Positions 1 through 64,000 of a stretch of 64,000 bases of DNA are shown here, one piece after another; the first letter of the stretch is position 1; each line of letters starts with the position of its first letter. The position numbers and the translations under genes were made by a program. This DNA is from Rhizobium sp. NRK18 (lineage in GTDB: Bacteria > Pseudomonadota > Alphaproteobacteria > Rhizobiales > Rhizobiaceae). The notes below the pieces were generated by a model. It did no database searches and had not been told where the DNA came from. It saw only the letters and a list, made by a program, of their open reading frames with translations. Where the stretch lies: positions 2,261,681-2,325,680 of the forward strand of contig NZ_JANFMV010000001.1 in the NCBI RefSeq assembly GCF_024385575.1, read 5' to 3'.

Positions 1-1
1 G

Positions 2-571
2 ACCAAGCGGCAGATGGCGACCGGACAGCAGTTTCCGAAGGGTTGGGCCAGCCTGGGCCTGATCATCGGCCTGCCGATCCTGGTCTTCCTCGTCATGGGC
101 ATGCCGGTCACCTTCGACATTCCCGTCGCCGGCCGCTTCAACCTCCAGGGCGGATCGCTGATCGGTCCGGAGTTCATGTCGCTCTACCTGGCGCTTTCCT
201 TCTACACGGCAGCCTTCATCGCGGAAATCGTCCGCGGCGGCATCAAGGCGGTCGCCAAGGGCCAGACGGAAGCCGCCAATGCACTTGGCTTAAGGTCCGG
301 CGTCACCACGCGGCTGATCATCATCCCGCAGGCGCTCCGGATCATCATTCCGCCGCTGACCAGCCAGTACCTGAACCTCACCAAGAACTCCTCGCTCGCC
401 GTCGCCGTCGGCTTCGCCGACGTGGTGGCCGTCGGTGGGACGATGCTGAACCAGACCGGCCAGGCCGTCGAAATCGTCGGACTGTGGCTGTTGATCTACC
501 TGTCGATGTCCATCAGCACGGCGATGTTCATGAACTGGTTCAACGCCAAGATGGCACTGGTCGAGAGGTAA
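2..571 (+). CDS. aapQ: AapQ, permease of general L-amino acid ABC transporter (3' part)
   Basis: This is the C-terminal part of an inner-membrane permease of the general L-amino-acid importer AapJQMP. The reading frame is open from base 2, so the N-terminus lies outside the window; about 189 codons are visible of a family usually near 400. It shows several hydrophobic segments and the permease-ATPase coupling loop of the HisM/GlnP family (EAANALGL followed by [13 protein letters not shown]), then a last helix near the C-terminus. It ends 4 bases before aapM and is clearly in one operon with aapM and aapP. The periplasmic binding protein gene aapJ would be expected upstream, outside the window. 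Confidence 0.93.
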
Positions 572-575
572 GCAC

Positions 576-1730
576 ATGGCTACGAAAAACCTTGCCTACG
601 TGCGTGGCGAAATGGCACCGGCCCAGCCGGCGCCATCCAGCGCCGTCGGCCCCATTCACTGGCTCCGCGAGAACCTGCTGGCAACGCCCAAGGACGTCGT
701 ACTGACGATCGTCGCCCTGGCGCTGCTGGCCTACATCCTGCCGGGCATCATCGACTGGCTGCTGATCAATGCCGTCTGGACCGGCAGCGATCGTACCGCC
801 TGCGCCACCATCGCGCAGGGCGGCGTCCTGCCGGACGGCCAGAGCGGCGCATGCTGGGCCTTCGTCGGTGCGAAATTCCAGCAGTTCATCTTCGGTCGCT
901 ATCCGTATGTGGAGCGCTGGCGGCCGATGCTGGTCATGGCGATGTTCGTCGTGCTGCTGATCCCGATGCTGATCCCGAAGGCGCCGTACAAGGGCTGGAA
1001 CGCGTTTCTTCTCTTCCTGGTGCTGCCCTTCGTGTCGTTCTTCCTGCTGCTCGGCGGCTTCGGTCTCCCGCACGTGGAAACGCCGCTCTGGGGCGGACTG
1101 ATGATCACCCTGATCCTGTCCTTCTTCGGTATCGTTGTCTCGCTGCCGGTCGGCATCGTGCTGGCACTCGGACGACGGTCGAACATGCCCGTCATCCGGC
1201 TGCTCTGCGTCGTTTTCATCGAGGTCATCCGCGGCGTTCCGCTGATCACGGTCCTGTTCATGGCGAGCGTCATGCTGCCGCTGTTCCTGCCTGACGGCTG
1301 GACCTTCGACAAGCTCCTGCGCGCGCTCATCGGCGTGTCGCTGTTTTCGTCCGCCTATATGGCGGAAGTGATCCGCGGCGGCCTGCAGGCCATCCCGAAG
1401 GGTCAGTTCGAAGGCGCCGATTCGCTCGGGTTGAGCTACTGGCAGAAAATGCGGCTGATCATCCTGCCGCAGGCCCTCAAGCTTGTCATCCCGGGCATCG
1501 TCAACACCTTCATTGGTCTGTTCAAGGACACCTCGCTCGTCTCCATCATCGGTATGTTCGACCTGCTCGGCATCGTCACGCTGAACTTCTCGGACGCGAA
1601 CTGGGCGACCCCCGTGACGCCGATTACCGCCTTTGTCTTTGCCGGCATGGTCTACTGGATCTTCTGCTTCGGCATGTCGCGGTATTCGCAGTTCATGGAA
1701 CGTCACCTCGACACCGGTCACAAACGCTAA
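576..1730 (+). CDS. aapM: AapM, permease of general L-amino acid ABC transporter
   Basis: Second permease of the Aap importer, 384 residues and full length. An N-terminal cytoplasmic tail is followed by a hydrophobic segment (about residues 38-60), an extracytoplasmic stretch, several further membrane helices, and the EAA coupling loop (EGADSLGL ... [13 protein letters not shown]) that contacts the ATPase. The long insertion between the first and later helices is typical of AapM/BztC and separates it from short HisM-type permeases. It starts 4 bases after aapQ and is followed 21 bases later by aapP, so the three are co-transcribed. The family transports a broad range of L-amino acids, including glutamate and aspartate, in rhizobia. 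Confidence 0.95.
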
Positions 1731-1751
1731 AAACCTCAGGGGAATACTGAA

Positions 1752-2525
<774 letters not shown>

Positions 2526-2551
2526 TCTGCGGCTTTAATTCAGGCATTACG

Positions 2552-2582
2552 GCGGGGCCTTCACAGGCCCCGCTTTCGTTTG
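2552..2582 (+). terminator. Intrinsic terminator of the aap operon
   Basis: A perfect 9-bp stem (GCGGGGCCT / AGGCCCCGC) with a TCAC loop is followed by TTTCGTTT. It lies 27 bases after the aapP stop codon. Confidence 0.8.
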
Positions 2583-2676
2583 CGTGCAGAGTTCCCTTCC
2601 CGCCCGCCCCGGCAGTTGCGGTCGTGCCAGCCTCATGCATACTGCCCCCTCCAGTTGACCCGTTCCCGGAGGCACC

Positions 2677-4104
2677 ATGTCCCACCATCTCAAGTTCTTC
2701 ATCGACGGCGCATGGGTGGACCCGGACGAGGCGCGGACGCTCGACGTCATCGATCCGTCGACAGAGGAGCCCTTCACGCAGATTGCGATTGGCGGGCCGG
2801 CCGACGTCGACGCTGCGGTGGCGGCGGCCAGACGGGCGTTCGAGACGTTTGCCTTCAGCACGCGGGAAGACCGCCTCGCGCTGCTCAAGCGGATCCTCGC
2901 GGCCTACAACGACCGCTTCGAAGACATCGCTCGGGCCGTCAGCCGGGAAATGGGGGCGCCGATCGCCTTTGCCCGCGACAGCCAGGCATGGGCCGGCCGC
3001 GCCCATCTGGAGGCAACCATTGCCGCCTTCGAAGCCATGCACTTTTCCGAAACGATCGGGACGACGACCGTTCTTCGCGAACCGATCGGCGTCTGCGCGC
3101 TGATCACGCCCTGGAACTGGCCATTGAACCAGATCGTCTGCAAGGTCGCGCCGGCTATTGCCGCCGGTTGCACGGTGGTCCTGAAGCCGTCCGAGATCGC
3201 ACCGATCAGCGGCATCATCTTCGCCGAGGTCATGGAGGCCGCCGGGACGCCGAAGGGCGTGTTCAATCTGATCAACGGCACCGGCCCCGATGTCGGCCAG
3301 GTCATGGCCGGTCATCCCGACGTCGACATGGTGTCCTTCACCGGCTCCACGCGGGCCGGCATCATCGTCGCCCGAACGGCGGCAGACACCGTCAAGCGCG
3401 TCGCACAGGAGCTCGGCGGCAAATCGGCCAACATCATCCTGCCGGATGCCGATTTCGACACCGCCGTCACCGAAGGCGTGAAGGGTTGTTTCGGCAATTC
3501 GGGGCAATCCTGCGATGCCCCGACGCGCATGCTGGTGCCGAAGGACCGGCACGACGAGGCCCTGGCGCTCGCCAGGACCGCCGCGGAGGCTTTCACCACC
3601 GGGGATCCGCGCAAGGCGGAGACCGATCTCGGCCCGGTCGTCAGCCAGGTGCAGTACGACAAGATCCAGCGGCTGATCGAAGCCGGCATCGCCGAAGGCG
3701 CGACGCTCGTGACCGGCGGCCCCGGCCGGCCGGAGGGCCTCAATCGCGGCTACTATGTCCGTCCGACGGTCTTCGGCCATGTCACTCCCGACATGACGAT
3801 CGCGCGGGAGGAAATCTTCGGACCGGTGCTCTCAATCCTCTCCTACGAAGACGAAGAGGAGGCAATCCGCATTGCCAACGACACGGTCTACGGGCTCGCC
3901 GCCTACATCCAGTCCGGCAACATCGAGCATGCCCGCGCGGTGGCAAAGCGCATGCGGGCCGGGTCGGTCTATCTGAACTATCCCGACTGGGACACGTTTG
4001 CGCCGTTTGGCGGCTACAAGCAGTCCGGCAACGGGCGCGAATATGCCGGCTGGGGCATCCACGACTTTCTGGAGATCAAGGGCGTCGTCGGCTGGGGGCA
4101 ATGA
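2677..4104 (+). CDS. Aldehyde dehydrogenase family protein, NAD(P)-dependent
   Basis: Oxidises an aldehyde to the carboxylic acid with NAD(P)+ in the cytoplasm; the substrate cannot be read from sequence. At 475 residues it is a normal-length ALDH. It shows the TPWNWP segment of the cofactor site, the general-base glutamate in ELGGKSAN (about E245), the catalytic cysteine in GQSCDAPTR (C279) and the C-terminal EEIFGPVLS motif. The start is the ATG after GGAGGC with good spacing. It stands alone: the aap terminator precedes it and about 200 non-coding bases follow. Members of this subgroup are often annotated generically or as 3-succinoylsemialdehyde-pyridine dehydrogenase-like, so no gene symbol is given. 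Confidence 0.9.
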   Translation: MSHHLKFFIDGAWVDPDEARTLDVIDPSTEEPFTQIAIGGPADVDAAVAAARRAFETFAFSTREDRLALLKRILAAYNDRFEDIARAVSREMGAPIAFARDSQAWAGRAHLEATIAAFEAMHFSETIGTTTVLREPIGVCALITPWNWPLNQIVCKVAPAIAAGCTVVLKPSEIAPISGIIFAEVMEAAGTPKGVFNLINGTGPDVGQVMAGHPDVDMVSFTGSTRAGIIVARTAADTVKRVAQELGGKSANIILPDADFDTAVTEGVKGCFGNSGQSCDAPTRMLVPKDRHDEALALARTAAEAFTTGDPRKAETDLGPVVSQVQYDKIQRLIEAGIAEGATLVTGGPGRPEGLNRGYYVRPTVFGHVTPDMTIAREEIFGPVLSILSYEDEEEAIRIANDTVYGLAAYIQSGNIEHARAVAKRMRAGSVYLNYPDWDTFAPFGGYKQSGNGREYAGWGIHDFLEIKGVVGWGQ

Positions 4105-4309
4105 CGCTCCCGGAGCGTCGGGACGAATTCGCCACCGTTCAACTGTCTGTCGCCAATCAGCGCGCCGCCGTCCGGTTCAAGCCCTAGTTTCAGGCAGTCG
4201 GCATATGCCCGTCACAGAATCCCGCTAGATCACGATGATCGGCGGGATATCGTTGCGCTGGTCATATTGCATCGCAGCATGATTCTTGTTGATATGTGGA
4301 GGAATCACA

Positions 4310-5749
4310 TTGTCAGCCACGGACACCACCATGAACCGATATGATCTCATCGTCATCGGCAGCGGCCCGGCAGGCCGTCGCGCTGCCATCCAGGCCGCCA
4401 AGCTCGGCAAGGATGTGCTGGTGGTCGAGCAGGGCCGCCGCGTCGGCGGGGTGTCCGTGCATACGGGTACCATCCCTTCCAAAACTCTGCGCGAAACGGC
4501 CCTCAACCTGACCGGCTGGCGCGAGCGCGGCTTCTATGGCCGCTCCTACCGGGTCAAGCAGGAAATCAGCGCCGAGGACCTGCGCATGCGGCTCCTGAAG
4601 ACGCTGGACTATGAAGTCGAGGTGCTGGAGCATCAGTTTGCCCGCAACCACGTGCACCACCTGCGCGGCAAGGCGCATTTCGTCGATCCGCACACGCTGG
4701 AAATCGAGAAGAGCGATGGCGAGATCTTAAGGGTCGAGGGCAGAGCGATCCTGCTCGCGATCGGTACGCGGCCGTTCCGACCGGATTACATTCCCTTCGA
4801 CAACGACGCCATCATCGACAGTGACGAGCTGCTGGAATTGAAGACCCTGCCCCGCTCCCTGGCAGTTATCGGCGCCGGCGTCATCGGCATCGAGTATGCG
4901 ACGATCTTTTCGGCGCTCGACGTTCAGGTAACGCTGATCGAGCCGCGCAACACGATGCTCGACTTCATCGACAAGGAAATCGTCAACGACTTCATCTACC
5001 AGCTGCGCGACCGCAACATGAAGCTGATGCTCGGCGAAACGGCCGAGAAGATCGAGCGCGAGCCGGGCGGAAAATGCCGGATCACGCTGAAGACCGGCCG
5101 GCTGATCACCGCGGACATGGTGCTGTTTGCGGCCGGGCGCATGGGCGCGACCGATACGATCGGGCTGGAGGCTGCGGGCCTGACGGCGGACAGCCGCGGA
5201 CGGCTCAAGGTCAATCCGACGACCTTCCAGACCGATGTGCCGCACATCTACGCCGCCGGCGACGTCGTCGGTTTTCCGTCGCTTGCCTCGACCTCGATGG
5301 AACAGGGGCGGATTGCCGCCCGCCATGCGGTCGGAGCGAGCCATGCCGATCCGCCGCACTATTTCCCCTATGGCATCTATGCCGTGCCGGAAATTTCCAC
5401 CTGCGGCCTGACGGAGGAAGAAGTAAAGGAGCGCGGCATTCCCTATGAATGCGGCATTGCGCGTTTCCGCGAGACCTCCCGCGGCCATATCATGGGCCTC
5501 GACACCGGTCTCCTCAAGCTGATCTTCTCGCTGAAGACGCGCCGCCTGCTCGGCATCCACATCGTCGGCGAAGGCGCGACCGAGCTCGTCCATATCGGCC
5601 AGGCCGTGCTCAACCTCAAGGGAACGGTCGAATACTTCGTCGAGAACACCTTCAACTACCCGACGCTGGCGGAGGCCTACAAGATCGCCGGTCTCGACGC
5701 CTGGAACCGCATGGGCGAGCTGCGCGACGAAGCCAAGGCAGCGGAATAA
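4310..5749 (+). CDS. sthA: Soluble (Si-specific) NAD(P)+ transhydrogenase
   Basis: Flavoprotein that transfers hydride between NADPH and NAD+, helping to balance the two cofactor pools in the cytoplasm. It shows the FAD fold (IGSGPAGRRAA), the NAD(P) fold (VIGAGVIGIEYA), a second FAD motif (YAAGDVVGFP) and the C-terminal dimerisation domain. The segment equivalent to the redox-active disulfide of lipoamide dehydrogenase reads GGVSVHTGTIPSKT: both cysteines are replaced, which argues for SthA rather than a disulfide reductase. The TTG at 4310 is chosen because GGAGG (4298-4302) sits 7 bases upstream; an ATG at 4331 has no such site and gives a 7-residue shorter protein. It converges on the chemoreceptor gene. 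Confidence 0.92.
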   Translation: MSATDTTMNRYDLIVIGSGPAGRRAAIQAAKLGKDVLVVEQGRRVGGVSVHTGTIPSKTLRETALNLTGWRERGFYGRSYRVKQEISAEDLRMRLLKTLDYEVEVLEHQFARNHVHHLRGKAHFVDPHTLEIEKSDGEILRVEGRAILLAIGTRPFRPDYIPFDNDAIIDSDELLELKTLPRSLAVIGAGVIGIEYATIFSALDVQVTLIEPRNTMLDFIDKEIVNDFIYQLRDRNMKLMLGETAEKIEREPGGKCRITLKTGRLITADMVLFAAGRMGATDTIGLEAAGLTADSRGRLKVNPTTFQTDVPHIYAAGDVVGFPSLASTSMEQGRIAARHAVGASHADPPHYFPYGIYAVPEISTCGLTEEEVKERGIPYECGIARFRETSRGHIMGLDTGLLKLIFSLKTRRLLGIHIVGEGATELVHIGQAVLNLKGTVEYFVENTFNYPTLAEAYKIAGLDAWNRMGELRDEAKAAE

Positions 5750-5786
5750 GCCAGAACACACCTCTGCGAGGTAATTGCATGCAAAC

Positions 5787-5812
5787 GGCCTCCCGCATAC
5801 GGGAGGGAGGCC
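5787..5812. terminator. Probable bidirectional terminator between sthA and chemoreceptor gene
   Basis: The inverted repeat GGCCTCCC ... GGGAGGCC (alternatively CCTCCCG-CATA-CGGGAGG) lies between two convergent genes. The T tracts are short on both sides, so efficiency is uncertain. Confidence 0.55.
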
Positions 5813-5840
5813 GTCTGTATTTGGGCGACTTGCCTTGTGC

Positions 5841-7550
5841 TCAGGCGGCGTTCTGACGGCGCGGCTTGTGATTGGCTGCATCCGAACCCGGTTCGCGGAT
5901 CGTACCGCGCCGGTTGAGCTTGAAGCGATTGACCAGTTCGGCAAGGCGCGCCGCTCCAGAGGCAAGACGCTCGCTGATGTGGGCCGTATTGCCCACGAGG
6001 CCGGAGTTCTGCTGTGTCATCTGGTCGAGCTGGTTGACCGCGGAGTTGATTTCTCCGAGGCTCGTCGACTGTTCTCTGGCCGCCGTGTTGATGGCATCGA
6101 CATTGCGGTCGATGGCTTCGACCAACTCTTCGATCTTCTTCAGCGCCTCACCGGTTTCGCCGACGAACCGGACCCCCTCGCCCACTTCCTTTGACGAATT
6201 GTTGATCAACCCGGCAATTTCCTTGGCAGCGTTCGCCGATCGTTGCGCCAGGTCGCGGACCTCCTGCGCGACGACGGCGAAGCCCTTGCCCGCGTCGCCC
6301 GCACGCGCCGCCTCGACGCCGGCGTTGAGTGCCAGGAGGTTGGTCTGAAAGGCGATCTGGTCGATCACGTCGATGATCTTGCCAATCTCCTGCGAGGCAC
6401 TCTGGATCCGGTTGATTGCCTGGATGGCATTCCCCACGACGTCTACCGACGCGGAGGCAGCCTTGCGGGCATCGCCGACCAGGCGGCGCGTCTCATGGGT
6501 GCGCTCGGAGGATTGACGGACCGTCACGGTAATTTCCTCCAGCGCGGCCGATGTCTGCTCCAACGCCGCGGCCTGCTGCTCGGTGCGCCGTGCCAGGCCT
6601 TCAGAGGCGCTGCTCATCTGCTGGCTCTCGCCGGCAAGGTCATTGGTCTGCTTGAGAACCTCAACCAGCGTCTCCTGGAACTTGGCGATCGACGTGTTGA
6701 AGTCTGTGCGCAGATGGTCAAATTCCGGAATGAACGGCTCGTCGATCGTGATGCGGATATTGCAATCCGACAGGCGGTTGAGGCCGGCGCCGACCGCTTC
6801 CAACGCCTTGACGCGTCCCGAGACGTCGCTCGCAAACTTGACCACCTTGATCACGCGGCCGTCCGCGCCCATCACCGGATTGTACGACGCCTGGATAAAG
6901 ACCTTCTCACCATTTTTGGCGATACGGGTAAACTGATCGGACTTGAAATGGCCGGCCGCCAGATCCCGCCAGAAAGCGGTGTATTGTGGATTGCGGACAT
7001 AGTCCGCCTCGCAGAACATCGAGTGGTGCTTGCCGCGAATTTCCGACAGTTCGTAGCCGAATGTCTTGAGGAAATTGCCATTGGCGGTGATGATCTCACC
7101 CTTCGGTGTGAACTCGATGATGGCCTGGGCCCTGTCAAGAGCCTCCAACTTCCCCTCGTTCTCGATGCTCGCCAGCTTTTTGGCGGTGATGTCGGTGGCA
7201 AGCTTCACGATCCGGTAGGGCTTGCCACGCTTGAAGATCGGATTATAGGTGGCCTCGATCCAGACCTCACGTCCGCCCTTGCCATAGCGCTTGAACTGGC
7301 CTTGTTCGTATCGGCCCTCACCAAGCCTCTGCCAGAAATCCCGATAGGCATTCGATTCCGCTTCGGCAGGATCGACAAACAACCGGTGCTTCTTCCCGAT
7401 GATGTCGGCACGTTGATAGCCGAGCGCATCGCAGAAGTTCTTATTGGCATTGAGGATCGTTCCGGTCAGATCGAATTCGATGACCGCATGGGATTTGTCA
7501 ACGGCCGCCAGCAGCGACTTTTCATATCCGCCGAAATCAATTGGAAACAT
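5841..7550 (-). CDS. Methyl-accepting chemotaxis protein, soluble, with two PAS domains
   Basis: Chemoreceptor of 569 residues that should control CheA through its C-terminal hairpin. No transmembrane segment is visible, so it is probably cytoplasmic. Two PAS domains lie in tandem (about residues 15-125 and 135-245), each followed by a PAC-like end (IVKLATDIT and VVKFASDVS). They are linked to a MCP signalling domain with the conserved tip [20 protein letters not shown] and the adjacent [12 protein letters not shown]. There is no C-terminal CheR/CheB pentapeptide. The architecture resembles the soluble rhizobial receptor McpY, which I give as a comparison rather than an orthology claim. The ligand or redox cue sensed by the PAS domains is unknown. 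Confidence 0.92.
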
Positions 7551-7699
7551 GGGCCTTTTTCACTCCATCACTTGTTGCTGGAGAGACTGTTATGTTTGCC
7601 TTACTAAGTCATTAACCAATTGTTTCACAATGAAAATAATTATCCGCCAGATGCCCTGCAAAAAGCACGTCAGATATCCGTCGCGACGGGGGCGAGGCA

Positions 7700-7730
7700 G
7701 AAACAATTTGGGAGGCCGAAGCCTCCCAAA
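7700..7730 (-). terminator. Intrinsic terminator of tig
   Basis: On the minus strand a 10-bp stem (TTTGGGAGGC / GCCTCCCAAA) closes on a TTCG tetraloop and is followed by TTGTTTC. It starts just after the tig stop codon. Confidence 0.75.
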
Positions 7731-7737
7731 TGTCTGA

Positions 7738-9234
7738 TCACTCAGCGGCGTCGTCCGCCTTCTTCTTTTTCGGAGCCGCCTTCTTCTTCGGAGCGGCTTC
7801 TTCTTCGCTGGCCTCGGCGGCGTCGGCTGCTTCAGCCTTTGCCTTCTTCGGGGCTGCCTTCTTCTTCGGCGCTGCCTTCTTCTCTTCCGAGCCTTCGGCT
7901 TCATCGTCGGCCATCAGCTCTTCCTTGCTGACGGTCTTGTCGGTGACCTTCACTTCGCCGAGCAGGTGGTCGACCACCTTTTCTTCGAAGATCGGGGCGC
8001 GCAGCGAGGCGGAAGCGCCGGGCGTGTTGCGGAAGAAGTTGATGATTTCCTTCTCCTGGCCCGGGAAGTTGCGCAGCTGGTCGTAGAGAGCGCGCTGCAT
8101 TTCGTCTTCGGTCACTTCGATGCCGGCCTTTTCGCCGATTTCGGAGAGAACGAGGCCGAGACGGACGCGGCGTTCAGCAAGCTTGGTGTACTCCTCGCGT
8201 GCCTTTTCTTCCGTCGTGTCTTCGTCTTCGAAGGTCTTGCCGGACTGTTCCAGGTCGGTGTTGATCTGGCGCCAGATGTTTTCGAACTCGGCGTCCACGA
8301 GCGACTGCGGCGTGTCGAACTTGTAGAGTTCGTCAAGCTGGTCGAGGATCTGACGCTTGACCTTCTGGCGCGTGACCTGACCGTACTGGCCCTCGATCTG
8401 GCTGCGGACGATTTCCTTCAGCTTGTCGGCGGATTCGAGGCCGAGCTTGGAAGCGAGGTCGTCATTGATCTCGACTTCGCCCGGGGCCGCCACTTCCTTG
8501 ACCTTGACGTCGAAGGTGGCTTCCTTGCCGGCAAGGTTTGCCGCCGGATATTCTTCCGGGAAGGTCACGGTGATGGTCTTCTCGTCGCCGGCCTTGACGC
8601 CGACGAGCTGATCTTCGAAGCCCGGGATGAAGCGGCCGGAGCCGAGAACCAGATCGGCATCTTCTGCAGCGCCGCCTTCGAAGGCTTCGCCGTCAACCTT
8701 GCCGAGGTAATCCATGGTGACGCGGTCGCCATTGGCGGCCTTGCCCTTCTTGGCTTCGAAGGAACGGGCGCTCTCGGCGATCTTGAGGATCTGCTCGGTA
8801 ACTTCCTCTTCCTCGATCTCGACGACTTCGCGGGTCACCTTGATGCCATCGACCGACTTCAGTTCGATCGGCGGGATGACTTCATAGGAGAGCGTGAATT
8901 CGAAATCGGCTTCAGCGGACAGGATCTTGTCGGCTTCGGCTTCGTCTTCGGTCATGGCGACGGCCGGCTGGGTCGCAGACTTTTCGCCACGCTCGGAGAG
9001 GATTTCGGTCGGCTTTTCACGAACGATCTCGTTGACGAGTTCGGCCATGATCGACTTGCCGTAAACCTTCTTCAGGTGCGAGACCGGCACCTTGCCGGGG
9101 CGGAAGCCGTTGATGCGAACCTTGTCCTTGGCTTCCGCCAGGCGCTCGTTCATCTTCGCTTCCATGTCTTTCGCCGGAACGACGACCTTGATTTCGCGCT
9201 TCAGCCCTTCAGCGAGCGTTTCGATAACCTGCAT
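7738..9234 (-). CDS. tig: Trigger factor, ribosome-associated chaperone and prolyl isomerase
   Basis: Binds at the ribosomal exit tunnel and folds nascent chains. The 498-residue protein has the N-terminal ribosome-binding domain with the signature GFRPGKVP, then the FKBP-type PPIase domain (around 150-245; [10 protein letters not shown]...[13 protein letters not shown]) and the C-terminal substrate-binding domain. The last roughly 50 residues are a low-complexity tail of repeated [11 protein letters not shown] units mixed with acidic patches, longer than in the E. coli protein. The ATG at 9234 is chosen (GAAGG 9 bases upstream, MQVIETL N-terminus); the frame is open further upstream to 9336 but that extension is not part of the family. 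It stands alone, without clpP or lon beside it. Confidence 0.96.
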
Positions 9235-9436
9235 TGTCTTACCTTCACTTCGTAGCGGCCGTGACGGGACAGCCGATCGTTTCTCTGCCGATGCGGGAGC
9301 GTCCGTCCTGCCGCGACGTGTCAAATTCCTAGGCATTCCAGCGGGCTGACGTAAGCCTCAGCCGGATGCCGCGCTTATCCCGGATACGCTCTCAATGCTA
9401 TCAAGAGTTCCGTTCCTCCCAGCCCGATCGCAATAG

Positions 9437-9521
<85 letters not shown>

Positions 9522-9706
9522 TCTCCAGATTGCCGCAGGCCATGAAAACATGGGCCCTCCGGGAAGCGGCGTCTCTATATCATCCGAACTGCCAAGCGCA
9601 AAGGAAAAATGACGGTTTGGCAACAGGATCGGCGCGGTCCCGCGATCCTTTGCTTTCAAAGGCGGACATTACGTAACGTAAATCGTCGTTTCGCCTTGCC
9701 GTTGCG

Positions 9707-10306
9707 TCAGTAGAGCGGCTCTTCGTAGGCCGGTTTGCCGTCATTATAAAGTGCGCGGATCTGCGGCTTGCCGTCTCTCGAGACCCGTACGGCCACCTGC
9801 AGCTTGCCTTCGTTGCGCAGATCCTCAAGGGCCTTGCCCTCGCCTTCGGGAACATAATAGCGTTCGATGCCGTAGGTGACCCTGAAATCCGTCGCGTACT
9901 GGTAATCCGTGTAGCGGAACGGCAATGTCCTGATGACCACCTCGCCGTCGGCTGCCGGCCCGGAATCGCCGAAGGTCGCACCAGCGACGCCGTATGTCCC
10001 GTCCTCCTGCTTCTTCAACCGCACCGACAGGGTGACGGCGTCGCCCGGTGACGGTTTCGGCCCCGCCACCAGCGCCCTCGGCACGGTGGAAATGTCGTAG
10101 TTCAGGGTCACGTAGTCACCGCGCAGGAAATCGCGCGGATCGACGGCGCGGGTCTGCAGCAACACTTCCGCGCCATCGCGCAGGATCGCCGCCCTCGCCC
10201 ACGTCATGTAGCCGATCAGGCCGATCTGCAGGACCACCATGCAGAGGGCAGCGACGACGAGCCTTGTCCGGGTGCGATTCGACATGCCGAATGTTGCCTC
10301 GCTCAT
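9707..10306 (-). CDS. GDYXXLXY domain-containing membrane-anchored protein
   Basis: Protein of 199 residues with one N-terminal membrane segment (about residues 15-37) and an extracytoplasmic domain. The family signature GDYVTLNY is present near residue 63. Its function is not known. It overlaps the upstream DUF2157 gene by 4 bases (ATGA type), so the two are translationally coupled. The same pair occurs together, sometimes fused, in many bacteria, which suggests that they act as one membrane complex. Confidence 0.88.
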   Translation of the reverse strand: MSEATFGMSNRTRTRLVVAALCMVVLQIGLIGYMTWARAAILRDGAEVLLQTRAVDPRDFLRGDYVTLNYDISTVPRALVAGPKPSPGDAVTLSVRLKKQEDGTYGVAGATFGDSGPAADGEVVIRTLPFRYTDYQYATDFRVTYGIERYYVPEGEGKALEDLRNEGKLQVAVRVSRDGKPQIRALYNDGKPAYEEPLY

Positions 10307-11409
10307 GCCGACACCTCCTTCGGCTTGGCCGCCAGCCGTTTCTCCAGCCGGATGACGGCGAAGGCGGCCAGCGCGACGAAGACACCGGACAGGAGGAAGA
10401 AGCCGGACGTGCCGATCAGGCTCCCGATCGTCTCGTTGCAGAGATAGATGAGTTCGGCGGCAAAGATGAGGTAGGCGAGATAGCGGACGATGCCGTTGTC
10501 GCGGCCGTTCAGCATCAGGGCGACGACCGTGGCGACGATCACCGCGACCGCGACGGAAATCCTGCCGGCCGTTCCATCAAACCGGTCATGCAGGAATGCG
10601 AGGCCGGCAATCATCAGCAGGAAGACATAGGTCGCCGGAATGCCTCCGGCAGCCGCGTTGGCACTGCGCAACGGCGATATCGGCAGGACCGCCGTCAGGA
10701 ACGCCGCCGCGCCGGCCAGCGTATAGACAATCGCCAGCGCGTCATTCTCGTGCTCGAAATAGAACCAGAACAACCAGGCGAGAATCAGCAGATAGGAGAA
10801 ATGCCGCGCCCGCGCCGGGCCTGTGTAGTAGACCAGTGCAATGATCGCAGCCGCCATCGCAAGCGGCATCAGGCCCTGGACCGAGTTCCAGGCCGAATAA
10901 TCGTCGAACATCAGATTGCTGAAATAGGCCCAGGAGAGAAAGCCAGCGATCACCGTCGGCCCGCCGGATCTGAACAGCACCGCTGCCAGCATGGCAAACA
11001 GGAACCAGGTCATCAGGAAGGTCTGACTGTCGCCGGAGATGTGATACATCTGCGCCGTCAGCGACACCGTGCCACCGAAGCACAGAACCGCGAGGATCAG
11101 GAGCGCCCCGCCGAGATAGTCGGCCCCTCTGATGAAGAAGGCTGCGGCCCCCATATAAAAGGCCGTGACGAGGGCCAGCATCGAAACAAGCCGCACGCCA
11201 CGCGGCAGCGCATCCCAGTTCGAGGCGATCAGCATGGCGATCGCGGCCGCGATCAGCAGCGCAGAGAGAACCATCAGCACGCGGCCGACGCTGAAGGCGC
11301 CGGAGGGTCGCGCGTCATACTCCGCGAGCATGGCATCGGCGGCGGGCCTGCCGACCAGCCCCTGCGCCACCCAGCGCTCCATATCCTGCTGCAAGCGATT
11401 CCTGTACAT
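10303..11409 (-). CDS. DUF2157 domain-containing integral membrane protein
   Basis: Polytopic protein of about 368 residues. A short soluble N-terminal DUF2157 domain (about residues 1-40, RLQQDMERWVAQGLV) is followed by ten or more hydrophobic helices. No enzymatic motif is evident and the function is unknown. The ATG at 11409 is chosen because GAGGGG lies just upstream and the family domain begins here; the frame is open further upstream to 11484. The stop codon overlaps the start of the GDYXXLXY gene. Confidence 0.87.
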   Translation of the reverse strand: MYRNRLQQDMERWVAQGLVGRPAADAMLAEYDARPSGAFSVGRVLMVLSALLIAAAIAMLIASNWDALPRGVRLVSMLALVTAFYMGAAAFFIRGADYLGGALLILAVLCFGGTVSLTAQMYHISGDSQTFLMTWFLFAMLAAVLFRSGGPTVIAGFLSWAYFSNLMFDDYSAWNSVQGLMPLAMAAAIIALVYYTGPARARHFSYLLILAWLFWFYFEHENDALAIVYTLAGAAAFLTAVLPISPLRSANAAAGGIPATYVFLLMIAGLAFLHDRFDGTAGRISVAVAVIVATVVALMLNGRDNGIVRYLAYLIFAAELIYLCNETIGSLIGTSGFFLLSGVFVALAAFAVIRLEKRLAAKPKEVSA

Positions 11410-11622
11410 GCCCCTCACCCGATTCAAACATGGCCTTCGGAAACAAAAATTCCGTTGACCGCCATTGGCGGAAACATGAACCACATCGGGGAAATCAACA
11501 AGACCGGCGATCGCGCCCAGAACGGCATGGCTCCGTGACCCGACGGTTGTTGAGACATTTCAATAGATTACGAATGATTGTGGGAAACATAGCCATGCAC
11601 TGAGCGCATATCTTGCATGCGA

Positions 11623-11659
11623 TTATTGCACTGCACAAAACGGAATGATCATACTATAT
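11623..11659 (+). promoter_or_regulatory. Putative promoter and regulator box for the CUCCUCC sRNA
   Basis: CTGCAC (11631-11636) and CTATAT (11654-11659) are spaced 17 bases apart, fitting the alphaproteobacterial sigma-70 pattern. The 13-mer TTATTGCACTGCA (11623-11635) overlaps the -35 element and recurs exactly upstream of the third DUF1127 gene (12890-12902), which suggests a shared activator. In Brucella and Agrobacterium the LysR-type regulator VtlR/LsrB controls DUF1127 genes and sRNAs; linking this box to it is inference. Confidence 0.4.
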
Positions 11660-11665
11660 TCCAAT

Positions 11666-11845
11666 CATCGGATGACGGCGGAAACACTCTCTCTCGCTTC
11701 CCCTCATCGAAAAGAATTCGGATGAAGCGCGCTCCTCCTCCCAGCGCTCTTCCGATATAGACTGGCTAGCACTCCTCCTCCCAGCTATCCAGTCGACCAA
11801 AATGACGCTCACCGGATCTCCTCCCCCGGTGAGCGTTATTTTTTT
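11666..11845 (+). ncRNA. Small RNA with three CUCCUCC-loop hairpins (cuckoo / alpha-r14 / CcsR-like)
   Basis: No protein frame is apparent, but three stem-loops lie in a row. Hairpin 1 has stem AGCGC/GCGCT (11726-11730 with 11744-11748) and a 13-nt loop G-CTCCTCCTCCC-A. Hairpin 2 has stem GACTGG-C-TAGC/GCTA-T-CCAGTC (11760-11794) and a 13-nt loop A-CTCCTCCTCCC-A. Hairpin 3 is an 11-bp stem ACGCTCACCGG/CCGGTGAGCGT (11805-11836) with loop ATCTCCTCCC and a T7 tract. The identical anti-Shine-Dalgarno loops and the adjacent DUF1127 genes match the alphaproteobacterial RNA family called cuckoo, alpha-r14 or, in Rhodobacter, CcsR. These RNAs are expected to pair with ribosome-binding sites of target mRNAs. 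The 5' end is inferred from the putative promoter and may lie nearer 11700. Confidence 0.75.
11805..11845 (+). terminator. Intrinsic terminator of the CUCCUCC sRNA
   Basis: A perfect 11-bp stem (11805-11815 with 11826-11836) carries the loop ATCTCCTCCC and is followed by TATTTTTTTG. The terminator loop itself carries the anti-SD motif. Confidence 0.88.
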
Positions 11846-11915
11846 GTCTATCCTCCTGTCATTGCTGATCCTTTTCGCCAGCCTTGCGCTCGGCGCATGA
11901 CGGATATGCCGTTGC

Positions 11916-11948
11916 CCCTCTACCTGAATGCGGCAGTGCAACATATAT
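11916..11948 (+). promoter_or_regulatory. Conserved leader block upstream of DUF1127 gene 1
   Basis: This 33-base block matches the block at 12297-12329 in 27 positions by eye, including the shared core TGCAACATA. It lies about 61 bases before the start codon, against about 64 in the second copy, so it is probably promoter or operator sequence duplicated together with the gene. Confidence 0.45.
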
Positions 11949-12008
11949 CTCGCTCATCATCGGAACGCGGAACACACCGCTTTCAAATCGAACCAAAGGA
12001 ACACGATC

Positions 12009-12152
12009 ATGAACATCAGCCGCTCTTTCGCAAACTGGCGCAAGTATCGTCAGACCGTCAACGAACTGCAGAAGATGAACAGCCGCGAACTCGCCGACCT
12101 CGGCATCAACCGCGCTGACATCAACCGCGTTGCCCGCGGCGCAGTCCTCTAA
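12009..12152 (+). CDS. DUF1127 small protein, copy 1
   Basis: Arginine-rich mini-protein of 47 residues that fits the DUF1127 pattern W-x-x-Y-R-x-T-x-x-E-L ... R-E-L-x-D-L-G-I-x-R-x-D-I. The ATG at 12009 follows AAAGGAAC with normal spacing, and the protein aligns end to end with copy 2. DUF1127 proteins act in RNA metabolism and stress or phosphate/carbon adaptation; Rhodobacter CcaF1 is an RNA-binding example. The gene follows the CUCCUCC sRNA, as DUF1127 genes and such RNAs neighbour each other in other alphaproteobacteria. A small hairpin (AAAGTC ... GACTTT) and a terminator follow the stop codon. Confidence 0.9.
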   Translation: MNISRSFANWRKYRQTVNELQKMNSRELADLGINRADINRVARGAVL

Positions 12153-12182
12153 AGTCTCCTCATTTACCGGGACTTTCAAAAT

Positions 12183-12210
12183 GCCTCCGCCTCGGCGGGG
12201 GCTTTTTTGT
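12183..12210 (+). terminator. Intrinsic terminator of DUF1127 gene 1
   Basis: GCCTCCGC pairs with GCGGGGGC across a CTCG loop, with one G-T pair, and is followed by TTTTTT. Confidence 0.8.
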
Positions 12211-12296
12211 GTGTGAATCAGGCGGTCCTTCCGCCCTCCCGAACGCCCCCAGGCACCCCTGAGCCTTGCAAGAATGCATAGGTGCCATGCCGAAGA

Positions 12297-12329
12297 CCCT
12301 CTAGCTCAATGCTGCGATGCAACATACAT
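12297..12329 (+). promoter_or_regulatory. Conserved leader block upstream of DUF1127 gene 2
   Basis: Second copy of the block at 11916-11948, with the same TGCAACATA core at nearly the same distance from the start codon. The sigma factor or regulator is not identifiable by eye. Confidence 0.45.
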
Positions 12330-12392
12330 TGGGATCAACAGATGGGGCGGCAGCAATCGCTGCCAATTGATCGAAACGAAAGGAACATCGCC

Positions 12393-12536
12393 ATGAACCT
12401 GACCCGCTCTTTTTCCAGCTGGCGCAAGTACCGTCAGACCGTCAGCGAGCTTGATCGCATGTCCAACCGCGAACTCGCAGACCTCGGCATCAGCCGGCCC
12501 GACATCCGTCGCGTTGCCCGCGCTGCAGCGTTCTAA
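12393..12536 (+). CDS. DUF1127 small protein, copy 2
   Basis: A 47-residue tandem paralogue of copy 1: both share W-R-K-Y-R-Q-T-V-x-E-L and R-E-L-A-D-L-G-I. The ATG at 12393 follows AAAGGAAC, as in copy 1, and the conserved leader shows that promoter, UTR and gene duplicated as a unit. It has its own terminator, so it is probably transcribed independently. By family, a regulatory or RNA-associated role is likely; no direct target can be named. Confidence 0.9.
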   Translation: MNLTRSFSSWRKYRQTVSELDRMSNRELADLGISRPDIRRVARAAAF

Positions 12537-12564
12537 TTCCAGACCCTCAAAGGTCTTCCAAAAT

Positions 12565-12602
12565 CGCCCTCTGCTCTGACGAGCCGGGGGCGTTTTCTTT
12601 TG
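12565..12602 (+). terminator. Intrinsic terminator of DUF1127 gene 2
   Basis: A 12-bp stem (12565-12576 with 12581-12592, one mismatch and one G-T pair) closes on a TGAC loop and is followed by TTTTCTTTT. A small AGACC/GGTCT hairpin precedes it. Confidence 0.75.
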
Positions 12603-12608
12603 CGCCCG

Positions 12609-12628
12609 GGCATGCGCTTTCGCATGCC
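12609..12628. repeat. Perfect 8-bp inverted repeat
   Basis: GGCATGCG and CGCATGCC flank a CTTT loop directly after the terminator of DUF1127 gene 2. There is no T tract, so it is not an obvious terminator; it could be a structured element or protein-binding site. Confidence 0.5.
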
Positions 12629-12729
12629 GGACACATGCCTAAATTTGCAGCCATATTGCCGCCGCAAGTATTAATCGGGGCACTACTTGCACAAACGCCC
12701 GCGAATGCGCCGCCACACCACATTCCCAT

Positions 12730-12812
12730 TCATTGCAAACACATGAAATAATTCATCTTTTCCGCACCTCTGGCGGACAGGATATGCCCGAGGCCGCCCG
12801 GCCTCTTTTTTA
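12730..12812 (+). ncRNA. Candidate small RNA ending at an orphan terminator
   Basis: A strong terminator at 12790-12811 has no protein-coding gene upstream of it on the plus strand: the preceding transcript already ends at 12602. A short hairpin TCCGC/GCGGA (12761-12765 with 12773-12777, loop ACCTCTG) lies just before it, giving a two-hairpin RNA of perhaps 60-110 nt. The 5' end is not defined because no convincing promoter is visible. The alternative is read-through protection between neighbouring units. Confidence 0.4.
12790..12811 (+). terminator. Orphan intrinsic terminator
   Basis: GAGGCC/GGCCTC with a GCCC loop is followed by six T residues. It is not preceded by an identifiable gene. 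Confidence 0.75.
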
Positions 12813-12889
12813 ATCCGATCAAATAGAAAGCCTGTTTTTTATTCAACCCACTGCACAATTGCATAGCAGTAGCCTATTTTTTGCACTCG

Positions 12890-12902
12890 TTATTGCACTG
12901 CA
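12890..12902 (+). promoter_or_regulatory. Second copy of the TTATTGCACTGCA box, upstream of DUF1127 gene 3
   Basis: Exact 13-base match to 11623-11635 upstream of the sRNA. A related half (TTGCACTCG) lies at 12881 and CACTGCACAA at about 12848. The distance to the DUF1127 gene 3 start is 79 bases. Confidence 0.4.
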
Positions 12903-12981
12903 GAAGAGCTACATAAAAGGCAACGAACAGCCGCACAGAGATTGATGCAGAGGCTGTCGCGAAGACCTTGAGGAAACCAAC

Positions 12982-13125
12982 ATGAGCCCGATTCGCTATG
13001 CCAAAAATTGGATCAATTATCGCCGCACTCTCAAAGAACTCGGCAACCTCTCCAGCCAAACCCTGGATGACATTGGCCTCAGCCGCTATGACATCCGCTC
13101 TATTGCAGCAAAGTCCTTCCGCTAA
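12982..13125 (+). CDS. DUF1127 small protein, copy 3 (divergent)
   Basis: A 47-codon gene whose product keeps the DUF1127 spacing (W at 10, Y-R near 13-14, T-L-K-E-L, then L-D-D-I-G-L-S-R-Y-D-I-R) but has diverged from copies 1 and 2. The ATG follows TTGAGGAAACC, a good ribosome-binding site. It lacks the conserved leader block of the other two and instead has the TTATTGCACTGCA box. The upstream 150 bases are clearly AT-richer than the surroundings. It ends at its own terminator before trmFO. Confidence 0.85.
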   Translation: MSPIRYAKNWINYRRTLKELGNLSSQTLDDIGLSRYDIRSIAAKSFR

Positions 13126-13158
13126 TAAGCGCTAAGGCCTACTGCCTGGACCTACCCC

Positions 13159-13190
13159 AAAACGGCGCCCGAGTGGCGCCGTTTTCGTTT
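13159..13190 (+). terminator. Intrinsic terminator of DUF1127 gene 3
   Basis: An 11-bp stem (AAAACGGCGCC/GGCGCCGTTTT) with loop CGAGT is followed by CGTTTG. Confidence 0.8.
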
Positions 13191-13233
13191 GCGGGCTTTT
13201 GCGCATGCCGCACGTCATGTTAAGGAGGCGCCC

Positions 13234-14670
13234 ATGAGCAAGACATCCTCGACCGACACACCCATCCACGTCATTGGCGGCGGCCTCGCCGGATCCGAAG
13301 CGGCCTGGCAGATCGCCAGCGCCGGCATTCCCGTCATTCTCCATGAAATGCGCGGCGTGCGCGGCACGGACGCCCACAAGACCGACGGGCTCGCCGAACT
13401 CGTCTGCTCCAATTCCTTCCGCTCCGACGATGCGACGAGCAATGCCGTCGGCGTCATCCATGCCGAAATGCGGCTTGCCGGTTCGCTGATCATGCGCTCG
13501 GCCGATGCGCATCAGGTGCCGGCCGGTGGTGCGCTGGCCGTGGACCGCGACGGCTTTTCCGACGCCGTCACCGCCACGATTGCCGGTCATCCGCTGATCA
13601 CCGTCGTGCGCGAGGAAATCAGCGGCCTGCCGCCTTCCGACTGGGGACAGGCGATCATCGCCACCGGGCCACTCACCGCGCCCTCGCTCGCCGCCGCCAT
13701 CCAGGAGGAGACCGGCGCCGATGCGCTTGCCTTCTTCGACGCGATCGCCCCGATCGTGCATACCGACAGCATAGACATGGACATCTGCTGGTACCAATCG
13801 CGTTACGACAAGGTCGGTCCGGGCGGCACGGGCAAGGACTACATCAACTGCCCGATGAACGAAGAGCAGTACAATACCTTTGTCGACGCTCTGATCGCCG
13901 GCGACACCGTCGGCTTCAAGGAATGGGAAGGTACGCCCTATTTCGACGGCTGCCTGCCGATCGAGGTGATGGCCGAGCGCGGTCGCGAGACCTTGCGCCA
14001 CGGTCCGATGAAGCCGATGGGGCTCACCGATGCCCACAACCCGACCGTCAAGCCCTATGCCGTCGTCCAGCTGCGCCAGGACAATGCGCTCGGCACGCTC
14101 TACAACATGGTCGGTTTCCAGACGAAGCTGAAATACGGCACGCAGGCCGAGATCTTCCGGATGATTCCGGGCCTCGAGAACGCAGAATTCGCGCGTCTCG
14201 GCGGCCTGCACCGCAATACCTACATCAATTCGCCCGTCCTGCTCGATCCGTCGCTGACGCTGAAGGGCCGTCCCGGCCTGCGCTTTGCCGGCCAGATCAC
14301 CGGCTGCGAGGGGTATGTGGAAAGCGCCGCGATCGGGCTTTTGGCCGGCCGCTTCGCCGCTGCCGAGCAGAAAGGCGAGCCGATCTCGCTGCCGCCGGCG
14401 ACGACCGCCCTCGGATCGCTGCTCAACCACATCACCGGAGGCCACATCGTCTCTGACGATGAGCCGGGCAAACGCTCCTTCCAGCCGATGAACATCAATT
14501 TCGGACTGTTTCCCGAACTCGCCCCCGGCTCGATCGTCAAGCCGGTCGAGGGCAAGCGGTTCCGTGGCAAGGAAAAGGCGGCAATGAAGAAGCGGCTGAT
14601 GGCAGAGCGCGCGCTGGCCGACTGCGCCGATTGGCTGGGCCTTGAAACGCGCGAGAAGCAGGCCGTCTGA
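13234..14670 (+). CDS. trmFO: TrmFO, folate/FAD-dependent tRNA (uracil-54-C5) methyltransferase
   Basis: Makes ribothymidine at position 54 of tRNA using methylene-tetrahydrofolate and FADH2. The 478-residue protein begins with the FAD-binding glycine motif [12 protein letters not shown], and has the GidA-related motifs [11 protein letters not shown], YYxxxAPIV-like ([15 protein letters not shown]) and the C-terminal [14 protein letters not shown] typical of TrmFO. The ATG at 13234 has an AAGGAGG site 5 bases upstream. It stands alone between the DUF1127 cluster and a convergent unknown gene. Confidence 0.96.
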
Positions 14671-14695
14671 CCCCTCGTTTCAACGCAGGTGACGC

Positions 14696-14719
14696 GAGGA
14701 AGGCCCGAAGGTCTTCCTC
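14696..14719. terminator. Hairpin between convergent trmFO and unknown gene
   Basis: A 10-bp stem (GAGGAAGGCC/GGTCTTCCTC, one G-T) closes on a CGAA loop and overlaps the stop codon of the minus-strand gene. There is no T tract, so it may act with Rho or as an end-protecting structure. Confidence 0.4.
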
Positions 14720-15155
14720 AGCTCGCCTTCTTGTCGGAATCCTTCAGGAGATTGCCGAGCAGCCAGAGCGAGACCTCCGAGGCCTCCTTGGCGCTTTTGA
14801 ACTGGTATGTGCCATTGTGATAGGGCGCATCCAGGAATTCCACCTTCAGGCTGTTTTTTGCCGCGCCCTCGCCGGCGCGCACGCGGCCCGGCTGGATCAG
14901 GTGGCAGGCGAAGTGATTCTTCAGGCTGCGCATGAAGCCGGCCTTGTCGTCATGCAGACGCACGAAGACGGCATTGCCGTCGGCGGTTGAATGCAAGGCC
15001 CGGATCGCCTCGTCGGGATAGGCACGGCCGAACTCCATGATGGCGATGCCGGTATCGTGCAGTCCGTCCTCGTCATCCTGCTTGGCCATACGTGTCGCAA
15101 CGATCGCCAGCAGAACCAGCGCACCAAAGACAACGCCCCAGATGATCAATCCCAC
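14718..15155 (-). CDS. Conserved hypothetical protein with one N-terminal membrane anchor
   Basis: Protein of 145 residues. An N-terminal hydrophobic helix (about residues 3-21) is followed by a charged linker (KQDDEDG) and a soluble domain of roughly 110 residues. No catalytic motif or recognised family is seen; it looks like a rhizobial conserved unknown. It is convergent with trmFO and lies just downstream of the secDF-linked genes on the same strand, separated by about 85 bases, so it could be the last gene of that unit. Confidence 0.7.
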   Translation of the reverse strand: MGLIIWGVVFGALVLLAIVATRMAKQDDEDGLHDTGIAIMEFGRAYPDEAIRALHSTADGNAVFVRLHDDKAGFMRSLKNHFACHLIQPGRVRAGEGAAKNSLKVEFLDAPYHNGTYQFKSAKEASEVSLWLLGNLLKDSDKKAS

Positions 15156-15240
15156 GGATAATCTCCAATCTCCTGCGCAACGCTACAGGTTGTACCAGAT
15201 TACGGGACGAGGCTTGCGCGAATATGAAATCGGCCCACGC

Positions 15241-16095
15241 TCAGAAGCGTTTGGTCACCATCGCCCTGACGAGCGTGAGCTGGCGACGCCATTGCGAAGG
15301 CTGCAACGGCTGATCGAACACGGACGCCTTCAGCTTCACGGCCTTCTGCAGGACCGATTCGGCAAGCGCCACCGGCAGAAAAGCCGCGAAGACATCGGGC
15401 GAAGGGCGCTGCTCCGCCCTCGCCTTCTTCAGATGATCGATGCCGAGCCCCGCAAAGGCGGAGATGGCGGCGCCGATCCGTTCCCTGTCCTGCCCTTCGA
15501 GAAAACCGTCGCGGTCGAGACCGGTCGCCGACAGGATATCGAGCGGCAGATAAAGCTGCCCGCGCTGGCGGTGACGCGGCATCAGGAGAAGCAGGCCGGC
15601 AATCGTCTGGGCAACGCCGGCGTGACCGGCGGCGGCGGCACTGTCGCCTGCCTTTTCCGGCGACAGCACCAGGCTTGCCAACTGGATCAGCGCCGACGCC
15701 GTCTCGCCGGCATAAGCTTCCAGCGTCGCCACGTCGGGCATCGGATCGTCATAAAGGTCGAAGATGCGCGCCTCGCTCATGGCGATCAGCGGCGCGGTTG
15801 GAAGCCGATGGGCAGCGATCGCCGCCATCAGCTCGGCCGAGAGCGGATTGGCTTCGGCCTGGCCGGGGTTCTGGCCCTCGATGATGTCGCGCCACCACTG
15901 CAGGCGGACTTCGCCCGGCAGAGGTTCATGCACAAGATCGCGTACCTTGGCGATTTCGGCATTGTACGCATAGAGCGCGACGAGTGCCCGCCGGCGCGCC
16001 TCCGGCGACAACAGCGCCACCAGATAGCGGTCGCGGTCGGTCTCGCGCAGCGTCGACAGGCAGATGGTTTCGTTCGAGGCAGGCTCTGCACTCAT
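15241..16095 (-). CDS. Squalene/phytoene synthase-family protein, NDUFAF6-like
   Basis: Protein of 284 residues with the all-helical prenyl-synthase fold: LYAYNAEIAKVRD early, LQWWRDIIEG near residue 68, and RGQLYLPLDIL in the second half. The aspartate-rich motifs of true squalene or phytoene synthases are weak (DLYDDPMPD), which fits the NDUFAF6 branch rather than a carotenoid enzyme. In mitochondria NDUFAF6 assists respiratory complex I assembly. Here it sits directly downstream of an NDUFAF3-like gene and secDF-yajC, and no hpn or crt genes are near. The assembly role is inferred from family and context. Confidence 0.8.
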   Translation of the reverse strand: MSAEPASNETICLSTLRETDRDRYLVALLSPEARRRALVALYAYNAEIAKVRDLVHEPLPGEVRLQWWRDIIEGQNPGQAEANPLSAELMAAIAAHRLPTAPLIAMSEARIFDLYDDPMPDVATLEAYAGETASALIQLASLVLSPEKAGDSAAAAGHAGVAQTIAGLLLLMPRHRQRGQLYLPLDILSATGLDRDGFLEGQDRERIGAAISAFAGLGIDHLKKARAEQRPSPDVFAAFLPVALAESVLQKAVKLKASVFDQPLQPSQWRRQLTLVRAMVTKRF

Positions 16096-16113
16096 GGGGA
16101 CAATCCCGGTTTG

Positions 16114-16503
16114 TCAGTCGACGGCAATCAGGGCGGCGGCCACGGGCCGGTCTTCCGACAGCATGACATTGTATGTGCGAACGGCAGCGCCGGTGTTCAT
16201 CGGATCGCTGCCGATGCCGTGGGCCTTGAGCTTCGCTTTCAGCGGCGCCGGCAACAGGCGGAGACCCGTGCCAGTACCCAGCAGAAGGAATTCGATGTCG
16301 TCGGCGTCCTGAAACACACGTTCGAACAGCTCGGCAGTCAGTTCATCTCCGTCAGCCACGTCCCAGCCATAGACGCCGGACGGCAGGCAAAGCAGAGAGC
16401 CACGGTGCGACATGTCGGCAAAGCGGAAGCCCCCGTTTCCGTAGGCGTCGATCGGCGGACGCCCCGGAAAATGTGCCTCCCGGATGATGATGCCCTTCGC
16501 CAA
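16114..16503 (-). CDS. Mth938-like (DUF498) domain protein, NDUFAF3-like
   Basis: Protein of 129 residues spanning the whole Mth938-like fold; IEFLLLGTGTGLRLLP is the conserved core. Mitochondrial NDUFAF3, a complex I assembly factor, belongs to this family. The start is a TTG at 16503: an in-frame stop lies five codons upstream, no ATG or GTG fits, and GAGG overlaps the end of secDF. The gene begins 4 bases after the secDF stop, so translation is probably coupled to secDF. It is followed 18 bases later by the NDUFAF6-like gene. Confidence 0.85.
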   Translation of the reverse strand: MAKGIIIREAHFPGRPPIDAYGNGGFRFADMSHRGSLLCLPSGVYGWDVADGDELTAELFERVFQDADDIEFLLLGTGTGLRLLPAPLKAKLKAHGIGSDPMNTGAAVRTYNVMLSEDRPVAAALIAVD

Positions 16504-16507
16504 GACC

Positions 16508-19063
16508 TCAGGCCGTCACTTTGCTCTGGTCGTCGTCTTCCGCGCCCTCGGCATCGTCCTGGAAGCTCTCCGGACGCAGCTTGAAGGCAATCAGGACCGG
16601 CGCGGCGATGTAGATCGACGAGAAGGTACCGACGGCGACACCGAACAGCATGGCAAAGGTGAAGGAGCGAATGACTTCGCCGCCGAAGAGGTAGAGAGCC
16701 GTCAGAGCCAGAAGCGTCGTCGCCGACGTCAGTACGGTACGCGACAGCGTCTGGTTGATCGAGGTATCGATCAGCAGCGGCAGCGGCATCTTGCGATAGC
16801 GCCTGAGGTTTTCACGCATTCGGTCATAGACGACGACGGTGTCGTTCAGCGAGTAGCCGACGATCGTCAGCACCGCCGCGATACTGGTCAGGTTGAATTC
16901 GACCCCGGTCAGCACGAACAGGCCGATCGTCAATATGACGTCGTGCACGGTCGCGATGATCGCGCCGACGGCGAACTGCCATTCGAAGCGGAACCAGATG
17001 TAGATCAGGATCGCCGCCAGCGAGACGAGAACACCAAGCGTTGCCGATTGCGTCAATTCGCTGGAGACGACAGGACCGACGACTTCGACGCGGCGGAACT
17101 CGTAGGTGCTCTCCAGTTCGTTGCGCACCAGCGCCAGCGCCGACTGTTCGGCATTGTCGCCGCCGCCCTGCGCCTGCAGGCGGACGAGCACTTCGGACGG
17201 ATCGCCGAATTCCTGCGCCTGGATGTCGCCGAGGTTCAACTCGGACAGACGGTCGCGGATGTCGGCAATATCGGCATTGCCGCTTCTCGCCTTCAGCTCG
17301 ATGATCGAGCCGCCCTTGAAGTCGATGCCGAGGTTCATGCCGACGGTGGCGAAGCCGACCAGCGCGGCAATCGACAGCGCTGCCGAGATGATGAACGTGT
17401 AGCGGCGGAAGCCCATGAAGCGGATGTTCGCTCCGTCGAAGATGCCGGTACGGATACCGTTCGGCAGGTGCTTCGGACGACGGCGACGGACCCATTCGGC
17501 CACCAGCCAGCGGGTCAGCGTGAAGGCGGTGAAGACCGTCGTCAGGATACCGATGGCGAGCGTGACGGCAAAGCCGCGGACCGGACCCGAACCGAGATAG
17601 AAGAGAATGACGGCGGCAATCAGCGTCGTGACGTTGGCGTCGACGATGGTCGCATAAGCCTTGGAGAAACCGGTATCGATCGCCTGGATCAGCGGCCTGC
17701 CGTTTTTCACCTCTTCGCGTATGCGCTCATAGATGAGGACGTTTGAGTCGACCGCCATACCCATGGTCAACACAATACCGGCAATACCCGGCAAGGTCAG
17801 CGTCGAGCCGATCAGCGACAGGACGGCGATCAGCATGACGATGTTGACGAACAGCGCGACGTTGGCGATGACGCCGAAGAAGCCGTAGAAGCCGAGCATG
17901 AAGACGACAACCGCGGCCGCGCCGATGATGCCGGCGACGATACCGGCATTGATCGAGTCAGCGCCGAGGCTCGGGCCGACGGTGCGTTCCTCAACGACCG
18001 TCAGTGTTGCCGGAAGCGCGCCGGCGCGCAGCAGAACGGCGAGATCGTTGGCGGACTGAATGGTGAAGTTGCCGGAAATCTGGCCCGTGCCGCCGGTGAT
18101 CGGTTCGCGAATGACCGGAGCCGAAATCACCTGATCGTCGAGAATGATCGCGAATGGCTTGCCGACATTGGCGGTGGTCGCCCGCGAGAATGCGGTGGCG
18201 CCCTTGGAATCGAAGCGGAAGTTGACGACCGGTTCGTTGGAGCGCTGGTCGAAGCTTGCCTGCGCATCGACGAGTTCATCGCCCGAGACCAGCGCCTGCT
18301 TTTCGATCAGGTACGGGACCGGCGGATCGTCGGTCGAGTAAAGCACTTCGGACGTCACCGGCGGACGACCGTTGATCGCCTCCTGCACGGGCATCGAATC
18401 GTCGACCATGTGGAAGGAAAGCTTGGCCGTCTGGTTCAGGAGCGCCTTCAGGCGCTGCGGATCCTGCAGGCCCGGAACCTGGACGATGATGCGGTCGTCA
18501 CCCTGGCGCTGGATCAGCGGCTCGGTGTTGCCGAGTTCGTCGACGCGGCGGCGAACGACTTCGATCGACTGCGTGAGCGCAGACGAGAGACGGTAATTGA
18601 TGCCCTGGTCGGTGAGGTCGAGGCGGATGGTGTTGTTCTGGCCATCCTCCATGTTGACTTCCTGGATCGAGCCACCAGTCAACGTGCCGGCGCTGATCAG
18701 TTCGGTCAGCGGACGCAGCGCCTCCTTGGCGGCGTCGTATTCGTTCGGGTCGGTGATCTTCACCTGAACCGTCTGCCCGGCGCCGGAGAGGCCGGTATAA
18801 CGGATCTTGGCGGCGCGCAGCTTGGCGCGCACGTCGGCGACCGTCGTTTCAAGCCGCTCCTTGATGATGTCGGAGCGCTCGATCTTCAGCATGATATGGG
18901 AGCCGCCCTGAAGGTCGAGACCGAGCGTCACCTTGCTGTCGGGAAGCCAGGACGGAAGCTCCGCCAGCTGCTTGTCGCTGAAAAGGTTCGGCGCTGCGGT
19001 CAGGAAGGCCACAAGAACGGCGAGCCAGATGAAGGTGGTTTTCCAGCGGGAGAAATAGAGCAT
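16508..19063 (-). CDS. secDF: SecDF, fused protein-export translocase subunits
   Basis: Inner-membrane component that uses the proton gradient to pull exported proteins through SecYEG. This is a natural SecD-SecF fusion of 851 residues. The SecD half (about 1-530) starts with one helix, then the motif LGLDLQGGSHIML, a large periplasmic region, and five helices containing GMAVDSNVLIYERIREE. The SecF half (about 540-851) has GMNLGIDFKGGSIIEL and GYSLNDTVVVYDRMREN. YajC is encoded upstream, 77 bases away, on the same strand. Confidence 0.97.
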   Translation of the reverse strand: MLYFSRWKTTFIWLAVLVAFLTAAPNLFSDKQLAELPSWLPDSKVTLGLDLQGGSHIMLKIERSDIIKERLETTVADVRAKLRAAKIRYTGLSGAGQTVQVKITDPNEYDAAKEALRPLTELISAGTLTGGSIQEVNMEDGQNNTIRLDLTDQGINYRLSSALTQSIEVVRRRVDELGNTEPLIQRQGDDRIIVQVPGLQDPQRLKALLNQTAKLSFHMVDDSMPVQEAINGRPPVTSEVLYSTDDPPVPYLIEKQALVSGDELVDAQASFDQRSNEPVVNFRFDSKGATAFSRATTANVGKPFAIILDDQVISAPVIREPITGGTGQISGNFTIQSANDLAVLLRAGALPATLTVVEERTVGPSLGADSINAGIVAGIIGAAAVVVFMLGFYGFFGVIANVALFVNIVMLIAVLSLIGSTLTLPGIAGIVLTMGMAVDSNVLIYERIREEVKNGRPLIQAIDTGFSKAYATIVDANVTTLIAAVILFYLGSGPVRGFAVTLAIGILTTVFTAFTLTRWLVAEWVRRRRPKHLPNGIRTGIFDGANIRFMGFRRYTFIISAALSIAALVGFATVGMNLGIDFKGGSIIELKARSGNADIADIRDRLSELNLGDIQAQEFGDPSEVLVRLQAQGGGDNAEQSALALVRNELESTYEFRRVEVVGPVVSSELTQSATLGVLVSLAAILIYIWFRFEWQFAVGAIIATVHDVILTIGLFVLTGVEFNLTSIAAVLTIVGYSLNDTVVVYDRMRENLRRYRKMPLPLLIDTSINQTLSRTVLTSATTLLALTALYLFGGEVIRSFTFAMLFGVAVGTFSSIYIAAPVLIAFKLRPESFQDDAEGAEDDDQSKVTA

Positions 19064-19100
19064 CGGTTTCTCGGCTTCAGAGTATCTTTATCATGCGAAA

Positions 19101-19128
19101 GGCGTGCGGACCGGTTGGTTCGCACGCC
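19101..19128 (-). promoter_or_regulatory. Strong hairpin between yajC and secDF
   Basis: GGCGTGCG/CGCACGCC (8 bp) extends inward through ACC/GGT around a short AACC loop. On the minus strand it is followed by TTTCGC, a weak T tract. It could attenuate transcription into secDF or stabilise the yajC mRNA end. Confidence 0.45.
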
Positions 19129-19140
19129 TGAATGAAGGCA

Positions 19141-19488
19141 TCAATTGCCGCTGTCGGCCTTGACCGGCTCGCCCTTGACCCGGACGTCGGAGACATGGGC
19201 GCGGACGACACGAACGCGCACGCCGTCGGCAATTTCCACTTCGAGTTCGTTGTCATCGATCACCTTCGTGACCTTGCCGAGCACGCCGCCGCCCGTGACG
19301 ACCTGGTCGCCGCGGCGAATGGCCTTCAGGGTTTCTTCGCGCTTCTTCATCTGCTGGCGCTGCGGACGGATCAGCAGGAAGTACCAGACGACCATCAAGG
19401 GCACGAACAGGAACAGCATTTCCATGCCGGAACCGAAACCGGCTGCACCACCGGCCGCGTCTTGGGCGAATGCCTGGGTAAAGAACAT
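19141..19488 (-). CDS. yajC: YajC, preprotein translocase subunit
   Basis: Small inner-membrane partner of SecDF, 115 residues. It has one hydrophobic helix (MEMLFLFVPLMVVWYFLLIRPQ, abridged here to its core around residues 22-42) followed by the conserved IRPQRQQMKKREE stretch and a soluble domain (RRGDQVVTGGGVLGKV). The ATG at 19488 has GAGGAG six bases upstream; the frame is open further upstream but without a site. It is the first gene of the yajC-secDF-NDUFAF3-NDUFAF6-like series. Confidence 0.95.
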   Translation of the reverse strand: MFFTQAFAQDAAGGAAGFGSGMEMLFLFVPLMVVWYFLLIRPQRQQMKKREETLKAIRRGDQVVTGGGVLGKVTKVIDDNELEVEIADGVRVRVVRAHVSDVRVKGEPVKADSGN

Positions 19489-19699
19489 CAAAAACTCCTC
19501 GAATTCCAAAACACTGTGCCGTTTCCGGCCATACAGAAAGCCGCCGGAATATAGGCGCGATCGCAGTGATTGCAACAGCACGCCCGGCCGGACAGGACGA
19601 TTTCCCGCCCTATTAGCCTTTTCCGGTCTGAAACGCCATGCTACCGCGCTTTAAAAATGACAGATCGGCCAGACCGGCCGCTTGGAAGGGAGGCCCCGC

Positions 19700-20569
19700 A
19701 TGAAAGACAAGACCAAACACGCCCTGCTTTCAGAACTCCGCCGTCTGGCGGATGCCGTCGAACGGCTTGCCGGACCGGCGCCGGCCGACAACGATCTCGA
19801 CTCCGCCCATTGCTTCGTCTGGCAACCGACGCGCCAGAAGCTCCAGCCGGTGCAGCGTCCGAACCGGATCGCCCTGAAACTGATCAAGGGCGTCGACCAT
19901 GTGCGTGATATCCTTCACGAAAACACCGAGCGCTTCGCCGAAGGGTATCCGGCCAACAACGTGCTTCTGTGGGGCGCCCGCGGCATGGGCAAGTCCTCGC
20001 TGGTCAAGTCCGTCCATGACGACGTGCGGGCTTCCTCCGGCGTCTCGCTGAAACTCATCGAAGTGCATCGCGAAGACATATCCAGCCTCCCTCTCCTTCT
20101 CGACATGCTGAAGGACGGCCCGCACCGGGTCATCATCTTCTGCGACGATCTGTCTTTCGATCATGACGACACGGCCTACAAGTCGCTGAAAGCCGCGCTC
20201 GACGGCGGCGTCGAAGGCCGGCCGGACAACGTGCTGTTCTATGCTACGTCGAACCGCCGGCACCTGTTGCCGCGCGACATGATCGACAACGAGCGCTCGA
20301 CGGCGATCAATCCGTCCGAGGCGGTCGAGGAAAAGGTATCGCTGTCCGATCGCTTCGGCCTGTGGCTCGGGTTCCACAAGTGCAGCCAGGACGACTATCT
20401 GCTGATGATCGACGGCTATGCCGAGCATTTCGCCCTGCCGATCGACCACGACGACCTGCACAAGCAGGCGCTCGAATGGGCGACCACCAGAGGCGGACGC
20501 TCCGGCCGCGTCGCCTGGCAGTTCATCCAGGATCTGGCCGGACGCCTCAGGGTGCGCATCGACCGCTGA
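19700..20569 (+). CDS. DUF815 ATP-binding protein (AAA+-like)
   Basis: Cytoplasmic protein of 289 residues, DUF815 family. It has Walker A GARGMGKSS (residues 92-100), a Walker B-like VIIFCDDLSF, and a later sensor-type segment FYATSNRRHL. The family is widespread but has no assigned function; the ATPase fold is clear and the substrate unknown. The ATG at 19700 follows GGAAGGGAGG. It is divergent from yajC with about 210 bases between, and ends at a bidirectional terminator. Confidence 0.88.
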   Translation: MKDKTKHALLSELRRLADAVERLAGPAPADNDLDSAHCFVWQPTRQKLQPVQRPNRIALKLIKGVDHVRDILHENTERFAEGYPANNVLLWGARGMGKSSLVKSVHDDVRASSGVSLKLIEVHREDISSLPLLLDMLKDGPHRVIIFCDDLSFDHDDTAYKSLKAALDGGVEGRPDNVLFYATSNRRHLLPRDMIDNERSTAINPSEAVEEKVSLSDRFGLWLGFHKCSQDDYLLMIDGYAEHFALPIDHDDLHKQALEWATTRGGRSGRVAWQFIQDLAGRLRVRIDR

Positions 20570-20595
20570 TCCCGAGTTCGGAATAACACACACGC

Positions 20596-20634
20596 AAAAA
20601 GGCCCGGCTGGATCCCCCGCCGGGCCTTTCTTTA
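20596..20634. terminator. Bidirectional terminator between DUF815 gene and LysM lipoprotein gene
   Basis: AAAGGCCCGGC/GCCGGGCCTTT encloses a 10-nt loop, with A residues before and TTTCTTT after, so it can work on both strands. Confidence 0.8.
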
Positions 20635-20654
20635 TCCCCCGATACGCAAAACCA

Positions 20655-22208
20655 CTATTCGAGGTATGAGATGGGATTGACCGGCGTGGCGTCCTTGCGC
20701 ACTTCGAAGTGCAGCATCGGACGGCTGGCATTGCCGCTCATGCCCGAGGAAGCGATGACCTGGCCGCGGGTGACCTTCTGGCCGCGAGCGACGTTCAGGC
20801 TGCCGGCATGGCCATAGACCGTGACCGTGCCGTCGTCGTGGCGCAGGAGAACCGTGTTGCCGAGTTCCTTCAGGCCGTTGCTCGCATAGATGACGACGCC
20901 GTTTTCAGCAGCCTTGACCGGCGTGCCTTCCGGCACGGAGATGTCGATGCCGTCGTTGCGGCTGCCGTTGACGTTCGAACCATAGGCGGCAATCACCTGA
21001 CCGCGAACGGGCCAGCGATACTTGCTGATGCCCGTCGAGGCCGGAGCCGAAACCGACGGATCCTTCGATGCGACTTCCGTCACGGACTTGGTCGCAGCGG
21101 GTGCCACATAGGGCTTCGGATCGTTGTTCGATGCCGTTTCGGTCGCCTTCGGCTGTGCCTGCGCGGCCGGCTTGGCAGCGCTTGCGACAGCAGCGGGCTT
21201 GACGGCGCTGGTCTGGACCGGATCCGGTGTCGAGGTCGAGCCGTTCGGCAGCTTCAGCACCTGGCCGATGCGGATGCTGGCGGTATCGAGACCGTTCAGA
21301 CGCTTCAGCTCGTCGATGTTGCTGCCGGTCTGGCGGGCAATCTTGGTGAGCGTGTCGCCGGCAACGACCTTGTAGGTACCACCGTCGCCGCCTGCGGGCG
21401 TCTTCTTCGGTTCGACCGAGGCAGACTTGTCACGATTGTCGACCGGCTTCGGCAGGAGGGCGACCTTCTGCTCCGTCTTCTTCGGCAGTTCAGGCAACCT
21501 GCCACCCTTGGAGAAGTCTTCCGCCGTTGCGGAGGCCTTTGCCGAGTTCGGGCTGACGCTGTAGGACGGAATGATCAGGGTCTGGCCAGCCTGGACAGCA
21601 CCGCTTGTCAGGCCGTTCGCCTGCATGATGGCGGACATCGACACATTGTAGCGACGGGACAGCGCCGCGATGGTGTCGCCCGGCTTCAAGACGACCTTCT
21701 GACCGCCCATGCTGTTGTCAGCCGGACGCGTGGTCGCCGTCTTGATCGGATCGGCAGGCAGCGTGGCGTGCGAGAGCGTCGTCTGTGCGGGCGCCCTTGC
21801 CGGCATCGGCTGTTCCAGCGACGCACTCTGCGAGGAGACCGGCGGCAGGCTCTGCTGTTGGACGCTCATCGGCGTTGCCGACATGCGCGCTCCGGAAGCG
21901 ACCGTGCCGGTGCTCATCGGATCGTAGCTGCTGTTGGCCGGACGGGCCGGATAAGGCTGGTTGAGCGCTTGGTTGGCGGTCGAATAATCCTGGGCCGGCG
22001 CCATGCCGACGCTGGCACTCGGAACGGGTGCGCCAGGTGTGTTGGTGACGGGGCGTACGGAGCTGGTGGTCAGGTTATCGGTGCCAAAATAGCCACCGGA
22101 AAACCGCATCGCATCCGAACTGCACCCCGCAACAGTCGAACCCAGCAAGGCTATGGCGACAAGCCGAAGAACTGAGTTTCCAAATTTTTGCGACACTTTG
22201 ATACTCAT
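20655..22208 (-). CDS. LysM/M23-type peptidoglycan-binding lipoprotein with degenerate LytM domain
   Basis: Envelope protein of 517 residues. It carries a lipoprotein signal with lipobox VAGC (Cys29), a Pro/Ser/Ala-rich linker, LysM 1 (about 170-214), LysM 2 (about 278-321) and a C-terminal LytM (M23) domain (about 396-516). Two zinc ligands appear lost: the H-x-x-x-D site reads N-D-G-I-D (418-422) and the H-x-H site reads M-L-H (498-500). It should therefore bind peptidoglycan and regulate amidases, like NlpD, EnvC or DipM, rather than cut. The neighbours surE and pcm match the classic surE-pcm-nlpD order, supporting an NlpD-like role. Confidence 0.9.
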   Translation of the reverse strand: MSIKVSQKFGNSVLRLVAIALLGSTVAGCSSDAMRFSGGYFGTDNLTTSSVRPVTNTPGAPVPSASVGMAPAQDYSTANQALNQPYPARPANSSYDPMSTGTVASGARMSATPMSVQQQSLPPVSSQSASLEQPMPARAPAQTTLSHATLPADPIKTATTRPADNSMGGQKVVLKPGDTIAALSRRYNVSMSAIMQANGLTSGAVQAGQTLIIPSYSVSPNSAKASATAEDFSKGGRLPELPKKTEQKVALLPKPVDNRDKSASVEPKKTPAGGDGGTYKVVAGDTLTKIARQTGSNIDELKRLNGLDTASIRIGQVLKLPNGSTSTPDPVQTSAVKPAAVASAAKPAAQAQPKATETASNNDPKPYVAPAATKSVTEVASKDPSVSAPASTGISKYRWPVRGQVIAAYGSNVNGSRNDGIDISVPEGTPVKAAENGVVIYASNGLKELGNTVLLRHDDGTVTVYGHAGSLNVARGQKVTRGQVIASSGMSGNASRPMLHFEVRKDATPVNPISYLE

Positions 22209-22358
22209 AACTGGACCTACTCGATACGCGACAGGTTATGAGCAAATTAAACCGCGTTAATGTTACCGCCCGGTTAAGACGCGGACTCGGAAGGAAGATT
22301 TTTGTCAAAAAACTAACCATGCCGCCACAATTGGAGGTGGAGCATGAAAATCCGGACG

Positions 22359-23012
22359 TCAGAGGAACGAGGCGGTGTTTTCGACGAAGGGCAGATACGG
22401 CGCTTCGAACAGGTCCTCGCGCTCGAAGCGGCTGCCGACCTTGCCGAGTTGCACCATGCGGCAGGTGCCGTTCTCCTGCATGAGCGGTGCGATCATCGTG
22501 CCGCCGGATACCAGCTGCTCCGCATAGAAGCGGGGCGTCTCCTTGAAGGCGGCGGTGCAGATGATGCGGTCGAACGTCCCCTCGCCCGGCACGCCCGAGC
22601 GGCCGTCGCCCTGGCGGATGACGACGTTCAATCGCTGCAGCTTCTCCATCCGTGCGTGGGCATTTTCGGTCAGGGTGCGGTAACGGTCGATCGACAGCAC
22701 GCGCTCGGCGAGCCGTGACAGGACGCCGGTCATGAAACCGCTGCCTGTGCCGATTTCGAGCACCCGGTGGCCGGGCTTCACCTTCAGCCGGTCGAGAAGC
22801 CGGACGGCGAAATCGACACCTTCCATGAAGGAGCCGCATTCGATCGGAATGGAGCGGGAGGAATAGGCCTTGTCGGCGAATTGCGGCGGCACGAACAGCG
22901 AGCGCGGCGTCTGCTCGACGGCGGTCAGGAGATCGATGTCCGAAATGCCTTCGGCCCGCAATCTGAGCACGAGAGCGGCAAAGCCTTCCTTTTCGACCAT
23001 GGCAGCCGTCAA
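22359..23012 (-). CDS. pcm: Protein-L-isoaspartate O-methyltransferase
   Basis: Repairs damaged proteins by methylating isoaspartyl residues with S-adenosylmethionine. The 217-residue protein contains the SAM motif [16 protein letters not shown] and the Pcm-specific [10 protein letters not shown] segment (in place of the usual tIsqP-h) before it. It overlaps surE by 4 bases (ATGA), so it is coupled to it, and the NlpD-like gene follows: the conserved surE-pcm-nlpD stress and survival cluster. A second, different Pcm-like gene lies at 47295-47945. Confidence 0.9.
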
Positions 23013-23782
23013 GCATTCCCTCCGTCAGCAAGAGCCCGAGCAACGCGATCCTGCACGGAGTAGTCGGTCATGTCGAGCTTCAGCGGCGTCACCGAGATCT
23101 TCCGGTTGCGCAATTCCACAAGATCCGTGCCTTCGCCCTCACGCGGGGTGCGGCCGCCGAGCGTCAGCCAGTAATACGGGAAGCCGCGGCCGTCCTGGCG
23201 CTCTTCCACGCCGACGCCGTAGTCGAGCTTGCCCTGCTTGGTCACGGTCACGCCGGCGACCTCTTCCGGGCGACAATTGGGAAAGTTGATGTTGAGGAAG
23301 CTTCCTTCGGGAAGGTCGACATGCATCAGTTGCCGCAGAATGCCCGGCGCATGCGTTTCGGCGGCCTCCCACGGCACGATGCGCCGCCCGTCATAGGTGT
23401 AGGCCTGGCTCAGCGCAAAGGACCGCACGCCGTTCAACGCGCCCTCGATGGCGCCGGCAACCGTGCCGGAATAGGTCACGTCCTCGGCCATGTTGGCGCC
23501 GGAATTGACGCCGGAGAGCACGAGATCCGGCTTTCCGTCGGCCATCAGCTTGCGGATCGCCATGATCACGCAATCCGTCGGGGTACCCTTCAGCGCGAAC
23601 TTCTTTTCGCCGACCTGCCGAAGCCGCAAGGGCTCCGACAGCGTCAGCGAATGGGCAAGCCCGCTCTGGTCGGTCTCGGGGGCGACGATCCAGACGTCGT
23701 CGGACAGCTCGCGGGCGATCCGCTCGAGTGCCGCCAGACCTTCGGCATGAATGCCGTCGTCATTCGTCAGAAGAATGCGCAT
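23009..23782 (-). CDS. surE: SurE, 5'/3'-nucleotidase
   Basis: Metal-dependent nucleotidase that dephosphorylates nucleoside monophosphates, linked to stationary-phase survival. The 257-residue protein begins with the hallmark [15 protein letters not shown], in which the two aspartates bind metal, and has [20 protein letters not shown] around residue 95-115. It follows serS by 28 bases and overlaps pcm by 4 bases. Confidence 0.96.
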
Positions 23783-23810
23783 GATGCCCCCGAGGCAGGC
23801 GCCGCCCTTG

Positions 23811-25103
23811 TCAGGCAGCGCGTTCGATTCTCTTCAGTCCACCCATATAGGGCAGCAGAACGTCCGGAATTGTGACCGAGCCGTCTTCGTTCAGGTAATT
23901 TTCCAGAACGGCGATCAGCGCGCGACCGACGGCGGTGCCGGAACCGTTCAACGTGTGAACGAACTTCGTCGCCTTGTCGTCCTTGCCGCGGTAGCGGGCA
24001 TTCATGCGCCGCGCCTGGAAATCGCCGCAGACCGAGCAGGACGAGATTTCGCGGTAGGTATCCTGCCCCGGCAGCCAGACCTCGATGTCATAGGTTTTGC
24101 GGGCGCCAAAGCCCATGTCGCCGGTGCAGAGCGTTACCGTGCGGAAATGCAGGCCGAGGCGCTTCAGCACCTCTTCGGCGCAGGCGGTCATCCGCTCCAG
24201 CTCGTCGACCGACGATTCGGCGTCGGTGATCGACACCATCTCGCATTTCCAGAACTGGTGCTGGCGCAGCATGCCGCGCGTATCGCGTCCGGCCGAACCC
24301 GCTTCCGAACGGAAGCACGGCGTCAGCGCCGTCATGCGCAGAGGCAGCGTCTCCTGATCGAGGATTTCCTCGCGCACGAGGTTGGTCAGCGGCACTTCCG
24401 CCGTCGGAATGAGAGCGAGACGGGCGTTGGCGTGCGGCGTGAAGAACAGGTCTTCCTCGAACTTTGGCAGCTGGCCGGTGCCGTAGAGCGCATCGTCACG
24501 CACCAGGAAAGGCGGCATGACTTCGAGATAGCCGTGCTCGCTGGTGTGCAGATCGATCATGAACTGGCCGAGGGCGCGTTCGAGGCGGGCGATCTGGCCC
24601 TTCAAGACCGTGAAGCGCGAGCCAGACAGCTTCGCCGCCCGTTCGAAATCCATCCAGCCGAGCTTTTCGCCGATCTCGAAGTGCTCGAGCGGCTTGTGGT
24701 TCCACGTCGGCTTGTCGCCGACCATGCGCTTGACAACATTGTCGCCCTCGTCGGCGCCGACCGGCACATCGTCGAGCGGAATGTTGGGGATGCGGGCGAG
24801 CGCGTCGGTCAGTTCAAAGTTGAGCTGACGCTCTTCCTCTTCCATTGCCGGCATGGTGGTCTTGAGGTCGGCGACCTCCGCCTTCAGCTTCTCGGCCAGC
24901 TCCGTGTTCTTCGTCGCCATCGCCTGGCCGATCTCCTTGGAGGCGGCATTGCGGCGGGCCTGCATGTCCTGCAGCTTCTGGACGACGGCGCGACGCTTTT
25001 CGTCGAGCGCGATCAACTGAGCCGAAAGCGGCTCGGCCGAGCGCTTCTTCAGCGCGGCGTCGAGGGCTTCGGCGTTTTCACGAATCCATTTGATATCGAG
25101 CAT
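23811..25103 (-). CDS. serS: Seryl-tRNA synthetase
   Basis: Charges tRNA-Ser. The full-length 430-residue class II synthetase has an N-terminal coiled-coil arm (about 30-105, [11 protein letters not shown]...), motif 2 around [24 protein letters not shown] (abridged: [14 protein letters not shown]) and motif 3 with [14 protein letters not shown]. It begins at [13 protein letters not shown] and lies between tatC and surE on the same strand. Confidence 0.97.
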
Positions 25104-25142
25104 TGTCTTATCCGAATTGTTCTACCGTTTTCGCTGTGAACG

Positions 25143-25163
25143 AGCCGCTCCAGTCGGGAGCGG
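25143..25163 (-). promoter_or_regulatory. Hairpin in the tatC-serS spacer
   Basis: GCCGCTCC/GGAGCGGC with a 5-nt loop. There is no T tract on the minus strand, so a role in mRNA processing or weak termination is only a possibility. Confidence 0.3.
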
Positions 25164-25202
25164 CCTGGCAGCGCCGTCAGTTACCGGGCATTGACCGAAT
25201 AA

Positions 25203-26051
25203 TCAGGCGCTGCCGGTGGTAGAGTCTTCGGATGAGGCTTCCGCCTCGTCAGCCTCCGCCTCGTCGGCAGCCGCCTGTTCAGCCCGCTTGCGCTCCACCA
25301 GCCGCGCCGAATAGATCGACACCTCGTAGAGAAGGATCGTCGGCAGTGCAAGACCGATCTGGGAGAGCGGATCGGGCGGCGTCAGGATCGCGGCTGCGAT
25401 GAAGGCCGCAACGATCGCATACTTGCGCTTGGCCGCCAGTCCCTCCGAGGTCAGGAAGCCGGTCCGCGCCAGAAGCGTGGTGACGACCGGAAGCTGGAAG
25501 ACGAGGCCGAAGGAAAAGACCAGCGTCATGATCAGGCTGAGATATTCCGAGACCTTCGGCAGCAGCGAGATCGCGATGTCGTCGGCGCCGCCCTGCTGCT
25601 GCATGGACAGGAAGAACCACATCACCATCGGCGTGAAGAAGAAATAGACCATCGCGCCGCCAAGCAGGAACAGGAGCGGCGATGCCACCAGGAACGGCAG
25701 GAAGGCCGCCCGCTCGTTCTTATAGAGGCCGGGGGCGACGAACTTGTAGATCTGCGCTGCGATGATCGGGAACGAGATCACCAGCGCCGAGAACATTGCC
25801 ACCTTGAGCTGGGTGAAGAAGAATTCCTGCGGCGCCGTGTAGATCAGCTCCGTCTTCGACGGATCGAGACCGGCCCAGCCGACCGCCCAGCGATAGGGAA
25901 CGACCAGCAGGTTGAAGAGCTTCTTGGCAAAGAAGAAACAGACGATGAAGGCCACGAAGAAGGCGGCGATCGCCCACATCAGGCGCGTGCGCAGCTCGAT
26001 CAGGTGCTCGATCAGCGGCTGCGGCTTGTCGTCGATGTTTTCGCCGCTCAT
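25203..26051 (-). CDS. tatC: TatC, twin-arginine translocase receptor subunit
   Basis: Polytopic membrane receptor for folded twin-arginine substrates. The 282-residue protein has six hydrophobic segments, the N-terminal family signature LIEHLIELRTRL, the FFFTQLKVAMFSALVIS region and the conserved FGLVFQLPV near the middle. The C-terminal tail is acidic and alanine-rich. It overlaps tatB by 4 bases and belongs to tatABC. Confidence 0.96.
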   Translation of the reverse strand: MSGENIDDKPQPLIEHLIELRTRLMWAIAAFFVAFIVCFFFAKKLFNLLVVPYRWAVGWAGLDPSKTELIYTAPQEFFFTQLKVAMFSALVISFPIIAAQIYKFVAPGLYKNERAAFLPFLVASPLLFLLGGAMVYFFFTPMVMWFFLSMQQQGGADDIAISLLPKVSEYLSLIMTLVFSFGLVFQLPVVTTLLARTGFLTSEGLAAKRKYAIVAAFIAAAILTPPDPLSQIGLALPTILLYEVSIYSARLVERKRAEQAAADEAEADEAEASSEDSTTGSA

Positions 26052-26755
26052 GCGTCACCCTTCTTGTTGTCCTTGGCCGTAGCGGCGGTCTTGCGTTTGG
26101 CCGGCGCCTTGGCGGCGGGCGCAGTCGCCGCCACGTCAGCAACGGCCTTCTTGGCGGCTGGCTTCTTCGGTGCTGCCGATTTGCCGGCGGTCTTTGCCGG
26201 CGCCGCCTTGGCGGCAGCAACGTCCGTCTTCGGAGCCGCCTTAGCTGCGACACGGGCTGCGGCGCGCGGCTTGCGAACCGCAGGCTTCTTCACCGGCTCG
26301 GCGGCGACGATTTCCGGCTTGGCCGGCTCGGACTTTGCCGGTTCCGGGCTCGGCGCCGGTTCGGGCGAAGCCATGATCGGCGGCGGATCGCTCGGCAGCG
26401 AAACGGCCGGATCCGGCATCTTGATCGGCTCGTCCGCCTTCGGAGCCGTGCCGCTTGTCGCCTTCTGCAGGTCGGACCGGATCGAATTGCCGGCATCACG
26501 CAGCGGGCTCATCGCCTCGCGGATCGTGTTGGCCGGATTGAGGCTCTTGAGGTCGCGGACCGCCTTGCCGACATCTTCCATGTCGGCTTCCTTCAGCGCC
26601 TCGTCGAACTGCTGACGGAATTCGCCGGCCATGCCGCGAAGCTTCGAGGTCATCTTGCCGAATGCGCGCAACATGGGCGGCAGATCCTTCGGACCGACCA
26701 CGACGATCAGAATGACGGCAATGACCAGGAGTTCGGTCCAGCCAATATCCAACAT
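26048..26755 (-). CDS. tatB: TatB, twin-arginine translocase subunit
   Basis: Single-span membrane protein that forms the substrate-binding complex with TatC. The first 21 residues (MLDIGWTELLVIAVILIVVVG) form the membrane helix, followed by the G-P-K-D-L-P hinge and an amphipathic helix (about 24-70). The remainder, to 235 residues, is an unusually long low-complexity tail rich in Ala, Lys and Pro. The ATG at 26755 has GGAG upstream; an open extension to 26815 is not part of the family. The 3' end overlaps tatC. Confidence 0.95.
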   Translation of the reverse strand: MLDIGWTELLVIAVILIVVVGPKDLPPMLRAFGKMTSKLRGMAGEFRQQFDEALKEADMEDVGKAVRDLKSLNPANTIREAMSPLRDAGNSIRSDLQKATSGTAPKADEPIKMPDPAVSLPSDPPPIMASPEPAPSPEPAKSEPAKPEIVAAEPVKKPAVRKPRAAARVAAKAAPKTDVAAAKAAPAKTAGKSAAPKKPAAKKAVADVAATAPAAKAPAKRKTAATAKDNKKGDA

Positions 26756-26851
26756 GAAAGGGCTCCTGAAGCGGATCGCTTCAATTCTAGCGGAGGTGGG
26801 CTGCGGCCGGCTCACCCTGTGATCCGGCCACCGTCATGCCTGCTGTTCATG

Positions 26852-26897
26852 AAAAAGGCGCATAGCTCGCCACCCGGGCGGATCGCAACGCGCCTTT
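26852..26897 (-). terminator. Possible attenuator between tatA and tatB
   Basis: On the minus strand AAAGGCGC pairs with GCGCCTTT across a long structured loop and the arm runs into TTTTT. It could reduce read-through from the abundant tatA into tatB, fitting the need for excess TatA. Confidence 0.4.
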
Positions 26898-26903
26898 GAA
26901 GAC

Positions 26904-27098
26904 TTACTTCACCTCGTCAGCCTTGTGATCGACCGTCTTCGAAGGTGCATCGGACGTATCCTCGTCGGACATGCCCTTCTTGAAGTTCTTGATGCCCTTG
27001 GCGACGTCGCCCATCAGTTCCGGAATCTTGCCGCGGCCGAACAGCAGCAGAACGATCGCCAGAACGATCAGCCAGTGCCACATACTAAAAGAACCCAT
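26904..27098 (-). CDS. tatA: TatA, twin-arginine translocase pore subunit
   Basis: Small pore-forming subunit of 64 residues. It has a membrane helix ([15 protein letters not shown]), the F-G-R-G-K-I-P-E-L hinge, an amphipathic helix ([15 protein letters not shown]) and an acidic tail. It is the first of tatABC. The downstream tatB is 148 bases away. Confidence 0.95.
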
Positions 27099-27130
27099 AA
27101 TACTCTCCTCGATTGGATCTTGAATTCGAT

Positions 27131-28243
27131 TTAAGACGTTTGGCTTTGTTTTTCAAACACCAAAATGTCCTGTTCATTGACTGTCAGTGTCACATCCTTA
27201 ATGCCGGACGGCAACTGGTCTGCGCGAATGCGTGCCCTGACCGTGCGTTCGCTGCCCGGAACGGCGAGGCTCAAGAGCTCGACGACGCCCAGAAACCGCC
27301 GCGACAGGATACGCGCTGGTATGGCGCCGCCTTCCGCCTGGACACCGATGCCGGAGAGCCGAACCGCGACCGTGACCGGAGCGCCATCGGCCAGCGCCGG
27401 CGCCCTCGCCTCGCCCACCGGCGTCATCACCCGGCCGTCGCGCACGACACCGGAGAACTCGTTGATTTCAGAGAAGAAAGCAGCCGCAAACAGGTTGCAG
27501 GGACGGCGATAGAGGTCGTCGGACGTGCCCGACTGCACCAGCCGTCCATCTTTCAAAAGCGCGATCCGATCGCCCATGCGCATGGCTTCTTCCGCGTCAT
27601 GGGTGACGACGATGGCGGTCGCCCGCGTCTCGCGCAGGATCGCCAGCGTATCGGCTCGGATCGTATCCTTGAGCCGTGAATCCAGACCCGAGAACGGCTC
27701 GTCCATCAGGAGAACGCTCGGCCGGGGCGCCAATGCACGGGCGAGCGCCACGCGCTGCTGTTCGCCGCCCGACAGCACATGCGGGTATTTGTCGCTGTAA
27801 TGGGAGAGCCCGACGCGGTCGAGCGCGGCCATCGCCTCGGCGGTCGCCGCCTTGCTCTGCATGGCGGTCAGGCCAAACTTCACATTGTCGAGGATCGTCA
27901 TGTGCGGGAACAGCGCGAAATCCTGAAACATCAGGCCGATGCCGCGCCGCTCCGGCGGCAGGAAGACATCGGGACCAGCCACCTCGCGTTCGTTGATGAC
28001 GATGCGGCCATGGCTCTGCGCCTCGATGCCCGCCGCGATCCGCAACAGCGTCGTCTTGCCGGAGCCGGAGGGTCCGAGCAGGCACAACACCTCGCCCGGT
28101 TCGGCCGTCAATGAGACGTCTTTCAGCGTTTCCTTGCCGTGATAGCTGTGCCGGATGCCCTCGAAGGCCAACCGCGCGGCGAAGGTCACTCCCGCTGTTC
28201 GCCTGGCGCCTTCTTGTGCCACCGCCGCCGTTTCAGATGCCAT
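27131..28243 (-). CDS. ABC transporter ATP-binding protein, FbpC/PotA-like, orphan
   Basis: ATPase of 370 residues. It has Walker [10 protein letters not shown] (about 57-65), Q-loop [13 protein letters not shown], signature LSGGEQQR, Walker [13 protein letters not shown] and H-loop [13 protein letters not shown]-terminal region of about 120 residues looks like a TOBE-type regulatory domain. This layout fits ferric iron, spermidine or other CUT1-like importers, but no permease or binding protein gene is adjacent. It lies between scpB and tatA on the same strand, 32 bases from tatA. The transported substrate cannot be inferred. Confidence 0.88.
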
Positions 28244-28304
28244 GCGTTCACTCTGCCAGGCTGCAACACGGGGCGACAGCCGGAAACTCCTTTAAAACCT
28301 GACT

Positions 28305-29033
28305 CTAATCATCCGCTTGCCCGCCCGGTGTCAAGAGGCCAAGCTCTTCGAGATCCATCTGCGTGATCGGATCCTCGTCTTCCGCCAGATCGTCGTCCCC
28401 GCCGGGCAAAGGCACGGCGAAGTTCGGTGGAATACGGCCGGACAAGAGCCCTGCCCCCTTCAGTTCCTCGAGACCCGGCAGGTCGCGCAGTTCCTCGAGG
28501 CCGAAATGGTCGAGAAAGTCGCGGGTGGTGCCGAGCGTCACGGGCCGGCCCGGCGTGCGCCTGCGGCCGCGGAAGCGCACCCAGCCGGCCTCCATCAATA
28601 CGTCGAGCGTGCCCTTCGATGTCTGCACGCCGCGGATTTCCTCGATTTCGGCGCGCGTCACCGGCTGGTGATAGGCGATGATGGCCAGCACTTCGAGCGC
28701 GGCACGCGACAGCTTGCGCACCTCGTTCTCGTCGGTGCGGATGACGAAGGAGAGGTCCGAAGCGGTGCGGAAGGCCCAGGCGTTCTCGATCTTCAGCAGA
28801 TTGACGCCGCGTCCGGCATAGGCGCGCTGGAGGTTATCCATGATCGGGGCGACCTCGACGCCGCGCGGCAGCCGCTCGGCAATGAAGCTTTCCGAGACCG
28901 GACCGGCGGATGCGAAGACGAGCGCCTCGGCGATGCGCTCGGCCTCGACGAGGACAGACGCCGGCGCGGCGTGCGCCAAGACGTTCCCCTGCTCGCCGTC
29001 GTCATCCTCGATATCGTCTTCGTCTGCCGCCAA
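28305..29033 (-). CDS. scpB: ScpB, condensin-associated kleisin-interacting subunit
   Basis: Partner of ScpA and SMC in chromosome segregation. About 242 residues. It has the paired winged-helix folds (IAEALVFASAGPVSE...; LEVLAIIAYHQPVTRAEIEEIRG) and a C-terminal acidic tail. Start choice: TTG at 29033, since it follows a G-rich stretch, gives an acidic N-terminus and leaves 25 bases to the scpA stop. The ATG at 29090 would overlap scpA; the frame is open to 29189. Confidence 0.9.
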   Translation of the reverse strand: MAADEDDIEDDDGEQGNVLAHAAPASVLVEAERIAEALVFASAGPVSESFIAERLPRGVEVAPIMDNLQRAYAGRGVNLLKIENAWAFRTASDLSFVIRTDENEVRKLSRAALEVLAIIAYHQPVTRAEIEEIRGVQTSKGTLDVLMEAGWVRFRGRRRTPGRPVTLGTTRDFLDHFGLEELRDLPGLEELKGAGLLSGRIPPNFAVPLPGGDDDLAEDEDPITQMDLEELGLLTPGGQADD

Positions 29034-29058
29034 CCCCTGATGCCCCCGCCTAGGATTT

Positions 29059-29907
29059 CTATTCCGCCGGTTCGCCCGCCGCGGGCCCATACCTTTGGCC
29101 CCGCCGCATGTAGATCGTCTCGAACGCGCCTTCCTGACGTATCTCCATCTTGCCCTCGCGCACAAGCTCCAGCGATGCCGCAAACGCACTGGCGATCGCC
29201 GTCACCCGATCTTCGGGCGCCACCATGTAGCGGATCAGATACTGCTCCAGCCCGGTCCAGTCGGCGATCTCGCCGATCATCCGCGTCAAGATCTGGCGGG
29301 CATCGACCAGCGACCAGACGCGCCGGCGGGCAATCGTCACCTGCGTGATCGCCTGGCGCTGGCGCAGCGACGCGTAGGCCGTCAGGAGGTCGTAGAGGCT
29401 CGCATCGAAGGCCGACTTGCGGCTTTCGGCGATGTGTTCGGGCGCGCCGCGCTGGAAGACGTCGCGGCCCAGCCGGTCGCGGTTGATCAGCCGCGTCGCC
29501 GCCTCGCGCATGGCCTCCAGCCGCTTCAGACGGAAGGCCAGCGTCGCGGCCATTTCCTCGCCCGAGGGGCCGCCGTCCTTCGGCTGCTGCGGGATCAGCA
29601 GACGCGATTTCAGATAGGCAAGCCAGGCGGCCATCACCAGATAGTCAGCCGCGAGCTCGATACGAATGCGCCGAGCCTGCTCGATGAATTCGAGATACTG
29701 TTCGGCCAGCGCCAGAACGGAGATGCGGGCGAGATCGACCTTCTGCGTGCGGGCAAGATGCAGCAGCAGATCGAGCGGGCCTTCGAACCCCGCCACATCG
29801 ATCAGCAGGGTCGGGTCGTCGGTCGCCCGGTCGGCCTTGGCGTCCTGCCAAAGCTTGTCCATCGGGATCGCCGCCGCCTTGTTGCCGATGATGTTTTCCT
29901 TGTTCAA
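29059..29907 (-). CDS. scpA: ScpA, kleisin subunit of the SMC condensin complex
   Basis: Kleisin that bridges SMC heads, 282 residues. The N-terminal FEGPLDLLLHLARTQKVDL signature and the helix with LVMAAWLAYLKSRLL are clear, followed by the C-terminal winged helix. The TTG at 29907 is preceded by GGGAGAGG; the alternative ATG at 29862 has a poorer site. It starts 13 bases after nagZ and is followed by scpB, which is the usual alphaproteobacterial order. Confidence 0.93.
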   Translation of the reverse strand: MNKENIIGNKAAAIPMDKLWQDAKADRATDDPTLLIDVAGFEGPLDLLLHLARTQKVDLARISVLALAEQYLEFIEQARRIRIELAADYLVMAAWLAYLKSRLLIPQQPKDGGPSGEEMAATLAFRLKRLEAMREAATRLINRDRLGRDVFQRGAPEHIAESRKSAFDASLYDLLTAYASLRQRQAITQVTIARRRVWSLVDARQILTRMIGEIADWTGLEQYLIRYMVAPEDRVTAIASAFAASLELVREGKMEIRQEGAFETIYMRRGQRYGPAAGEPAE

Positions 29908-29920
29908 TCGCCTCTCCCGG

Positions 29921-30934
29921 TCAGGCCGTCGGCAGCATGGCGTTGAATTCCGCCCTCAGCGCCGCCTCGTCGCCGTCGGTTGCAGCACCGATCGCCGCTT
30001 CGACCTTCTGCGCCCGTTCCAGCGCACGACCGGCAAGCGCCGGCACCTCGCGCGCCACTGCCGTCATCTCATCCATGACGCCGTTGCAATGCAAGACAAT
30101 ATCGCAGCCGCCGGCGGCAATATTGGCCGCCCGCTCGCCGAGCGTGCCTTTCAGCGCATTCATCGAGGAATCGTCGGACATCAGCAGGCCGTCGAACCCG
30201 AGCTTCTCGCGGATGATGCCGTCGATCACCTTGCGCGACGTGGTCGCCGGATTGTCCGGGTCGATCGCCTTGAAGACGAGATGGCAGGTCATCCCCATCA
30301 GCTCGTCCTTCATCGCCGCAAAGGGGATGAAATCGTGCGCCTCGAGTTCGGAAAGCGATGCCTCGACCACCGGCAGGTCGTGATGGCTGTCGACCATACC
30401 GCGGCCGTGACCGGGAATGTGCTTCATGACCGGCAGGACGCCGCCGGCCTTCAAACCATCCGCCGCTACCTTGCCGAGTGCGGCGACCTTCAGCGGATCC
30501 GTGCCATAGGCGCGATTGCCGATTACATTGCTGGCGCCCTCGACCGGCACGTCGAGCACCGGCAGGCAGTCGACGTCGATGCCGAACCGCGTCAGGTCGA
30601 AGGCGTGCAGGCGCGACATCAGCCATGCGGCACGCAGACCCTTCTCCCGGTCCTCGTCGTAGAGCGCGCCGATAACGGCAGCGGACGGATAGGCCTGCAG
30701 GATCGGCGGCTTGATGCGCTGAACGCGGCCACCTTCCTGGTCGATCAGCACCGGCGCCTTACGGCCGACGCAGTCGCGCATCTCGGCGGTGAGGTCGGCG
30801 ACCTGTTGCGGTTCGGAAATGTTGCGGCCAAACAGGATGAAGCCCCAAGGGCGCTCATTGCGATAGAAGGCCTTTTCGTCTTCCGTCAGCTTCAGGCCGC
30901 TGCAGCCGAGGATCATTGCTTTTGAGTCGGTCAT
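29921..30934 (-). CDS. nagZ: NagZ, beta-N-acetylglucosaminidase (GH3)
   Basis: Cytoplasmic GH3 hydrolase that removes GlcNAc from 1,6-anhydro-muropeptides during cell-wall recycling. The 337-residue protein has the catalytic loop KHIPGHGRGMVDSHHDLP and LLMSDDSSMNALKG bearing the nucleophile aspartate. It is single domain, as in other NagZ proteins. Its product is the kind of ligand that activates AmpR regulators, which is relevant to the AmpR-like gene at 51326. It is upstream of scpAB on the same strand. Confidence 0.95.
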   Translation of the reverse strand: MTDSKAMILGCSGLKLTEDEKAFYRNERPWGFILFGRNISEPQQVADLTAEMRDCVGRKAPVLIDQEGGRVQRIKPPILQAYPSAAVIGALYDEDREKGLRAAWLMSRLHAFDLTRFGIDVDCLPVLDVPVEGASNVIGNRAYGTDPLKVAALGKVAADGLKAGGVLPVMKHIPGHGRGMVDSHHDLPVVEASLSELEAHDFIPFAAMKDELMGMTCHLVFKAIDPDNPATTSRKVIDGIIREKLGFDGLLMSDDSSMNALKGTLGERAANIAAGGCDIVLHCNGVMDEMTAVAREVPALAGRALERAQKVEAAIGAATDGDEAALRAEFNAMLPTA

Positions 30935-30945
30935 CCGCCGATCAT

Positions 30946-30984
30946 AAAAAGCAGAAGAGCCCGTGGCGAGGGCGCCACGGGCTC
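30946..30984 (-). terminator. Intrinsic terminator of the SPOR-protein gene
   Basis: On the minus strand an 11-bp stem (GAGCCCGTGGC/GCCACGGGCTC) with a 6-nt loop is followed by TTCTGCTTTTT. It separates the SPOR gene from nagZ. Confidence 0.8.
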
Positions 30985-31016
30985 ATTCACAGCTTAAAGA
31001 ATCAGTCGATCGCCGA

Positions 31017-33947
31017 TTATCGGGCGACGAGGCAGCTTCCACCCGCGGCCCGATAGCGTTCGCACAAGGCCACGGCCTCGTCCTTGCTGCCACCGGCGAT
31101 CCGGACACGATAATAGGTGCCCTTGCCCGCAATGTCCGCCTTGACGATCTGCATGGCACGACCGCCGATCACGGACGCGAATTTCGTCGACAGGTTCTTG
31201 TAGGACTTCTGCGCTTCCGCTTCCGACGGCAACGAGGCGATCTGGATCGAATAGGTTCCAGCAGGGATCGTCGTCTGTCCTGCGGCTGGCGTCGCTGCAG
31301 CAGCCGGCGCCTGCTCGGCCGGCGACACCGGCTGGGCTGCTGCCGTCTCGACCGGCTTGGCCGCCGGCGCCGTCGTCTGGTTGTTGACGACACGGACCGG
31401 CTGATCACCGGGGCGCGGCACCGGTACCGGCGCATTCGAGAGCGCCGGACCGGCCTCTTCCGGCGTATCCGGCGCCATATCCGGAGAATTGGCGTCGGCA
31501 GCGGCATTGCTGTTGGCAACCTGCTGGAGCGCCTCGGGCGATGCCTCGCTTGCCACCGGCGGCTGGGTGCCGTCGGCGTGCATCGTCGTGCCGGCAGCCT
31601 CTGCCGGGGCCATGACCGACGGTTGCGTGCCGTCATTCTTCTGGGTGACCGTCAGCGGCGTCGCCGGCGCTTCCTCGCGGGTCTCCAGCGTGCCGTCCGG
31701 CCGAACGATCAGCGTTCTGACCTTGCGGGGCGCGACACTGGCGTTTTCGGTCGCGGCCTGCGTTGCGTCGCCCGACTGCGCGTCGGTTGCCGGCGTCAGG
31801 CGTTCATCGCTGGCGCCTGCATCCGCGGTGTCATCCGTTTCGCCTTCCATCGGAATCGTGTTCGGCTGCAGCGTCCGCTGCACCACGTCGACCGGCGCCT
31901 CGTCGCTTGAGATCAGGGTTCCCTGCGTCGGCTGGTTCTCCGTCTTGCCGGAGACCTGGTCGTAAACCGCCTGGTCCTGGTTCAACACCGTCTTGCCGCC
32001 CTTGTTGGCCGGCTCTGTGCGATAGGCTTCCTTGTCGGCCTTGATGATCTCCGGCTCGCTCGACAGTTCCGGCAGGCTGATGCCGCCCGCCATCCATGTA
32101 TAGGCGCCGACAGCGCCTGCGCCTGCGAGAAGCACCAGCGAGGCAACGACCAGCATGCTGCGCTTCGGCCGGTTGGCCGAAATCGCGGAGACGGAGGGCT
32201 GGCGCTCAAGCCGTTCCTCCTCGAAATCGCGTTCGTCGCCAATGCCGGCCATGGCAGCCGATTGCAGCTCGCGATGAATATCGTCGTTCAATGCGGTTTC
32301 GAAATCGTCGAACTCGAACTCGGCGTCGAACATGTCGGGCGCCTGGCCCGGCTCCGTTACTTTCGCTGCCGGCGCTGCCGGGGTCGTCTGCTTGGGATAA
32401 TCCGCAATCATTGCCGCCATCTCGGCGTCGACATCCACTTCATAGGCGCTGACGGTCGGCCGCGGTTCCTCTTCCGGAACTTCCGGCAGTGCCGGCACAT
32501 CGAGCGGCGCGATCACTTCCGGCTGCTCTTCCGTTTCCGTGATCATTGCCGGATCGAAAGCCGTTTCGTCGGGGGTGACGTCCCTCGGAGGCGCCTCGTC
32601 TTCCGTTCCATAGTCGGGCTCCGGCGCGGCTGCCGCAGCCGGAATGACCGGCTCCTGGCGAACGGGCTGGGAAACCGGTGCGCGCACCGTGGTCTCGTCT
32701 GCAGCGGGATCCTGCCGGGACCGCATGAAGGCCGAGGACACGAACTTGGGAATGGATACGGCGGCGGCGGCGCCGGCGGCTGTTGCCGCAACAGTCGATG
32801 CAGGCCTCCGCTGCTCGGCCTCGATGCTCGGGGCTGCGACCGGAGTAACGTCGTGATCGCTACCATCGTCGACGATGGCCGGCATGGCGATCTCGTCTTC
32901 GAGCGCGCGTCCGAAATCATGCGTCATGGACGCATTGATGGACACGTCGGACGCCGCGGCATTGGTGGCGAACGGGATCGGATAGCGGGAAATGTCGTCG
33001 AGCAGGTCATCCTTGCCACTGCGCCAATGGCCGGACACATGCTGTTCCAGGTCGTCATGCCGATCGTGCTCGGCAGCAAAGCCCATTGATGGCGGCTGCG
33101 ACACGGCTTCTTCCTCGATCGGCTCGTCGACGATCACCGGTTCGGCTGGCACGCCATCGCGGAAATTCGACACGGGCAGACGGATCGCCGGCTGATCGTA
33201 AGGCATTTCCGGCTGCTGGTGCAGATGCGCGGCGTCTTCGGCGACTGCCTCGTCCTCATGGTGCGGTTCTTCCGGCTCGTCGGCATTGAGCTCGTCGGCG
33301 AAGGCGCCGATCGACAGATAGAGTTCCCGCGTCAGCTCGTTTTCGTCGAAAGCTTCCAGCGCATCCGTCTCGGAAGACGCGGGCTCGGCTGCCTCCAGCC
33401 GATCGTCGTCCTCGAAATCGGTGACCGGTTCAACGGCGGCAGGCTCTTCAGCATAGACCTCGTAGTCGGCTTCAGCAGATACGCGCTCGTTTTCGTAGGC
33501 ACGCGGTTCTTCAACCGAAGCCTCATCGGACGGCCAATGCTCTTCCGCGACTTCAGGCTCATCGGCCTGTTGCAGATATTCCGCCGGATGCGGCGCATAG
33601 GCCTCCGGCGCGGCGTAAACATCCGCAGAAACAGGTTCAAGCGCGACCGAGGGCTCGCTTTCAAGTTGCGGCTGACCCTGCTCGTCGTCCGCGTCCTCAA
33701 ACGCGAGTTCGCGCATCAACTCGGCTTCGAGGTCGATGACCGGCTCGGCATGCTGGGAAGGTGCTTCCACGGGCTCGATGACCGCCGGACCATGGTCCAC
33801 GGCCGGTTCCTCGGATACGGGCTCAGACCGCGGCTTCACCGGCTGGGGGTCGAAACCGACAATCCGGGCCAGCTCGGCCAACGGATCGTCTTCGGCAAAT
33901 ACAGCCGCCCTCTTGTTCCCCTGACCCGAGTAGTTATTGTCCACCAT
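31017..33947 (-). CDS. Large SPOR domain-containing membrane protein
   Basis: Protein of 976 residues with a long acidic, low-complexity cytoplasmic region (about 1-600, rich in Glu, Pro and Ala), one membrane helix (MLVVASLVLLAGAGAVGAYTW), an extracytoplasmic Thr/Pro/Ala-rich linker and a C-terminal SPOR domain of about 75 residues (YSIQIASLPSEAEAQKSY ... YYRVRIAGGSKDEAVALC). SPOR domains bind denuded septal peptidoglycan, so a cell-division or polar-growth role is likely. The size is well above that of simple SPOR proteins such as DedD or FtsN. It follows argS by 62 bases on the same strand. Confidence 0.88.
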   Translation of the reverse strand: MVDNNYSGQGNKRAAVFAEDDPLAELARIVGFDPQPVKPRSEPVSEEPAVDHGPAVIEPVEAPSQHAEPVIDLEAELMRELAFEDADDEQGQPQLESEPSVALEPVSADVYAAPEAYAPHPAEYLQQADEPEVAEEHWPSDEASVEEPRAYENERVSAEADYEVYAEEPAAVEPVTDFEDDDRLEAAEPASSETDALEAFDENELTRELYLSIGAFADELNADEPEEPHHEDEAVAEDAAHLHQQPEMPYDQPAIRLPVSNFRDGVPAEPVIVDEPIEEEAVSQPPSMGFAAEHDRHDDLEQHVSGHWRSGKDDLLDDISRYPIPFATNAAASDVSINASMTHDFGRALEDEIAMPAIVDDGSDHDVTPVAAPSIEAEQRRPASTVAATAAGAAAAVSIPKFVSSAFMRSRQDPAADETTVRAPVSQPVRQEPVIPAAAAAPEPDYGTEDEAPPRDVTPDETAFDPAMITETEEQPEVIAPLDVPALPEVPEEEPRPTVSAYEVDVDAEMAAMIADYPKQTTPAAPAAKVTEPGQAPDMFDAEFEFDDFETALNDDIHRELQSAAMAGIGDERDFEEERLERQPSVSAISANRPKRSMLVVASLVLLAGAGAVGAYTWMAGGISLPELSSEPEIIKADKEAYRTEPANKGGKTVLNQDQAVYDQVSGKTENQPTQGTLISSDEAPVDVVQRTLQPNTIPMEGETDDTADAGASDERLTPATDAQSGDATQAATENASVAPRKVRTLIVRPDGTLETREEAPATPLTVTQKNDGTQPSVMAPAEAAGTTMHADGTQPPVASEASPEALQQVANSNAAADANSPDMAPDTPEEAGPALSNAPVPVPRPGDQPVRVVNNQTTAPAAKPVETAAAQPVSPAEQAPAAAATPAAGQTTIPAGTYSIQIASLPSEAEAQKSYKNLSTKFASVIGGRAMQIVKADIAGKGTYYRVRIAGGSKDEAVALCERYRAAGGSCLVAR

Positions 33948-34009
33948 TACTCATCCAGTCATGTATTTACGCGCATAACTGCCAAGACTTTGTGGGCAAA
34001 TGTTGGCCG

Positions 34010-35767
34010 TTATCGCATTTCCTCGGGTGCCGCCGTACCAGTGATGGCAAGACCCGACCGCAGGACCGATGCAACGGCATACACCAGCCCTAGTCTGGCA
34101 ATGCTCAATTCTCGGTTTTTATCGTTAACAAACCGTAATTCAGGTGCATCTTTACCTTTATTCCAGTGCGCATGGAAGGAACTTGCCAGGTCATAGAGGT
34201 AAAAAGCGACCCTGTGCGGCTCCTGAATGCCGGCTGCCGTCTCGACCAGACGCGGAAACTCCGCAAGTTTGGCGAGCAGCGCCAGTTCACTCGGATCTTC
34301 GATCAGCGAAACCCCCTTGCCAAGATCAAGTGATTCGATGTCGACGTCCGGGAAAGCCTCCCGGGCCTGCCGGAAGATCGACATGCAGCGGGCGTGCGCA
34401 TACTGCACGTAAAACACCGGATTGTCCTTAGACTGTTCCGTTACTTTGGCGAAATCGAAGTCGAGCGGTTCCGAGCTCTTGCGGTAAAGCATCATGAAGC
34501 GGACGGAGTCGCGGCCGACCTCGTCGACGACCTCACGCAGAGTGACGAAATCGCCCGACCGCTTGGACATCTTAACCGGCTCGCCATTGCGGTAGAGCTT
34601 CACAAGCTGGCAGAGCAGCACGGTCAGCTTCACGGTGCCGCCGGACACGGCCTTGGCCAGCGCTTCCAGCCGCTTGACGTAGCCGCCATGGTCGGCGCCA
34701 AGCACATAGATCATCTCGCCGAAGCCGCGGTCGAACTTGTCTTTGAAATAGGCGACGTCGGCGGCGAAGTAGGTATAGCTGCCATCCGACTTGATCAGCG
34801 GACGGTCGATGTCGTCACCGACTTCCGTCGAGCGGAACAGCGTCTGCTCACGGTCTTCCCAGTCTTCCGGAACCTGACCCTTCGGCGGCGGCAGCACGCC
34901 CTTGTAGACATGGCCCTTGAAGGTCAGGTCGTTGATCGCGGTGCGGATCGGGGCAGCCCCATTGGCATGCAGCGTGCGCTCGGAGAAGAACACCTCGTGC
35001 TTGACGTTCAGCGCCTCCAGATCCTCGCGGATCATCACCATCATCGCGTCGATGGCGCGATCCTTGACGATCGGCATCCATTCTTCCTCGGGCATTTCCA
35101 GAAGCCGGGTGCCGTAGTCGGCGGCCAACGCCTGGCCGACCGGAACGAGATAATCGCCCGGATAAAGCCCGGCCGGGATTTCACCGATGGTTTCGCCCAA
35201 CGCTTCGCGGTAGCGCAGGTAGACCGAGCGCGCCAGAACGTCGATCTGCGAGCCGGCGTCGTTGATGTAGTATTCCTTCTCGACAGCATAGCCGGCATAG
35301 GCCAGCAGGTTCGCCAGCGCATCGCCGACGACGGCGCCGCGGCAATGGCCGACATGCATGGGCCCGGTCGGATTAGCCGACACATATTCGACGTTGACCT
35401 TACGGCCCTCACCCATGGATGAACGGCCGTAGTCCTCGCCGAGCGCGATCATCGAGGCGAGCAGGCGCTGCCAGTAGCCCGTCGACAGGCGAATGTTGAC
35501 GAAGCCAGGGCCGGCGACGGAAATGTCGGCGACGTCGGGATCTTCCTTCAGCTTGGCGATCAGGACATCGGCGAACGCGCGCGGATTGGTGCCGAGCGGC
35601 TTTGCCAGAACCATGGCGGCATTGGTGGCGACATCGCCATGGGCCGAATCGCGCGGCGGCTCGACCGTGATGCGGGAAAGATCCACTTCGCTTCGCTTTT
35701 CAGAAACGATGTCAATTTCTTCCAAAGCTTTTTTAATTCTTTTGTCGAAGTCGCTGAAAAGGTTCAT
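34010..35767 (-). CDS. argS: Arginyl-tRNA synthetase
   Basis: Class I synthetase that charges tRNA-Arg, 585 residues. It carries the N-terminal Add1 domain, the HIGH-like motif [12 protein letters not shown], the KMSK-like motif KMSKRSG (active in the loop [13 protein letters not shown]) and a C-terminal DALR anticodon-binding helix bundle ([15 protein letters not shown]). The ATG at 35767 ([11 protein letters not shown]) is the typical rhizobial N-terminus; ATG 35785 is an alternative 6 codons upstream. It starts 64 bases after the dGTPase-like gene ends. Confidence 0.97.
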
Positions 35768-35831
35768 CTGTTGTGGTCCACGCATGAAAAGAAGCCGGCG
35801 AACGCCCCGTTCCCGGCATATTGCCCGCTGC

Positions 35832-37052
35832 CTATCGCAATTCCGGGGTATGGTCAAACAGGCGCTGGTGGGTCTTGATGGCGAAAGTATCGGTCATGCC
35901 GGCCAGATAGTCGCCGACATGGCGGGCCTTGGCGCCCTCGTTGAGGTTCGGCAGCTGGTCCACCCAGTAGTGCTTCTCCATTAGGCCGGGATCGTTCATA
36001 TAGGCGCGGAACAGGTCCTTAACGATCTGCGCGGCACCGGCGCGGATGCGCATGATCTCCGGGTGGCGATAGATGCGCGTGAACAGCATGCCCTTGATCT
36101 CGCGATCGGTCTTCGCCATCGCTTCCGAGAACGTCGCCGTCACCCGCGGCGCAAGCCGAATGTCCTGCGCCCTCTCCGGCTTTACCTCTGTCAGTCGGGC
36201 CTGGGCGACGCCGATGACGTCCTCGATCATGCGGGTGATCTGCCGGCGCATGATCTCGTGGGTGAAGCGGCTGGCTTCCAGCGACGGATAGCGGTCGCGC
36301 ACCTCCTTCATGAGACCGGCCAGAAACGGGATCTCCTCCAGCATGTCGAAGGTCAGGTAGCCTGACCGGAGGCCATCATCGATGTCATGGGTGTTGTAAG
36401 CGATATCGTCCGAAATCGCCGCGACCTGGGCCTCAAGGCTGGCAAAGGTCGAAAGCTCCAGATCGTGCAACTCGCAGTAATCGAGGATCGGCTTCGGCAC
36501 CGGATGGCCGTTCAGGCCTGTTCCGTCCGCGGCCATCAGCGGGCCGTTGTGCTTGACCAGCCCTTCCAGTGTCTCCCAGGTGAGATTGAGACCATCGAAC
36601 TCGGCGTAGCGGCGCTCCAGCTTGGTGACGATTCTGAGCGACTGGGCGTTGTGGTCGAAGCCGCCATAGGGCGCCAGCTCCTCGTGCAGCGCGTCCTCGC
36701 CGGTATGCCCGAACGGCGTATGGCCGAAATCGTGGACCAGGGCCACACCTTCGGCGAGATCCTCGTCGAGACGCAGGGCGCGAGCGAGCGCGCGGGCGAT
36801 CTGCGCCACCTCGATCGTGTGCGTCAGGCGGGTGCGGTAATGATCGCCGTCATTGGCGATGAAGACCTGGGTCTTGTGCTTCAGCCGCCGGAAAGCGGTC
36901 GTGTGGACGATGCGGTCACGGTCGCGCTGGAAGTCGGAGCGCGTCGGGCTGGCGTTCTCATTATAAAGCCGGCCGCGCGTCGTCCACGGGTCGGCGGCAT
37001 AGATCGCCCGCTCGCCCGCTCCAAATCCCAATGCATGCCTGTCGAATGTCAT
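35832..37052 (-). CDS. Deoxyguanosinetriphosphate triphosphohydrolase-like protein (HD domain)
   Basis: HD-superfamily phosphohydrolase of 406 residues that cleaves triphosphate from dNTPs. The metal-binding residues appear in [26 protein letters not shown] and [14 protein letters not shown]. The N-terminal [21 protein letters not shown] is characteristic of the alphaproteobacterial type 2 dGTPase-like group. The ATG at 37052 has GGAG upstream; the frame is open to 37298 but that extension overlaps the divergent erpA leader. It precedes argS on the same strand. Confidence 0.93.
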
Positions 37053-37213
37053 TCCTGCTCCTGCCGCCTCTTCAACCATTGACGCCGCCTGCCTGTCTTC
37101 ATACCTATAGCCCTGCAGGGCATGCAACAGTGAGCGGTCTAAGACGGCTATCTGACGCGGGCCTGACATGAAGACTTTTACTCTCCGGACCTTGACCCCG
37201 GCAGGAGGACAGC

Positions 37214-37546
37214 ATGAGCGAACCCCAGGTAACCATTTCCGATTCCGCCGCGAAACGCATCGCGACCATTCTCGGCTCCGATCCCGGCAAGACGGCACTG
37301 CGCGTCTCCGTCGAAGGCGGCGGCTGTTCCGGTTTTTCCTACAAGTTCGATCTGGTCAACGACCAGACGGAAGACGACCTCGTCATCGAGAAGAACGACG
37401 CCAAGGTGCTGATCGACAGCATGTCGCTGATTTACATGGCCGGCTCCGAGATCGACTTCGTCGACAACCTGCTCGGCCAGTCCTTCCAGATCGCCAACCC
37501 GAATGCGGTGGCCAGCTGCGGCTGCGGCACCAGCTTCGCGATCTGA
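37214..37546 (+). CDS. erpA: A-type iron-sulfur cluster insertion protein (ErpA-like)
   Basis: Carrier that delivers Fe-S clusters to apoproteins, 110 residues. The three cluster cysteines of the A-type (IscA/ErpA/SufA) family are present: [11 protein letters not shown] and [10 protein letters not shown]. The ATG follows GGAGGACAGC. It is divergent from the dGTPase-like gene and 65 bases upstream of xth. Among A-type paralogues, ErpA is the most likely label in alphaproteobacteria for this genomic position, but family membership is more certain than the symbol. Confidence 0.9.
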
Positions 37547-37569
37547 CGGCTGTCTTTACAGCTCGTTCA

Positions 37570-37611
37570 AAGCCGGGTACCCCGTTTCCAACGCAGACGG
37601 GAGCCCGGCTT
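37570..37611 (+). promoter_or_regulatory. Hairpin that covers the ribosome-binding site of xth
   Basis: AAGCCGGG (37570-37577) pairs with CCCGGCTT (37604-37611) and, inside it, CCCGT (37581-37585) pairs with ACGGG (37597-37601). The xth Shine-Dalgarno sequence GGGAG (37599-37603) is in the 3' arm and the stem ends one base before the ATG. It may act as the erpA terminator or as a translational gate on xth. Confidence 0.5.
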
Positions 37612-38397
37612 ATGAAAATCGCCACCTGGAACATCAACGGCATCAAGGCGCGGATCGACAATCTGCTGACCTGGCTGAAAGACGCCGCGCCCGACATCGT
37701 CTGCCTGCAGGAAATCAAGTCGGTCGACGAGGGTTTTCCGCGGATGGAAATCGAGGCGCTCGGCTATCACGTCGAAACCCACGGCCAGAAGGGCTTCAAC
37801 GGCGTGGCCATCCTGTCGAAGATGAAGCCAGACGAGGTCAATCGCGGCCTGCCGGGCGACGACAGCGACGAGCAGGCCCGTTTCATGGAGGCGGTCTTCT
37901 CGTTTGAGGGTGGCGCCTTCCGTGTGTGCTCGATCTACCTGCCGAACGGCAATCCGGCCGACGACCCGGTGAAATACCCCTACAAGCTCGCCTGGATGGA
38001 ACGGCTGAGAGCCTTTGCCGAAGACCGGCTGGCGCTCGAGGAGCCGCTGATTCTCGCCGGCGACTACAATGTCATTCCGGAACCGCACGATTGCTACGAC
38101 GTGAAGGCCTGGGAAAGCGATGCGCTTTTCCTGCCGCAGACGCGCCAAGCGTTTCGCCGGCTGGAGCATCTCGGGCTGACGGATGCGCTGCGCGCCACGA
38201 CGGACGGCGTTCCGGCCTATACGTTCTGGGATTACCAGGCAGGCGCATGGCAGAAGAACAACGGCATCCGCATCGACCATCTTCTCCTGTCTGCGGAAGC
38301 GACCGACCGGCTGCAGGCCGTCGAAGTCGACAGCCAGGTCCGGGCCTGGGAAAAGCCGTCCGACCATGTGCCGGTCATCGGTCGTTTCGATTTCTGA
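37612..38397 (+). CDS. xth: Exodeoxyribonuclease III (AP endonuclease)
   Basis: Mg-dependent AP endonuclease and 3' exonuclease of base-excision repair, 261 residues. Clear motifs are TWNINGIKAR, LQEIKSVDEGFP, the catalytic GDYNVIPEPHDCYD and SDHVPVIGRF at the C-terminus. The start at ATG 37612 gives the standard N-terminus MKIATWN. It converges on exoR, with a hairpin between. Confidence 0.96.
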   Translation: MKIATWNINGIKARIDNLLTWLKDAAPDIVCLQEIKSVDEGFPRMEIEALGYHVETHGQKGFNGVAILSKMKPDEVNRGLPGDDSDEQARFMEAVFSFEGGAFRVCSIYLPNGNPADDPVKYPYKLAWMERLRAFAEDRLALEEPLILAGDYNVIPEPHDCYDVKAWESDALFLPQTRQAFRRLEHLGLTDALRATTDGVPAYTFWDYQAGAWQKNNGIRIDHLLLSAEATDRLQAVEVDSQVRAWEKPSDHVPVIGRFDF

Positions 38398-38403
38398 AGG
38401 ATT

Positions 38404-38426
38404 GCCCGGCGACAACAACGCCGGGC
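38404..38426. terminator. Hairpin between convergent xth and exoR
   Basis: GCCCGGCG/CGCCGGGC with loop ACAACAA. There is no clear T tract on either strand, so efficiency is uncertain. Confidence 0.45.
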
Positions 38427-38438
38427 CGTCGTCGACGG

Positions 38439-39236
38439 CTACTGAGTCGCGCCCGACTTTTCGAACTTCTGGGCCAGCGCCACCGCATTGCGGCGATCGT
38501 CCTCGCTCACGACCGAGAAGGCCTGCTCCTGCATCTCCTGGACCCAGCCATGATCCTGCGGGGCGCTGAGATCGAGCGCGGCCGTCATGTAGGCCAGTCC
38601 GAGAACGCTCTGGCCTTCCTCGAAGATCAGGTTGCCGAACACCGCCATGGCGCCGGGATGGCCCTTCTTGCGGGCCTGGTTCAGCCACTTCTTGGCGAGC
38701 TTGACGTTCACCTTGCCGCCCTCGCCGGCGAGAATCATGCGAGCGAGCTGGAACTGCGCTTCAGCCACGCCGAAGGTTGCCGCGGCCTGATAGAGCTGGC
38801 GCGCCATCGGCAGGTTGACCGTGACCGGGCTGTTGGGAATGCCGTTGTGATAGTAGTTGGCGAGCGACATCAGCGCCGAGACGAAGAAGCCTGTGTCTTC
38901 CGAGCCCGGCTCGACGTCTTCCGAGGCGATCTCGGAATAGATCTTGAAGGCCTCGTAATCGTCTTCCGCGACGCCGTCGCCATAGGCATACATGCTGGCC
39001 AGTGCCCAGCGCGACCCGGTGTGGCCCTTCTCGGCGGCGTAGCGATAGGCCTCGACGGCCTCGTCCTTGTGACCGCTCTGATAGGCCTTGAAGCCGAGCT
39101 TGAACACGTCGAAAGGCTTCGAGGCGCTGTCGGCCTCGGGAATGTCGAAGGCCAACGCGCTGCCTCCGGCGGCGCAAAACGCCAGCGGCAGGGAGACCAG
39201 CAGGACCTTCAGGGATTTCAACTCAAGCGTTACCAT
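38439..39236 (-). CDS. exoR: ExoR, periplasmic Sel1-repeat regulator of exopolysaccharide and motility
   Basis: Sel1/TPR protein of about 265 residues with a Sec signal (KSLKVLLVSLPLAFCAAGGSALA) ending before FDIPEA. Repeats such as AVEAYRYAAEKGHTGSRWALASMYAYGDG and LARMILAGEGG (short excerpts) are Sel1 units. In Sinorhizobium meliloti ExoR binds the sensor ExoS in the periplasm and represses the ExoS-ChvI system, affecting succinoglycan, flagella and symbiosis. The length, signal peptide and repeat layout match it. The ATG at 39236 leaves a 6-residue lead before the KSLKVLL core; the frame also opens at a TTG three codons upstream. It converges with xth. Confidence 0.85.
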   Translation of the reverse strand: MVTLELKSLKVLLVSLPLAFCAAGGSALAFDIPEADSASKPFDVFKLGFKAYQSGHKDEAVEAYRYAAEKGHTGSRWALASMYAYGDGVAEDDYEAFKIYSEIASEDVEPGSEDTGFFVSALMSLANYYHNGIPNSPVTVNLPMARQLYQAAATFGVAEAQFQLARMILAGEGGKVNVKLAKKWLNQARKKGHPGAMAVFGNLIFEEGQSVLGLAYMTAALDLSAPQDHGWVQEMQEQAFSVVSEDDRRNAVALAQKFEKSGATQ

Positions 39237-39696
39237 TAACAACAAGCCGTTTCTTCTGCTGCTCCGGACGGGGGAGCAATCCTACAGCGCTAATGTTCAT
39301 GTCCGTTCCCTCGCTTCTCCGGCGATGGGGATGACACTCGGCCCTGCTGCGAAAAATGCTGGGTTCATCTGCGGACCCGTCACGGCGACCGGCCAAGGCC
39401 CGTCGCGACAGAGTCGCTGCGGAGCAAAGTTCTTTTGCCTCCGCCAGCTCCGCAGTTTTCTGCGAAGCACAAACCTCCACCGGCTGCAAACAAGCCTTCC
39501 GGTATCCGGTTTTCAATTGCCACCACCCATTTTTTACGCTGCGCTTTCTTGCCGCGCTGTGTCTGACGTCACATTTGCTCTTCGTTTGTGGCGGGAAATA
39601 GACATTCCCCCTCGCCACGCATCATAGAACAACTGTCATAAAAATGTGTTGCGATTTCGTCACAATGCGTTTGCGTTGCAACACAATCCGCAGGCA
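39237..39696. other. Intergenic region upstream of exoR
   Basis: About 460 bases without a credible gene. It is expected to hold the exoR promoter and regulatory sites on the minus strand, but I cannot pick one with confidence. A GTGTTGC/GCAACAC inverted repeat (near 39646 and 39677) precedes the FadL-gene terminator. AT content rises over 39630-39700. Confidence 0.5.
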
Positions 39697-39727
39697 ACAA
39701 AAAACCCGGCCGAGTGGCCGGGTTTTT
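39697..39727 (-). terminator. Intrinsic terminator of the FadL-type porin gene
   Basis: On the minus strand a 12-bp stem (AAAAACCCGGCC/GGCCGGGTTTTT) with loop ACTC runs into TTGTTG. It lies about 20 bases after the gene. Confidence 0.85.
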
Positions 39728-39747
39728 CGGAAATGTGGAAAGCAGGA

Positions 39748-40956
39748 TCAGAACTTGACCTTGATGGAGGTCGAGAGGGCGAGCACCAGATCGTTGCCGA
39801 AGTCGTAGGAGGCATCCTCGCCATAGGTTTTGCCATTCTTGGTGACTTCGCCAACGCTACCGCTGGTCAGGATGCCGATCGCACCGCCAAGACGCCATTC
39901 AACATTCTCAGTCGGGGTCCAGGCCGTTCCGACGGACATATACCAGGAGTCAGTCTGCGAGCTCAGGCCCGTGGTCGTACCGCGATCCCAGGTCAGGCTG
40001 ACGGCACCGCTCCACTGATCGTTAAACTTGTGACCGATACCGCCGGTAATGGTCCAACCGTCGCGGTAGAGGAGATCGAGGGAAGTAGCTTCGACGCCGT
40101 TGGCATTGAGATAGAAAGGAATGCTTTGAAGCTGACTCCAATCGGTCCATTTTACAGATCCAAACGCCAACCAGTCGGGAGCAATACCGCTCTGAACCTT
40201 AAGCTCCACGGAGTCGGGCATACGTGCGGTTCCATGTACATCCCAGACATTACCGCCCAAGGCAGTGTAGAGGCTGTTGACTGAAGACATGTCGAGAGTA
40301 CCGGAAATCGTTCCGAGATCGACAGCGCTGTTGTAAACTAGGCTGGCTCGCATCGCATACTCGGGAATCTCGTAGGCCACACCTGCGCGCCAGCCCCAAC
40401 CGTCGCCCTTCAGATCGAGACGCCCAATACTGGTGGGATCGGCTGCATAAACCATGGCCTCCTTGAAGCCACCCACCTCCTGATAGAAGCCACCACCGAT
40501 CAGTCGCAACTGCCCCGGGCCCATGTCAAATTTAACCGAGCATGTTCCCGCATAGTTGTGACTATAAATCTTGATCTCAGTGATATCGTTCGCGCCAGCC
40601 CATGCGGTGCCCGGATTCGAGTGCACGCCCCATGGCTCGGAGTAGTCGAGCAAGCAGTCGACATTCTTGCCCATGCCGAACTTCAAGCCGGCATAATAGT
40701 TGGTGTAATCCTCGGCACCGTCCGCAGTTGAGGTACCCGTGGACGTCCCGTTTGTGTTGTCCGTATCCTGGACATTCTTGAACTTCCGGTCCGGATGCAC
40801 ATAGGTCACCTGACCGCCGAAGGTGACGACCGATGGGTCGAACAGCTGGTCGATATTGTAGCCGGCCTCCTCAAGCCCTCCCGCATGTGCTGCCGTGAAG
40901 GCGCTCGTCGCCAGAAGTACAGCCAGAGCGCCCCTGATCATGGATTTCGATGTCAT
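39748..40956 (-). CDS. OmpP1/FadL family outer-membrane transporter
   Basis: Outer-membrane beta-barrel of 402 residues likely used for uptake of fatty acids or other hydrophobic compounds. It has a Sec signal (ALAVLLATSAFTAAHA) ahead of GGLEEAGYNIDQLF. The rest is rich in aromatic, amphipathic strands and ends in KVKF, the C-terminal aromatic residue typical of barrels. A Thr/Ser/Asn-rich loop near residues 62-80 is probably surface exposed. Its specificity cannot be told from sequence. It is monocistronic, with its own terminator and a long upstream region full of inverted repeats. Confidence 0.88.
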   Translation of the reverse strand: MTSKSMIRGALAVLLATSAFTAAHAGGLEEAGYNIDQLFDPSVVTFGGQVTYVHPDRKFKNVQDTDNTNGTSTGTSTADGAEDYTNYYAGLKFGMGKNVDCLLDYSEPWGVHSNPGTAWAGANDITEIKIYSHNYAGTCSVKFDMGPGQLRLIGGGFYQEVGGFKEAMVYAADPTSIGRLDLKGDGWGWRAGVAYEIPEYAMRASLVYNSAVDLGTISGTLDMSSVNSLYTALGGNVWDVHGTARMPDSVELKVQSGIAPDWLAFGSVKWTDWSQLQSIPFYLNANGVEATSLDLLYRDGWTITGGIGHKFNDQWSGAVSLTWDRGTTTGLSSQTDSWYMSVGTAWTPTENVEWRLGGAIGILTSGSVGEVTKNGKTYGEDASYDFGNDLVLALSTSIKVKF

Positions 40957-41055
40957 AATGTCCTCTCTCCCGCATTACTGAGCGGATCATTGCCATGATC
41001 GCGAGAGGAGACAACGCTGAACTCTTGCCGCTAAAATTCGTATCGCGATCAAAAC

Positions 41056-41065
41056 CTTACGTAAG
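41056..41065. promoter_or_regulatory. Palindrome upstream of the FadL-type gene (CTTACGTAAG)
   Basis: A perfect 10-bp palindrome about 100 bases before the start codon on the minus strand, sharing TTACG/CGTAA halves with the element at 41204-41217. Confidence 0.4.
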
Positions 41066-41097
41066 ATTCTGATCGAAAGTGGTTAATAAATTCCGTG

Positions 41098-41114
41098 GTG
41101 GAAATTCATTCCAC
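41098..41114. promoter_or_regulatory. Inverted repeat GTGGAA-N5-TTCCAC
   Basis: A six-base perfect inverted repeat with a 5-base spacer in the same intergenic region; a possible operator with no family assignment. Confidence 0.35.
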
Positions 41115-41171
41115 GCGAAGACAGCAACACGTTCACTGCTTGGAATTTTATTTTCTAAACAAAGCCGCTTG

Positions 41172-41184
41172 TGTCAAATTGACA
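41172..41184. promoter_or_regulatory. Palindrome TGTCAAATTGACA
   Basis: A 13-base palindrome with a central A. It may be an operator or part of a promoter (its TTGACA overlaps a -35-like sequence on the plus strand). Confidence 0.35.
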
Positions 41185-41203
41185 ACAATCAGATTTCTTT
41201 CCT

Positions 41204-41217
41204 TTACGTGCACGTAA
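41204..41217. promoter_or_regulatory. Candidate LiuR-like operator TTACGTGCACGTAA
   Basis: A perfect 14-bp palindrome about 250 bases upstream of the FadL-type gene. The half-site matches the TTTACGT...ACGTAAA pattern reported for MerR-family LiuR regulators of branched-chain amino-acid and fatty-acid catabolism. Assignment is by motif resemblance only. Confidence 0.4.
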
Positions 41218-41264
41218 GACATCGTTTTGGCAGCTGATTCTGCCCTAACCCATTCGTGCACATA

Positions 41265-41295
41265 CGAAAACACCCGGCCAAGTTGACCGGGTGTT
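41265..41295 (-). terminator. Intrinsic terminator of valS
   Basis: On the minus strand AACACCCGG/CCGGGTGTT with a 9-nt loop is followed by TTCGT. It lies 26 bases after the valS stop. Confidence 0.75.
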
Positions 41296-41320
41296 CAGAG
41301 TTGCAGAACTGATTGTGCGA

Positions 41321-44248
41321 TCAGACCGATTCGTTGACCCGGCTCAGCGCGATCTCCAGGCCCTTGAGCTGGGTTTCGAGCTCTTCGAAACGCTCGCGCT
41401 CGGCCTCGACCACTTCGGGCTTGGCGTTGGCGACGAACTTCTCGTTGCCGAGCTTGGCGGCGATGCGGGCCTTGTCCTGTTCCGCCTTGCCGATCGCCTT
41501 TTCGAGCCGGGCACGTTCGGCGCCGAGATCGATCAGGTTGCCGAGCGGCAGGCAGGCCGTGGCTTCGCCAACGACGATCTGCGCCGCCCCCTTGGGTGCG
41601 GCATCGGCAAACGTCACCGTTTCGACGCGCGCCAGACGCTGGATCGCCGGCGTATGCCGCCCGACGCGTTCGCGCGTGACCGCATTTGCCCCGACAATGA
41701 CCAGTGGTGCGGTTGCAGCCGGCGCAACGTTCATTTCCGAACGCACCGAACGGATGCCCGAGACGAGGTCGATCAGCCAGTTGATCTCATCTGCGGCGTT
41801 ATCGTCGAAATAGAACGGTACAAGCCAGTCGGCATGGCAGAGCAGGCTGTCGCGCTGACTGCCCTCGCCCACCGTATGCGCCCACAGCTCCTCCGTGATG
41901 AAGGGCATGAACGGATGCAGCAACTTGTAGGTCTCGTCCAGCACGTATGCGGCGCAGGCCTGCGCTTCCTTCTTGGCGGCCTCGTCCTCGCCGTTGAAGA
42001 CCGGCTTCAGCAGCTCGAGATACCAGTCGCAGAACTGATTCCAGACGAAACGGTATAGGCTCGCGGCCGCATCGTTGAAGCGGTAGGCCTCGATGCTTTC
42101 GGTCACTTCCTTCGCAGTCCGGCCGAGTTCGGTCAGGATCCAGCGGTTGATCGTCTGCGTGGCGTCTTCCGGAATGAAGTCCGGATCGCGCTTGACGCCG
42201 TTCATCTCGGCAAAGCGGGTCGCATTCCAGAGCTTGGTGCCGAAATTGCGATAGCCGGCGACCCGGGCGGTGTCGAGCTTCACGTCGCGACCCTGAGCGG
42301 CCATGATCGCCAGCGTGAAACGCAGGGCGTCGGCGCCGTATTCGTCGATCAACTCCAGCGGATCGATGACGTTGCCCTTCGACTTCGACATCTTCTGACC
42401 GTTCTTGTCGCGCACCAGGGCGTGGACGTAAACGGTGTGGAACGGCTCGACCGGATTGCCGTCCTCATCCTTCATGAAATGCAGGCCCATCATCATCATG
42501 CGGGCGACCCAGAAGAAGATGATGTCGAAACCGGTGACCAGGACGTCGGTCTGATAATACTTGTTCAGCTCCGGTGTCTCGTCCGGCCAGCCGAGCGTCG
42601 AGAAGGGCCACAGCGCCGACGAGAACCAGGTGTCGAGCACGTCCTCGTCGCGGGTGAGGATCTCGCCCGGCGCGAAGTTCTCGAGCTTCTCCTCGACCCA
42701 GGCCTTCCACGGGCCTTCATGAGCGATGTAATGCTGGATGGCGGCGTCGAGCGCCTCTTCCTCGGTCTTCTCGACGAAGACCTGACCATCCGGGCCGTAC
42801 CAGGCCGGGATCTGGTGTCCCCACCAGAGCTGGCGCGAGATGCACCAGGGCTCGATGTTCTCCATCCATTCGAAATAGGTCTTTTCCCAGTTCTTCGGAA
42901 CGAAGTTCGTCCGGCCTTCGCGGACGGAGTCGATCGCCGGCTTGGCCAGCGTCTTGGCGTCGGCAAACCACTGGTCGGTCAGCATCGGCTCGATGACGAC
43001 GCCGGAGCGGTCGCCGAAGGGCTGCATGATCTTCTTGTTCTCGACATAGGGGATGTCGTTGCCTTCGGCGTCCTTGACGGTGACGGCGAGGCCCTCGGCA
43101 TTGATCTGGGCGACGATCCGCTTGCGCGCCTCGTAACGGTCGAGGCCGCGATAATCGTCCGGCACCAGGTTGATGGCGTCGACATCCGCTTCACCGGGCA
43201 GCTTGCCGGACTTTGCGATCGCCAGGGCCTGCGCGGCACAAACGGCGTAGGGCTCGCCGTCCTCGCGCATGGCCGCCTTCGTATCCATCAGGCGATAGAG
43301 CGGAATGTGGTTGCGGCGGGCGACCTGATAGTCGTTGAAGTCGTGCGCGCCGGTGATCTTGACCGCACCGGAGCCGAAATCCTTGTCCGGATACTCGTCG
43401 GTAATGATCGGGATCAGGCGGCGGTGTTCCTTCGGGCCGACCGGAATTTCGCAGAGCTTGCCGACGATCGGTGCGTAGCGTTCGTCGGAGGGGTGAACCG
43501 CAACCGCGCCGTCGCCGAGCATCGTTTCGGGCCGGGTCGTGGCGATCGAGATGTAGTCGCGCTCTTCCTGCAGCACGACATTGCCGTCGGCGTCCTTCTC
43601 GACATAGGTGTAGGTCTCGCCGCCGGCCAGCGGGTACTTGAAGTGCCACATGTGGCCGTCGGTCTCGCGGTTCTCCACCTCGAGGTCGGAAATCGCCGTC
43701 TCGAAATTCGGGTCCCAGTTGACCAGCCGCTTGCCGCGATAGATCAGGCCTTCCTTGTAGAGCGAGACGAAGACTTCCAGAACGGCTTTCGACAGGCCCT
43801 CGTCCATGGTGAAGCGTTCGCGCGACCAGTCGCAGGAAGCGCCAAGGCGCTTGAGCTGGTTGAAGATCAGCCCGCCGGACTGGTCCTTCCATTCCCAGAC
43901 CTTGTCGATGAAGGCGTCGCGGCCCATGGCGCGACGGCCTGGCAGCTGGCGCTCCATCAGCTGGCGCTCGACGACCATCTGCGTGGCAATGCCGGCATGG
44001 TCCATGCCCGGCTGCCACAGCACGTCCTTGCCGCGCATGCGCTCGAAGCGGATCATGATGTCCTGCAGCGTGTTGTTGAGCGCATGGCCCATGTGCAGCG
44101 AACCCGTGACGTTCGGCGGCGGAATGACGATGCAGAAGCTTTCGGCGCCCGGCTTGGCGTTGGCGCCCGCCTTGAAGGCGTCCGCCTCTTCCCATGCCTT
44201 AGCGATTTTCGGTTCGACGGCTGCGGAATCGTAGGTTTTTTCAAGCAT
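41321..44248 (-). CDS. valS: Valyl-tRNA synthetase
   Basis: Class I synthetase, 975 residues. It shows the HIGH-type motif GSLHMGHALNNT, the editing domain in the middle with the TTRPETMLGD motif, the KMSKS motif QKMSKSKGNVIDP, the anticodon-binding domain and a C-terminal coiled coil (LIDLGAERARLEKAIGKAEQDKARI...). It begins at the ATG of MLEKTYDS. PopZ is encoded just upstream on the same strand. Confidence 0.97.
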   Translation of the reverse strand: MLEKTYDSAAVEPKIAKAWEEADAFKAGANAKPGAESFCIVIPPPNVTGSLHMGHALNNTLQDIMIRFERMRGKDVLWQPGMDHAGIATQMVVERQLMERQLPGRRAMGRDAFIDKVWEWKDQSGGLIFNQLKRLGASCDWSRERFTMDEGLSKAVLEVFVSLYKEGLIYRGKRLVNWDPNFETAISDLEVENRETDGHMWHFKYPLAGGETYTYVEKDADGNVVLQEERDYISIATTRPETMLGDGAVAVHPSDERYAPIVGKLCEIPVGPKEHRRLIPIITDEYPDKDFGSGAVKITGAHDFNDYQVARRNHIPLYRLMDTKAAMREDGEPYAVCAAQALAIAKSGKLPGEADVDAINLVPDDYRGLDRYEARKRIVAQINAEGLAVTVKDAEGNDIPYVENKKIMQPFGDRSGVVIEPMLTDQWFADAKTLAKPAIDSVREGRTNFVPKNWEKTYFEWMENIEPWCISRQLWWGHQIPAWYGPDGQVFVEKTEEEALDAAIQHYIAHEGPWKAWVEEKLENFAPGEILTRDEDVLDTWFSSALWPFSTLGWPDETPELNKYYQTDVLVTGFDIIFFWVARMMMMGLHFMKDEDGNPVEPFHTVYVHALVRDKNGQKMSKSKGNVIDPLELIDEYGADALRFTLAIMAAQGRDVKLDTARVAGYRNFGTKLWNATRFAEMNGVKRDPDFIPEDATQTINRWILTELGRTAKEVTESIEAYRFNDAAASLYRFVWNQFCDWYLELLKPVFNGEDEAAKKEAQACAAYVLDETYKLLHPFMPFITEELWAHTVGEGSQRDSLLCHADWLVPFYFDDNAADEINWLIDLVSGIRSVRSEMNVAPAATAPLVIVGANAVTRERVGRHTPAIQRLARVETVTFADAAPKGAAQIVVGEATACLPLGNLIDLGAERARLEKAIGKAEQDKARIAAKLGNEKFVANAKPEVVEAERERFEELETQLKGLEIALSRVNESV

Positions 44249-44314
44249 TTTCTGATCGCTTCCGGAATTTCTAGGGTTCGAGGTTGTAAACCGGATGGTC
44301 TGAATGAAGTCAAC

Positions 44315-44342
44315 AAAAAAGCCGCCGGAAATGCGGCGGCTT
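44315..44342 (-). terminator. Intrinsic terminator of popZ
   Basis: On the minus strand AAGCCGCC/GGCGGCTT with an 8-nt loop is followed by TTTTTT. Confidence 0.8.
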
Positions 44343-44368
44343 CATGAGGTGTGACGAAGGACCGCCGA

Positions 44369-45349
44369 TCAGCGGCGCGGACCCCGCGCCACCCTTTCGA
44401 TTTCCTCCCGCACGAGACGCTCGACAAGGGTCGGCAGGTTGTTGTCCAGCCAGTCCTGCAGCATCGGGCGCAGCATTTCTTCGGCGATCTCGTCGAGAGA
44501 GCGCTTCTGCGCGCCGTCAACCGCCTGGGCGAGATCCTCGAACGAACGGGCGACCTGCTGGCCGGCCACGGCCGAAATCAGCCCGCCCCGGTTCGGTGCC
44601 GTCGACTGGGCCACGGCTGCGGGCATTGCAGGCGCCGGCTTCGTCTCCGGCGCAGCAACGACGGCGGGCGCCGGCTTTGCATCGACCGGCTCGCCGACGG
44701 CCATAGTGGCAATCGCGGGGGCCGGGTTGGCCTTCGGCGTCTCGACGGCAGCCAGTGCCGGGGTGGCAAGCACCCGCTTGGGCTCGGATGCCGCGGTTAC
44801 CGCTGCCGGCCGGACAACCGGGGTTTCCGAAGGCTTTTCCGCCACTGGCGTCGGCTCGCGCATCGCCACGGGTTCGGGTGCTGCCGGTTCGGGCGCCCGC
44901 GACCGCATCATTTCCGCATTGCGTTCGGAGGCTGCACGAACGCGTGCGGCGACATCGGCCAGAGACAGGTTTCTTGACGGATCTGCCTGTTGCTGCGGTG
45001 CGGCTTCCCGCACCTCGCGAACCGGCTGCGGCGCCATGCGCGCCGGTGCACCCTGGTTGGCAGCGGACATGGACGGCGTGTAGCTCGACGGAGACCGCTC
45101 GACAGCAACCGGCGCCGGTACGATCTCTGCGGCCGGACGGGACGCCGGGGGCGCCTCCGGCTCCATCGAGAAGGCCGCGAAGGGATCGCCGCCGTCGTCC
45201 GGCATCTCGGAGGAAGACGTGTGCAGCGACGGCGTCTGCAGGGAGTTCTGCTGGCCGTCACTCTCCGGATCATTGTTCTCGATGATCTTGCGGATCGAAG
45301 CCAGGATCTCTTCCATCGACGGTTCACGCGCTACATTTGGCTGGGCCAT
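44369..45349 (-). CDS. popZ: PopZ/DUF2497 polar-organising protein
   Basis: Protein of 326 residues with the PopZ layout: an N-terminal helix (SMEEILASIRKIIENND) that recruits clients, a long Pro/Ala-rich acidic spacer, and a C-terminal DUF2497 oligomerisation module (LRPMLQDWLDNNLPTLVERLVREEI). PopZ scaffolds polar matrices that anchor ParB and chromosome origins in alphaproteobacteria, and marks the growing pole in Agrobacterium. The ATG at 45349 (MAQPNVAREPSM) is chosen; ATG 45355 lies two codons upstream. The spacer is low complexity and expected to be poorly conserved. Confidence 0.92.
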   Translation of the reverse strand: MAQPNVAREPSMEEILASIRKIIENNDPESDGQQNSLQTPSLHTSSSEMPDDGGDPFAAFSMEPEAPPASRPAAEIVPAPVAVERSPSSYTPSMSAANQGAPARMAPQPVREVREAAPQQQADPSRNLSLADVAARVRAASERNAEMMRSRAPEPAAPEPVAMREPTPVAEKPSETPVVRPAAVTAASEPKRVLATPALAAVETPKANPAPAIATMAVGEPVDAKPAPAVVAAPETKPAPAMPAAVAQSTAPNRGGLISAVAGQQVARSFEDLAQAVDGAQKRSLDEIAEEMLRPMLQDWLDNNLPTLVERLVREEIERVARGPRR

Positions 45350-45562
45350 ACTCATCCCCGTTTTCCCGAACAAACGATCGGACCAGCGAAACAAAGTCCG
45401 AATCATGGTCACCTTAGGATACTCAAAAGGGGAAAAAAATCACTGCGAATCAATTATCCGGACTGATGCACAGCTTTGTTCGCCGGCATGGTAAACGTCG
45501 GAGGCCGGAGGTTGATGTGATCCCCCGGCCCCGCTGTCACAGTCAATAATGCAACGGAAAGA

Positions 45563-46942
45563 CTACTTCGTGTCAACCGTCCGGAGGCCGAACCACTTGT
45601 CCTTGACCGCCTCATAGTGGTCTTCCGAACGATACTCGGCGACCTGAAGTCCCTGGCTCGACACCGTCAGGCGACCGGTCGCAGCGATGACGGCATAACT
45701 TGCCACGACGGCGTCATGCTGTGCGACCACGAGATTTTCCTTGGCGTTCAGAACCGTCTGCTGGGAGTTCAGAACGTCGAGCGTCGTCTTCTGACCGACA
45801 TTGCGTTCCTCGATCACACCCTTCAGTGCCAACTGCGCAGCATTGACCGACTTGCCGTTGGCGGAGATCGAGGCCGTCGCGGCACGAAGCTGAGCGTAGG
45901 CAGAGACGATCTGCTGGCGGATGCTGGCACGGACCGAGTCGACCATGATGCGGCGCTGGCCAGCAAGCTCCTTGGCCTGGCGAACCCTGCCGTATTCGGC
46001 GCCACCCTGATAGATCGGGATGGTCAACTGTGCCGTTATGCTCGCAGAGGTGTTATTTATATCGCTCGGAGAAGAGCTAGAAGTCACGTGCCGTGTTACG
46101 CCACCCTGCAAAGTCACGCCCGGCAGAAGCGAACCTTCTGCTGCCTTGGTGTTGTAGTCGGCCTGGTCAACCTGGGCGAAGGCGGCCTTGACCGACGGGT
46201 GCTCCACGACCCCGATCGCGACGGCCTGATCGACGCTGGCGGGCATGGCCTTTCGCGCCGGCGACGGCTGCTTGATGCCAGACGGAGTGTCGCCGACGAT
46301 CTGCACATAGGTCGCCTGGCTGATGGCCAGCTGCGCCTGTGCGGCGGCCAACAGGGCGTCGGCGGACGCGAGCTGTGCCTCGGCCTGGCTGACGTCGGTG
46401 CGGGTACCTTCACCGACCTGAAGACGGGCATTGGCCGAGTTCAACTGCTCGCGCAGGAACTTCAGGTTCTGCTGGCGGATCGAGACGATCTGCATGTCGC
46501 GGGCGATATCCGCATATGCCTGGGCTGCCGACAGCAGAATGGAGATCTCATTGGCCTTCAGGCTTTCGCGGCTGGCGACGACGCCTGCCTCGGCTGAACG
46601 CACATTGTTGAGCGTCTGGAAGCCGTCGAAAATGGTCTGCGTGATGGTGAAGCCGGCATTCGCCTGATGATAGCTGTTTTCGGTGGCACCGCCATTCATG
46701 CCGTAAACGTCGATCGCACTCGCCGACGCGGTTGCCGACACCTGCGGACGATAACCGGCCTTGGCGATCGTCACGCCTTCGTCGGTCGCCCGCAGCCCGG
46801 CACGGGCGGCGTTGAGATCGGGATTGTTTTCATAGGCCTTCGCCATGGCGCCAAAAATGGTCTCGGCGCTCGCCTGGACGGGCTGAAGCATCAACAATGG
46901 CGCAACAGCGGCGGCTACAACCGCTTTCCGATAAAAAGACAC
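45563..46942 (-). CDS. tolC: TolC family outer-membrane efflux channel
   Basis: Outer-membrane exit duct for type I secretion and RND efflux, about 459 residues. It has a signal peptide ending near QASA, two long periplasmic coiled-coil repeats with TolC-type sequences (SAEAGVVASRESLKANE; RVQVGEGTRTDVSQAEAQLA-like), and LAQRRIMVDSVRASIRQQIVSAYAQL (excerpts). The start is a GTG at 46942 with AGGAG upstream; a TTG two codons earlier is equally spaced to the site and cannot be excluded. An isoaspartyl methyltransferase-like gene lies upstream and popZ downstream, all on the minus strand. Confidence 0.92.
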   Translation of the reverse strand: MSFYRKAVVAAAVAPLLMLQPVQASAETIFGAMAKAYENNPDLNAARAGLRATDEGVTIAKAGYRPQVSATASASAIDVYGMNGGATENSYHQANAGFTITQTIFDGFQTLNNVRSAEAGVVASRESLKANEISILLSAAQAYADIARDMQIVSIRQQNLKFLREQLNSANARLQVGEGTRTDVSQAEAQLASADALLAAAQAQLAISQATYVQIVGDTPSGIKQPSPARKAMPASVDQAVAIGVVEHPSVKAAFAQVDQADYNTKAAEGSLLPGVTLQGGVTRHVTSSSSPSDINNTSASITAQLTIPIYQGGAEYGRVRQAKELAGQRRIMVDSVRASIRQQIVSAYAQLRAATASISANGKSVNAAQLALKGVIEERNVGQKTTLDVLNSQQTVLNAKENLVVAQHDAVVASYAVIAATGRLTVSSQGLQVAEYRSEDHYEAVKDKWFGLRTVDTK

Positions 46943-47218
46943 GATCAACCCACTCCTAAATTTATTTTGGCCGCATCGCCTGAAAACGGTGTGCCCGTTC
47001 CGGCTCGGCCAGTCCCGGATGCTACACTGCAGAAATGCATGCAAATTTCAACAACACCGCGCGTACGGCACACAACAACAATCTCCAGGCCCGCGGATAA
47101 TGCCGGCACGGTCCGCGGAACATGATTGTTTTTAGTCAAACGATCAACACCTTATCAGAGCGTTAACGCCGGACCTTGGCGGGCGTTGCCGCAGTGCAAC
47201 AGTTTCGAACGACTTTGA
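46943..47218. other. Intergenic region upstream of tolC
   Basis: About 275 bases between tolC and the terminator of the pcm-like gene. No gene is seen. It should contain the tolC promoter on the minus strand. A pair of CCGCGG sites forms an inverted repeat near 47092-47119. Confidence 0.5.
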
Positions 47219-47252
47219 TTAAAAACAAAGAGGCGGACACAGGGCCCGCCTC
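47219..47252 (-). terminator. Intrinsic terminator of the pcm-like gene
   Basis: On the minus strand GAGGCGG/CCGCCTC with a 9-nt loop is followed by TTTGTTTTT. Confidence 0.75.
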
Positions 47253-47294
47253 GATCTCTCAGGTATCGGAGTGTCGCCTGCGGGCGACCCCTTG

Positions 47295-47945
47295 TCAGAA
47301 AACGAACTCGGCAACCTTGGCGAAGCCGGGCAGCGGCTTCACCGCCGTATTGAAATGGGAATTCTCGGCGACAGCGCCACCTTCCTTTACGAACAGCTTG
47401 GCGCGCGAGGCATTGCCGTGACCGATCACGGCAACGAGGCGGCCGCCTTCACGCAGCTGCGCAAGAATGTCGGCCGGAACGTGGTCGACCGCACCGCCGA
47501 CGAAGATCAGGTCATAGGGCGCTTCCGGCGCGTAACCCTTTTCCAACGGGCCGGTGACGACGGCGACATTGTCATAGCCGAGCCGCGACAGCGTTTCCGT
47601 GGCGGTTGCCGCCAGCGTCTCGTCGACTTCCAGCGACACGACGGAGCTTGCCAGCAGCGACAGCAGGCCGGCCGTATAGCCGGTGCCGCAGCCGATCTCG
47701 AGGACGACGTCGTTGCGGGTGATCGCTGCCAGCTGCAGAAGCTTGGCGAGCGGCGACGGCTCCATCACGAATCGTCCGGGTGCGACCTCGACGTCGGTAT
47801 CGACATAGGCAAGCGCGCGCGCTCCGGCCGGCACGAATTCCTCGCGCGGCACGGACAGGAAGGCGTTCAGCACCGAATGCGACGTCACGTCGGTGGTCCT
47901 GATCTGGTTGTCGACCATTTTGACGCGGGCTGCTTCAAAGTCCAT
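47295..47945 (-). CDS. Protein-L-isoaspartate O-methyltransferase family protein (second copy)
   Basis: SAM-dependent methyltransferase of 216 residues. The Pcm-type N-terminal VDNQIRTTDVTSHSVLNAFLSVPREEFVP is followed by VLEIGCGTGYTAGLLS and FVGGAVDHVPADI. It is distinct from the surE-linked pcm; its tolC-linked position is common in rhizobia, where it is annotated as a protein-L-isoaspartate O-methyltransferase. The ATG at 47945 (MDFEAARVKMVDNQ) is chosen; ATG 47948 is one codon earlier. Confidence 0.88.
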   Translation of the reverse strand: MDFEAARVKMVDNQIRTTDVTSHSVLNAFLSVPREEFVPAGARALAYVDTDVEVAPGRFVMEPSPLAKLLQLAAITRNDVVLEIGCGTGYTAGLLSLLASSVVSLEVDETLAATATETLSRLGYDNVAVVTGPLEKGYAPEAPYDLIFVGGAVDHVPADILAQLREGGRLVAVIGHGNASRAKLFVKEGGAVAENSHFNTAVKPLPGFAKVAEFVF

Positions 47946-48109
47946 CATATCTCGTATGCCTGTGATAAACGGTTCCGGTTTGCTCAATGTCTCTTAGTTC
48001 CGCCTGCAGCGGCTGGCAAGAGTTTGCGACGGTTTCCTCCGTTTTTGCCCGGCGGCGGTGTGTCACGGCGTTTCCTGCGGGGGCTCAAAGATTTTCCGTC
48101 CCTACCCTC

Positions 48110-48138
48110 TTGCGCTCTCCTTTGATCCGTTCTAAACG
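48110..48138 (+). promoter_or_regulatory. Possible promoter of tRNA-Cys
   Basis: TTGCGC and TAAACG are spaced 17 bases apart, about 42 bases upstream of the tRNA. It is a weak match to consensus. Confidence 0.3.
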
Positions 48139-48179
48139 CCCCGTCACCACCCGCTCTCGCACCTTTGAGAGATACGGAC

Positions 48180-48253
48180 GGCCTCGTGGCGGAGTGGTTA
48201 CGCAGAGGACTGCAAATCCTTGCACCCCGGTTCGATTCCGGGCGAGGCCTCCA
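48180..48253 (+). tRNA. tRNA-Cys (anticodon GCA)
   Basis: A 74-nt cloverleaf with acceptor GGCCTCG/CGAGGCC, anticodon loop CTGCAAA (GCA) between GAGGA/TCCTT-like arms, T loop TTCGATT and an encoded CCA end. Confidence 0.96.
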
Positions 48254-48427
48254 ACTCTTCCATATCCTCTTTGTGTATCAGTATTTAGTCGCCTTCGGTC
48301 GGTCTCGTGCCCGTTTCAGGGCGCCGTACCGGTTTGGGAAAACTGTCTCCAATCGGCACACATCCACAATTCATCGGCATCTCATCGTTAACCGTTTGGG
48401 ACACCCGCCACTGGGATTAACCAATTC

Positions 48428-48477
48428 TTCAGGGGTTCAACGGCTCCATCTCCATAAACCCCTTAAAATTCAGGGGT
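48428..48477 (+). promoter_or_regulatory. Alternative-hairpin leader upstream of glycine-rich secreted protein
   Basis: TTCAGGGGT occurs twice (48428-48436 and 48469-48477). Between them AACCCCTTAA (from 48457) can pair with either copy: with the upstream AGGGGTT (48431-48437) or the downstream AGGGGT (48472-48477). The two folds exclude each other. The ribosome-binding site GAGGGA begins 12 bases after the second copy. Confidence 0.4.
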
Positions 48478-48501
48478 AAATGCAATGTGAGAGGGAAATC
48501 C

Positions 48502-49638
48502 ATGAAGAACCGTGTCCAGAAGTTGTTCTGTTCCACCGTTGCGGTCCTGTTTGTCGCCGCCCTGCCCTTGTCCGTCCTCGACGGCCAGGCCTCGATCATC
48601 AAGAGTGCATGGGCCAAAAGCGATCATTCGTCCGGCAATGGCGGTGGCAATTCCGGTGGCGGCGGAAACTCCGGTGGCAATGGTGGCGGCAATAGCGGTG
48701 GCAATTCCGGTGGCAATGGCGGCGGCTCCAGCAGCAAGTCGGCCAACGCGTCGAGCAAGAGCACCGCGAACGGTTCCTCCAGCGGCAAGTCGCACGCCAC
48801 CTTCCAGTCGCTGTTCTCCTCCGCCTTCTCGAGCAGCAAGAAGTCGGAAACCAAGGGCAAGAAGGCCAATACCACGCTCGTTTCAACCGGAACCGAAACC
48901 GGCAAGTCGAAGCAGAAGGGCGCCAAGACCGCCAAGGTGAAGCTCACCGGAGCAATCGCCGCGGCACACGCTTCGGCGACGGCATTCGCGCATGCGTCTC
49001 CCGATTCACGCCTCGGCAAGCTGAAGAGCTATTTCGAACTGAACGGTACCTATGCCTCGCTGCAGGAGCTGGCGGACCAGACGGATGCGGCGGCACTGCA
49101 GGAAGCCTATGACGCGCTGCTGGGCAAGGTCGGTGAAACCACCGTCGCAGCCTACGACGCCTATATCGCCGACCCGGATGCCAAGACGCTCCTCGACACC
49201 TACAACTCCACCCTCGCCGGCACGAGCCTGACGGAAGCCGACTTCCAGTCGCTGCGCGACGCCTATGAAGCGGCCCAGGCATCCGATCCGACGGTGGATC
49301 CGACCGCCGAGCAGGCCTACCAGGACGCTCTGACGGCAGCCAGCCTGACACAGGAGCAGTTCGACGCGCTGAATACGGCTTACACCGACCTCAACTCCAA
49401 CACCGCATACACGGCGTATCAGCAGGCGCTGGCCGACTCCGGCGCAACGGAACAGGATATTATCGACCTGGAACAGTCGGCAGCCGACCTGCAGGCGGCA
49501 AAGGACGCGGACCAGGCGGCGGCCGACGCCGAGGTCCAGGCCGGTGACGCACTCCTGAGTGCAAACAATGGCCGGCCGCTGACGGAAGAACAGAAGGCGC
49601 TGCTCGACGCCACCCTCGCACAAAAGCTCGGCGGTTAA
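48502..49638 (+). CDS. Secreted glycine-rich protein of unknown function
   Basis: Protein of 378 residues. It has a Sec-type signal (MKNRVQKLFCSTVAVLFVAALPLSV) followed by a Gly/Asn/Ser-rich tract (about 45-75, units such as GGNSGGNGGG), a Ser/Lys/Thr-rich basic segment (about 75-140), and a C-terminal acidic helical region (about 160-378) with repeated Tyr/Asp/Ala-rich helices (AYDAYIADPDAKTLLDTYNSTLAG; AYQDALTAASLTQEQFDALNTAY). No known family is recognised. The ATG follows GAGGGA six bases upstream. The gene lies between tRNA-Cys and tRNA-Asn, with its own terminator. It may be a surface or matrix protein; the function is open. Confidence 0.8.
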   Translation: MKNRVQKLFCSTVAVLFVAALPLSVLDGQASIIKSAWAKSDHSSGNGGGNSGGGGNSGGNGGGNSGGNSGGNGGGSSSKSANASSKSTANGSSSGKSHATFQSLFSSAFSSSKKSETKGKKANTTLVSTGTETGKSKQKGAKTAKVKLTGAIAAAHASATAFAHASPDSRLGKLKSYFELNGTYASLQELADQTDAAALQEAYDALLGKVGETTVAAYDAYIADPDAKTLLDTYNSTLAGTSLTEADFQSLRDAYEAAQASDPTVDPTAEQAYQDALTAASLTQEQFDALNTAYTDLNSNTAYTAYQQALADSGATEQDIIDLEQSAADLQAAKDADQAAADAEVQAGDALLSANNGRPLTEEQKALLDATLAQKLGG

Positions 49639-49672
49639 CCGCGGGGCCCACCAGCATGGCCCCGAAACGAAG

Positions 49673-49709
49673 AACGCCGGCAGCGGAAATCCGCGCCGGC
49701 GTTTTTTTT
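49673..49709 (+). terminator. Intrinsic terminator of the glycine-rich protein gene
   Basis: The stem AACGCCGGC/GCCGGCGTT (9 bp), nested around a second GCGG/CCGC stem, is followed by TTTTTTTT. Confidence 0.85.
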
Positions 49710-49714
49710 GAAAC

Positions 49715-49789
49715 TGGCTCCCCGGGCCGGATTCGAACCGGCGACCTGTCGATTAACAGTCGAATGCTCTACCGCTGAGCTACCAGGGA
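49715..49789 (-). tRNA. tRNA-Asn (anticodon GTT)
   Basis: On the minus strand a 75-nt cloverleaf: acceptor TCCCTGG/CCGGGGA (one G-T pair), anticodon loop CTGTTAA (GTT), T loop TTCGAAT and an encoded CCA. Confidence 0.96.
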
Positions 49790-49965
49790 ACATCGCCTCG
49801 CGGCGGTGTGGGTGGCCTAATACAAACGCTTTGCCGATTTGCCAAGCGGTTTTTTCAAAAAAGTTCGAACCCCTTGCCTAAATTTGCCGCCGTCGTCATG
49901 TCCTGTGGACAAACGAAGCGCTGCAAACGGCGCGTTTTCATGACCAAACGGGTAATCGCAATACA

Positions 49966-50226
49966 ATGTTCAGCATGGATCATAAAAACGGTGCGTTCGT
50001 GGTGATGGGCCGCAGCGTCCGCCTGCCCCGCTCCAAATGGCCGCGCATCACGCTCGGCTGCCTGCTGATCCTCGGCGGTTGCCTCGGCTTCCTGCCGGTG
50101 CTGGGCTTCTGGATGATCCCGCTCGGTCTCCTGGTGCTTTCGCAGGACCTGCCGCCGGTCCGGCGCTGGCGGCGGCGCACCGAAGTCTGGTGGGGCCGCA
50201 AGAAGCGCAAGGGCAATTCCCGCTGA
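49966..50226 (+). CDS. Small membrane protein, PGPGW-like
   Basis: About 86 residues. The centre is one hydrophobic stretch long enough for two short spans (ITLGCLLILGGCLGFLPVLGFWMIPLGLLVLS), with an amphipathic basic C-terminal end (PPVRRWRRRTEVWWGRKKRKG). The G-F-L-P-V-L-G-F-W-M-I-P-L-G-L core resembles the PGPGW family of short membrane proteins. No SD is obvious; ATG 49966 is shown, with 49975 and 50005 as alternatives. It is alone and convergent with the beta-lactamase gene. Confidence 0.6.
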   Translation: MFSMDHKNGAFVVMGRSVRLPRSKWPRITLGCLLILGGCLGFLPVLGFWMIPLGLLVLSQDLPPVRRWRRRTEVWWGRKKRKGNSR

Positions 50227-50275
50227 CCCGTCCGGGCAACGCCGCCACGCACAGACATCATGGCGGCGCGCAGCC

Positions 50276-51175
50276 TCAGACCTCCGAGGCGATGCGGCCG
50301 ATCTCCGCGATGACCGCATCGCGCTCCTCCGATTCGATTTTCGGTATTTCGCAATAGGCCGTCACGATCACCGGCGGGCGGTCGCTCGGCCACGCCACGG
50401 CGACGTCGTTGGCGTTGCCGTACTTGTTGGTGTTGGTCCCGGTCTTGTCGCCGACCAGCCAACTCGCCGGCAGGCCGGCCCGGAGGCGCGCATCACCGGT
50501 CTTGTTGGCGATCAGCCAGGCAGCAAACTGCGCGCGTGAGGAGGACGACAGCACATCCGTGAACAGAAGTTTCCGCAGGTCTTCGGCCATTGCCGCCGCC
50601 GTTGTCGTGTCGCGCTGGTCGTCCGGGCCCTCGTGATAGTTGAGCCCCGGCTCGATGCGGTCGAGTCGCGAGACGTCGTCGCCGATCGAACGGAATAATT
50701 CTGTCACCGCCTTCGGACCGCCGAACCGCTTCAAGAGCAGGTTGGCTGCGGTGTTGTCGCTCCAGCAGACCGCCGCCTCGCAAAGTTCAGCGACCGTCAT
50801 GCCGGCGCCGCCGACACGCTTTTCCGTCACCGGCGACCAGGCCGTGCTCACATCCTTCTTCGTGAATCGGATGCGGGCGTCGAGCGCATCCGCCTTCTCA
50901 TCCACCGCCTTCAGCACCTGCGCCGCAAGGATCGCCTTGAAGGTGCTGCACATCAATATGCGCTCGTCCGCCCGGTGCGACACGGTCTTGCCCGTTCCGA
51001 GATTGACGATCCTGACGCAGATGCGCCCGGCATGGCGCTTCTCCAACTCAGCGAGCCGGGATTCGGGATTGCCAACGTCCCCGGCGGCAAAGGCCGGCCC
51101 GGAAAAGGCGGTCAATGCCGGGGCGACAAGCAGGGATGCGGCAAGCGCCTGACGGCGGGACAATGATGTCGTCAT
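50276..51175 (-). CDS. bla: Class A serine beta-lactamase
   Basis: Periplasmic enzyme of 299 residues that hydrolyses beta-lactams. All class A signature elements are present: S-T-F-K (S77-K80, catalytic serine S77), S-D-N (139-141), E-x-x-L-N (175-179, the general base Glu) and K-T-G (244-246). A cysteine sits directly before the catalytic serine (C76, position 69 in ABL numbering) but no cysteine partner is seen near the K-T-G end. The leader SRRQALAASLL carries a twin arginine, so Tat export is likely. It is divergent from the AmpR-like gene, the arrangement of inducible beta-lactamases. The spectrum cannot be inferred. Confidence 0.93.
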   Translation of the reverse strand: MTTSLSRRQALAASLLVAPALTAFSGPAFAAGDVGNPESRLAELEKRHAGRICVRIVNLGTGKTVSHRADERILMCSTFKAILAAQVLKAVDEKADALDARIRFTKKDVSTAWSPVTEKRVGGAGMTVAELCEAAVCWSDNTAANLLLKRFGGPKAVTELFRSIGDDVSRLDRIEPGLNYHEGPDDQRDTTTAAAMAEDLRKLLFTDVLSSSSRAQFAAWLIANKTGDARLRAGLPASWLVGDKTGTNTNKYGNANDVAVAWPSDRPPVIVTAYCEIPKIESEERDAVIAEIGRIASEV

Positions 51176-51274
51176 GAAAATTCGTCCTGTCTTGGAGTGT
51201 ACGATGCAAATGCCCTGCCCATGGCGCTGGCCGTTCAGGTGGGCTGCGTTGGGACCCTAGGGCGAGCGTTGCCC

Positions 51275-51289
51275 TCGTACAAACGACGA
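51275..51289. promoter_or_regulatory. Candidate LysR-type operator between beta-lactamase and ampR-like genes
   Basis: TCGT-N7-ACGA forms an inverted repeat in the middle of the divergent spacer, fitting the loose T-N-A dyad expected for a LysR/AmpR site. Only resemblance supports it. Confidence 0.35.
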
Positions 51290-51325
51290 TTTATAGGGAG
51301 AGACATGAGAAAATCTTGGGCTTGA

Positions 51326-52222
51326 ATGATGGACGTCTCGCAACTGCCGCTCAACTCGCTGCGCGCCTTCGAGGCCTCCGCCCGGCTTTGCAGTTTCACC
51401 CGGGCCGGGCTGGAACTGCGCGTCACCCAGACGGCGATCAGTCATCAGGTCAAGACGCTGGAGGCCGTCCTCGGCGTCAGCCTGTTCAAGCGGCTGCCGC
51501 GCGGACTGGCGCTGACCGACGAGGGACACGCCCTGCTGCCGGTGCTGACCGACGCCTTCCAGCGGATGAGCGCCACGCTCAGCCAGTTCGAGGAGGGCAA
51601 TTTTCACGAAATCCTGACCGTCGGCGTCGTCGGCACCTTCGCCATCGGCTGGCTCTTGCCCCGGCTTGCCGACTTCAAGCGCCAACAGCCGCATATCGAC
51701 CTGCGCATCAAGACCAACAACAACCGCTCGGACATTCTCGGCGACGGTCTCGACTTCCTGATCCGCTTCGGCGACGGCGCCTGGCATGGCACGGAGGCCG
51801 TTCACCTGATGGATGCGCCGCTGTCCCCGGTCTGCGCGCCCGAACTCCTGCCGGCGCTGAATTCCGTCGAGGGACTCGCCGGCATGGAGCTCTTGCGCTC
51901 CTACCGGGTCGACGAATGGCCGAAATGGTTTCGCGCCGCCGGCATGGCGCCGCCGAGCCTGCGCGGCTGGATGTTCGATTCGTCGCTGGCGCTGGTGGAA
52001 GCCGCTGCCCGCGGCGTCGGCGTGGCGCTCGTGCCGGTCTCCATGTTCGGGCATGATTTTGCCGCCGGCCGCATCGTCAAACCGTTCACCACCGAGGTCG
52101 ATATGGGCGGTTACTGGATGACGCGGCTGAAATCGCGGCCGGAATCACCCGCCATGAAGGCGTTTCGCGAGTGGATCACCGCCGAAATCGCCGGCGACGC
52201 ATCGCTTTCCCTGGAAGCCTAG
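51326..52222 (+). CDS. ampR: AmpR-like LysR family regulator of beta-lactamase
   Basis: LysR regulator of 298 residues: an N-terminal winged HTH (PLNSLRAFEASARLCSFTRAG) and a C-terminal effector-binding domain. Several segments follow the AmpR/GcvA subfamily closely: LTVGVVGTFAIGWLLPRLADF, NNNRSDILGDGLDFLIRFG, GAWHGTEAV, GWMFDSSLALVEAA and GGYWMTRLKSRPESPAM. AmpR proteins switch on beta-lactamase when cell-wall fragments accumulate, and this gene is divergent from one, which favours AmpR over GcvA. Start at ATG 51326 or the next codon ATG 51329; no strong SD. Its stop codon shares the CTAG tetranucleotide with the convergent putR gene. Confidence 0.85.
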   Translation: MMDVSQLPLNSLRAFEASARLCSFTRAGLELRVTQTAISHQVKTLEAVLGVSLFKRLPRGLALTDEGHALLPVLTDAFQRMSATLSQFEEGNFHEILTVGVVGTFAIGWLLPRLADFKRQQPHIDLRIKTNNNRSDILGDGLDFLIRFGDGAWHGTEAVHLMDAPLSPVCAPELLPALNSVEGLAGMELLRSYRVDEWPKWFRAAGMAPPSLRGWMFDSSLALVEAAARGVGVALVPVSMFGHDFAAGRIVKPFTTEVDMGGYWMTRLKSRPESPAMKAFREWITAEIAGDASLSLEA

Positions 52223-52683
52223 ATCCCCCTCTCCTTCACCGTCTGCATGGCGACAAAGGTGGAGGAGCTTGCCACATGCGGCAAAGCGGAAATCTTCTCG
52301 CCGAGCACGTGGCGATACTTGCGGATGTCGGCGGTGCGGACCTTCAGGAGATAGTCGAAGGAGCCGGCGATCATGTGGCACTCCTCGACCTCCTTGATCT
52401 TGCGCACGGCGGTGTTGAATTCCTTCAGCGCCGCCTCGCGGGTGTCGGAAAGTTTGACTTCCGTGAAGGCGACATGGTCGAGGCCGAGTTTGACCGGATC
52501 GAGCACCGCCTTGAAGCCGAGAATGTAGCCGTCGTCGATCAGCCGTTTCAGCCGCACCTGGCACGGCGTCTTCGACAGGCCGACGCGTTTGGCAAGATCC
52601 GTCACGGAGATGCGGCCGTCATCGCCGATAATATCGAGGATTTTTCGATCGAACGCGTCGAATTCCCTTTGCTCAGTCGCCAC
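52219..52683 (-). CDS. putR: PutR-like Lrp/AsnC family regulator
   Basis: Lrp/AsnC regulator of 154 residues: N-terminal HTH (DRKILDIIGDDGRISVTDLAKRVGLSKTPCQVRLKRL) and C-terminal RAM ligand-binding domain (HVAFTEVKLSDTREAAL ... IAGSFDYLLKVRT). It is divergent from putA with about 130 bases between, as for PutR, the proline-responsive activator of putA in Agrobacterium. Its 3' end overlaps the ampR-like gene tail-to-tail. Inferred function: activation of proline catabolism with proline as signal. Confidence 0.88.
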   Translation of the reverse strand: MATEQREFDAFDRKILDIIGDDGRISVTDLAKRVGLSKTPCQVRLKRLIDDGYILGFKAVLDPVKLGLDHVAFTEVKLSDTREAALKEFNTAVRKIKEVEECHMIAGSFDYLLKVRTADIRKYRHVLGEKISALPHVASSSTFVAMQTVKERGI

Positions 52684-52698
52684 GGCAATTCACTTTCT

Positions 52699-52720
52699 CT
52701 ATTTTAGCTTCATTAAATAG
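52699..52720. promoter_or_regulatory. Inverted repeat CTATTT-N10-AAATAG in the putR-putA spacer
   Basis: An AT-rich 6-bp inverted repeat close to putR; a candidate PutR (Lrp-type) site or part of the putR promoter. Confidence 0.4.
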
Positions 52721-52742
52721 GAAAATCTCATCATGAAGCTCT

Positions 52743-52760
52743 GAAATCAAGTCAGATTTC
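52743..52760. promoter_or_regulatory. Inverted repeat GAAATC-N6-GATTTC in the putR-putA spacer
   Basis: A perfect 6-bp repeat with a 6-base spacer, 52 bases upstream of putA; the best candidate for a PutR operator. Confidence 0.45.
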
Positions 52761-52811
52761 CCAAGGTCGTTTTGCTATCATCCTCACAGCCTTTGCCATG
52801 GAGTGTGAAGC

Positions 52812-55800
52812 ATGCCTCAGCCGCAGTCGATTGTTGCCCCCGAGACCCCGATTTCCAACGCCTTCCAGCAGTTTGCGCCGCCGGTCGCCGAGCAGAGCGA
52901 GCTGCGCCGGGCGATCACCGCCGCCTATCGCCGCGACGAGGCCGAATGCCTCGTACCGCTGCTCGAACAGGCGACGCAGACAGGCCCACGCAGCGAGGTG
53001 ATCGCGATCACCGCCCGGCAGCTGATTACCGCACTTCGCGGCAAGCATCGCGATTCCGGCGTCGAAGGCCTCGTGCATGAATACTCCCTCTCCAGCGAGG
53101 AAGGCGTTGCCCTGATGTGCCTTGCCGAAGCGCTCCTGCGCATTCCGGATACGGCGACCCGCGACGCGCTGATCCGCGACAAGATTTCCGATGGCGACTG
53201 GCGCTCGCATGTCGGCGGCGACCGGTCGCTGTTCGTCAATGCCGCCACCTGGGGACTGGCGATCACCGGCCGGCTGACGGCGACCGTCAACGACCGCTCG
53301 CTGTCAGCGGCGCTTACCCGCCTCGTTGCCCGCGCCGGTGAGCCGGTCATCCGCCGCGGTGTCGACATGGCGATGCGCATGATGGGCGAGCAGTTCGTCA
53401 CCGGCGAAACGATCGACGAGGCGCTGAAACGCGCCCGCGTGCTGGAAAAGCGCGGCTTCCGCTATTCCTACGACATGCTCGGCGAAGCGGCGACGACGGC
53501 GGCAGACGCCGAGCGCTACTACCGCGACTACGAGACCGCCATCCATGCGATCGGCAAGGCCTCCGACGGCCGCGGCATCTATGAAGGCCCCGGCATCTCC
53601 ATCAAGCTTTCCGCGCTGCATCCCCGCTACTCCCGCGCCCAGGCCGCACGCGTGATGGGCGAGCTCTTGCCGAAGGTGAAGGCGCTCGCCCTGATCGCCA
53701 AGGACTACGACATCGGCCTCAACATCGACGCCGAGGAAGCCGACCGTCTCGAACTGTCGCTCGACCTCCTCGAATGCCTCTGCCTCGACCCCGATCTTGC
53801 GGGCTGGAACGGCATGGGCTTCGTCGTCCAGGCCTATGGCAAGCGCTGCCCCTTCGTTCTGGATTTCATCATCGATCTCGCCCGTCGCGCCGAGCGGCGC
53901 ATCATGGTTCGTCTCGTCAAGGGCGCCTATTGGGATGCCGAGATCAAGCGCGCGCAGGTCGACGGCCTCGACGGCTTTCCGGTGTTCACCCGCAAGGTCC
54001 ACACCGATGTCTCCTATATCGCCTGCGCGAAGAAGCTGCTCGCCGCCGGCGACGCGGTCTTCCCGCAGTTCGCCACCCACAATGCCCAGACGCTCGCCAC
54101 GATCTATCACATGGCCGGCAAGGACTTTCATTCCGGCAAGTACGAGTTCCAGTGCCTGCACGGCATGGGCGAACCGCTCTATGACGAGGTCGTCGGCCGC
54201 GGCAAGCTCAACCGTCCGGCCCGCATCTATGCGCCGGTCGGCACGCATGAAACGCTGCTCGCCTATCTGGTCCGCCGACTTCTGGAAAACGGCGCCAACT
54301 CCTCCTTCGTCAACCGCATCGCCGATCCCACCGTCTCGATCGACGAACTCATCGCCGACCCGGTCGAGGTCGTCCGCGCGATGGCGAGCCCCGGCGCGCA
54401 GCACGACCAGATCGCCCTGCCCGAAGACATCTTCGGCGCCGGCCGGCCGAATTCGGCAGGCCTGGATCTTTCCAACGAGCAGGTGCTCGCCGATCTCACC
54501 GACTCACTGAAGGAAAGCGCTGCCACGCAGTGGCAGTCCGCCCCTCAGCTTGCCGACGGCAAGGCTGATGGCGAAACGCGTCCCGTGCTCAATCCCGGCG
54601 ACCACGCGGACGTTGTCGGCTCGGTCAAGGAAACCTCAGAGGATGACGCCCGCCGCGCCGTCGCGCTTGCCGCAGGCTCCGCCGCCTCCTGGGCGGAAAC
54701 GCCGCCGGCCGAACGCGCCGCCTGCCTGGAACGCGCCGCCGACATCATGCAGGCGCGCATGCCGGTGCTGCTCGGGCTGATCGCCCGCGAGGCCGGCAAA
54801 TCGCTGCCGAACGCCATTGCCGAAGTGCGCGAGGCGATCGATTTCCTGCGCTATTACGGCGAGCAGGCCCGCGCCACCTTCGGCCCGGCGCACAAGGCGC
54901 TCGGTCCCATCGTCTGCATCAGCCCGTGGAACTTCCCGCTGGCGATCTTCACCGGACAGGTGGCGGCGGCCCTCGTCGCCGGCAACCCGGTGCTGGCCAA
55001 GCCCGCGGAAGAGACGCCGCTGATCGCCGCCGAGGGTGTCAGAATCCTGCATCAGGCCGGCGTTTCGGCCTCAGCCCTGCAGTTCGTGCCCGGCGACGGG
55101 CGCGTCGGTGCCGCACTCGTCGGCAGCCCGGAAGTGGCCGGCGTCATGTTCACCGGCTCGACCGAAGTCGCCCGCCTCATCCAATCGCAGCTTGCCGGCC
55201 GGCTTTCGGCTGCCGGCAAGCCGATCCCGCTGATTGCCGAAACCGGCGGTCAGAACGCCATGATCGTCGATTCATCCGCACTTGCCGAACAGGTGGTCGC
55301 CGACGTCATCGCCTCGGCCTTCGACAGCGCCGGCCAGCGCTGCTCGGCGCTGCGCGTCCTCTGCCTGCAGGAAGACGTCGCCGACCGTATCCTCGCCATG
55401 CTGAAGGGCGCCCTGCACGAGCTGTCGATCGGTCGCACGGACAGGCTCAGCGTCGACATCGGCCCGGTCATCACCGCGGAAGCGAAGGGTATCATCGAGA
55501 AGCACATCGAACGCATGCGCGCGCTCGGCTGCAAGGTCGAGCAGATCGGCTTGGCGGAAACGACCGCCAACGGCACCTTCGTACCGCCGACGATCATCGA
55601 GATCGGCAAGCTCTCCGACCTCGAGCGCGAGGTCTTCGGCCCCGTCCTCCATGTCGTGCGCTACCAGCGTCGCGGCCTCGACCGGCTGATCGATGCAATC
55701 AACGCCACCGGCTACGGCCTCACCTTCGGCCTGCACACCCGGCTGGACGAAACCATCGCGCATGTCACGAGCCGCTTGAAGGTCGGCAATATCTACGTCA

Positions 55801-56513
55801 ATCGCAACATCATCGGCGCCGTCGTCGGCGTTCAGCCGTTCGGCGGGCGCGGCCTCTCCGGCACCGGGCCCAAGGCCGGCGGACCGCTCTATCTCGGCCG
55901 TCTGGTCGATACCGCTCCGCTGCCGCCGATGCTGAGCTCCGTCCACCAGGCGCCGGCGCTTCTCGACCTCGTCAACTGGCTTGACGAGAAAGGCCGCACG
56001 GCCGATGCCGAAGCCGCCCGCACGCTCGGCGGCAATTCGGCGCTCGGTCTCGAAATCGAACTCCCCGGCCCTGTCGGCGAGCGCAATCTCTACCAGCTGC
56101 ATGCGCGTGGCCGGGTGCTGCTCGCTCCGGAAACCGAAAGCGGCCTGTACCGCCAGCTGGCGGCCGCGCTTGCTACCGGCAACCACGCGGTTATCGACGC
56201 CGGCGCAGGCCTGGAGGCAGCACTGAAGGATCTACCGGCCAGCATTGCCGCGCAGGTATCGCTCTCGCAGGACTGGGCCGCCGACGGTCCGTTTGCCGGC
56301 GCGCTGATCGAAGGCGACGGCGAGCGCGTGCGGGACGTCAACGGCAAGATCGCCACCCTGCCCGGCCCGCTCGTTCTGGTGCAGGCGGCATCGGCCGGCG
56401 AGATCGCCGCCAAGGCCGACTGCTATTGCCTCAACTGGCTCCTGGAGGAGGTCTCGACATCGATCAACACGACGGCAGCCGGCGGCAATGCCAGCCTGAT
56501 GACGATCGGATGA
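52812..56513 (+). CDS. putA: PutA, bifunctional proline dehydrogenase / pyrroline-5-carboxylate dehydrogenase
   Basis: Oxidises proline to glutamate in two steps, 1233 residues. The proline dehydrogenase barrel (about 160-480; KGAYWDAEIKRAQ, YEFQCLHGMGEPLYDE, RIYAPVGTHETLLAYLVRRLLENG) precedes the aldehyde dehydrogenase half (about 560-1010; CISPWNFPLAIF, ETGGQNAMIVD, catalytic C844 in SAGQRCSALR). A C-terminal region of about 200 residues follows. There is no N-terminal ribbon-helix-helix DNA-binding domain, so this is the bifunctional and not the trifunctional form; regulation is left to PutR. It begins at ATG 52812 after GGAG. Confidence 0.97.
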   Translation: MPQPQSIVAPETPISNAFQQFAPPVAEQSELRRAITAAYRRDEAECLVPLLEQATQTGPRSEVIAITARQLITALRGKHRDSGVEGLVHEYSLSSEEGVALMCLAEALLRIPDTATRDALIRDKISDGDWRSHVGGDRSLFVNAATWGLAITGRLTATVNDRSLSAALTRLVARAGEPVIRRGVDMAMRMMGEQFVTGETIDEALKRARVLEKRGFRYSYDMLGEAATTAADAERYYRDYETAIHAIGKASDGRGIYEGPGISIKLSALHPRYSRAQAARVMGELLPKVKALALIAKDYDIGLNIDAEEADRLELSLDLLECLCLDPDLAGWNGMGFVVQAYGKRCPFVLDFIIDLARRAERRIMVRLVKGAYWDAEIKRAQVDGLDGFPVFTRKVHTDVSYIACAKKLLAAGDAVFPQFATHNAQTLATIYHMAGKDFHSGKYEFQCLHGMGEPLYDEVVGRGKLNRPARIYAPVGTHETLLAYLVRRLLENGANSSFVNRIADPTVSIDELIADPVEVVRAMASPGAQHDQIALPEDIFGAGRPNSAGLDLSNEQVLADLTDSLKESAATQWQSAPQLADGKADGETRPVLNPGDHADVVGSVKETSEDDARRAVALAAGSAASWAETPPAERAACLERAADIMQARMPVLLGLIAREAGKSLPNAIAEVREAIDFLRYYGEQARATFGPAHKALGPIVCISPWNFPLAIFTGQVAAALVAGNPVLAKPAEETPLIAAEGVRILHQAGVSASALQFVPGDGRVGAALVGSPEVAGVMFTGSTEVARLIQSQLAGRLSAAGKPIPLIAETGGQNAMIVDSSALAEQVVADVIASAFDSAGQRCSALRVLCLQEDVADRILAMLKGALHELSIGRTDRLSVDIGPVITAEAKGIIEKHIERMRALGCKVEQIGLAETTANGTFVPPTIIEIGKLSDLEREVFGPVLHVVRYQRRGLDRLIDAINATGYGLTFGLHTRLDETIAHVTSRLKVGNIYVNRNIIGAVVGVQPFGGRGLSGTGPKAGGPLYLGRLVDTAPLPPMLSSVHQAPALLDLVNWLDEKGRTADAEAARTLGGNSALGLEIELPGPVGERNLYQLHARGRVLLAPETESGLYRQLAAALATGNHAVIDAGAGLEAALKDLPASIAAQVSLSQDWAADGPFAGALIEGDGERVRDVNGKIATLPGPLVLVQAASAGEIAAKADCYCLNWLLEEVSTSINTTAAGGNASLMTIG

Positions 56514-56570
56514 GATTTATTCCTGAACCAATCCGGGCCTGGAATCGTATTAGAGTGTAAGTACCGCGTA

Positions 56571-56608
56571 GGCGGCAGGTTGGTCAGGTTCGCGACCAGC
56601 CTGCCGCC
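56571..56608 (+). terminator. Long hairpin after putA
   Basis: GGCGGCAGGTTGGTC pairs with GACCAGCCTGCCGCC with one mismatch around an 8-nt loop. Only TTCCC follows, so it is a T-poor terminator or processing site. It lies 58 bases after the putA stop and just before phrB. Confidence 0.55.
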
Positions 56609-56640
56609 TTCCCTCGCGATGATCTGATACGGAGTTCTCC

Positions 56641-58086
56641 TTGACTGCATCCGCCAAGCCCGTCCTCGTCTGGTTCCGCAAGGATCTCCGTCTTGACGAC
56701 AATCTGGCGCTGACGGCAGCCGCGCAAAGCGGAGGGCCGGTGATCCCTGTCTATATCCGCGAACCGGAGGAAGCCGGCACCGGGCCGCTCGGCGCCGCGC
56801 AGGCCTGGTGGCTGCATCACTCACTGGCGACCCTGCAGAAATCGTTCGAAAAGCTCGGCTCGCGCCTGATCCTGGCGAGCGGTTCCGCTGAAGACCTCCT
56901 GCCCCGCCTTATCAAGGCGACCGGCGCCGGCGCGGTCTACTGGAACCGGCGCTACGACCCGCCGGGCATCGCCATCGACACGCCGCTGAAGAAGAGCCTC
57001 GCCGAGACAGGCATCGAGGTCAAAAGCTTCGCCGGCCAGCTCCTGCACGAGCCCACCCATCTTCTGACCGGACAGGGCACGCCCTACAAGGTCTACACGC
57101 CGTTCTGGAAGGCCTTTAATAGCGAGGACGGTCCGCGCGATCCGGTCGATCCTCCGAAATCGCTCAAAAGCCCGGAGAAGTGGCCGAAATCCGAAGATGT
57201 CACCGACTGGGGATACCTGCCGACGAAGCCCAACTGGGCGGAGCATTTTCCGGAAATGTGGGAGCCCGGCGAGGCTGCCGCCCACAAGCGGCTCAAGCTC
57301 TTCCTCGACAGCCACGTGAAGGACTATGATAGCCTGCGCGATTTCCCGGGCGTCGATGCGACGTCGCGCCTGTCGCCCTATCTGGCGCTGGGCGAGATTT
57401 CGCCGGCCCGCATCTGGCATTCGACCAACGGCCTGATGGACCGCTACGGCACGGATGGGGTGCTGCGCTTCCGCAAGGAGATCATCTGGCGGGAATTTTC
57501 CTACCACCTCCTCTTCCACTTCCCCGAACTGGCGGAGAAGAACTGGAACAGCAAGTTCGACAACTTCCCCTGGGAGTTCAACGAGAAGCTGTTCGAGGCC
57601 TGGAAGAAGGGCGAGACCGGTTACCCCATCGTCGACGCCGGCATGCGTCAGCTCTGGAAGCACGGCTGGATGCACAACCGCGTGCGCATGGTCGTCGCCT
57701 CCTTCCTGATCAAGCATTGCCTGATCGACTGGCGGCACGGCGAGAAATGGTTCCGCGACACGCTGGTTGACGCCGATCCGGCCTCGAATGCCGCGAGCTG
57801 GCAGTGGGTTGCCGGGTCGGGCGCCGACGCCGCACCGTTCTTCCGCGTCTTCAATCCGATCACACAGGGCGAGAAGTTCGATCCGGACGGCGATTACATC
57901 AGCCGCTACGTACCGATCCTCGCGAAGCTGCCGAGCAAGTACAAGAACGTGCCGGACAAGTCGCCGCCGGCCTTCCTCGAAAAGGCCGGCGTGCGGATCG
58001 GTGAAACCTATCCCGAACCGATCGTCGATCACATGAAGGCGCGCGAGAAGGCACTCTCCACCCATTCGGCGCTTTCCGACGATTGA
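56641..58086 (+). CDS. phrB: Deoxyribodipyrimidine photolyase / cryptochrome family
   Basis: FAD-dependent repair enzyme of UV-induced pyrimidine dimers, 481 residues. An N-terminal antenna-binding domain (VLVWFRKDLRLDDNLAL) is followed by the catalytic domain with GETGYPIVDAGMRQLW, NRVRMVVASFLIKH, WASN-like (NAASWQWVAGSGADAAPFFRVFNP) and PDGDYISRYVP. It starts with TTG at 56641, preceded by GGAG six bases away; no earlier ATG fits. Similar to class III/CPD photolyase of Agrobacterium (PhrA-type); the symbol is by family. Confidence 0.92.
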   Translation: MTASAKPVLVWFRKDLRLDDNLALTAAAQSGGPVIPVYIREPEEAGTGPLGAAQAWWLHHSLATLQKSFEKLGSRLILASGSAEDLLPRLIKATGAGAVYWNRRYDPPGIAIDTPLKKSLAETGIEVKSFAGQLLHEPTHLLTGQGTPYKVYTPFWKAFNSEDGPRDPVDPPKSLKSPEKWPKSEDVTDWGYLPTKPNWAEHFPEMWEPGEAAAHKRLKLFLDSHVKDYDSLRDFPGVDATSRLSPYLALGEISPARIWHSTNGLMDRYGTDGVLRFRKEIIWREFSYHLLFHFPELAEKNWNSKFDNFPWEFNEKLFEAWKKGETGYPIVDAGMRQLWKHGWMHNRVRMVVASFLIKHCLIDWRHGEKWFRDTLVDADPASNAASWQWVAGSGADAAPFFRVFNPITQGEKFDPDGDYISRYVPILAKLPSKYKNVPDKSPPAFLEKAGVRIGETYPEPIVDHMKAREKALSTHSALSDD

Positions 58087-58091
58087 CATGA

Positions 58092-58117
58092 CGCGCGGCC
58101 AGTCCGCGCGCGGTTTT
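58092..58117 (+). terminator. Intrinsic terminator of phrB
   Basis: CGCGCGG/CCGCGCG with loop CCAGT is followed by CGGTTTTACC. It starts 5 bases after the stop codon. Confidence 0.6.
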
Positions 58118-58273
58118 ACCGATATTTAAAATTGTCCACGTACAAGGCAGCGAAGGGGTTGCTGCACCGCAACATCCCCATTCCTTCCCAGCCATGGACA
58201 TGATGTCTTGCCGGCCACCGTTTCCGATATCGCCGATGATCGCCGGTATCGACGTCCTCTCGAGGCCCCGGAC

Positions 58274-60181
58274 ATGAATTTCAAGAACCTTTCCATCCTC
58301 CACAAGATCGGCATCGCCGTCGCCATCATGGGATTGAGCTCGGCCATCATCGCCGCCACCGGCGCGACCGGCCTCAACTCCCTCAGCCACGCGATCGCCG
58401 ACACCGGCGCCCGCGAGGAAGTCGCCCGCGAGGCGATGGACCTGCGCATCGACATCGTCGCGATCAGCCGCATGACCTATCAGCTGGCGCAGGCGCCCGA
58501 GAAGGCGGCCGACTTCGCCGACGAGACCGAGCGTCGCGCCAAGGAAATGCTCGAGCGGCTGCCGAAGATCCAGTCCACTGCCGATGCCAACGAGCGCGCC
58601 ATGCTGGATACGATCCGCGCGACGCTCGCCAGCTATTTCGACGACATCCGCGCCATGGTGAAGACGGTCGCCGCCAATCCGGGCGACCAGGGCGCCATCA
58701 AGGCCGCGCTCGACAAGGCGCTCGACGGCCAGAAGACCGTCACCTCCGCCGTCAAGGAATACAGCAAGTATTCCGGCGAGACGCTCGCCAATGCCCGCGC
58801 CAAAGCCATTTCCGCCTCGACCGTCACGATGATGGCGCAGATCATCGTCGCTGCCGTCGGCATCCTCGGCGGCCTGATGATCAGCTTCCTCGTCGCCCGC
58901 CGCGGCATCGTCGGCCCGATTGCCGACCTCACCGCGATCATGAGCCGCTTTGCCCGCGGCGACCTTGATGGCCGCGCTTCCGACACCGAACGCAAGGACG
59001 AGATCGGCGAGATGGCGCGGGCGCTGGAAATCTTCCGCCGCAACGAACTCGGCCTGCGCGACATGAAGGCCCAGGAAGCCGCCATCCAGGCGCAGAGCGA
59101 CGACCTTCAGTCGAGCATCAGCCATGTGGTCGCCTCCGCCGTCGCCGGGGATTTCTCCAAGCGCATCTCCAAGGCGTATGACGACGAGGATCTCAACCGC
59201 TTCGCCGCCAGCGTCAACGAACTGATCGGCACCGTCGATCTCGGTCTCGCCGAAATGCGCCGCGTCATGGCAGCGCTTGCCCAGGCCGACCTGACGCAGG
59301 ACATGCAGGGCGACTTCCAGGGCGCATTCGCGGAACTCAAGACCAACGTCAACACGACCATGGCGACGCTGCGCTCGACCATGCAGAACGTCCGTGCCGC
59401 GACCTCGACGATCAACAGCAACTCCGCCGAACTGAGCTCGGCTGCCAACGACCTGTCGCGCCGTACGGAGCAACAGGCCGCGGCGCTTGAAGAAACGGCC
59501 GCCGCACTCGACGAGATCACCTCGACCGTGCGCACCGCATCGCAGCGCGCCGTCGAGGCCAACGAGATGGTTGTCGAGACCAAGAACAGTGCCGCCCGCT
59601 CCGGCGAGATCGTCCGCAACGCGGTCGAGGCGATGGGCCGGATCGAGGAATCATCCAGCAAGATCAACCAGATCATCGGCGTCATCGACGAGATCGCCTT
59701 CCAGACCAACCTGCTGGCGCTAAACGCCGGCGTCGAGGCGGCGCGTGCCGGTGAGGCCGGCCGCGGCTTTGCCGTCGTCGCCCAGGAAGTGCGTGAACTC
59801 GCACAGCGCTCGGCCAATGCCGCCAAGGAGATCAAGACGCTGATTTCCGCCTCGGCCTCCGAAGTCGGCAACGGCGTGGCGCTCGTCCGCTCCACCGGTG
59901 ATGCCCTGCTGGAAATCGAGAAGCTGGTCAACCGCGTCAACGACCATGTCGCGACGATCGCCACGGCGGCGCGCGAGCAGGCGACCGGCATTCAGGAGAT
60001 CAACACCTCCGTCAACCATATGGACCAGATGACGCAGCAGAACGCCGCCATGGTCGAGGAGACGACGGCGGCCAGCCAGACGCTGGCCGGAGAAAGCCGC
60101 AGCCTGCAGCAGATGCTGGAAAAATTCCGGCTCGACGCGGGTTCGTCCGTCCCGTCGCACCGCGTCTCGCGCGCCGCCTGA
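58274..60181 (+). CDS. Methyl-accepting chemotaxis protein, membrane-anchored
   Basis: Transmembrane chemoreceptor of 635 residues. TM1 lies about 8-30, a four-helix-bundle-type periplasmic sensor about 31-190, TM2 about 193-215 and a HAMP domain next (GPIADLTAIMSRFARGDLDGRA). A second HAMP-like segment is followed by the signalling domain with the tip [20 protein letters not shown]. There is no C-terminal NWETF-type pentapeptide. The start is ATG 58274 after GAGG; the frame extends to a TTG at 58208 without a site. The ligand is unknown. Confidence 0.93.
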   Translation: MNFKNLSILHKIGIAVAIMGLSSAIIAATGATGLNSLSHAIADTGAREEVAREAMDLRIDIVAISRMTYQLAQAPEKAADFADETERRAKEMLERLPKIQSTADANERAMLDTIRATLASYFDDIRAMVKTVAANPGDQGAIKAALDKALDGQKTVTSAVKEYSKYSGETLANARAKAISASTVTMMAQIIVAAVGILGGLMISFLVARRGIVGPIADLTAIMSRFARGDLDGRASDTERKDEIGEMARALEIFRRNELGLRDMKAQEAAIQAQSDDLQSSISHVVASAVAGDFSKRISKAYDDEDLNRFAASVNELIGTVDLGLAEMRRVMAALAQADLTQDMQGDFQGAFAELKTNVNTTMATLRSTMQNVRAATSTINSNSAELSSAANDLSRRTEQQAAALEETAAALDEITSTVRTASQRAVEANEMVVETKNSAARSGEIVRNAVEAMGRIEESSSKINQIIGVIDEIAFQTNLLALNAGVEAARAGEAGRGFAVVAQEVRELAQRSANAAKEIKTLISASASEVGNGVALVRSTGDALLEIEKLVNRVNDHVATIATAAREQATGIQEINTSVNHMDQMTQQNAAMVEETTAASQTLAGESRSLQQMLEKFRLDAGSSVPSHRVSRAA

Positions 60182-60199
60182 CAGGTTCGACCGCGAGCA

Positions 60200-60238
60200 G
60201 AAACGAAGCCGCCCGGTCATGCCGGGCGGTTTTCGTTT
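60200..60238. terminator. Bidirectional terminator between chemoreceptor and SDR genes
   Basis: CCGCCCGG/CCGGGCGG with a 5-nt loop sits between AAACGAAG and GTTTTCGTTT, so it can serve both convergent genes. Confidence 0.8.
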
Positions 60239-60241
60239 GGG

Positions 60242-61072
60242 CTATTCGGCGGCGTGAAGCGTGCTTTCCACCGACTTCGGCTGGCGCGCGACGCTCTTGC
60301 CGCGCAACCAACGCAGCAGTGGGAAATAGAGCGCATAGGGCAGGATGCCGAGAAGCTTGGCTGCGAAAGCTTGACGGCGCGGGAACGCGATCTCGAACGC
60401 GTGGCCCTGCAAGCCGTCGGCAATGCGCCTCGCAGCCTCCTCCGCCGTGATCCGGCCGGCGGCCAGTGTGCGCATCGACGCCGTCATCGGCGTTTCCACG
60501 AAACCCGGATTGATCAGCTGCACGAAGATGCCGGAGCCTTCCAGATCCAGCGCCAGGCTCTGCGCCATGTTGATGAGGGCCGCCTTGGTCGCGCCATAGG
60601 CCGCGCTGCCCGGCAGCCCGGCATAGCCCGCCGCCGAGCCCATGAAGGCGATCTGGCCGTGCGAATAGGTCTGCATGTGGCGGAGCGCCGGAACGAGACA
60701 GTTGACGACGCCCGTCAGGTTGACGGCAATCGACTTCTCGAATGCCCGGCGCAGCTCGACGCCCGGCTTCGCCATCTCGAAAATTCCGGCATTGAAGACG
60801 GCGAGCGCTATGCGCCCGTGTTCGTATTCGATCGAGGCGATCACGCGCTCCATGTCCTGGCGCTCGGTGACATCGCCGTCGAGCACATGGATGGCGCCTT
60901 TCAGGGCGCCGGCTTCTTCCTGCAATTCGACGAGACGGTCATGATCGCGCGCGGTGGCAGCGACGGTATAACCGCGACGGGCCATTTCCAGCGCCAGTGC
61001 GCGGCCTATGCCCGAGCTCGCGCCCGTGATCCAGACTACGCCATGTTCGGGTTTTGCGTTGAACGAGGTCAT
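60242..61072 (-). CDS. Short-chain dehydrogenase/reductase
   Basis: NAD(P)-dependent oxidoreductase of about 276 residues. It shows the Rossmann motif TGASSGIGRALA, the NAG motif (AVFNAGIF), the catalytic Ser/Tyr/Lys series (FMGSAAGYAG ... AAYGATKAAL with Y-x-x-x-K) and a C-terminal hydrophobic segment (FAAKLLGILPYALYFPLLRWL) that may associate with membranes. The substrate is unknown. The ATG at 61072 is shown; ATG 61081, three codons upstream, has GGAG closer. It is convergent with the chemoreceptor gene. Confidence 0.85.
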   Translation of the reverse strand: MTSFNAKPEHGVVWITGASSGIGRALALEMARRGYTVAATARDHDRLVELQEEAGALKGAIHVLDGDVTERQDMERVIASIEYEHGRIALAVFNAGIFEMAKPGVELRRAFEKSIAVNLTGVVNCLVPALRHMQTYSHGQIAFMGSAAGYAGLPGSAAYGATKAALINMAQSLALDLEGSGIFVQLINPGFVETPMTASMRTLAAGRITAEEAARRIADGLQGHAFEIAFPRRQAFAAKLLGILPYALYFPLLRWLRGKSVARQPKSVESTLHAAE

Positions 61073-61348
61073 CCGGTACATCTCCAAACTGCGCAGCTCT
61101 TGCGGCGCGCTTTCCGAAATCCCCTCTTCGCCATTCTTGTATTCTCCGGAAGATATGGAGCAGCAGTATGGCGGTACCAAGCCGGAATCGTGTTTTCGCT
61201 ATGTATTGAGGAAAGGCGCCCCGAAAAATAAGATGAATTTGGCGCGTTCCTTGGCCAGCGTAAAACAGAATTCCTTGTTTTATTGCCGCCGCTCGCCGAA
61301 AACCCGACGATGGAATCTATGACCCCCGACGACATGAAGGCGATCCCC

Positions 61349-62386
61349 ATGACCTTTCTCCCCACCGTTCTGGACGCGATCGGCAATACGCCGCTGATCA
61401 AGCTCAAAGGCGCATCGGATGCGACCGGCTGCACCATTCTCGGCAAGGCGGAGTTTCTGAACCCCGGTCAGTCGGTGAAGGATCGCGCAGCGCTCTTCAT
61501 CATCCGCGACGCAGAAAAGAAGGGGCTGCTCAGACCCGGCGGCGTCATCGTCGAGGGAACCGCCGGCAACACCGGCATCGGTCTGACGGTCGTCGCCAAG
61601 GCGCTCGGCTACCGCACCGTCATCGTCATCCCGGAAACCCAGAGCCAGGAGAAGAAGGACGCGCTGCGGCTGCTCGGCGCCGAACTCGTCGAAGTGCCCG
61701 CCGTCCCCTACAAGAACCCGAACAATTACGTGAAGGTCTCCGGACGGCTGGCCGCAGAACTCGCAAAGACAGAGCCAAACGGGGCGATCTGGGCCAACCA
61801 GTTCGACAACGTCGCCAACCGCGAGGCCCATATCGCCACCACCGCGCCGGAAATCTTCGAGCAGACCGCCGGCAAGGTCGACGGCTTCATCTGCGCGGTC
61901 GGCTCGGGCGGAACGCTCGCCGGCGTTGCCATGGGGCTGAAGGCGAAGAACCCGGCCATCAAGATCGGTCTCGCGGATCCGGAAGGTGCGGCGCTCTACG
62001 AGTTCTACAACAACGGCGAACTCAAGTCGTCCGGCTCCTCGATCACCGAGGGCATCGGCCAGGGCCGCATCACTGCGAACCTCGAGGGGTTCACGCCGGA
62101 CTACGCCTACCAGATCCCCGACCGCGAGGCCCTGCCGCTGATCTTCGACCTCGTCGAAAACGAAGGCCTCTGCCTTGGCGGCTCGTCCGGCATCAACATC
62201 GCCGGCGCCATTCGCCTTGCCAAAGACCTCGGGCCGGGCCATACAGTCGTGACCATTCTTTGCGACTACGGCAACCGCTACCAGTCGAAACTCTTCAATC
62301 CGGACTTCCTTGCATCGAAGGATCTGCCGGTCCCGCAATGGCTGACGAAGCCGACGGAGATCGAGGTTCCTTTCCAGGCGGCGTGA
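61349..62386 (+). CDS. cysK: Cysteine synthase (O-acetylserine sulfhydrylase family)
   Basis: PLP enzyme of about 345 residues. The PLP-lysine motif is PGQSVKDRAA (K44), followed by the substrate loop VEGTAGNTGIGL, where CysK has TSGNTG, and the glycine-rich phosphate loop CAVGSGGTLAGVA. The length and the altered substrate loop put it in the longer CysK-like group found in rhizobia; cysteine synthase A is the likely activity. The ATG at 61349 (MTFLPTVLDAIGNTP) is chosen; other in-frame starts lie at 61310, 61319 and 61334. AlaX is encoded 24 bases downstream. Confidence 0.88.
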   Translation: MTFLPTVLDAIGNTPLIKLKGASDATGCTILGKAEFLNPGQSVKDRAALFIIRDAEKKGLLRPGGVIVEGTAGNTGIGLTVVAKALGYRTVIVIPETQSQEKKDALRLLGAELVEVPAVPYKNPNNYVKVSGRLAAELAKTEPNGAIWANQFDNVANREAHIATTAPEIFEQTAGKVDGFICAVGSGGTLAGVAMGLKAKNPAIKIGLADPEGAALYEFYNNGELKSSGSSITEGIGQGRITANLEGFTPDYAYQIPDREALPLIFDLVENEGLCLGGSSGINIAGAIRLAKDLGPGHTVVTILCDYGNRYQSKLFNPDFLASKDLPVPQWLTKPTEIEVPFQAA

Positions 62387-62410
62387 AGTCCGCCATCAAA
62401 GGAATGCCCG

Positions 62411-63142
62411 ATGCCCGTCAAGCCTCTGTTTCGCGACGACTTCTATCTCTCCACCTGCGAGGCGGTCGTCACCGCGGTTCATGAAGACGGGGCGGTCGAG
62501 CTGGACCAGACCTGCTTCTACGCCACTTCCGGTGGGCAGCCGGGCGACACAGGCTTCTTCGAGCGGGCCGACGGCTCGAAGATCATGCTTGGCGTCACCA
62601 CCCATGGCGAGACCAAGGACATCATCCTGCACCGGCCGCTGGAGGGCGAGGCGTTGCCCGCCGTCGGCGAGCCACTGGTCCTGCACATCGACTGGCCGCG
62701 ACGCTACAAGCTGATGCGCATGCACACGGCCTGCCACCTGCTCTCCGTCGTCTGCCCCTTCCCGATCACCGGCGCGGCGGTCAACGAGGACGACAGCCGG
62801 GTCGATTTCGACATGTCCGAGACGATCGACAAGGACGAGGTGACGGCAAAGCTGATGGCGCTCGTCAACGAGAACCATCCTATCTTCGTGCAATGGATCA
62901 CCGACGAGGAACTCCAGGCCAATCCCGGTCTCGTCAAGTCGAAGAACGTCCGGCCGCCGATCGGCATGGGCCGGGTCAGCCTCGTCTGCATCGGCGAGAA
63001 TTCTTCCGTTGACAGTCAGCCCTGCGGCGGTACCCATGTATCCGAGACCCAGGAGGTCGGGGCGATTCACATCGCCAAGATCGACAAGAAGGGTAAGGAA
63101 AACCGTCGCTTCCGCATCCGTTTCGGAACGCCGGAAGCCTGA
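62411..63142 (+). CDS. alaX: AlaX-type alanyl-tRNA editing protein
   Basis: Free-standing trans-editing hydrolase that removes mischarged Ser or Gly from tRNA-Ala, 243 residues. The zinc ligands are the H-x-x-x-H in RMHTACHLL and the C-x-x-x-H in QPCGGTHVSET. The first part (FYATSGGQPGDTGFF) matches the AlaRS editing domain and there is no catalytic core, so this is AlaX-L or AlaX-M type. It sits between cysK and sseA with short gaps, suggesting one operon. Confidence 0.92.
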   Translation: MPVKPLFRDDFYLSTCEAVVTAVHEDGAVELDQTCFYATSGGQPGDTGFFERADGSKIMLGVTTHGETKDIILHRPLEGEALPAVGEPLVLHIDWPRRYKLMRMHTACHLLSVVCPFPITGAAVNEDDSRVDFDMSETIDKDEVTAKLMALVNENHPIFVQWITDEELQANPGLVKSKNVRPPIGMGRVSLVCIGENSSVDSQPCGGTHVSETQEVGAIHIAKIDKKGKENRRFRIRFGTPEA

Positions 63143-63160
63143 TTGGGCAAGGGAGCCATC

Positions 63161-64000
63161 ATGACCGAGGGAAAGAGTCCGTTCGTCGTTTCCGCCGACT
63201 GGGTTGAAAAGCAGCTGGGCGCACCGGAATTCAGGATCGTCGACGCCTCCTGGTATCTGCCGGCCCAGAAGCGCAACGGTGCCGCCGAATATGCCGAAGG
63301 CCATGTGCCCGGCGCCGTCTTCTTCGACCAGGACGCCATCTGCGACCAGTCCTCCGGCCTGCCGCACACCCTGCCCTCGGCGGAAGAATTCGCCGCCGCC
63401 GCGGAAAAGCTCGGCATTTCCGATACCGACACGATCGTCGTCTATGACGGCCCCGGCATCTTCACCGCCCCGCGCGTCTGGTGGATGTTCCGCCTGTACG
63501 GCGCCACCAAGGTCTTCATCATGGATGGCGGCATCGACGGCTGGAAGAAGGAAGGCCGGCCGCTCGAGACCGACATTCCGGAACCGGCGCCCGGCACCTT
63601 CAAGCTCAGCCCAAGTCTCCACAAGGTGACGACCTTTGCCGCCATGCAGGAGATCGTCTCCTCCGGCAGCCGGCAGATTGCTGACGCCCGCGGCGCCGGC
63701 CGTTTCACTGGCGAAGAGGCGGAGCCCCGCGCCGGCATGCGTTCCGGCCATATGCCGGGGGCGAGGAGCCTGCCGGCCGGCGTCTTTTCCGAGGCCGGCC
63801 GCTTGAAGGATCTCGCCGCGCTGCGCGAAACGATCGAGGCCGCCGGCATTGATCTTTCCAGGCCGGTCACCACCACATGCGGCTCGGGCGTAACGGCGGC
63901 GATCATTTCGCTGGCGCTCGAAAGCCTCGGCCATGCAGATCACACCCTCTATGACGGCTCCTGGTCGGAATGGGGATCGAAGGAAGACACGCCGGTCGTC
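63161..64000 (+). CDS. sseA: SseA-like 3-mercaptopyruvate sulfurtransferase (5' part)
   Basis: Rhodanese-fold sulfurtransferase that transfers sulfur from 3-mercaptopyruvate. It starts at ATG 63161 with GGGAG nine bases before and runs off the right edge, so only 280 codons are visible. Two rhodanese domains are present: the N-terminal inactive one (about 8-140) and the C-terminal one with the active loop TTCGSGVTA (C240 catalytic). CGSGVT is the usual SseA motif. It follows alaX by 18 bases. Confidence 0.9.
   Translation, partial: MTEGKSPFVVSADWVEKQLGAPEFRIVDASWYLPAQKRNGAAEYAEGHVPGAVFFDQDAICDQSSGLPHTLPSAEEFAAAAEKLGISDTDTIVVYDGPGIFTAPRVWWMFRLYGATKVFIMDGGIDGWKKEGRPLETDIPEPAPGTFKLSPSLHKVTTFAAMQEIVSSGSRQIADARGAGRFTGEEAEPRAGMRSGHMPGARSLPAGVFSEAGRLKDLAALRETIEAAGIDLSRPVTTTCGSGVTAAIISLALESLGHADHTLYDGSWSEWGSKEDTPVV

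Follow-up and report, generated by a model that had tools for sequence, protein, structure and literature searches.

An ar14 small RNA with three anti-Shine-Dalgarno loops and its DUF1127 gene neighbours at the trmFO locus of Rhizobium sp. NRK18

To understand what kind of RNA lies ahead of three DUF1127 genes at the trmFO locus of Rhizobium sp. NRK18, how its transcription may be controlled and whether the adjacent genes belong to the same circuit, we analysed a 64-kb stretch of DNA containing this locus (hereafter, the window) together with related genomes. An Rfam scan of the whole window identified a match to the ar14 family (RF02344) at 11713-11841 on the plus strand, which scores 92.7 bits (E 1.3e-15) against a gathering score of 58.8 and covers the family model over its full length (1-123 of 123), in agreement with the ar14/cuckoo class that a sequence-only reading had proposed. 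The cuckoo RNA family is reportedly due to Reinkensmeier and Giegerich in 2015. Beside ar14, the scan returned three tRNAs and nothing else; a 6C-like match lay far under its cut-off (22.8 versus 47 bits) and no AbcR-type family was matched in the window. Among the 150 of 172 first-look candidates that were scored in the Rhizobium sp. NRK18 genome, the window copy is the only ar14 over the cut-off.

The predicted transcript, with its start taken from the -10 element and its end from the terminator, spans about 180 nt on the plus strand (11666-11845), and a 47-nt leader (11666-11712) that precedes the family model separates the predicted start from hairpin 1. The minimum-energy fold of 11666-11845, from which the loop positions were read, comprises a leader structure followed by three hairpins whose stem sequences differ from one another (-67.3 kcal/mol, z -6.25, none of 200 shuffles being equally stable). 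Hairpins 1 (11718-11755) and 2 (11760-11794) each display CUCCUCCUCCC in a 13-nt loop, at 11731-11743 and 11771-11783, respectively, and hairpin 3 (11799-11845) is the intrinsic terminator, with CUCCUCCC in a 10-nt loop at 11816-11825 and a T-run at 11839-11845. The two loops of equal length with a common core that had been noticed beforehand are thus recovered in the fold, and CTCCTCCTCCC occurs exactly twice in the window, on the plus strand at 11732-11742 and 11772-11782, a count reached in none of 100 shuffles (shuffle mean 0.05). The shorter CCTCCTCCC alone is also found twice in the window and is less remarkable, with at least two copies in 13 of the shuffles. The terminator loop, which was said to carry the motif too, does so as CTCCTCCC at 11818-11825. 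The RNA is like other members of the ar14/cuckoo family in its three hairpins, shared anti-Shine-Dalgarno (anti-SD) loops and unrelated stems (a layout described in PMC3927594 and PMC10746234), but its third loop is CUCCUCCC instead of the full CCUCCUCCC; the body is otherwise unremarkable.

The proposal that the loops are conserved while the stems are unrelated was examined in 40 relatives plus the genome of the window, where 88 ar14 matches at E <= 1e-3 were present in 32 of the 41 genomes. Fold statistics were based on the 58 matches over the cut-off, the window copy included; the 30 weaker matches, several of which contain no CTCCTCC at all, were set aside. In the minimum-energy folds of these 58 copies, bases of CTCCTCC were unpaired in 1296 of 1317 cases (98%), as against 1603 of 5766 other bases. 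Among the 56 of 58 copies with three usable hairpins, each stem arm paired with its own partner at 6.20, 6.52 and 6.96 of 7 positions for the three hairpins, compared with only 3.28, 3.47 and 4.78 of 7 when 3′ arms were swapped between sequences; the copies are related and hence do not represent independent events, and folding selects for paired arms, a bias that the swap control removes only in part. Hypervariable yet complementary stems thus accompany loops that are kept and unpaired, which is the opposite of the outcome named beforehand as damaging to the proposal (stems that co-vary around loops that are not conserved).

The gene order in the window (trigger factor, tRNA, GDYXXLXY, DUF2157, ar14, three DUF1127 genes, trmFO, a 145-amino-acid ORF that has no Pfam match, and squalene/phytoene synthase) resembles that of Sinorhizobium meliloti Ak57 (CP090106.1, labelled pSymB), in which tig, a tRNA, two ar14 copies (109.2 and 108.5 bits), two DUF1127 genes, trmFO, a hypothetical gene and phytoene/squalene synthase follow one another. 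The order tig, ar14, DUF1127, trmFO and SQS_PSY is therefore shared. The window differs from the Ak57 locus in the extra GDYXXLXY and DUF2157 genes between tig and ar14, in having one ar14 rather than two, and in its three DUF1127 genes, of which Ak57 has two annotated. Judged by the family model and by position, the window RNA is a member of the catalogued ar14 family and orthologous to the S. meliloti ar14 pair at the trmFO locus.

The founding member of ar14 is NfeR1 (SmelC397, Smr14C2) of S. meliloti, with which the window RNA shares the family model, three anti-SD loops, a CTATAT -10 element, an LsrB box at a similar distance and, as seen in Ak57, the surrounding tig, DUF1127 and trmFO genes. 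They differ in that the window transcript is predicted to be 180 nt long with its 47-nt leader, whereas NfeR1 has 123 nt, and in that the window has no NtrC site at the S. meliloti position. Copy 2 of Ak57 looks like the reported NfeR1 on our sequence reading: it begins right at the model, spans 123 nt and has an exact TGCA-N6-GCAT box between -70 and -57. A leader is common to the window copy and Ak57 copy 1 and is missing from the NfeR1-like copy 2. The window promoter is 72% identical to both Ak57 copies (61/85 to copy 1, nearly without gaps; 53/74 to copy 2, with gaps), and the window ar14 body is slightly nearer to copy 2 (97/119) than to copy 1 (97/123). The window copy may thus correspond to either of the two Ak57 copies. 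By eye, the leader of S. meliloti copy 1 is longer than that of the window RNA, and some relatives have none (the L044 copy, at 100 bits, and the second copy of L061).

Upstream of the window ar14, a predicted sigma-70 core promoter at 11631-11659 on the plus strand consists of a -35 CTGCAC (11631-11636) and a -10 CTATAT (11654-11659); a sigma-70 score of 9/12 was obtained in a register one base on from this reading, and a similar core promoter block is present in part of 12 aligned relative sequences. The position of the -10-like CTATAT makes a transcript start near 11666 plausible. In S. meliloti, LsrB is reported to activate NfeR1 from TGCA-N6-GCAT, the box in PnfeR1 being located at -72 to -57 (PMC10746234). 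An exact match to this LsrB-like box occurs in the window at 11596-11609 on the plus strand, between -70 and -57 relative to the predicted start, and counts by virtue of its position, because about 2.5 matches are expected by chance in the whole window. A second box of like type, ATGC-N6-TGCA, is likewise exact and is located at 11617-11630. The NtrC site TGC-N11-GCA is absent at -116 to -101, the single match within 11401-11720 being at 11614-11630; NtrC control as in S. meliloti was accordingly not retained, and NtrC repression of the window ar14 appears doubtful from the promoter sequence. According to PMC10746234, no clear site of this kind is seen in Agrobacterium or Brucella.

The adjacency of the RNA to DUF1127 genes that had been pointed out before is confirmed and recurrent. 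Three plus-strand genes encoding 47-amino-acid proteins follow it: DUF1127 gene 1 at 12009-12152 (PF06568, E 3.6e-15), gene 2 at 12393-12536 (E 1.8e-15) and gene 3 at 12982-13125 (E 3.3e-13), with trmFO (13234-14670, plus strand; PF01134 GIDA, E 2.5e-99) as the conserved downstream neighbour. Each DUF1127 gene has a box-like site in front of it: ATGC-N5-TGCA at 11928-11940 for gene 1 and at 12309-12321 for gene 2, and TGCA-N5-GCAT at 12852-12864 for gene 3; those of genes 1 and 3 are not exact published motifs, and gene 2 is additionally preceded by an exact published VtlR box, GCAT-N3-TG-N3-T, at 12276-12288. The accompanying analogy with the Rhodobacter layout did not hold for the window. 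Anti-SD-type RNAs stand beside a DUF1127 gene in both cases, and the association has been published as the CIN1 locus, but in Rhodobacter sphaeroides the gene (CcaF1, DUF1127) comes first and CcsR1-4 are cut by RNase E from a single precursor (PMC10253847), whereas in the window the RNA lies ahead of the DUF1127 genes, with a promoter box and a terminator of its own, and no DUF1127 gene lies directly upstream. Co-transcription of ar14 with the DUF1127 genes was rejected as the default because of the terminator after the RNA and the separate box-like site before each gene.

Of the 88 ar14 matches, 47 (in 26 of the 32 genomes) have a PF06568 match within 1 kb, in every case on the same strand, against a chance expectation of about 0.2 for proximity on either strand; the DUF1127 gene is upstream of ar14 in 37 and downstream in 10. 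Same-strand linkage spans 26 genera of the relatives set, and when tandem copies are counted once, 31 of 68 ar14 loci are near a DUF1127 gene. A second set was assembled from named genomes via the loop pattern (at least 120 stretches, 80 of them used) and gave 50 of 98 units with a DUF1127 gene no more than 1 kb away, every one on the same strand; this set consists mostly of Rhizobiales and Rhodobacterales, with five outliers kept in the count. These outliers (L110, L144, L147, L159 and L160) comprise a Streptomyces, two of Lachnospiraceae type, one of Bacteroidales and an actinobacterial metagenome-assembled genome, and possibly reflect low-complexity chance matches.

With the window TrmFO as query, trmFO was found in 24 of 67 ar14 loci (that of the window included), one per genome, which makes 24 of the 32 ar14-bearing genomes. 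At these loci the position of ar14 relative to the first DUF1127 gene differs between genera: ar14 leads in eight, as in the window, the DUF1127 gene leads in 15, and one is cut by a contig end. Two trmFO loci (L084 and L095) show an ar14-DUF1127-ar14-DUF1127 alternation. By eye, a short hairpin with a TCCTC loop is visible in the window at 12153-12202, between DUF1127 gene 1 and a terminator; it is not matched by the Rfam ar14 model and may be a worn ar14 remnant, a real ar14 being present at that place in L084 and L095.

Several other arrangements were noted in passing. Triple hairpins resembling ar14 follow phasin genes, with gaps of 9-73 nt, in L049, L053 and L068 and in the Mesorhizobium loci L123, L124, L127, L140 and L163; phasin identity derives from PF09361 in L053 and from similarity to L053 elsewhere, and phasin genes may constitute a second kind of ar14 host gene. 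Four ar14-like units in tandem in L087 (genome G020) and five partly overlapping ar14 matches at a contig end in L093 (G023) resemble the Rhodobacter CcsR1-4 cluster. At L098, in a 2.3-Mb genome (G031) from another family of the order, four DUF1127 genes and three weak matches of ar14 type stand in a row next to trmFO.

If the RNA and its neighbours are separately transcribed, do they share a regulator? VtlR, the name of LsrB in Brucella and Agrobacterium, is reported to control three Brucella DUF1127 genes through the motif CAATGCAGCCATGCA (PMC12595884), and the VtlR box is given as GCAT-N3-TG-N3-T (PMC7486931, PMC8844928). We therefore relied on the two literature motifs only, TGCA-N6-GCAT and GCAT-N3-TG-N3-T, a cleaner test than one with a motif picked by eye. 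These published boxes were found upstream of 24 of the 34 ar14 genes with neither a DUF1127 gene nor another ar14 before them (three of the 34 stand behind phasin genes), and upstream of none of 24 followers (0/19 directly after a DUF1127 gene, 0/5 in tandem). They also precede 30 of 46 DUF1127 genes, a set drawn from within the 67 ar14 loci and not chosen at random; the number expected by chance per sequence is 0.060 for 160 nt and 0.093 for 250 nt. The ATGC-N5/6-TGCA motif was first picked by eye in the window, and this half-site pair ranks first of all 300 pairs, occurring before 20 of 34 ar14 and 31 of 46 DUF1127 genes (pair means 0.48 and 0.73). In the named genomes, where 95 of the 98 units could be scored (three were too near an end), it precedes 26 of 60 ar14 units with their own promoter, none of 26 after a DUF1127 gene, one of nine tandem followers and 34 of 49 DUF1127 genes (expected 0.041 and 0.064). 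The box is thus found at leading units and almost never at followers, so that it marks the promoter that drives each unit. These boxes and the Brucella VtlR work make it probable that the DUF1127 genes in the window belong to the same regulon as ar14. LsrB/VtlR control and anti-SD seeds are also features of AbcR1 and AbcR2 (PMC8844928, PMC7486931), but these are different RNAs and are Hfq-bound in S. meliloti (PMC8844928).

Taken together, we consider it very probable that the window feature is a trans-acting ar14 small RNA, activated by LsrB/VtlR and silencing mRNAs through its three loops, that is orthologous by position to the S. meliloti pair at trmFO. By analogy with the S. meliloti work, the LysR-type activator LsrB/VtlR would most likely turn on ar14 through the box between -70 and -57, and LsrB-dependent expression would be expected under nitrogen and salt (osmotic) stress. 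The three exposed CUCCUCC loops would base-pair with target mRNAs at the Shine-Dalgarno region, blocking ribosome loading and promoting mRNA decay, and the variable stems would serve only to keep the loops open and to terminate transcription. One candidate target is ntrB, which is a confirmed NfeR1 target (PMC10746234). A PAS/histidine-kinase gene located behind a Dus gene in the genome of the window is ntrB by position, matching the order of Dus and ntrB in the S. meliloti dusB-ntrB-ntrC operon. Its predicted pairing with the window ar14 is moderate (-10.9 kcal/mol, 5 + 2 pairs around a mismatch), and 4 of 45 window genes, crudely called, pair as well or better, so that ntrB does not discriminate as a diagnostic target.

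Three other explanations deserve attention. The CCUCC loops copy the 3′ tail of 16S rRNA. They might consequently lower the translation of all mRNAs with a strong Shine-Dalgarno sequence, or soak up partners that bind the anti-SD, as the identical sequence in three loops, devoid of specific flanks, and the redundancy of the S. meliloti loops in silencing would allow; we give such general titration a slim chance, given that NfeR1 silences named target mRNAs through its loops in S. meliloti reporter experiments (PMC10746234). A somewhat different concern is that the working NfeR1 copy was lost from this genome, leaving a leader-type copy that is silent or weak and does little. Only one of the six S. 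meliloti copies is reliably detected on Northern blots (PMC7143759), the S. meliloti locus has two ar14 where the genome of the window has one, and the window copy has a leader as in copy 1, which the NfeR1-like copy 2 does not; yet the loops, the terminator, both boxes and the -10 are all intact, and among the candidates scored no better copy is known, which makes this reading unlikely.

The RNA might, finally, be nothing but a cis-acting leader or terminator of the downstream DUF1127 gene that is never released as a free RNA. The body ends 167 nt before that gene, on the same strand, but it is closed by a strong terminator with a T-run, a separate box-like site lies 81-69 nt upstream of the DUF1127 start, and the first DUF1127 gene precedes the RNA in 15 of the 24 trmFO loci; we regard a cis-acting element as highly improbable.

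The only other ar14 match among the candidates scored in the same genome (L002/L037), below the cut-off at 39.3 bits, lies directly after a 57-amino-acid ORF and therefore has the CcsR-like order of gene, then RNA. Here, an anti-SD hairpin array on the minus strand (L002:1495-1819, with the part 3′ of the gene at 1495-1648; z -6.40) displays three CCUCCUCCC loops, that of the terminator included. The ORF, termed DUF1127-like here, is recognised by neither Pfam nor NCBIfam; when its profile is compared with DUF1127, the probability is only 54%, across 25 columns, and it has 158 database relatives, with four of the 120 listed bearing a DUF1127/YjiS name. It is present in 40 of the 81 genomes sampled from the family, one per genus, and in 54 of 57 genomes of one other genus. 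At 59 loci with the 57-amino-acid gene, at least one TCCTCC occurs within 210 nt downstream in 30 and an ATGC-N5/6-TGCA box within 250 nt upstream in 37.

The array stem CCGCTYGAGC...CTCGCGG is shared by the genome of the window and 27 of 30 fetched loci of one other genus (L226, L227, L256-L283), and the more distant relatives (about 50-67% identity) mostly have a plain terminator, with a single TCCTCC in L230 and in L232. In an alignment of 28 genomes, whose array sequences were chosen by the stem of the second hairpin, this stem (CCCGCUYGAGC/GCUCGCGGG, with UCCUCC loops) is nearly invariant, and the terminator stem has changes on both sides in five pairs; hairpin 1 of the array yielded no consensus in these sequences. 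TCCTCC occurs in the hairpin-1 region in 23 of 28, in hairpin 2 in 23 and in both in 19, and TCCTCC or CCTCCC is found on the terminator side in two. The array, present in 27 relatives plus the genome of the window, is mostly unmatched by Rfam: among nine array loci searched at E up to 0.1, the one in the genome of the window was matched and the other eight were not. It may have been gained independently or may be an ar14 that has diverged strongly, and we favour independent gain because the stem is conserved and the terminator loop is mostly free of the anti-SD motif.

The ar14 RNA itself was to be expected; its family, hairpin layout and anti-SD mechanism have all been published, as has the association with DUF1127. 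The present analysis contributes a probable regulon link between ar14 and DUF1127 genes, the varying order of the two at the trmFO locus, and the second array. The proposed joining of the ar14 and DUF1127 halves of the LsrB/VtlR regulon was not met with in the literature examined: the word DUF1127 is absent from the main text of the NfeR1 paper (PMC10746234) and of PMC8844928, and the available text of a study on S. meliloti DUF1127 and tetracycline (PMC12218461) does not mention NfeR1, ar14 or LsrB; that of PMC5869019 (GsrN) and PMC11975290 has no bearing on the window ar14. The shared LsrB/VtlR-type boxes and the same-strand linkage predict that ar14 and DUF1127 act together, and the array, mostly unmatched by Rfam, offers an independent test of such joint action. 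As a tentative possibility, DUF1127 genes and anti-SD RNAs may form one LsrB/VtlR-controlled unit across the Rhizobiaceae, and not just in Rhodobacter. In such a unit the Hfq-independent ar14 RNAs would find their missing partner in the DUF1127 protein, and anti-SD hairpins would, with the array behind the 57-amino-acid gene as the second case, have been taken up on more than one occasion by 3′ ends of DUF1127 type.
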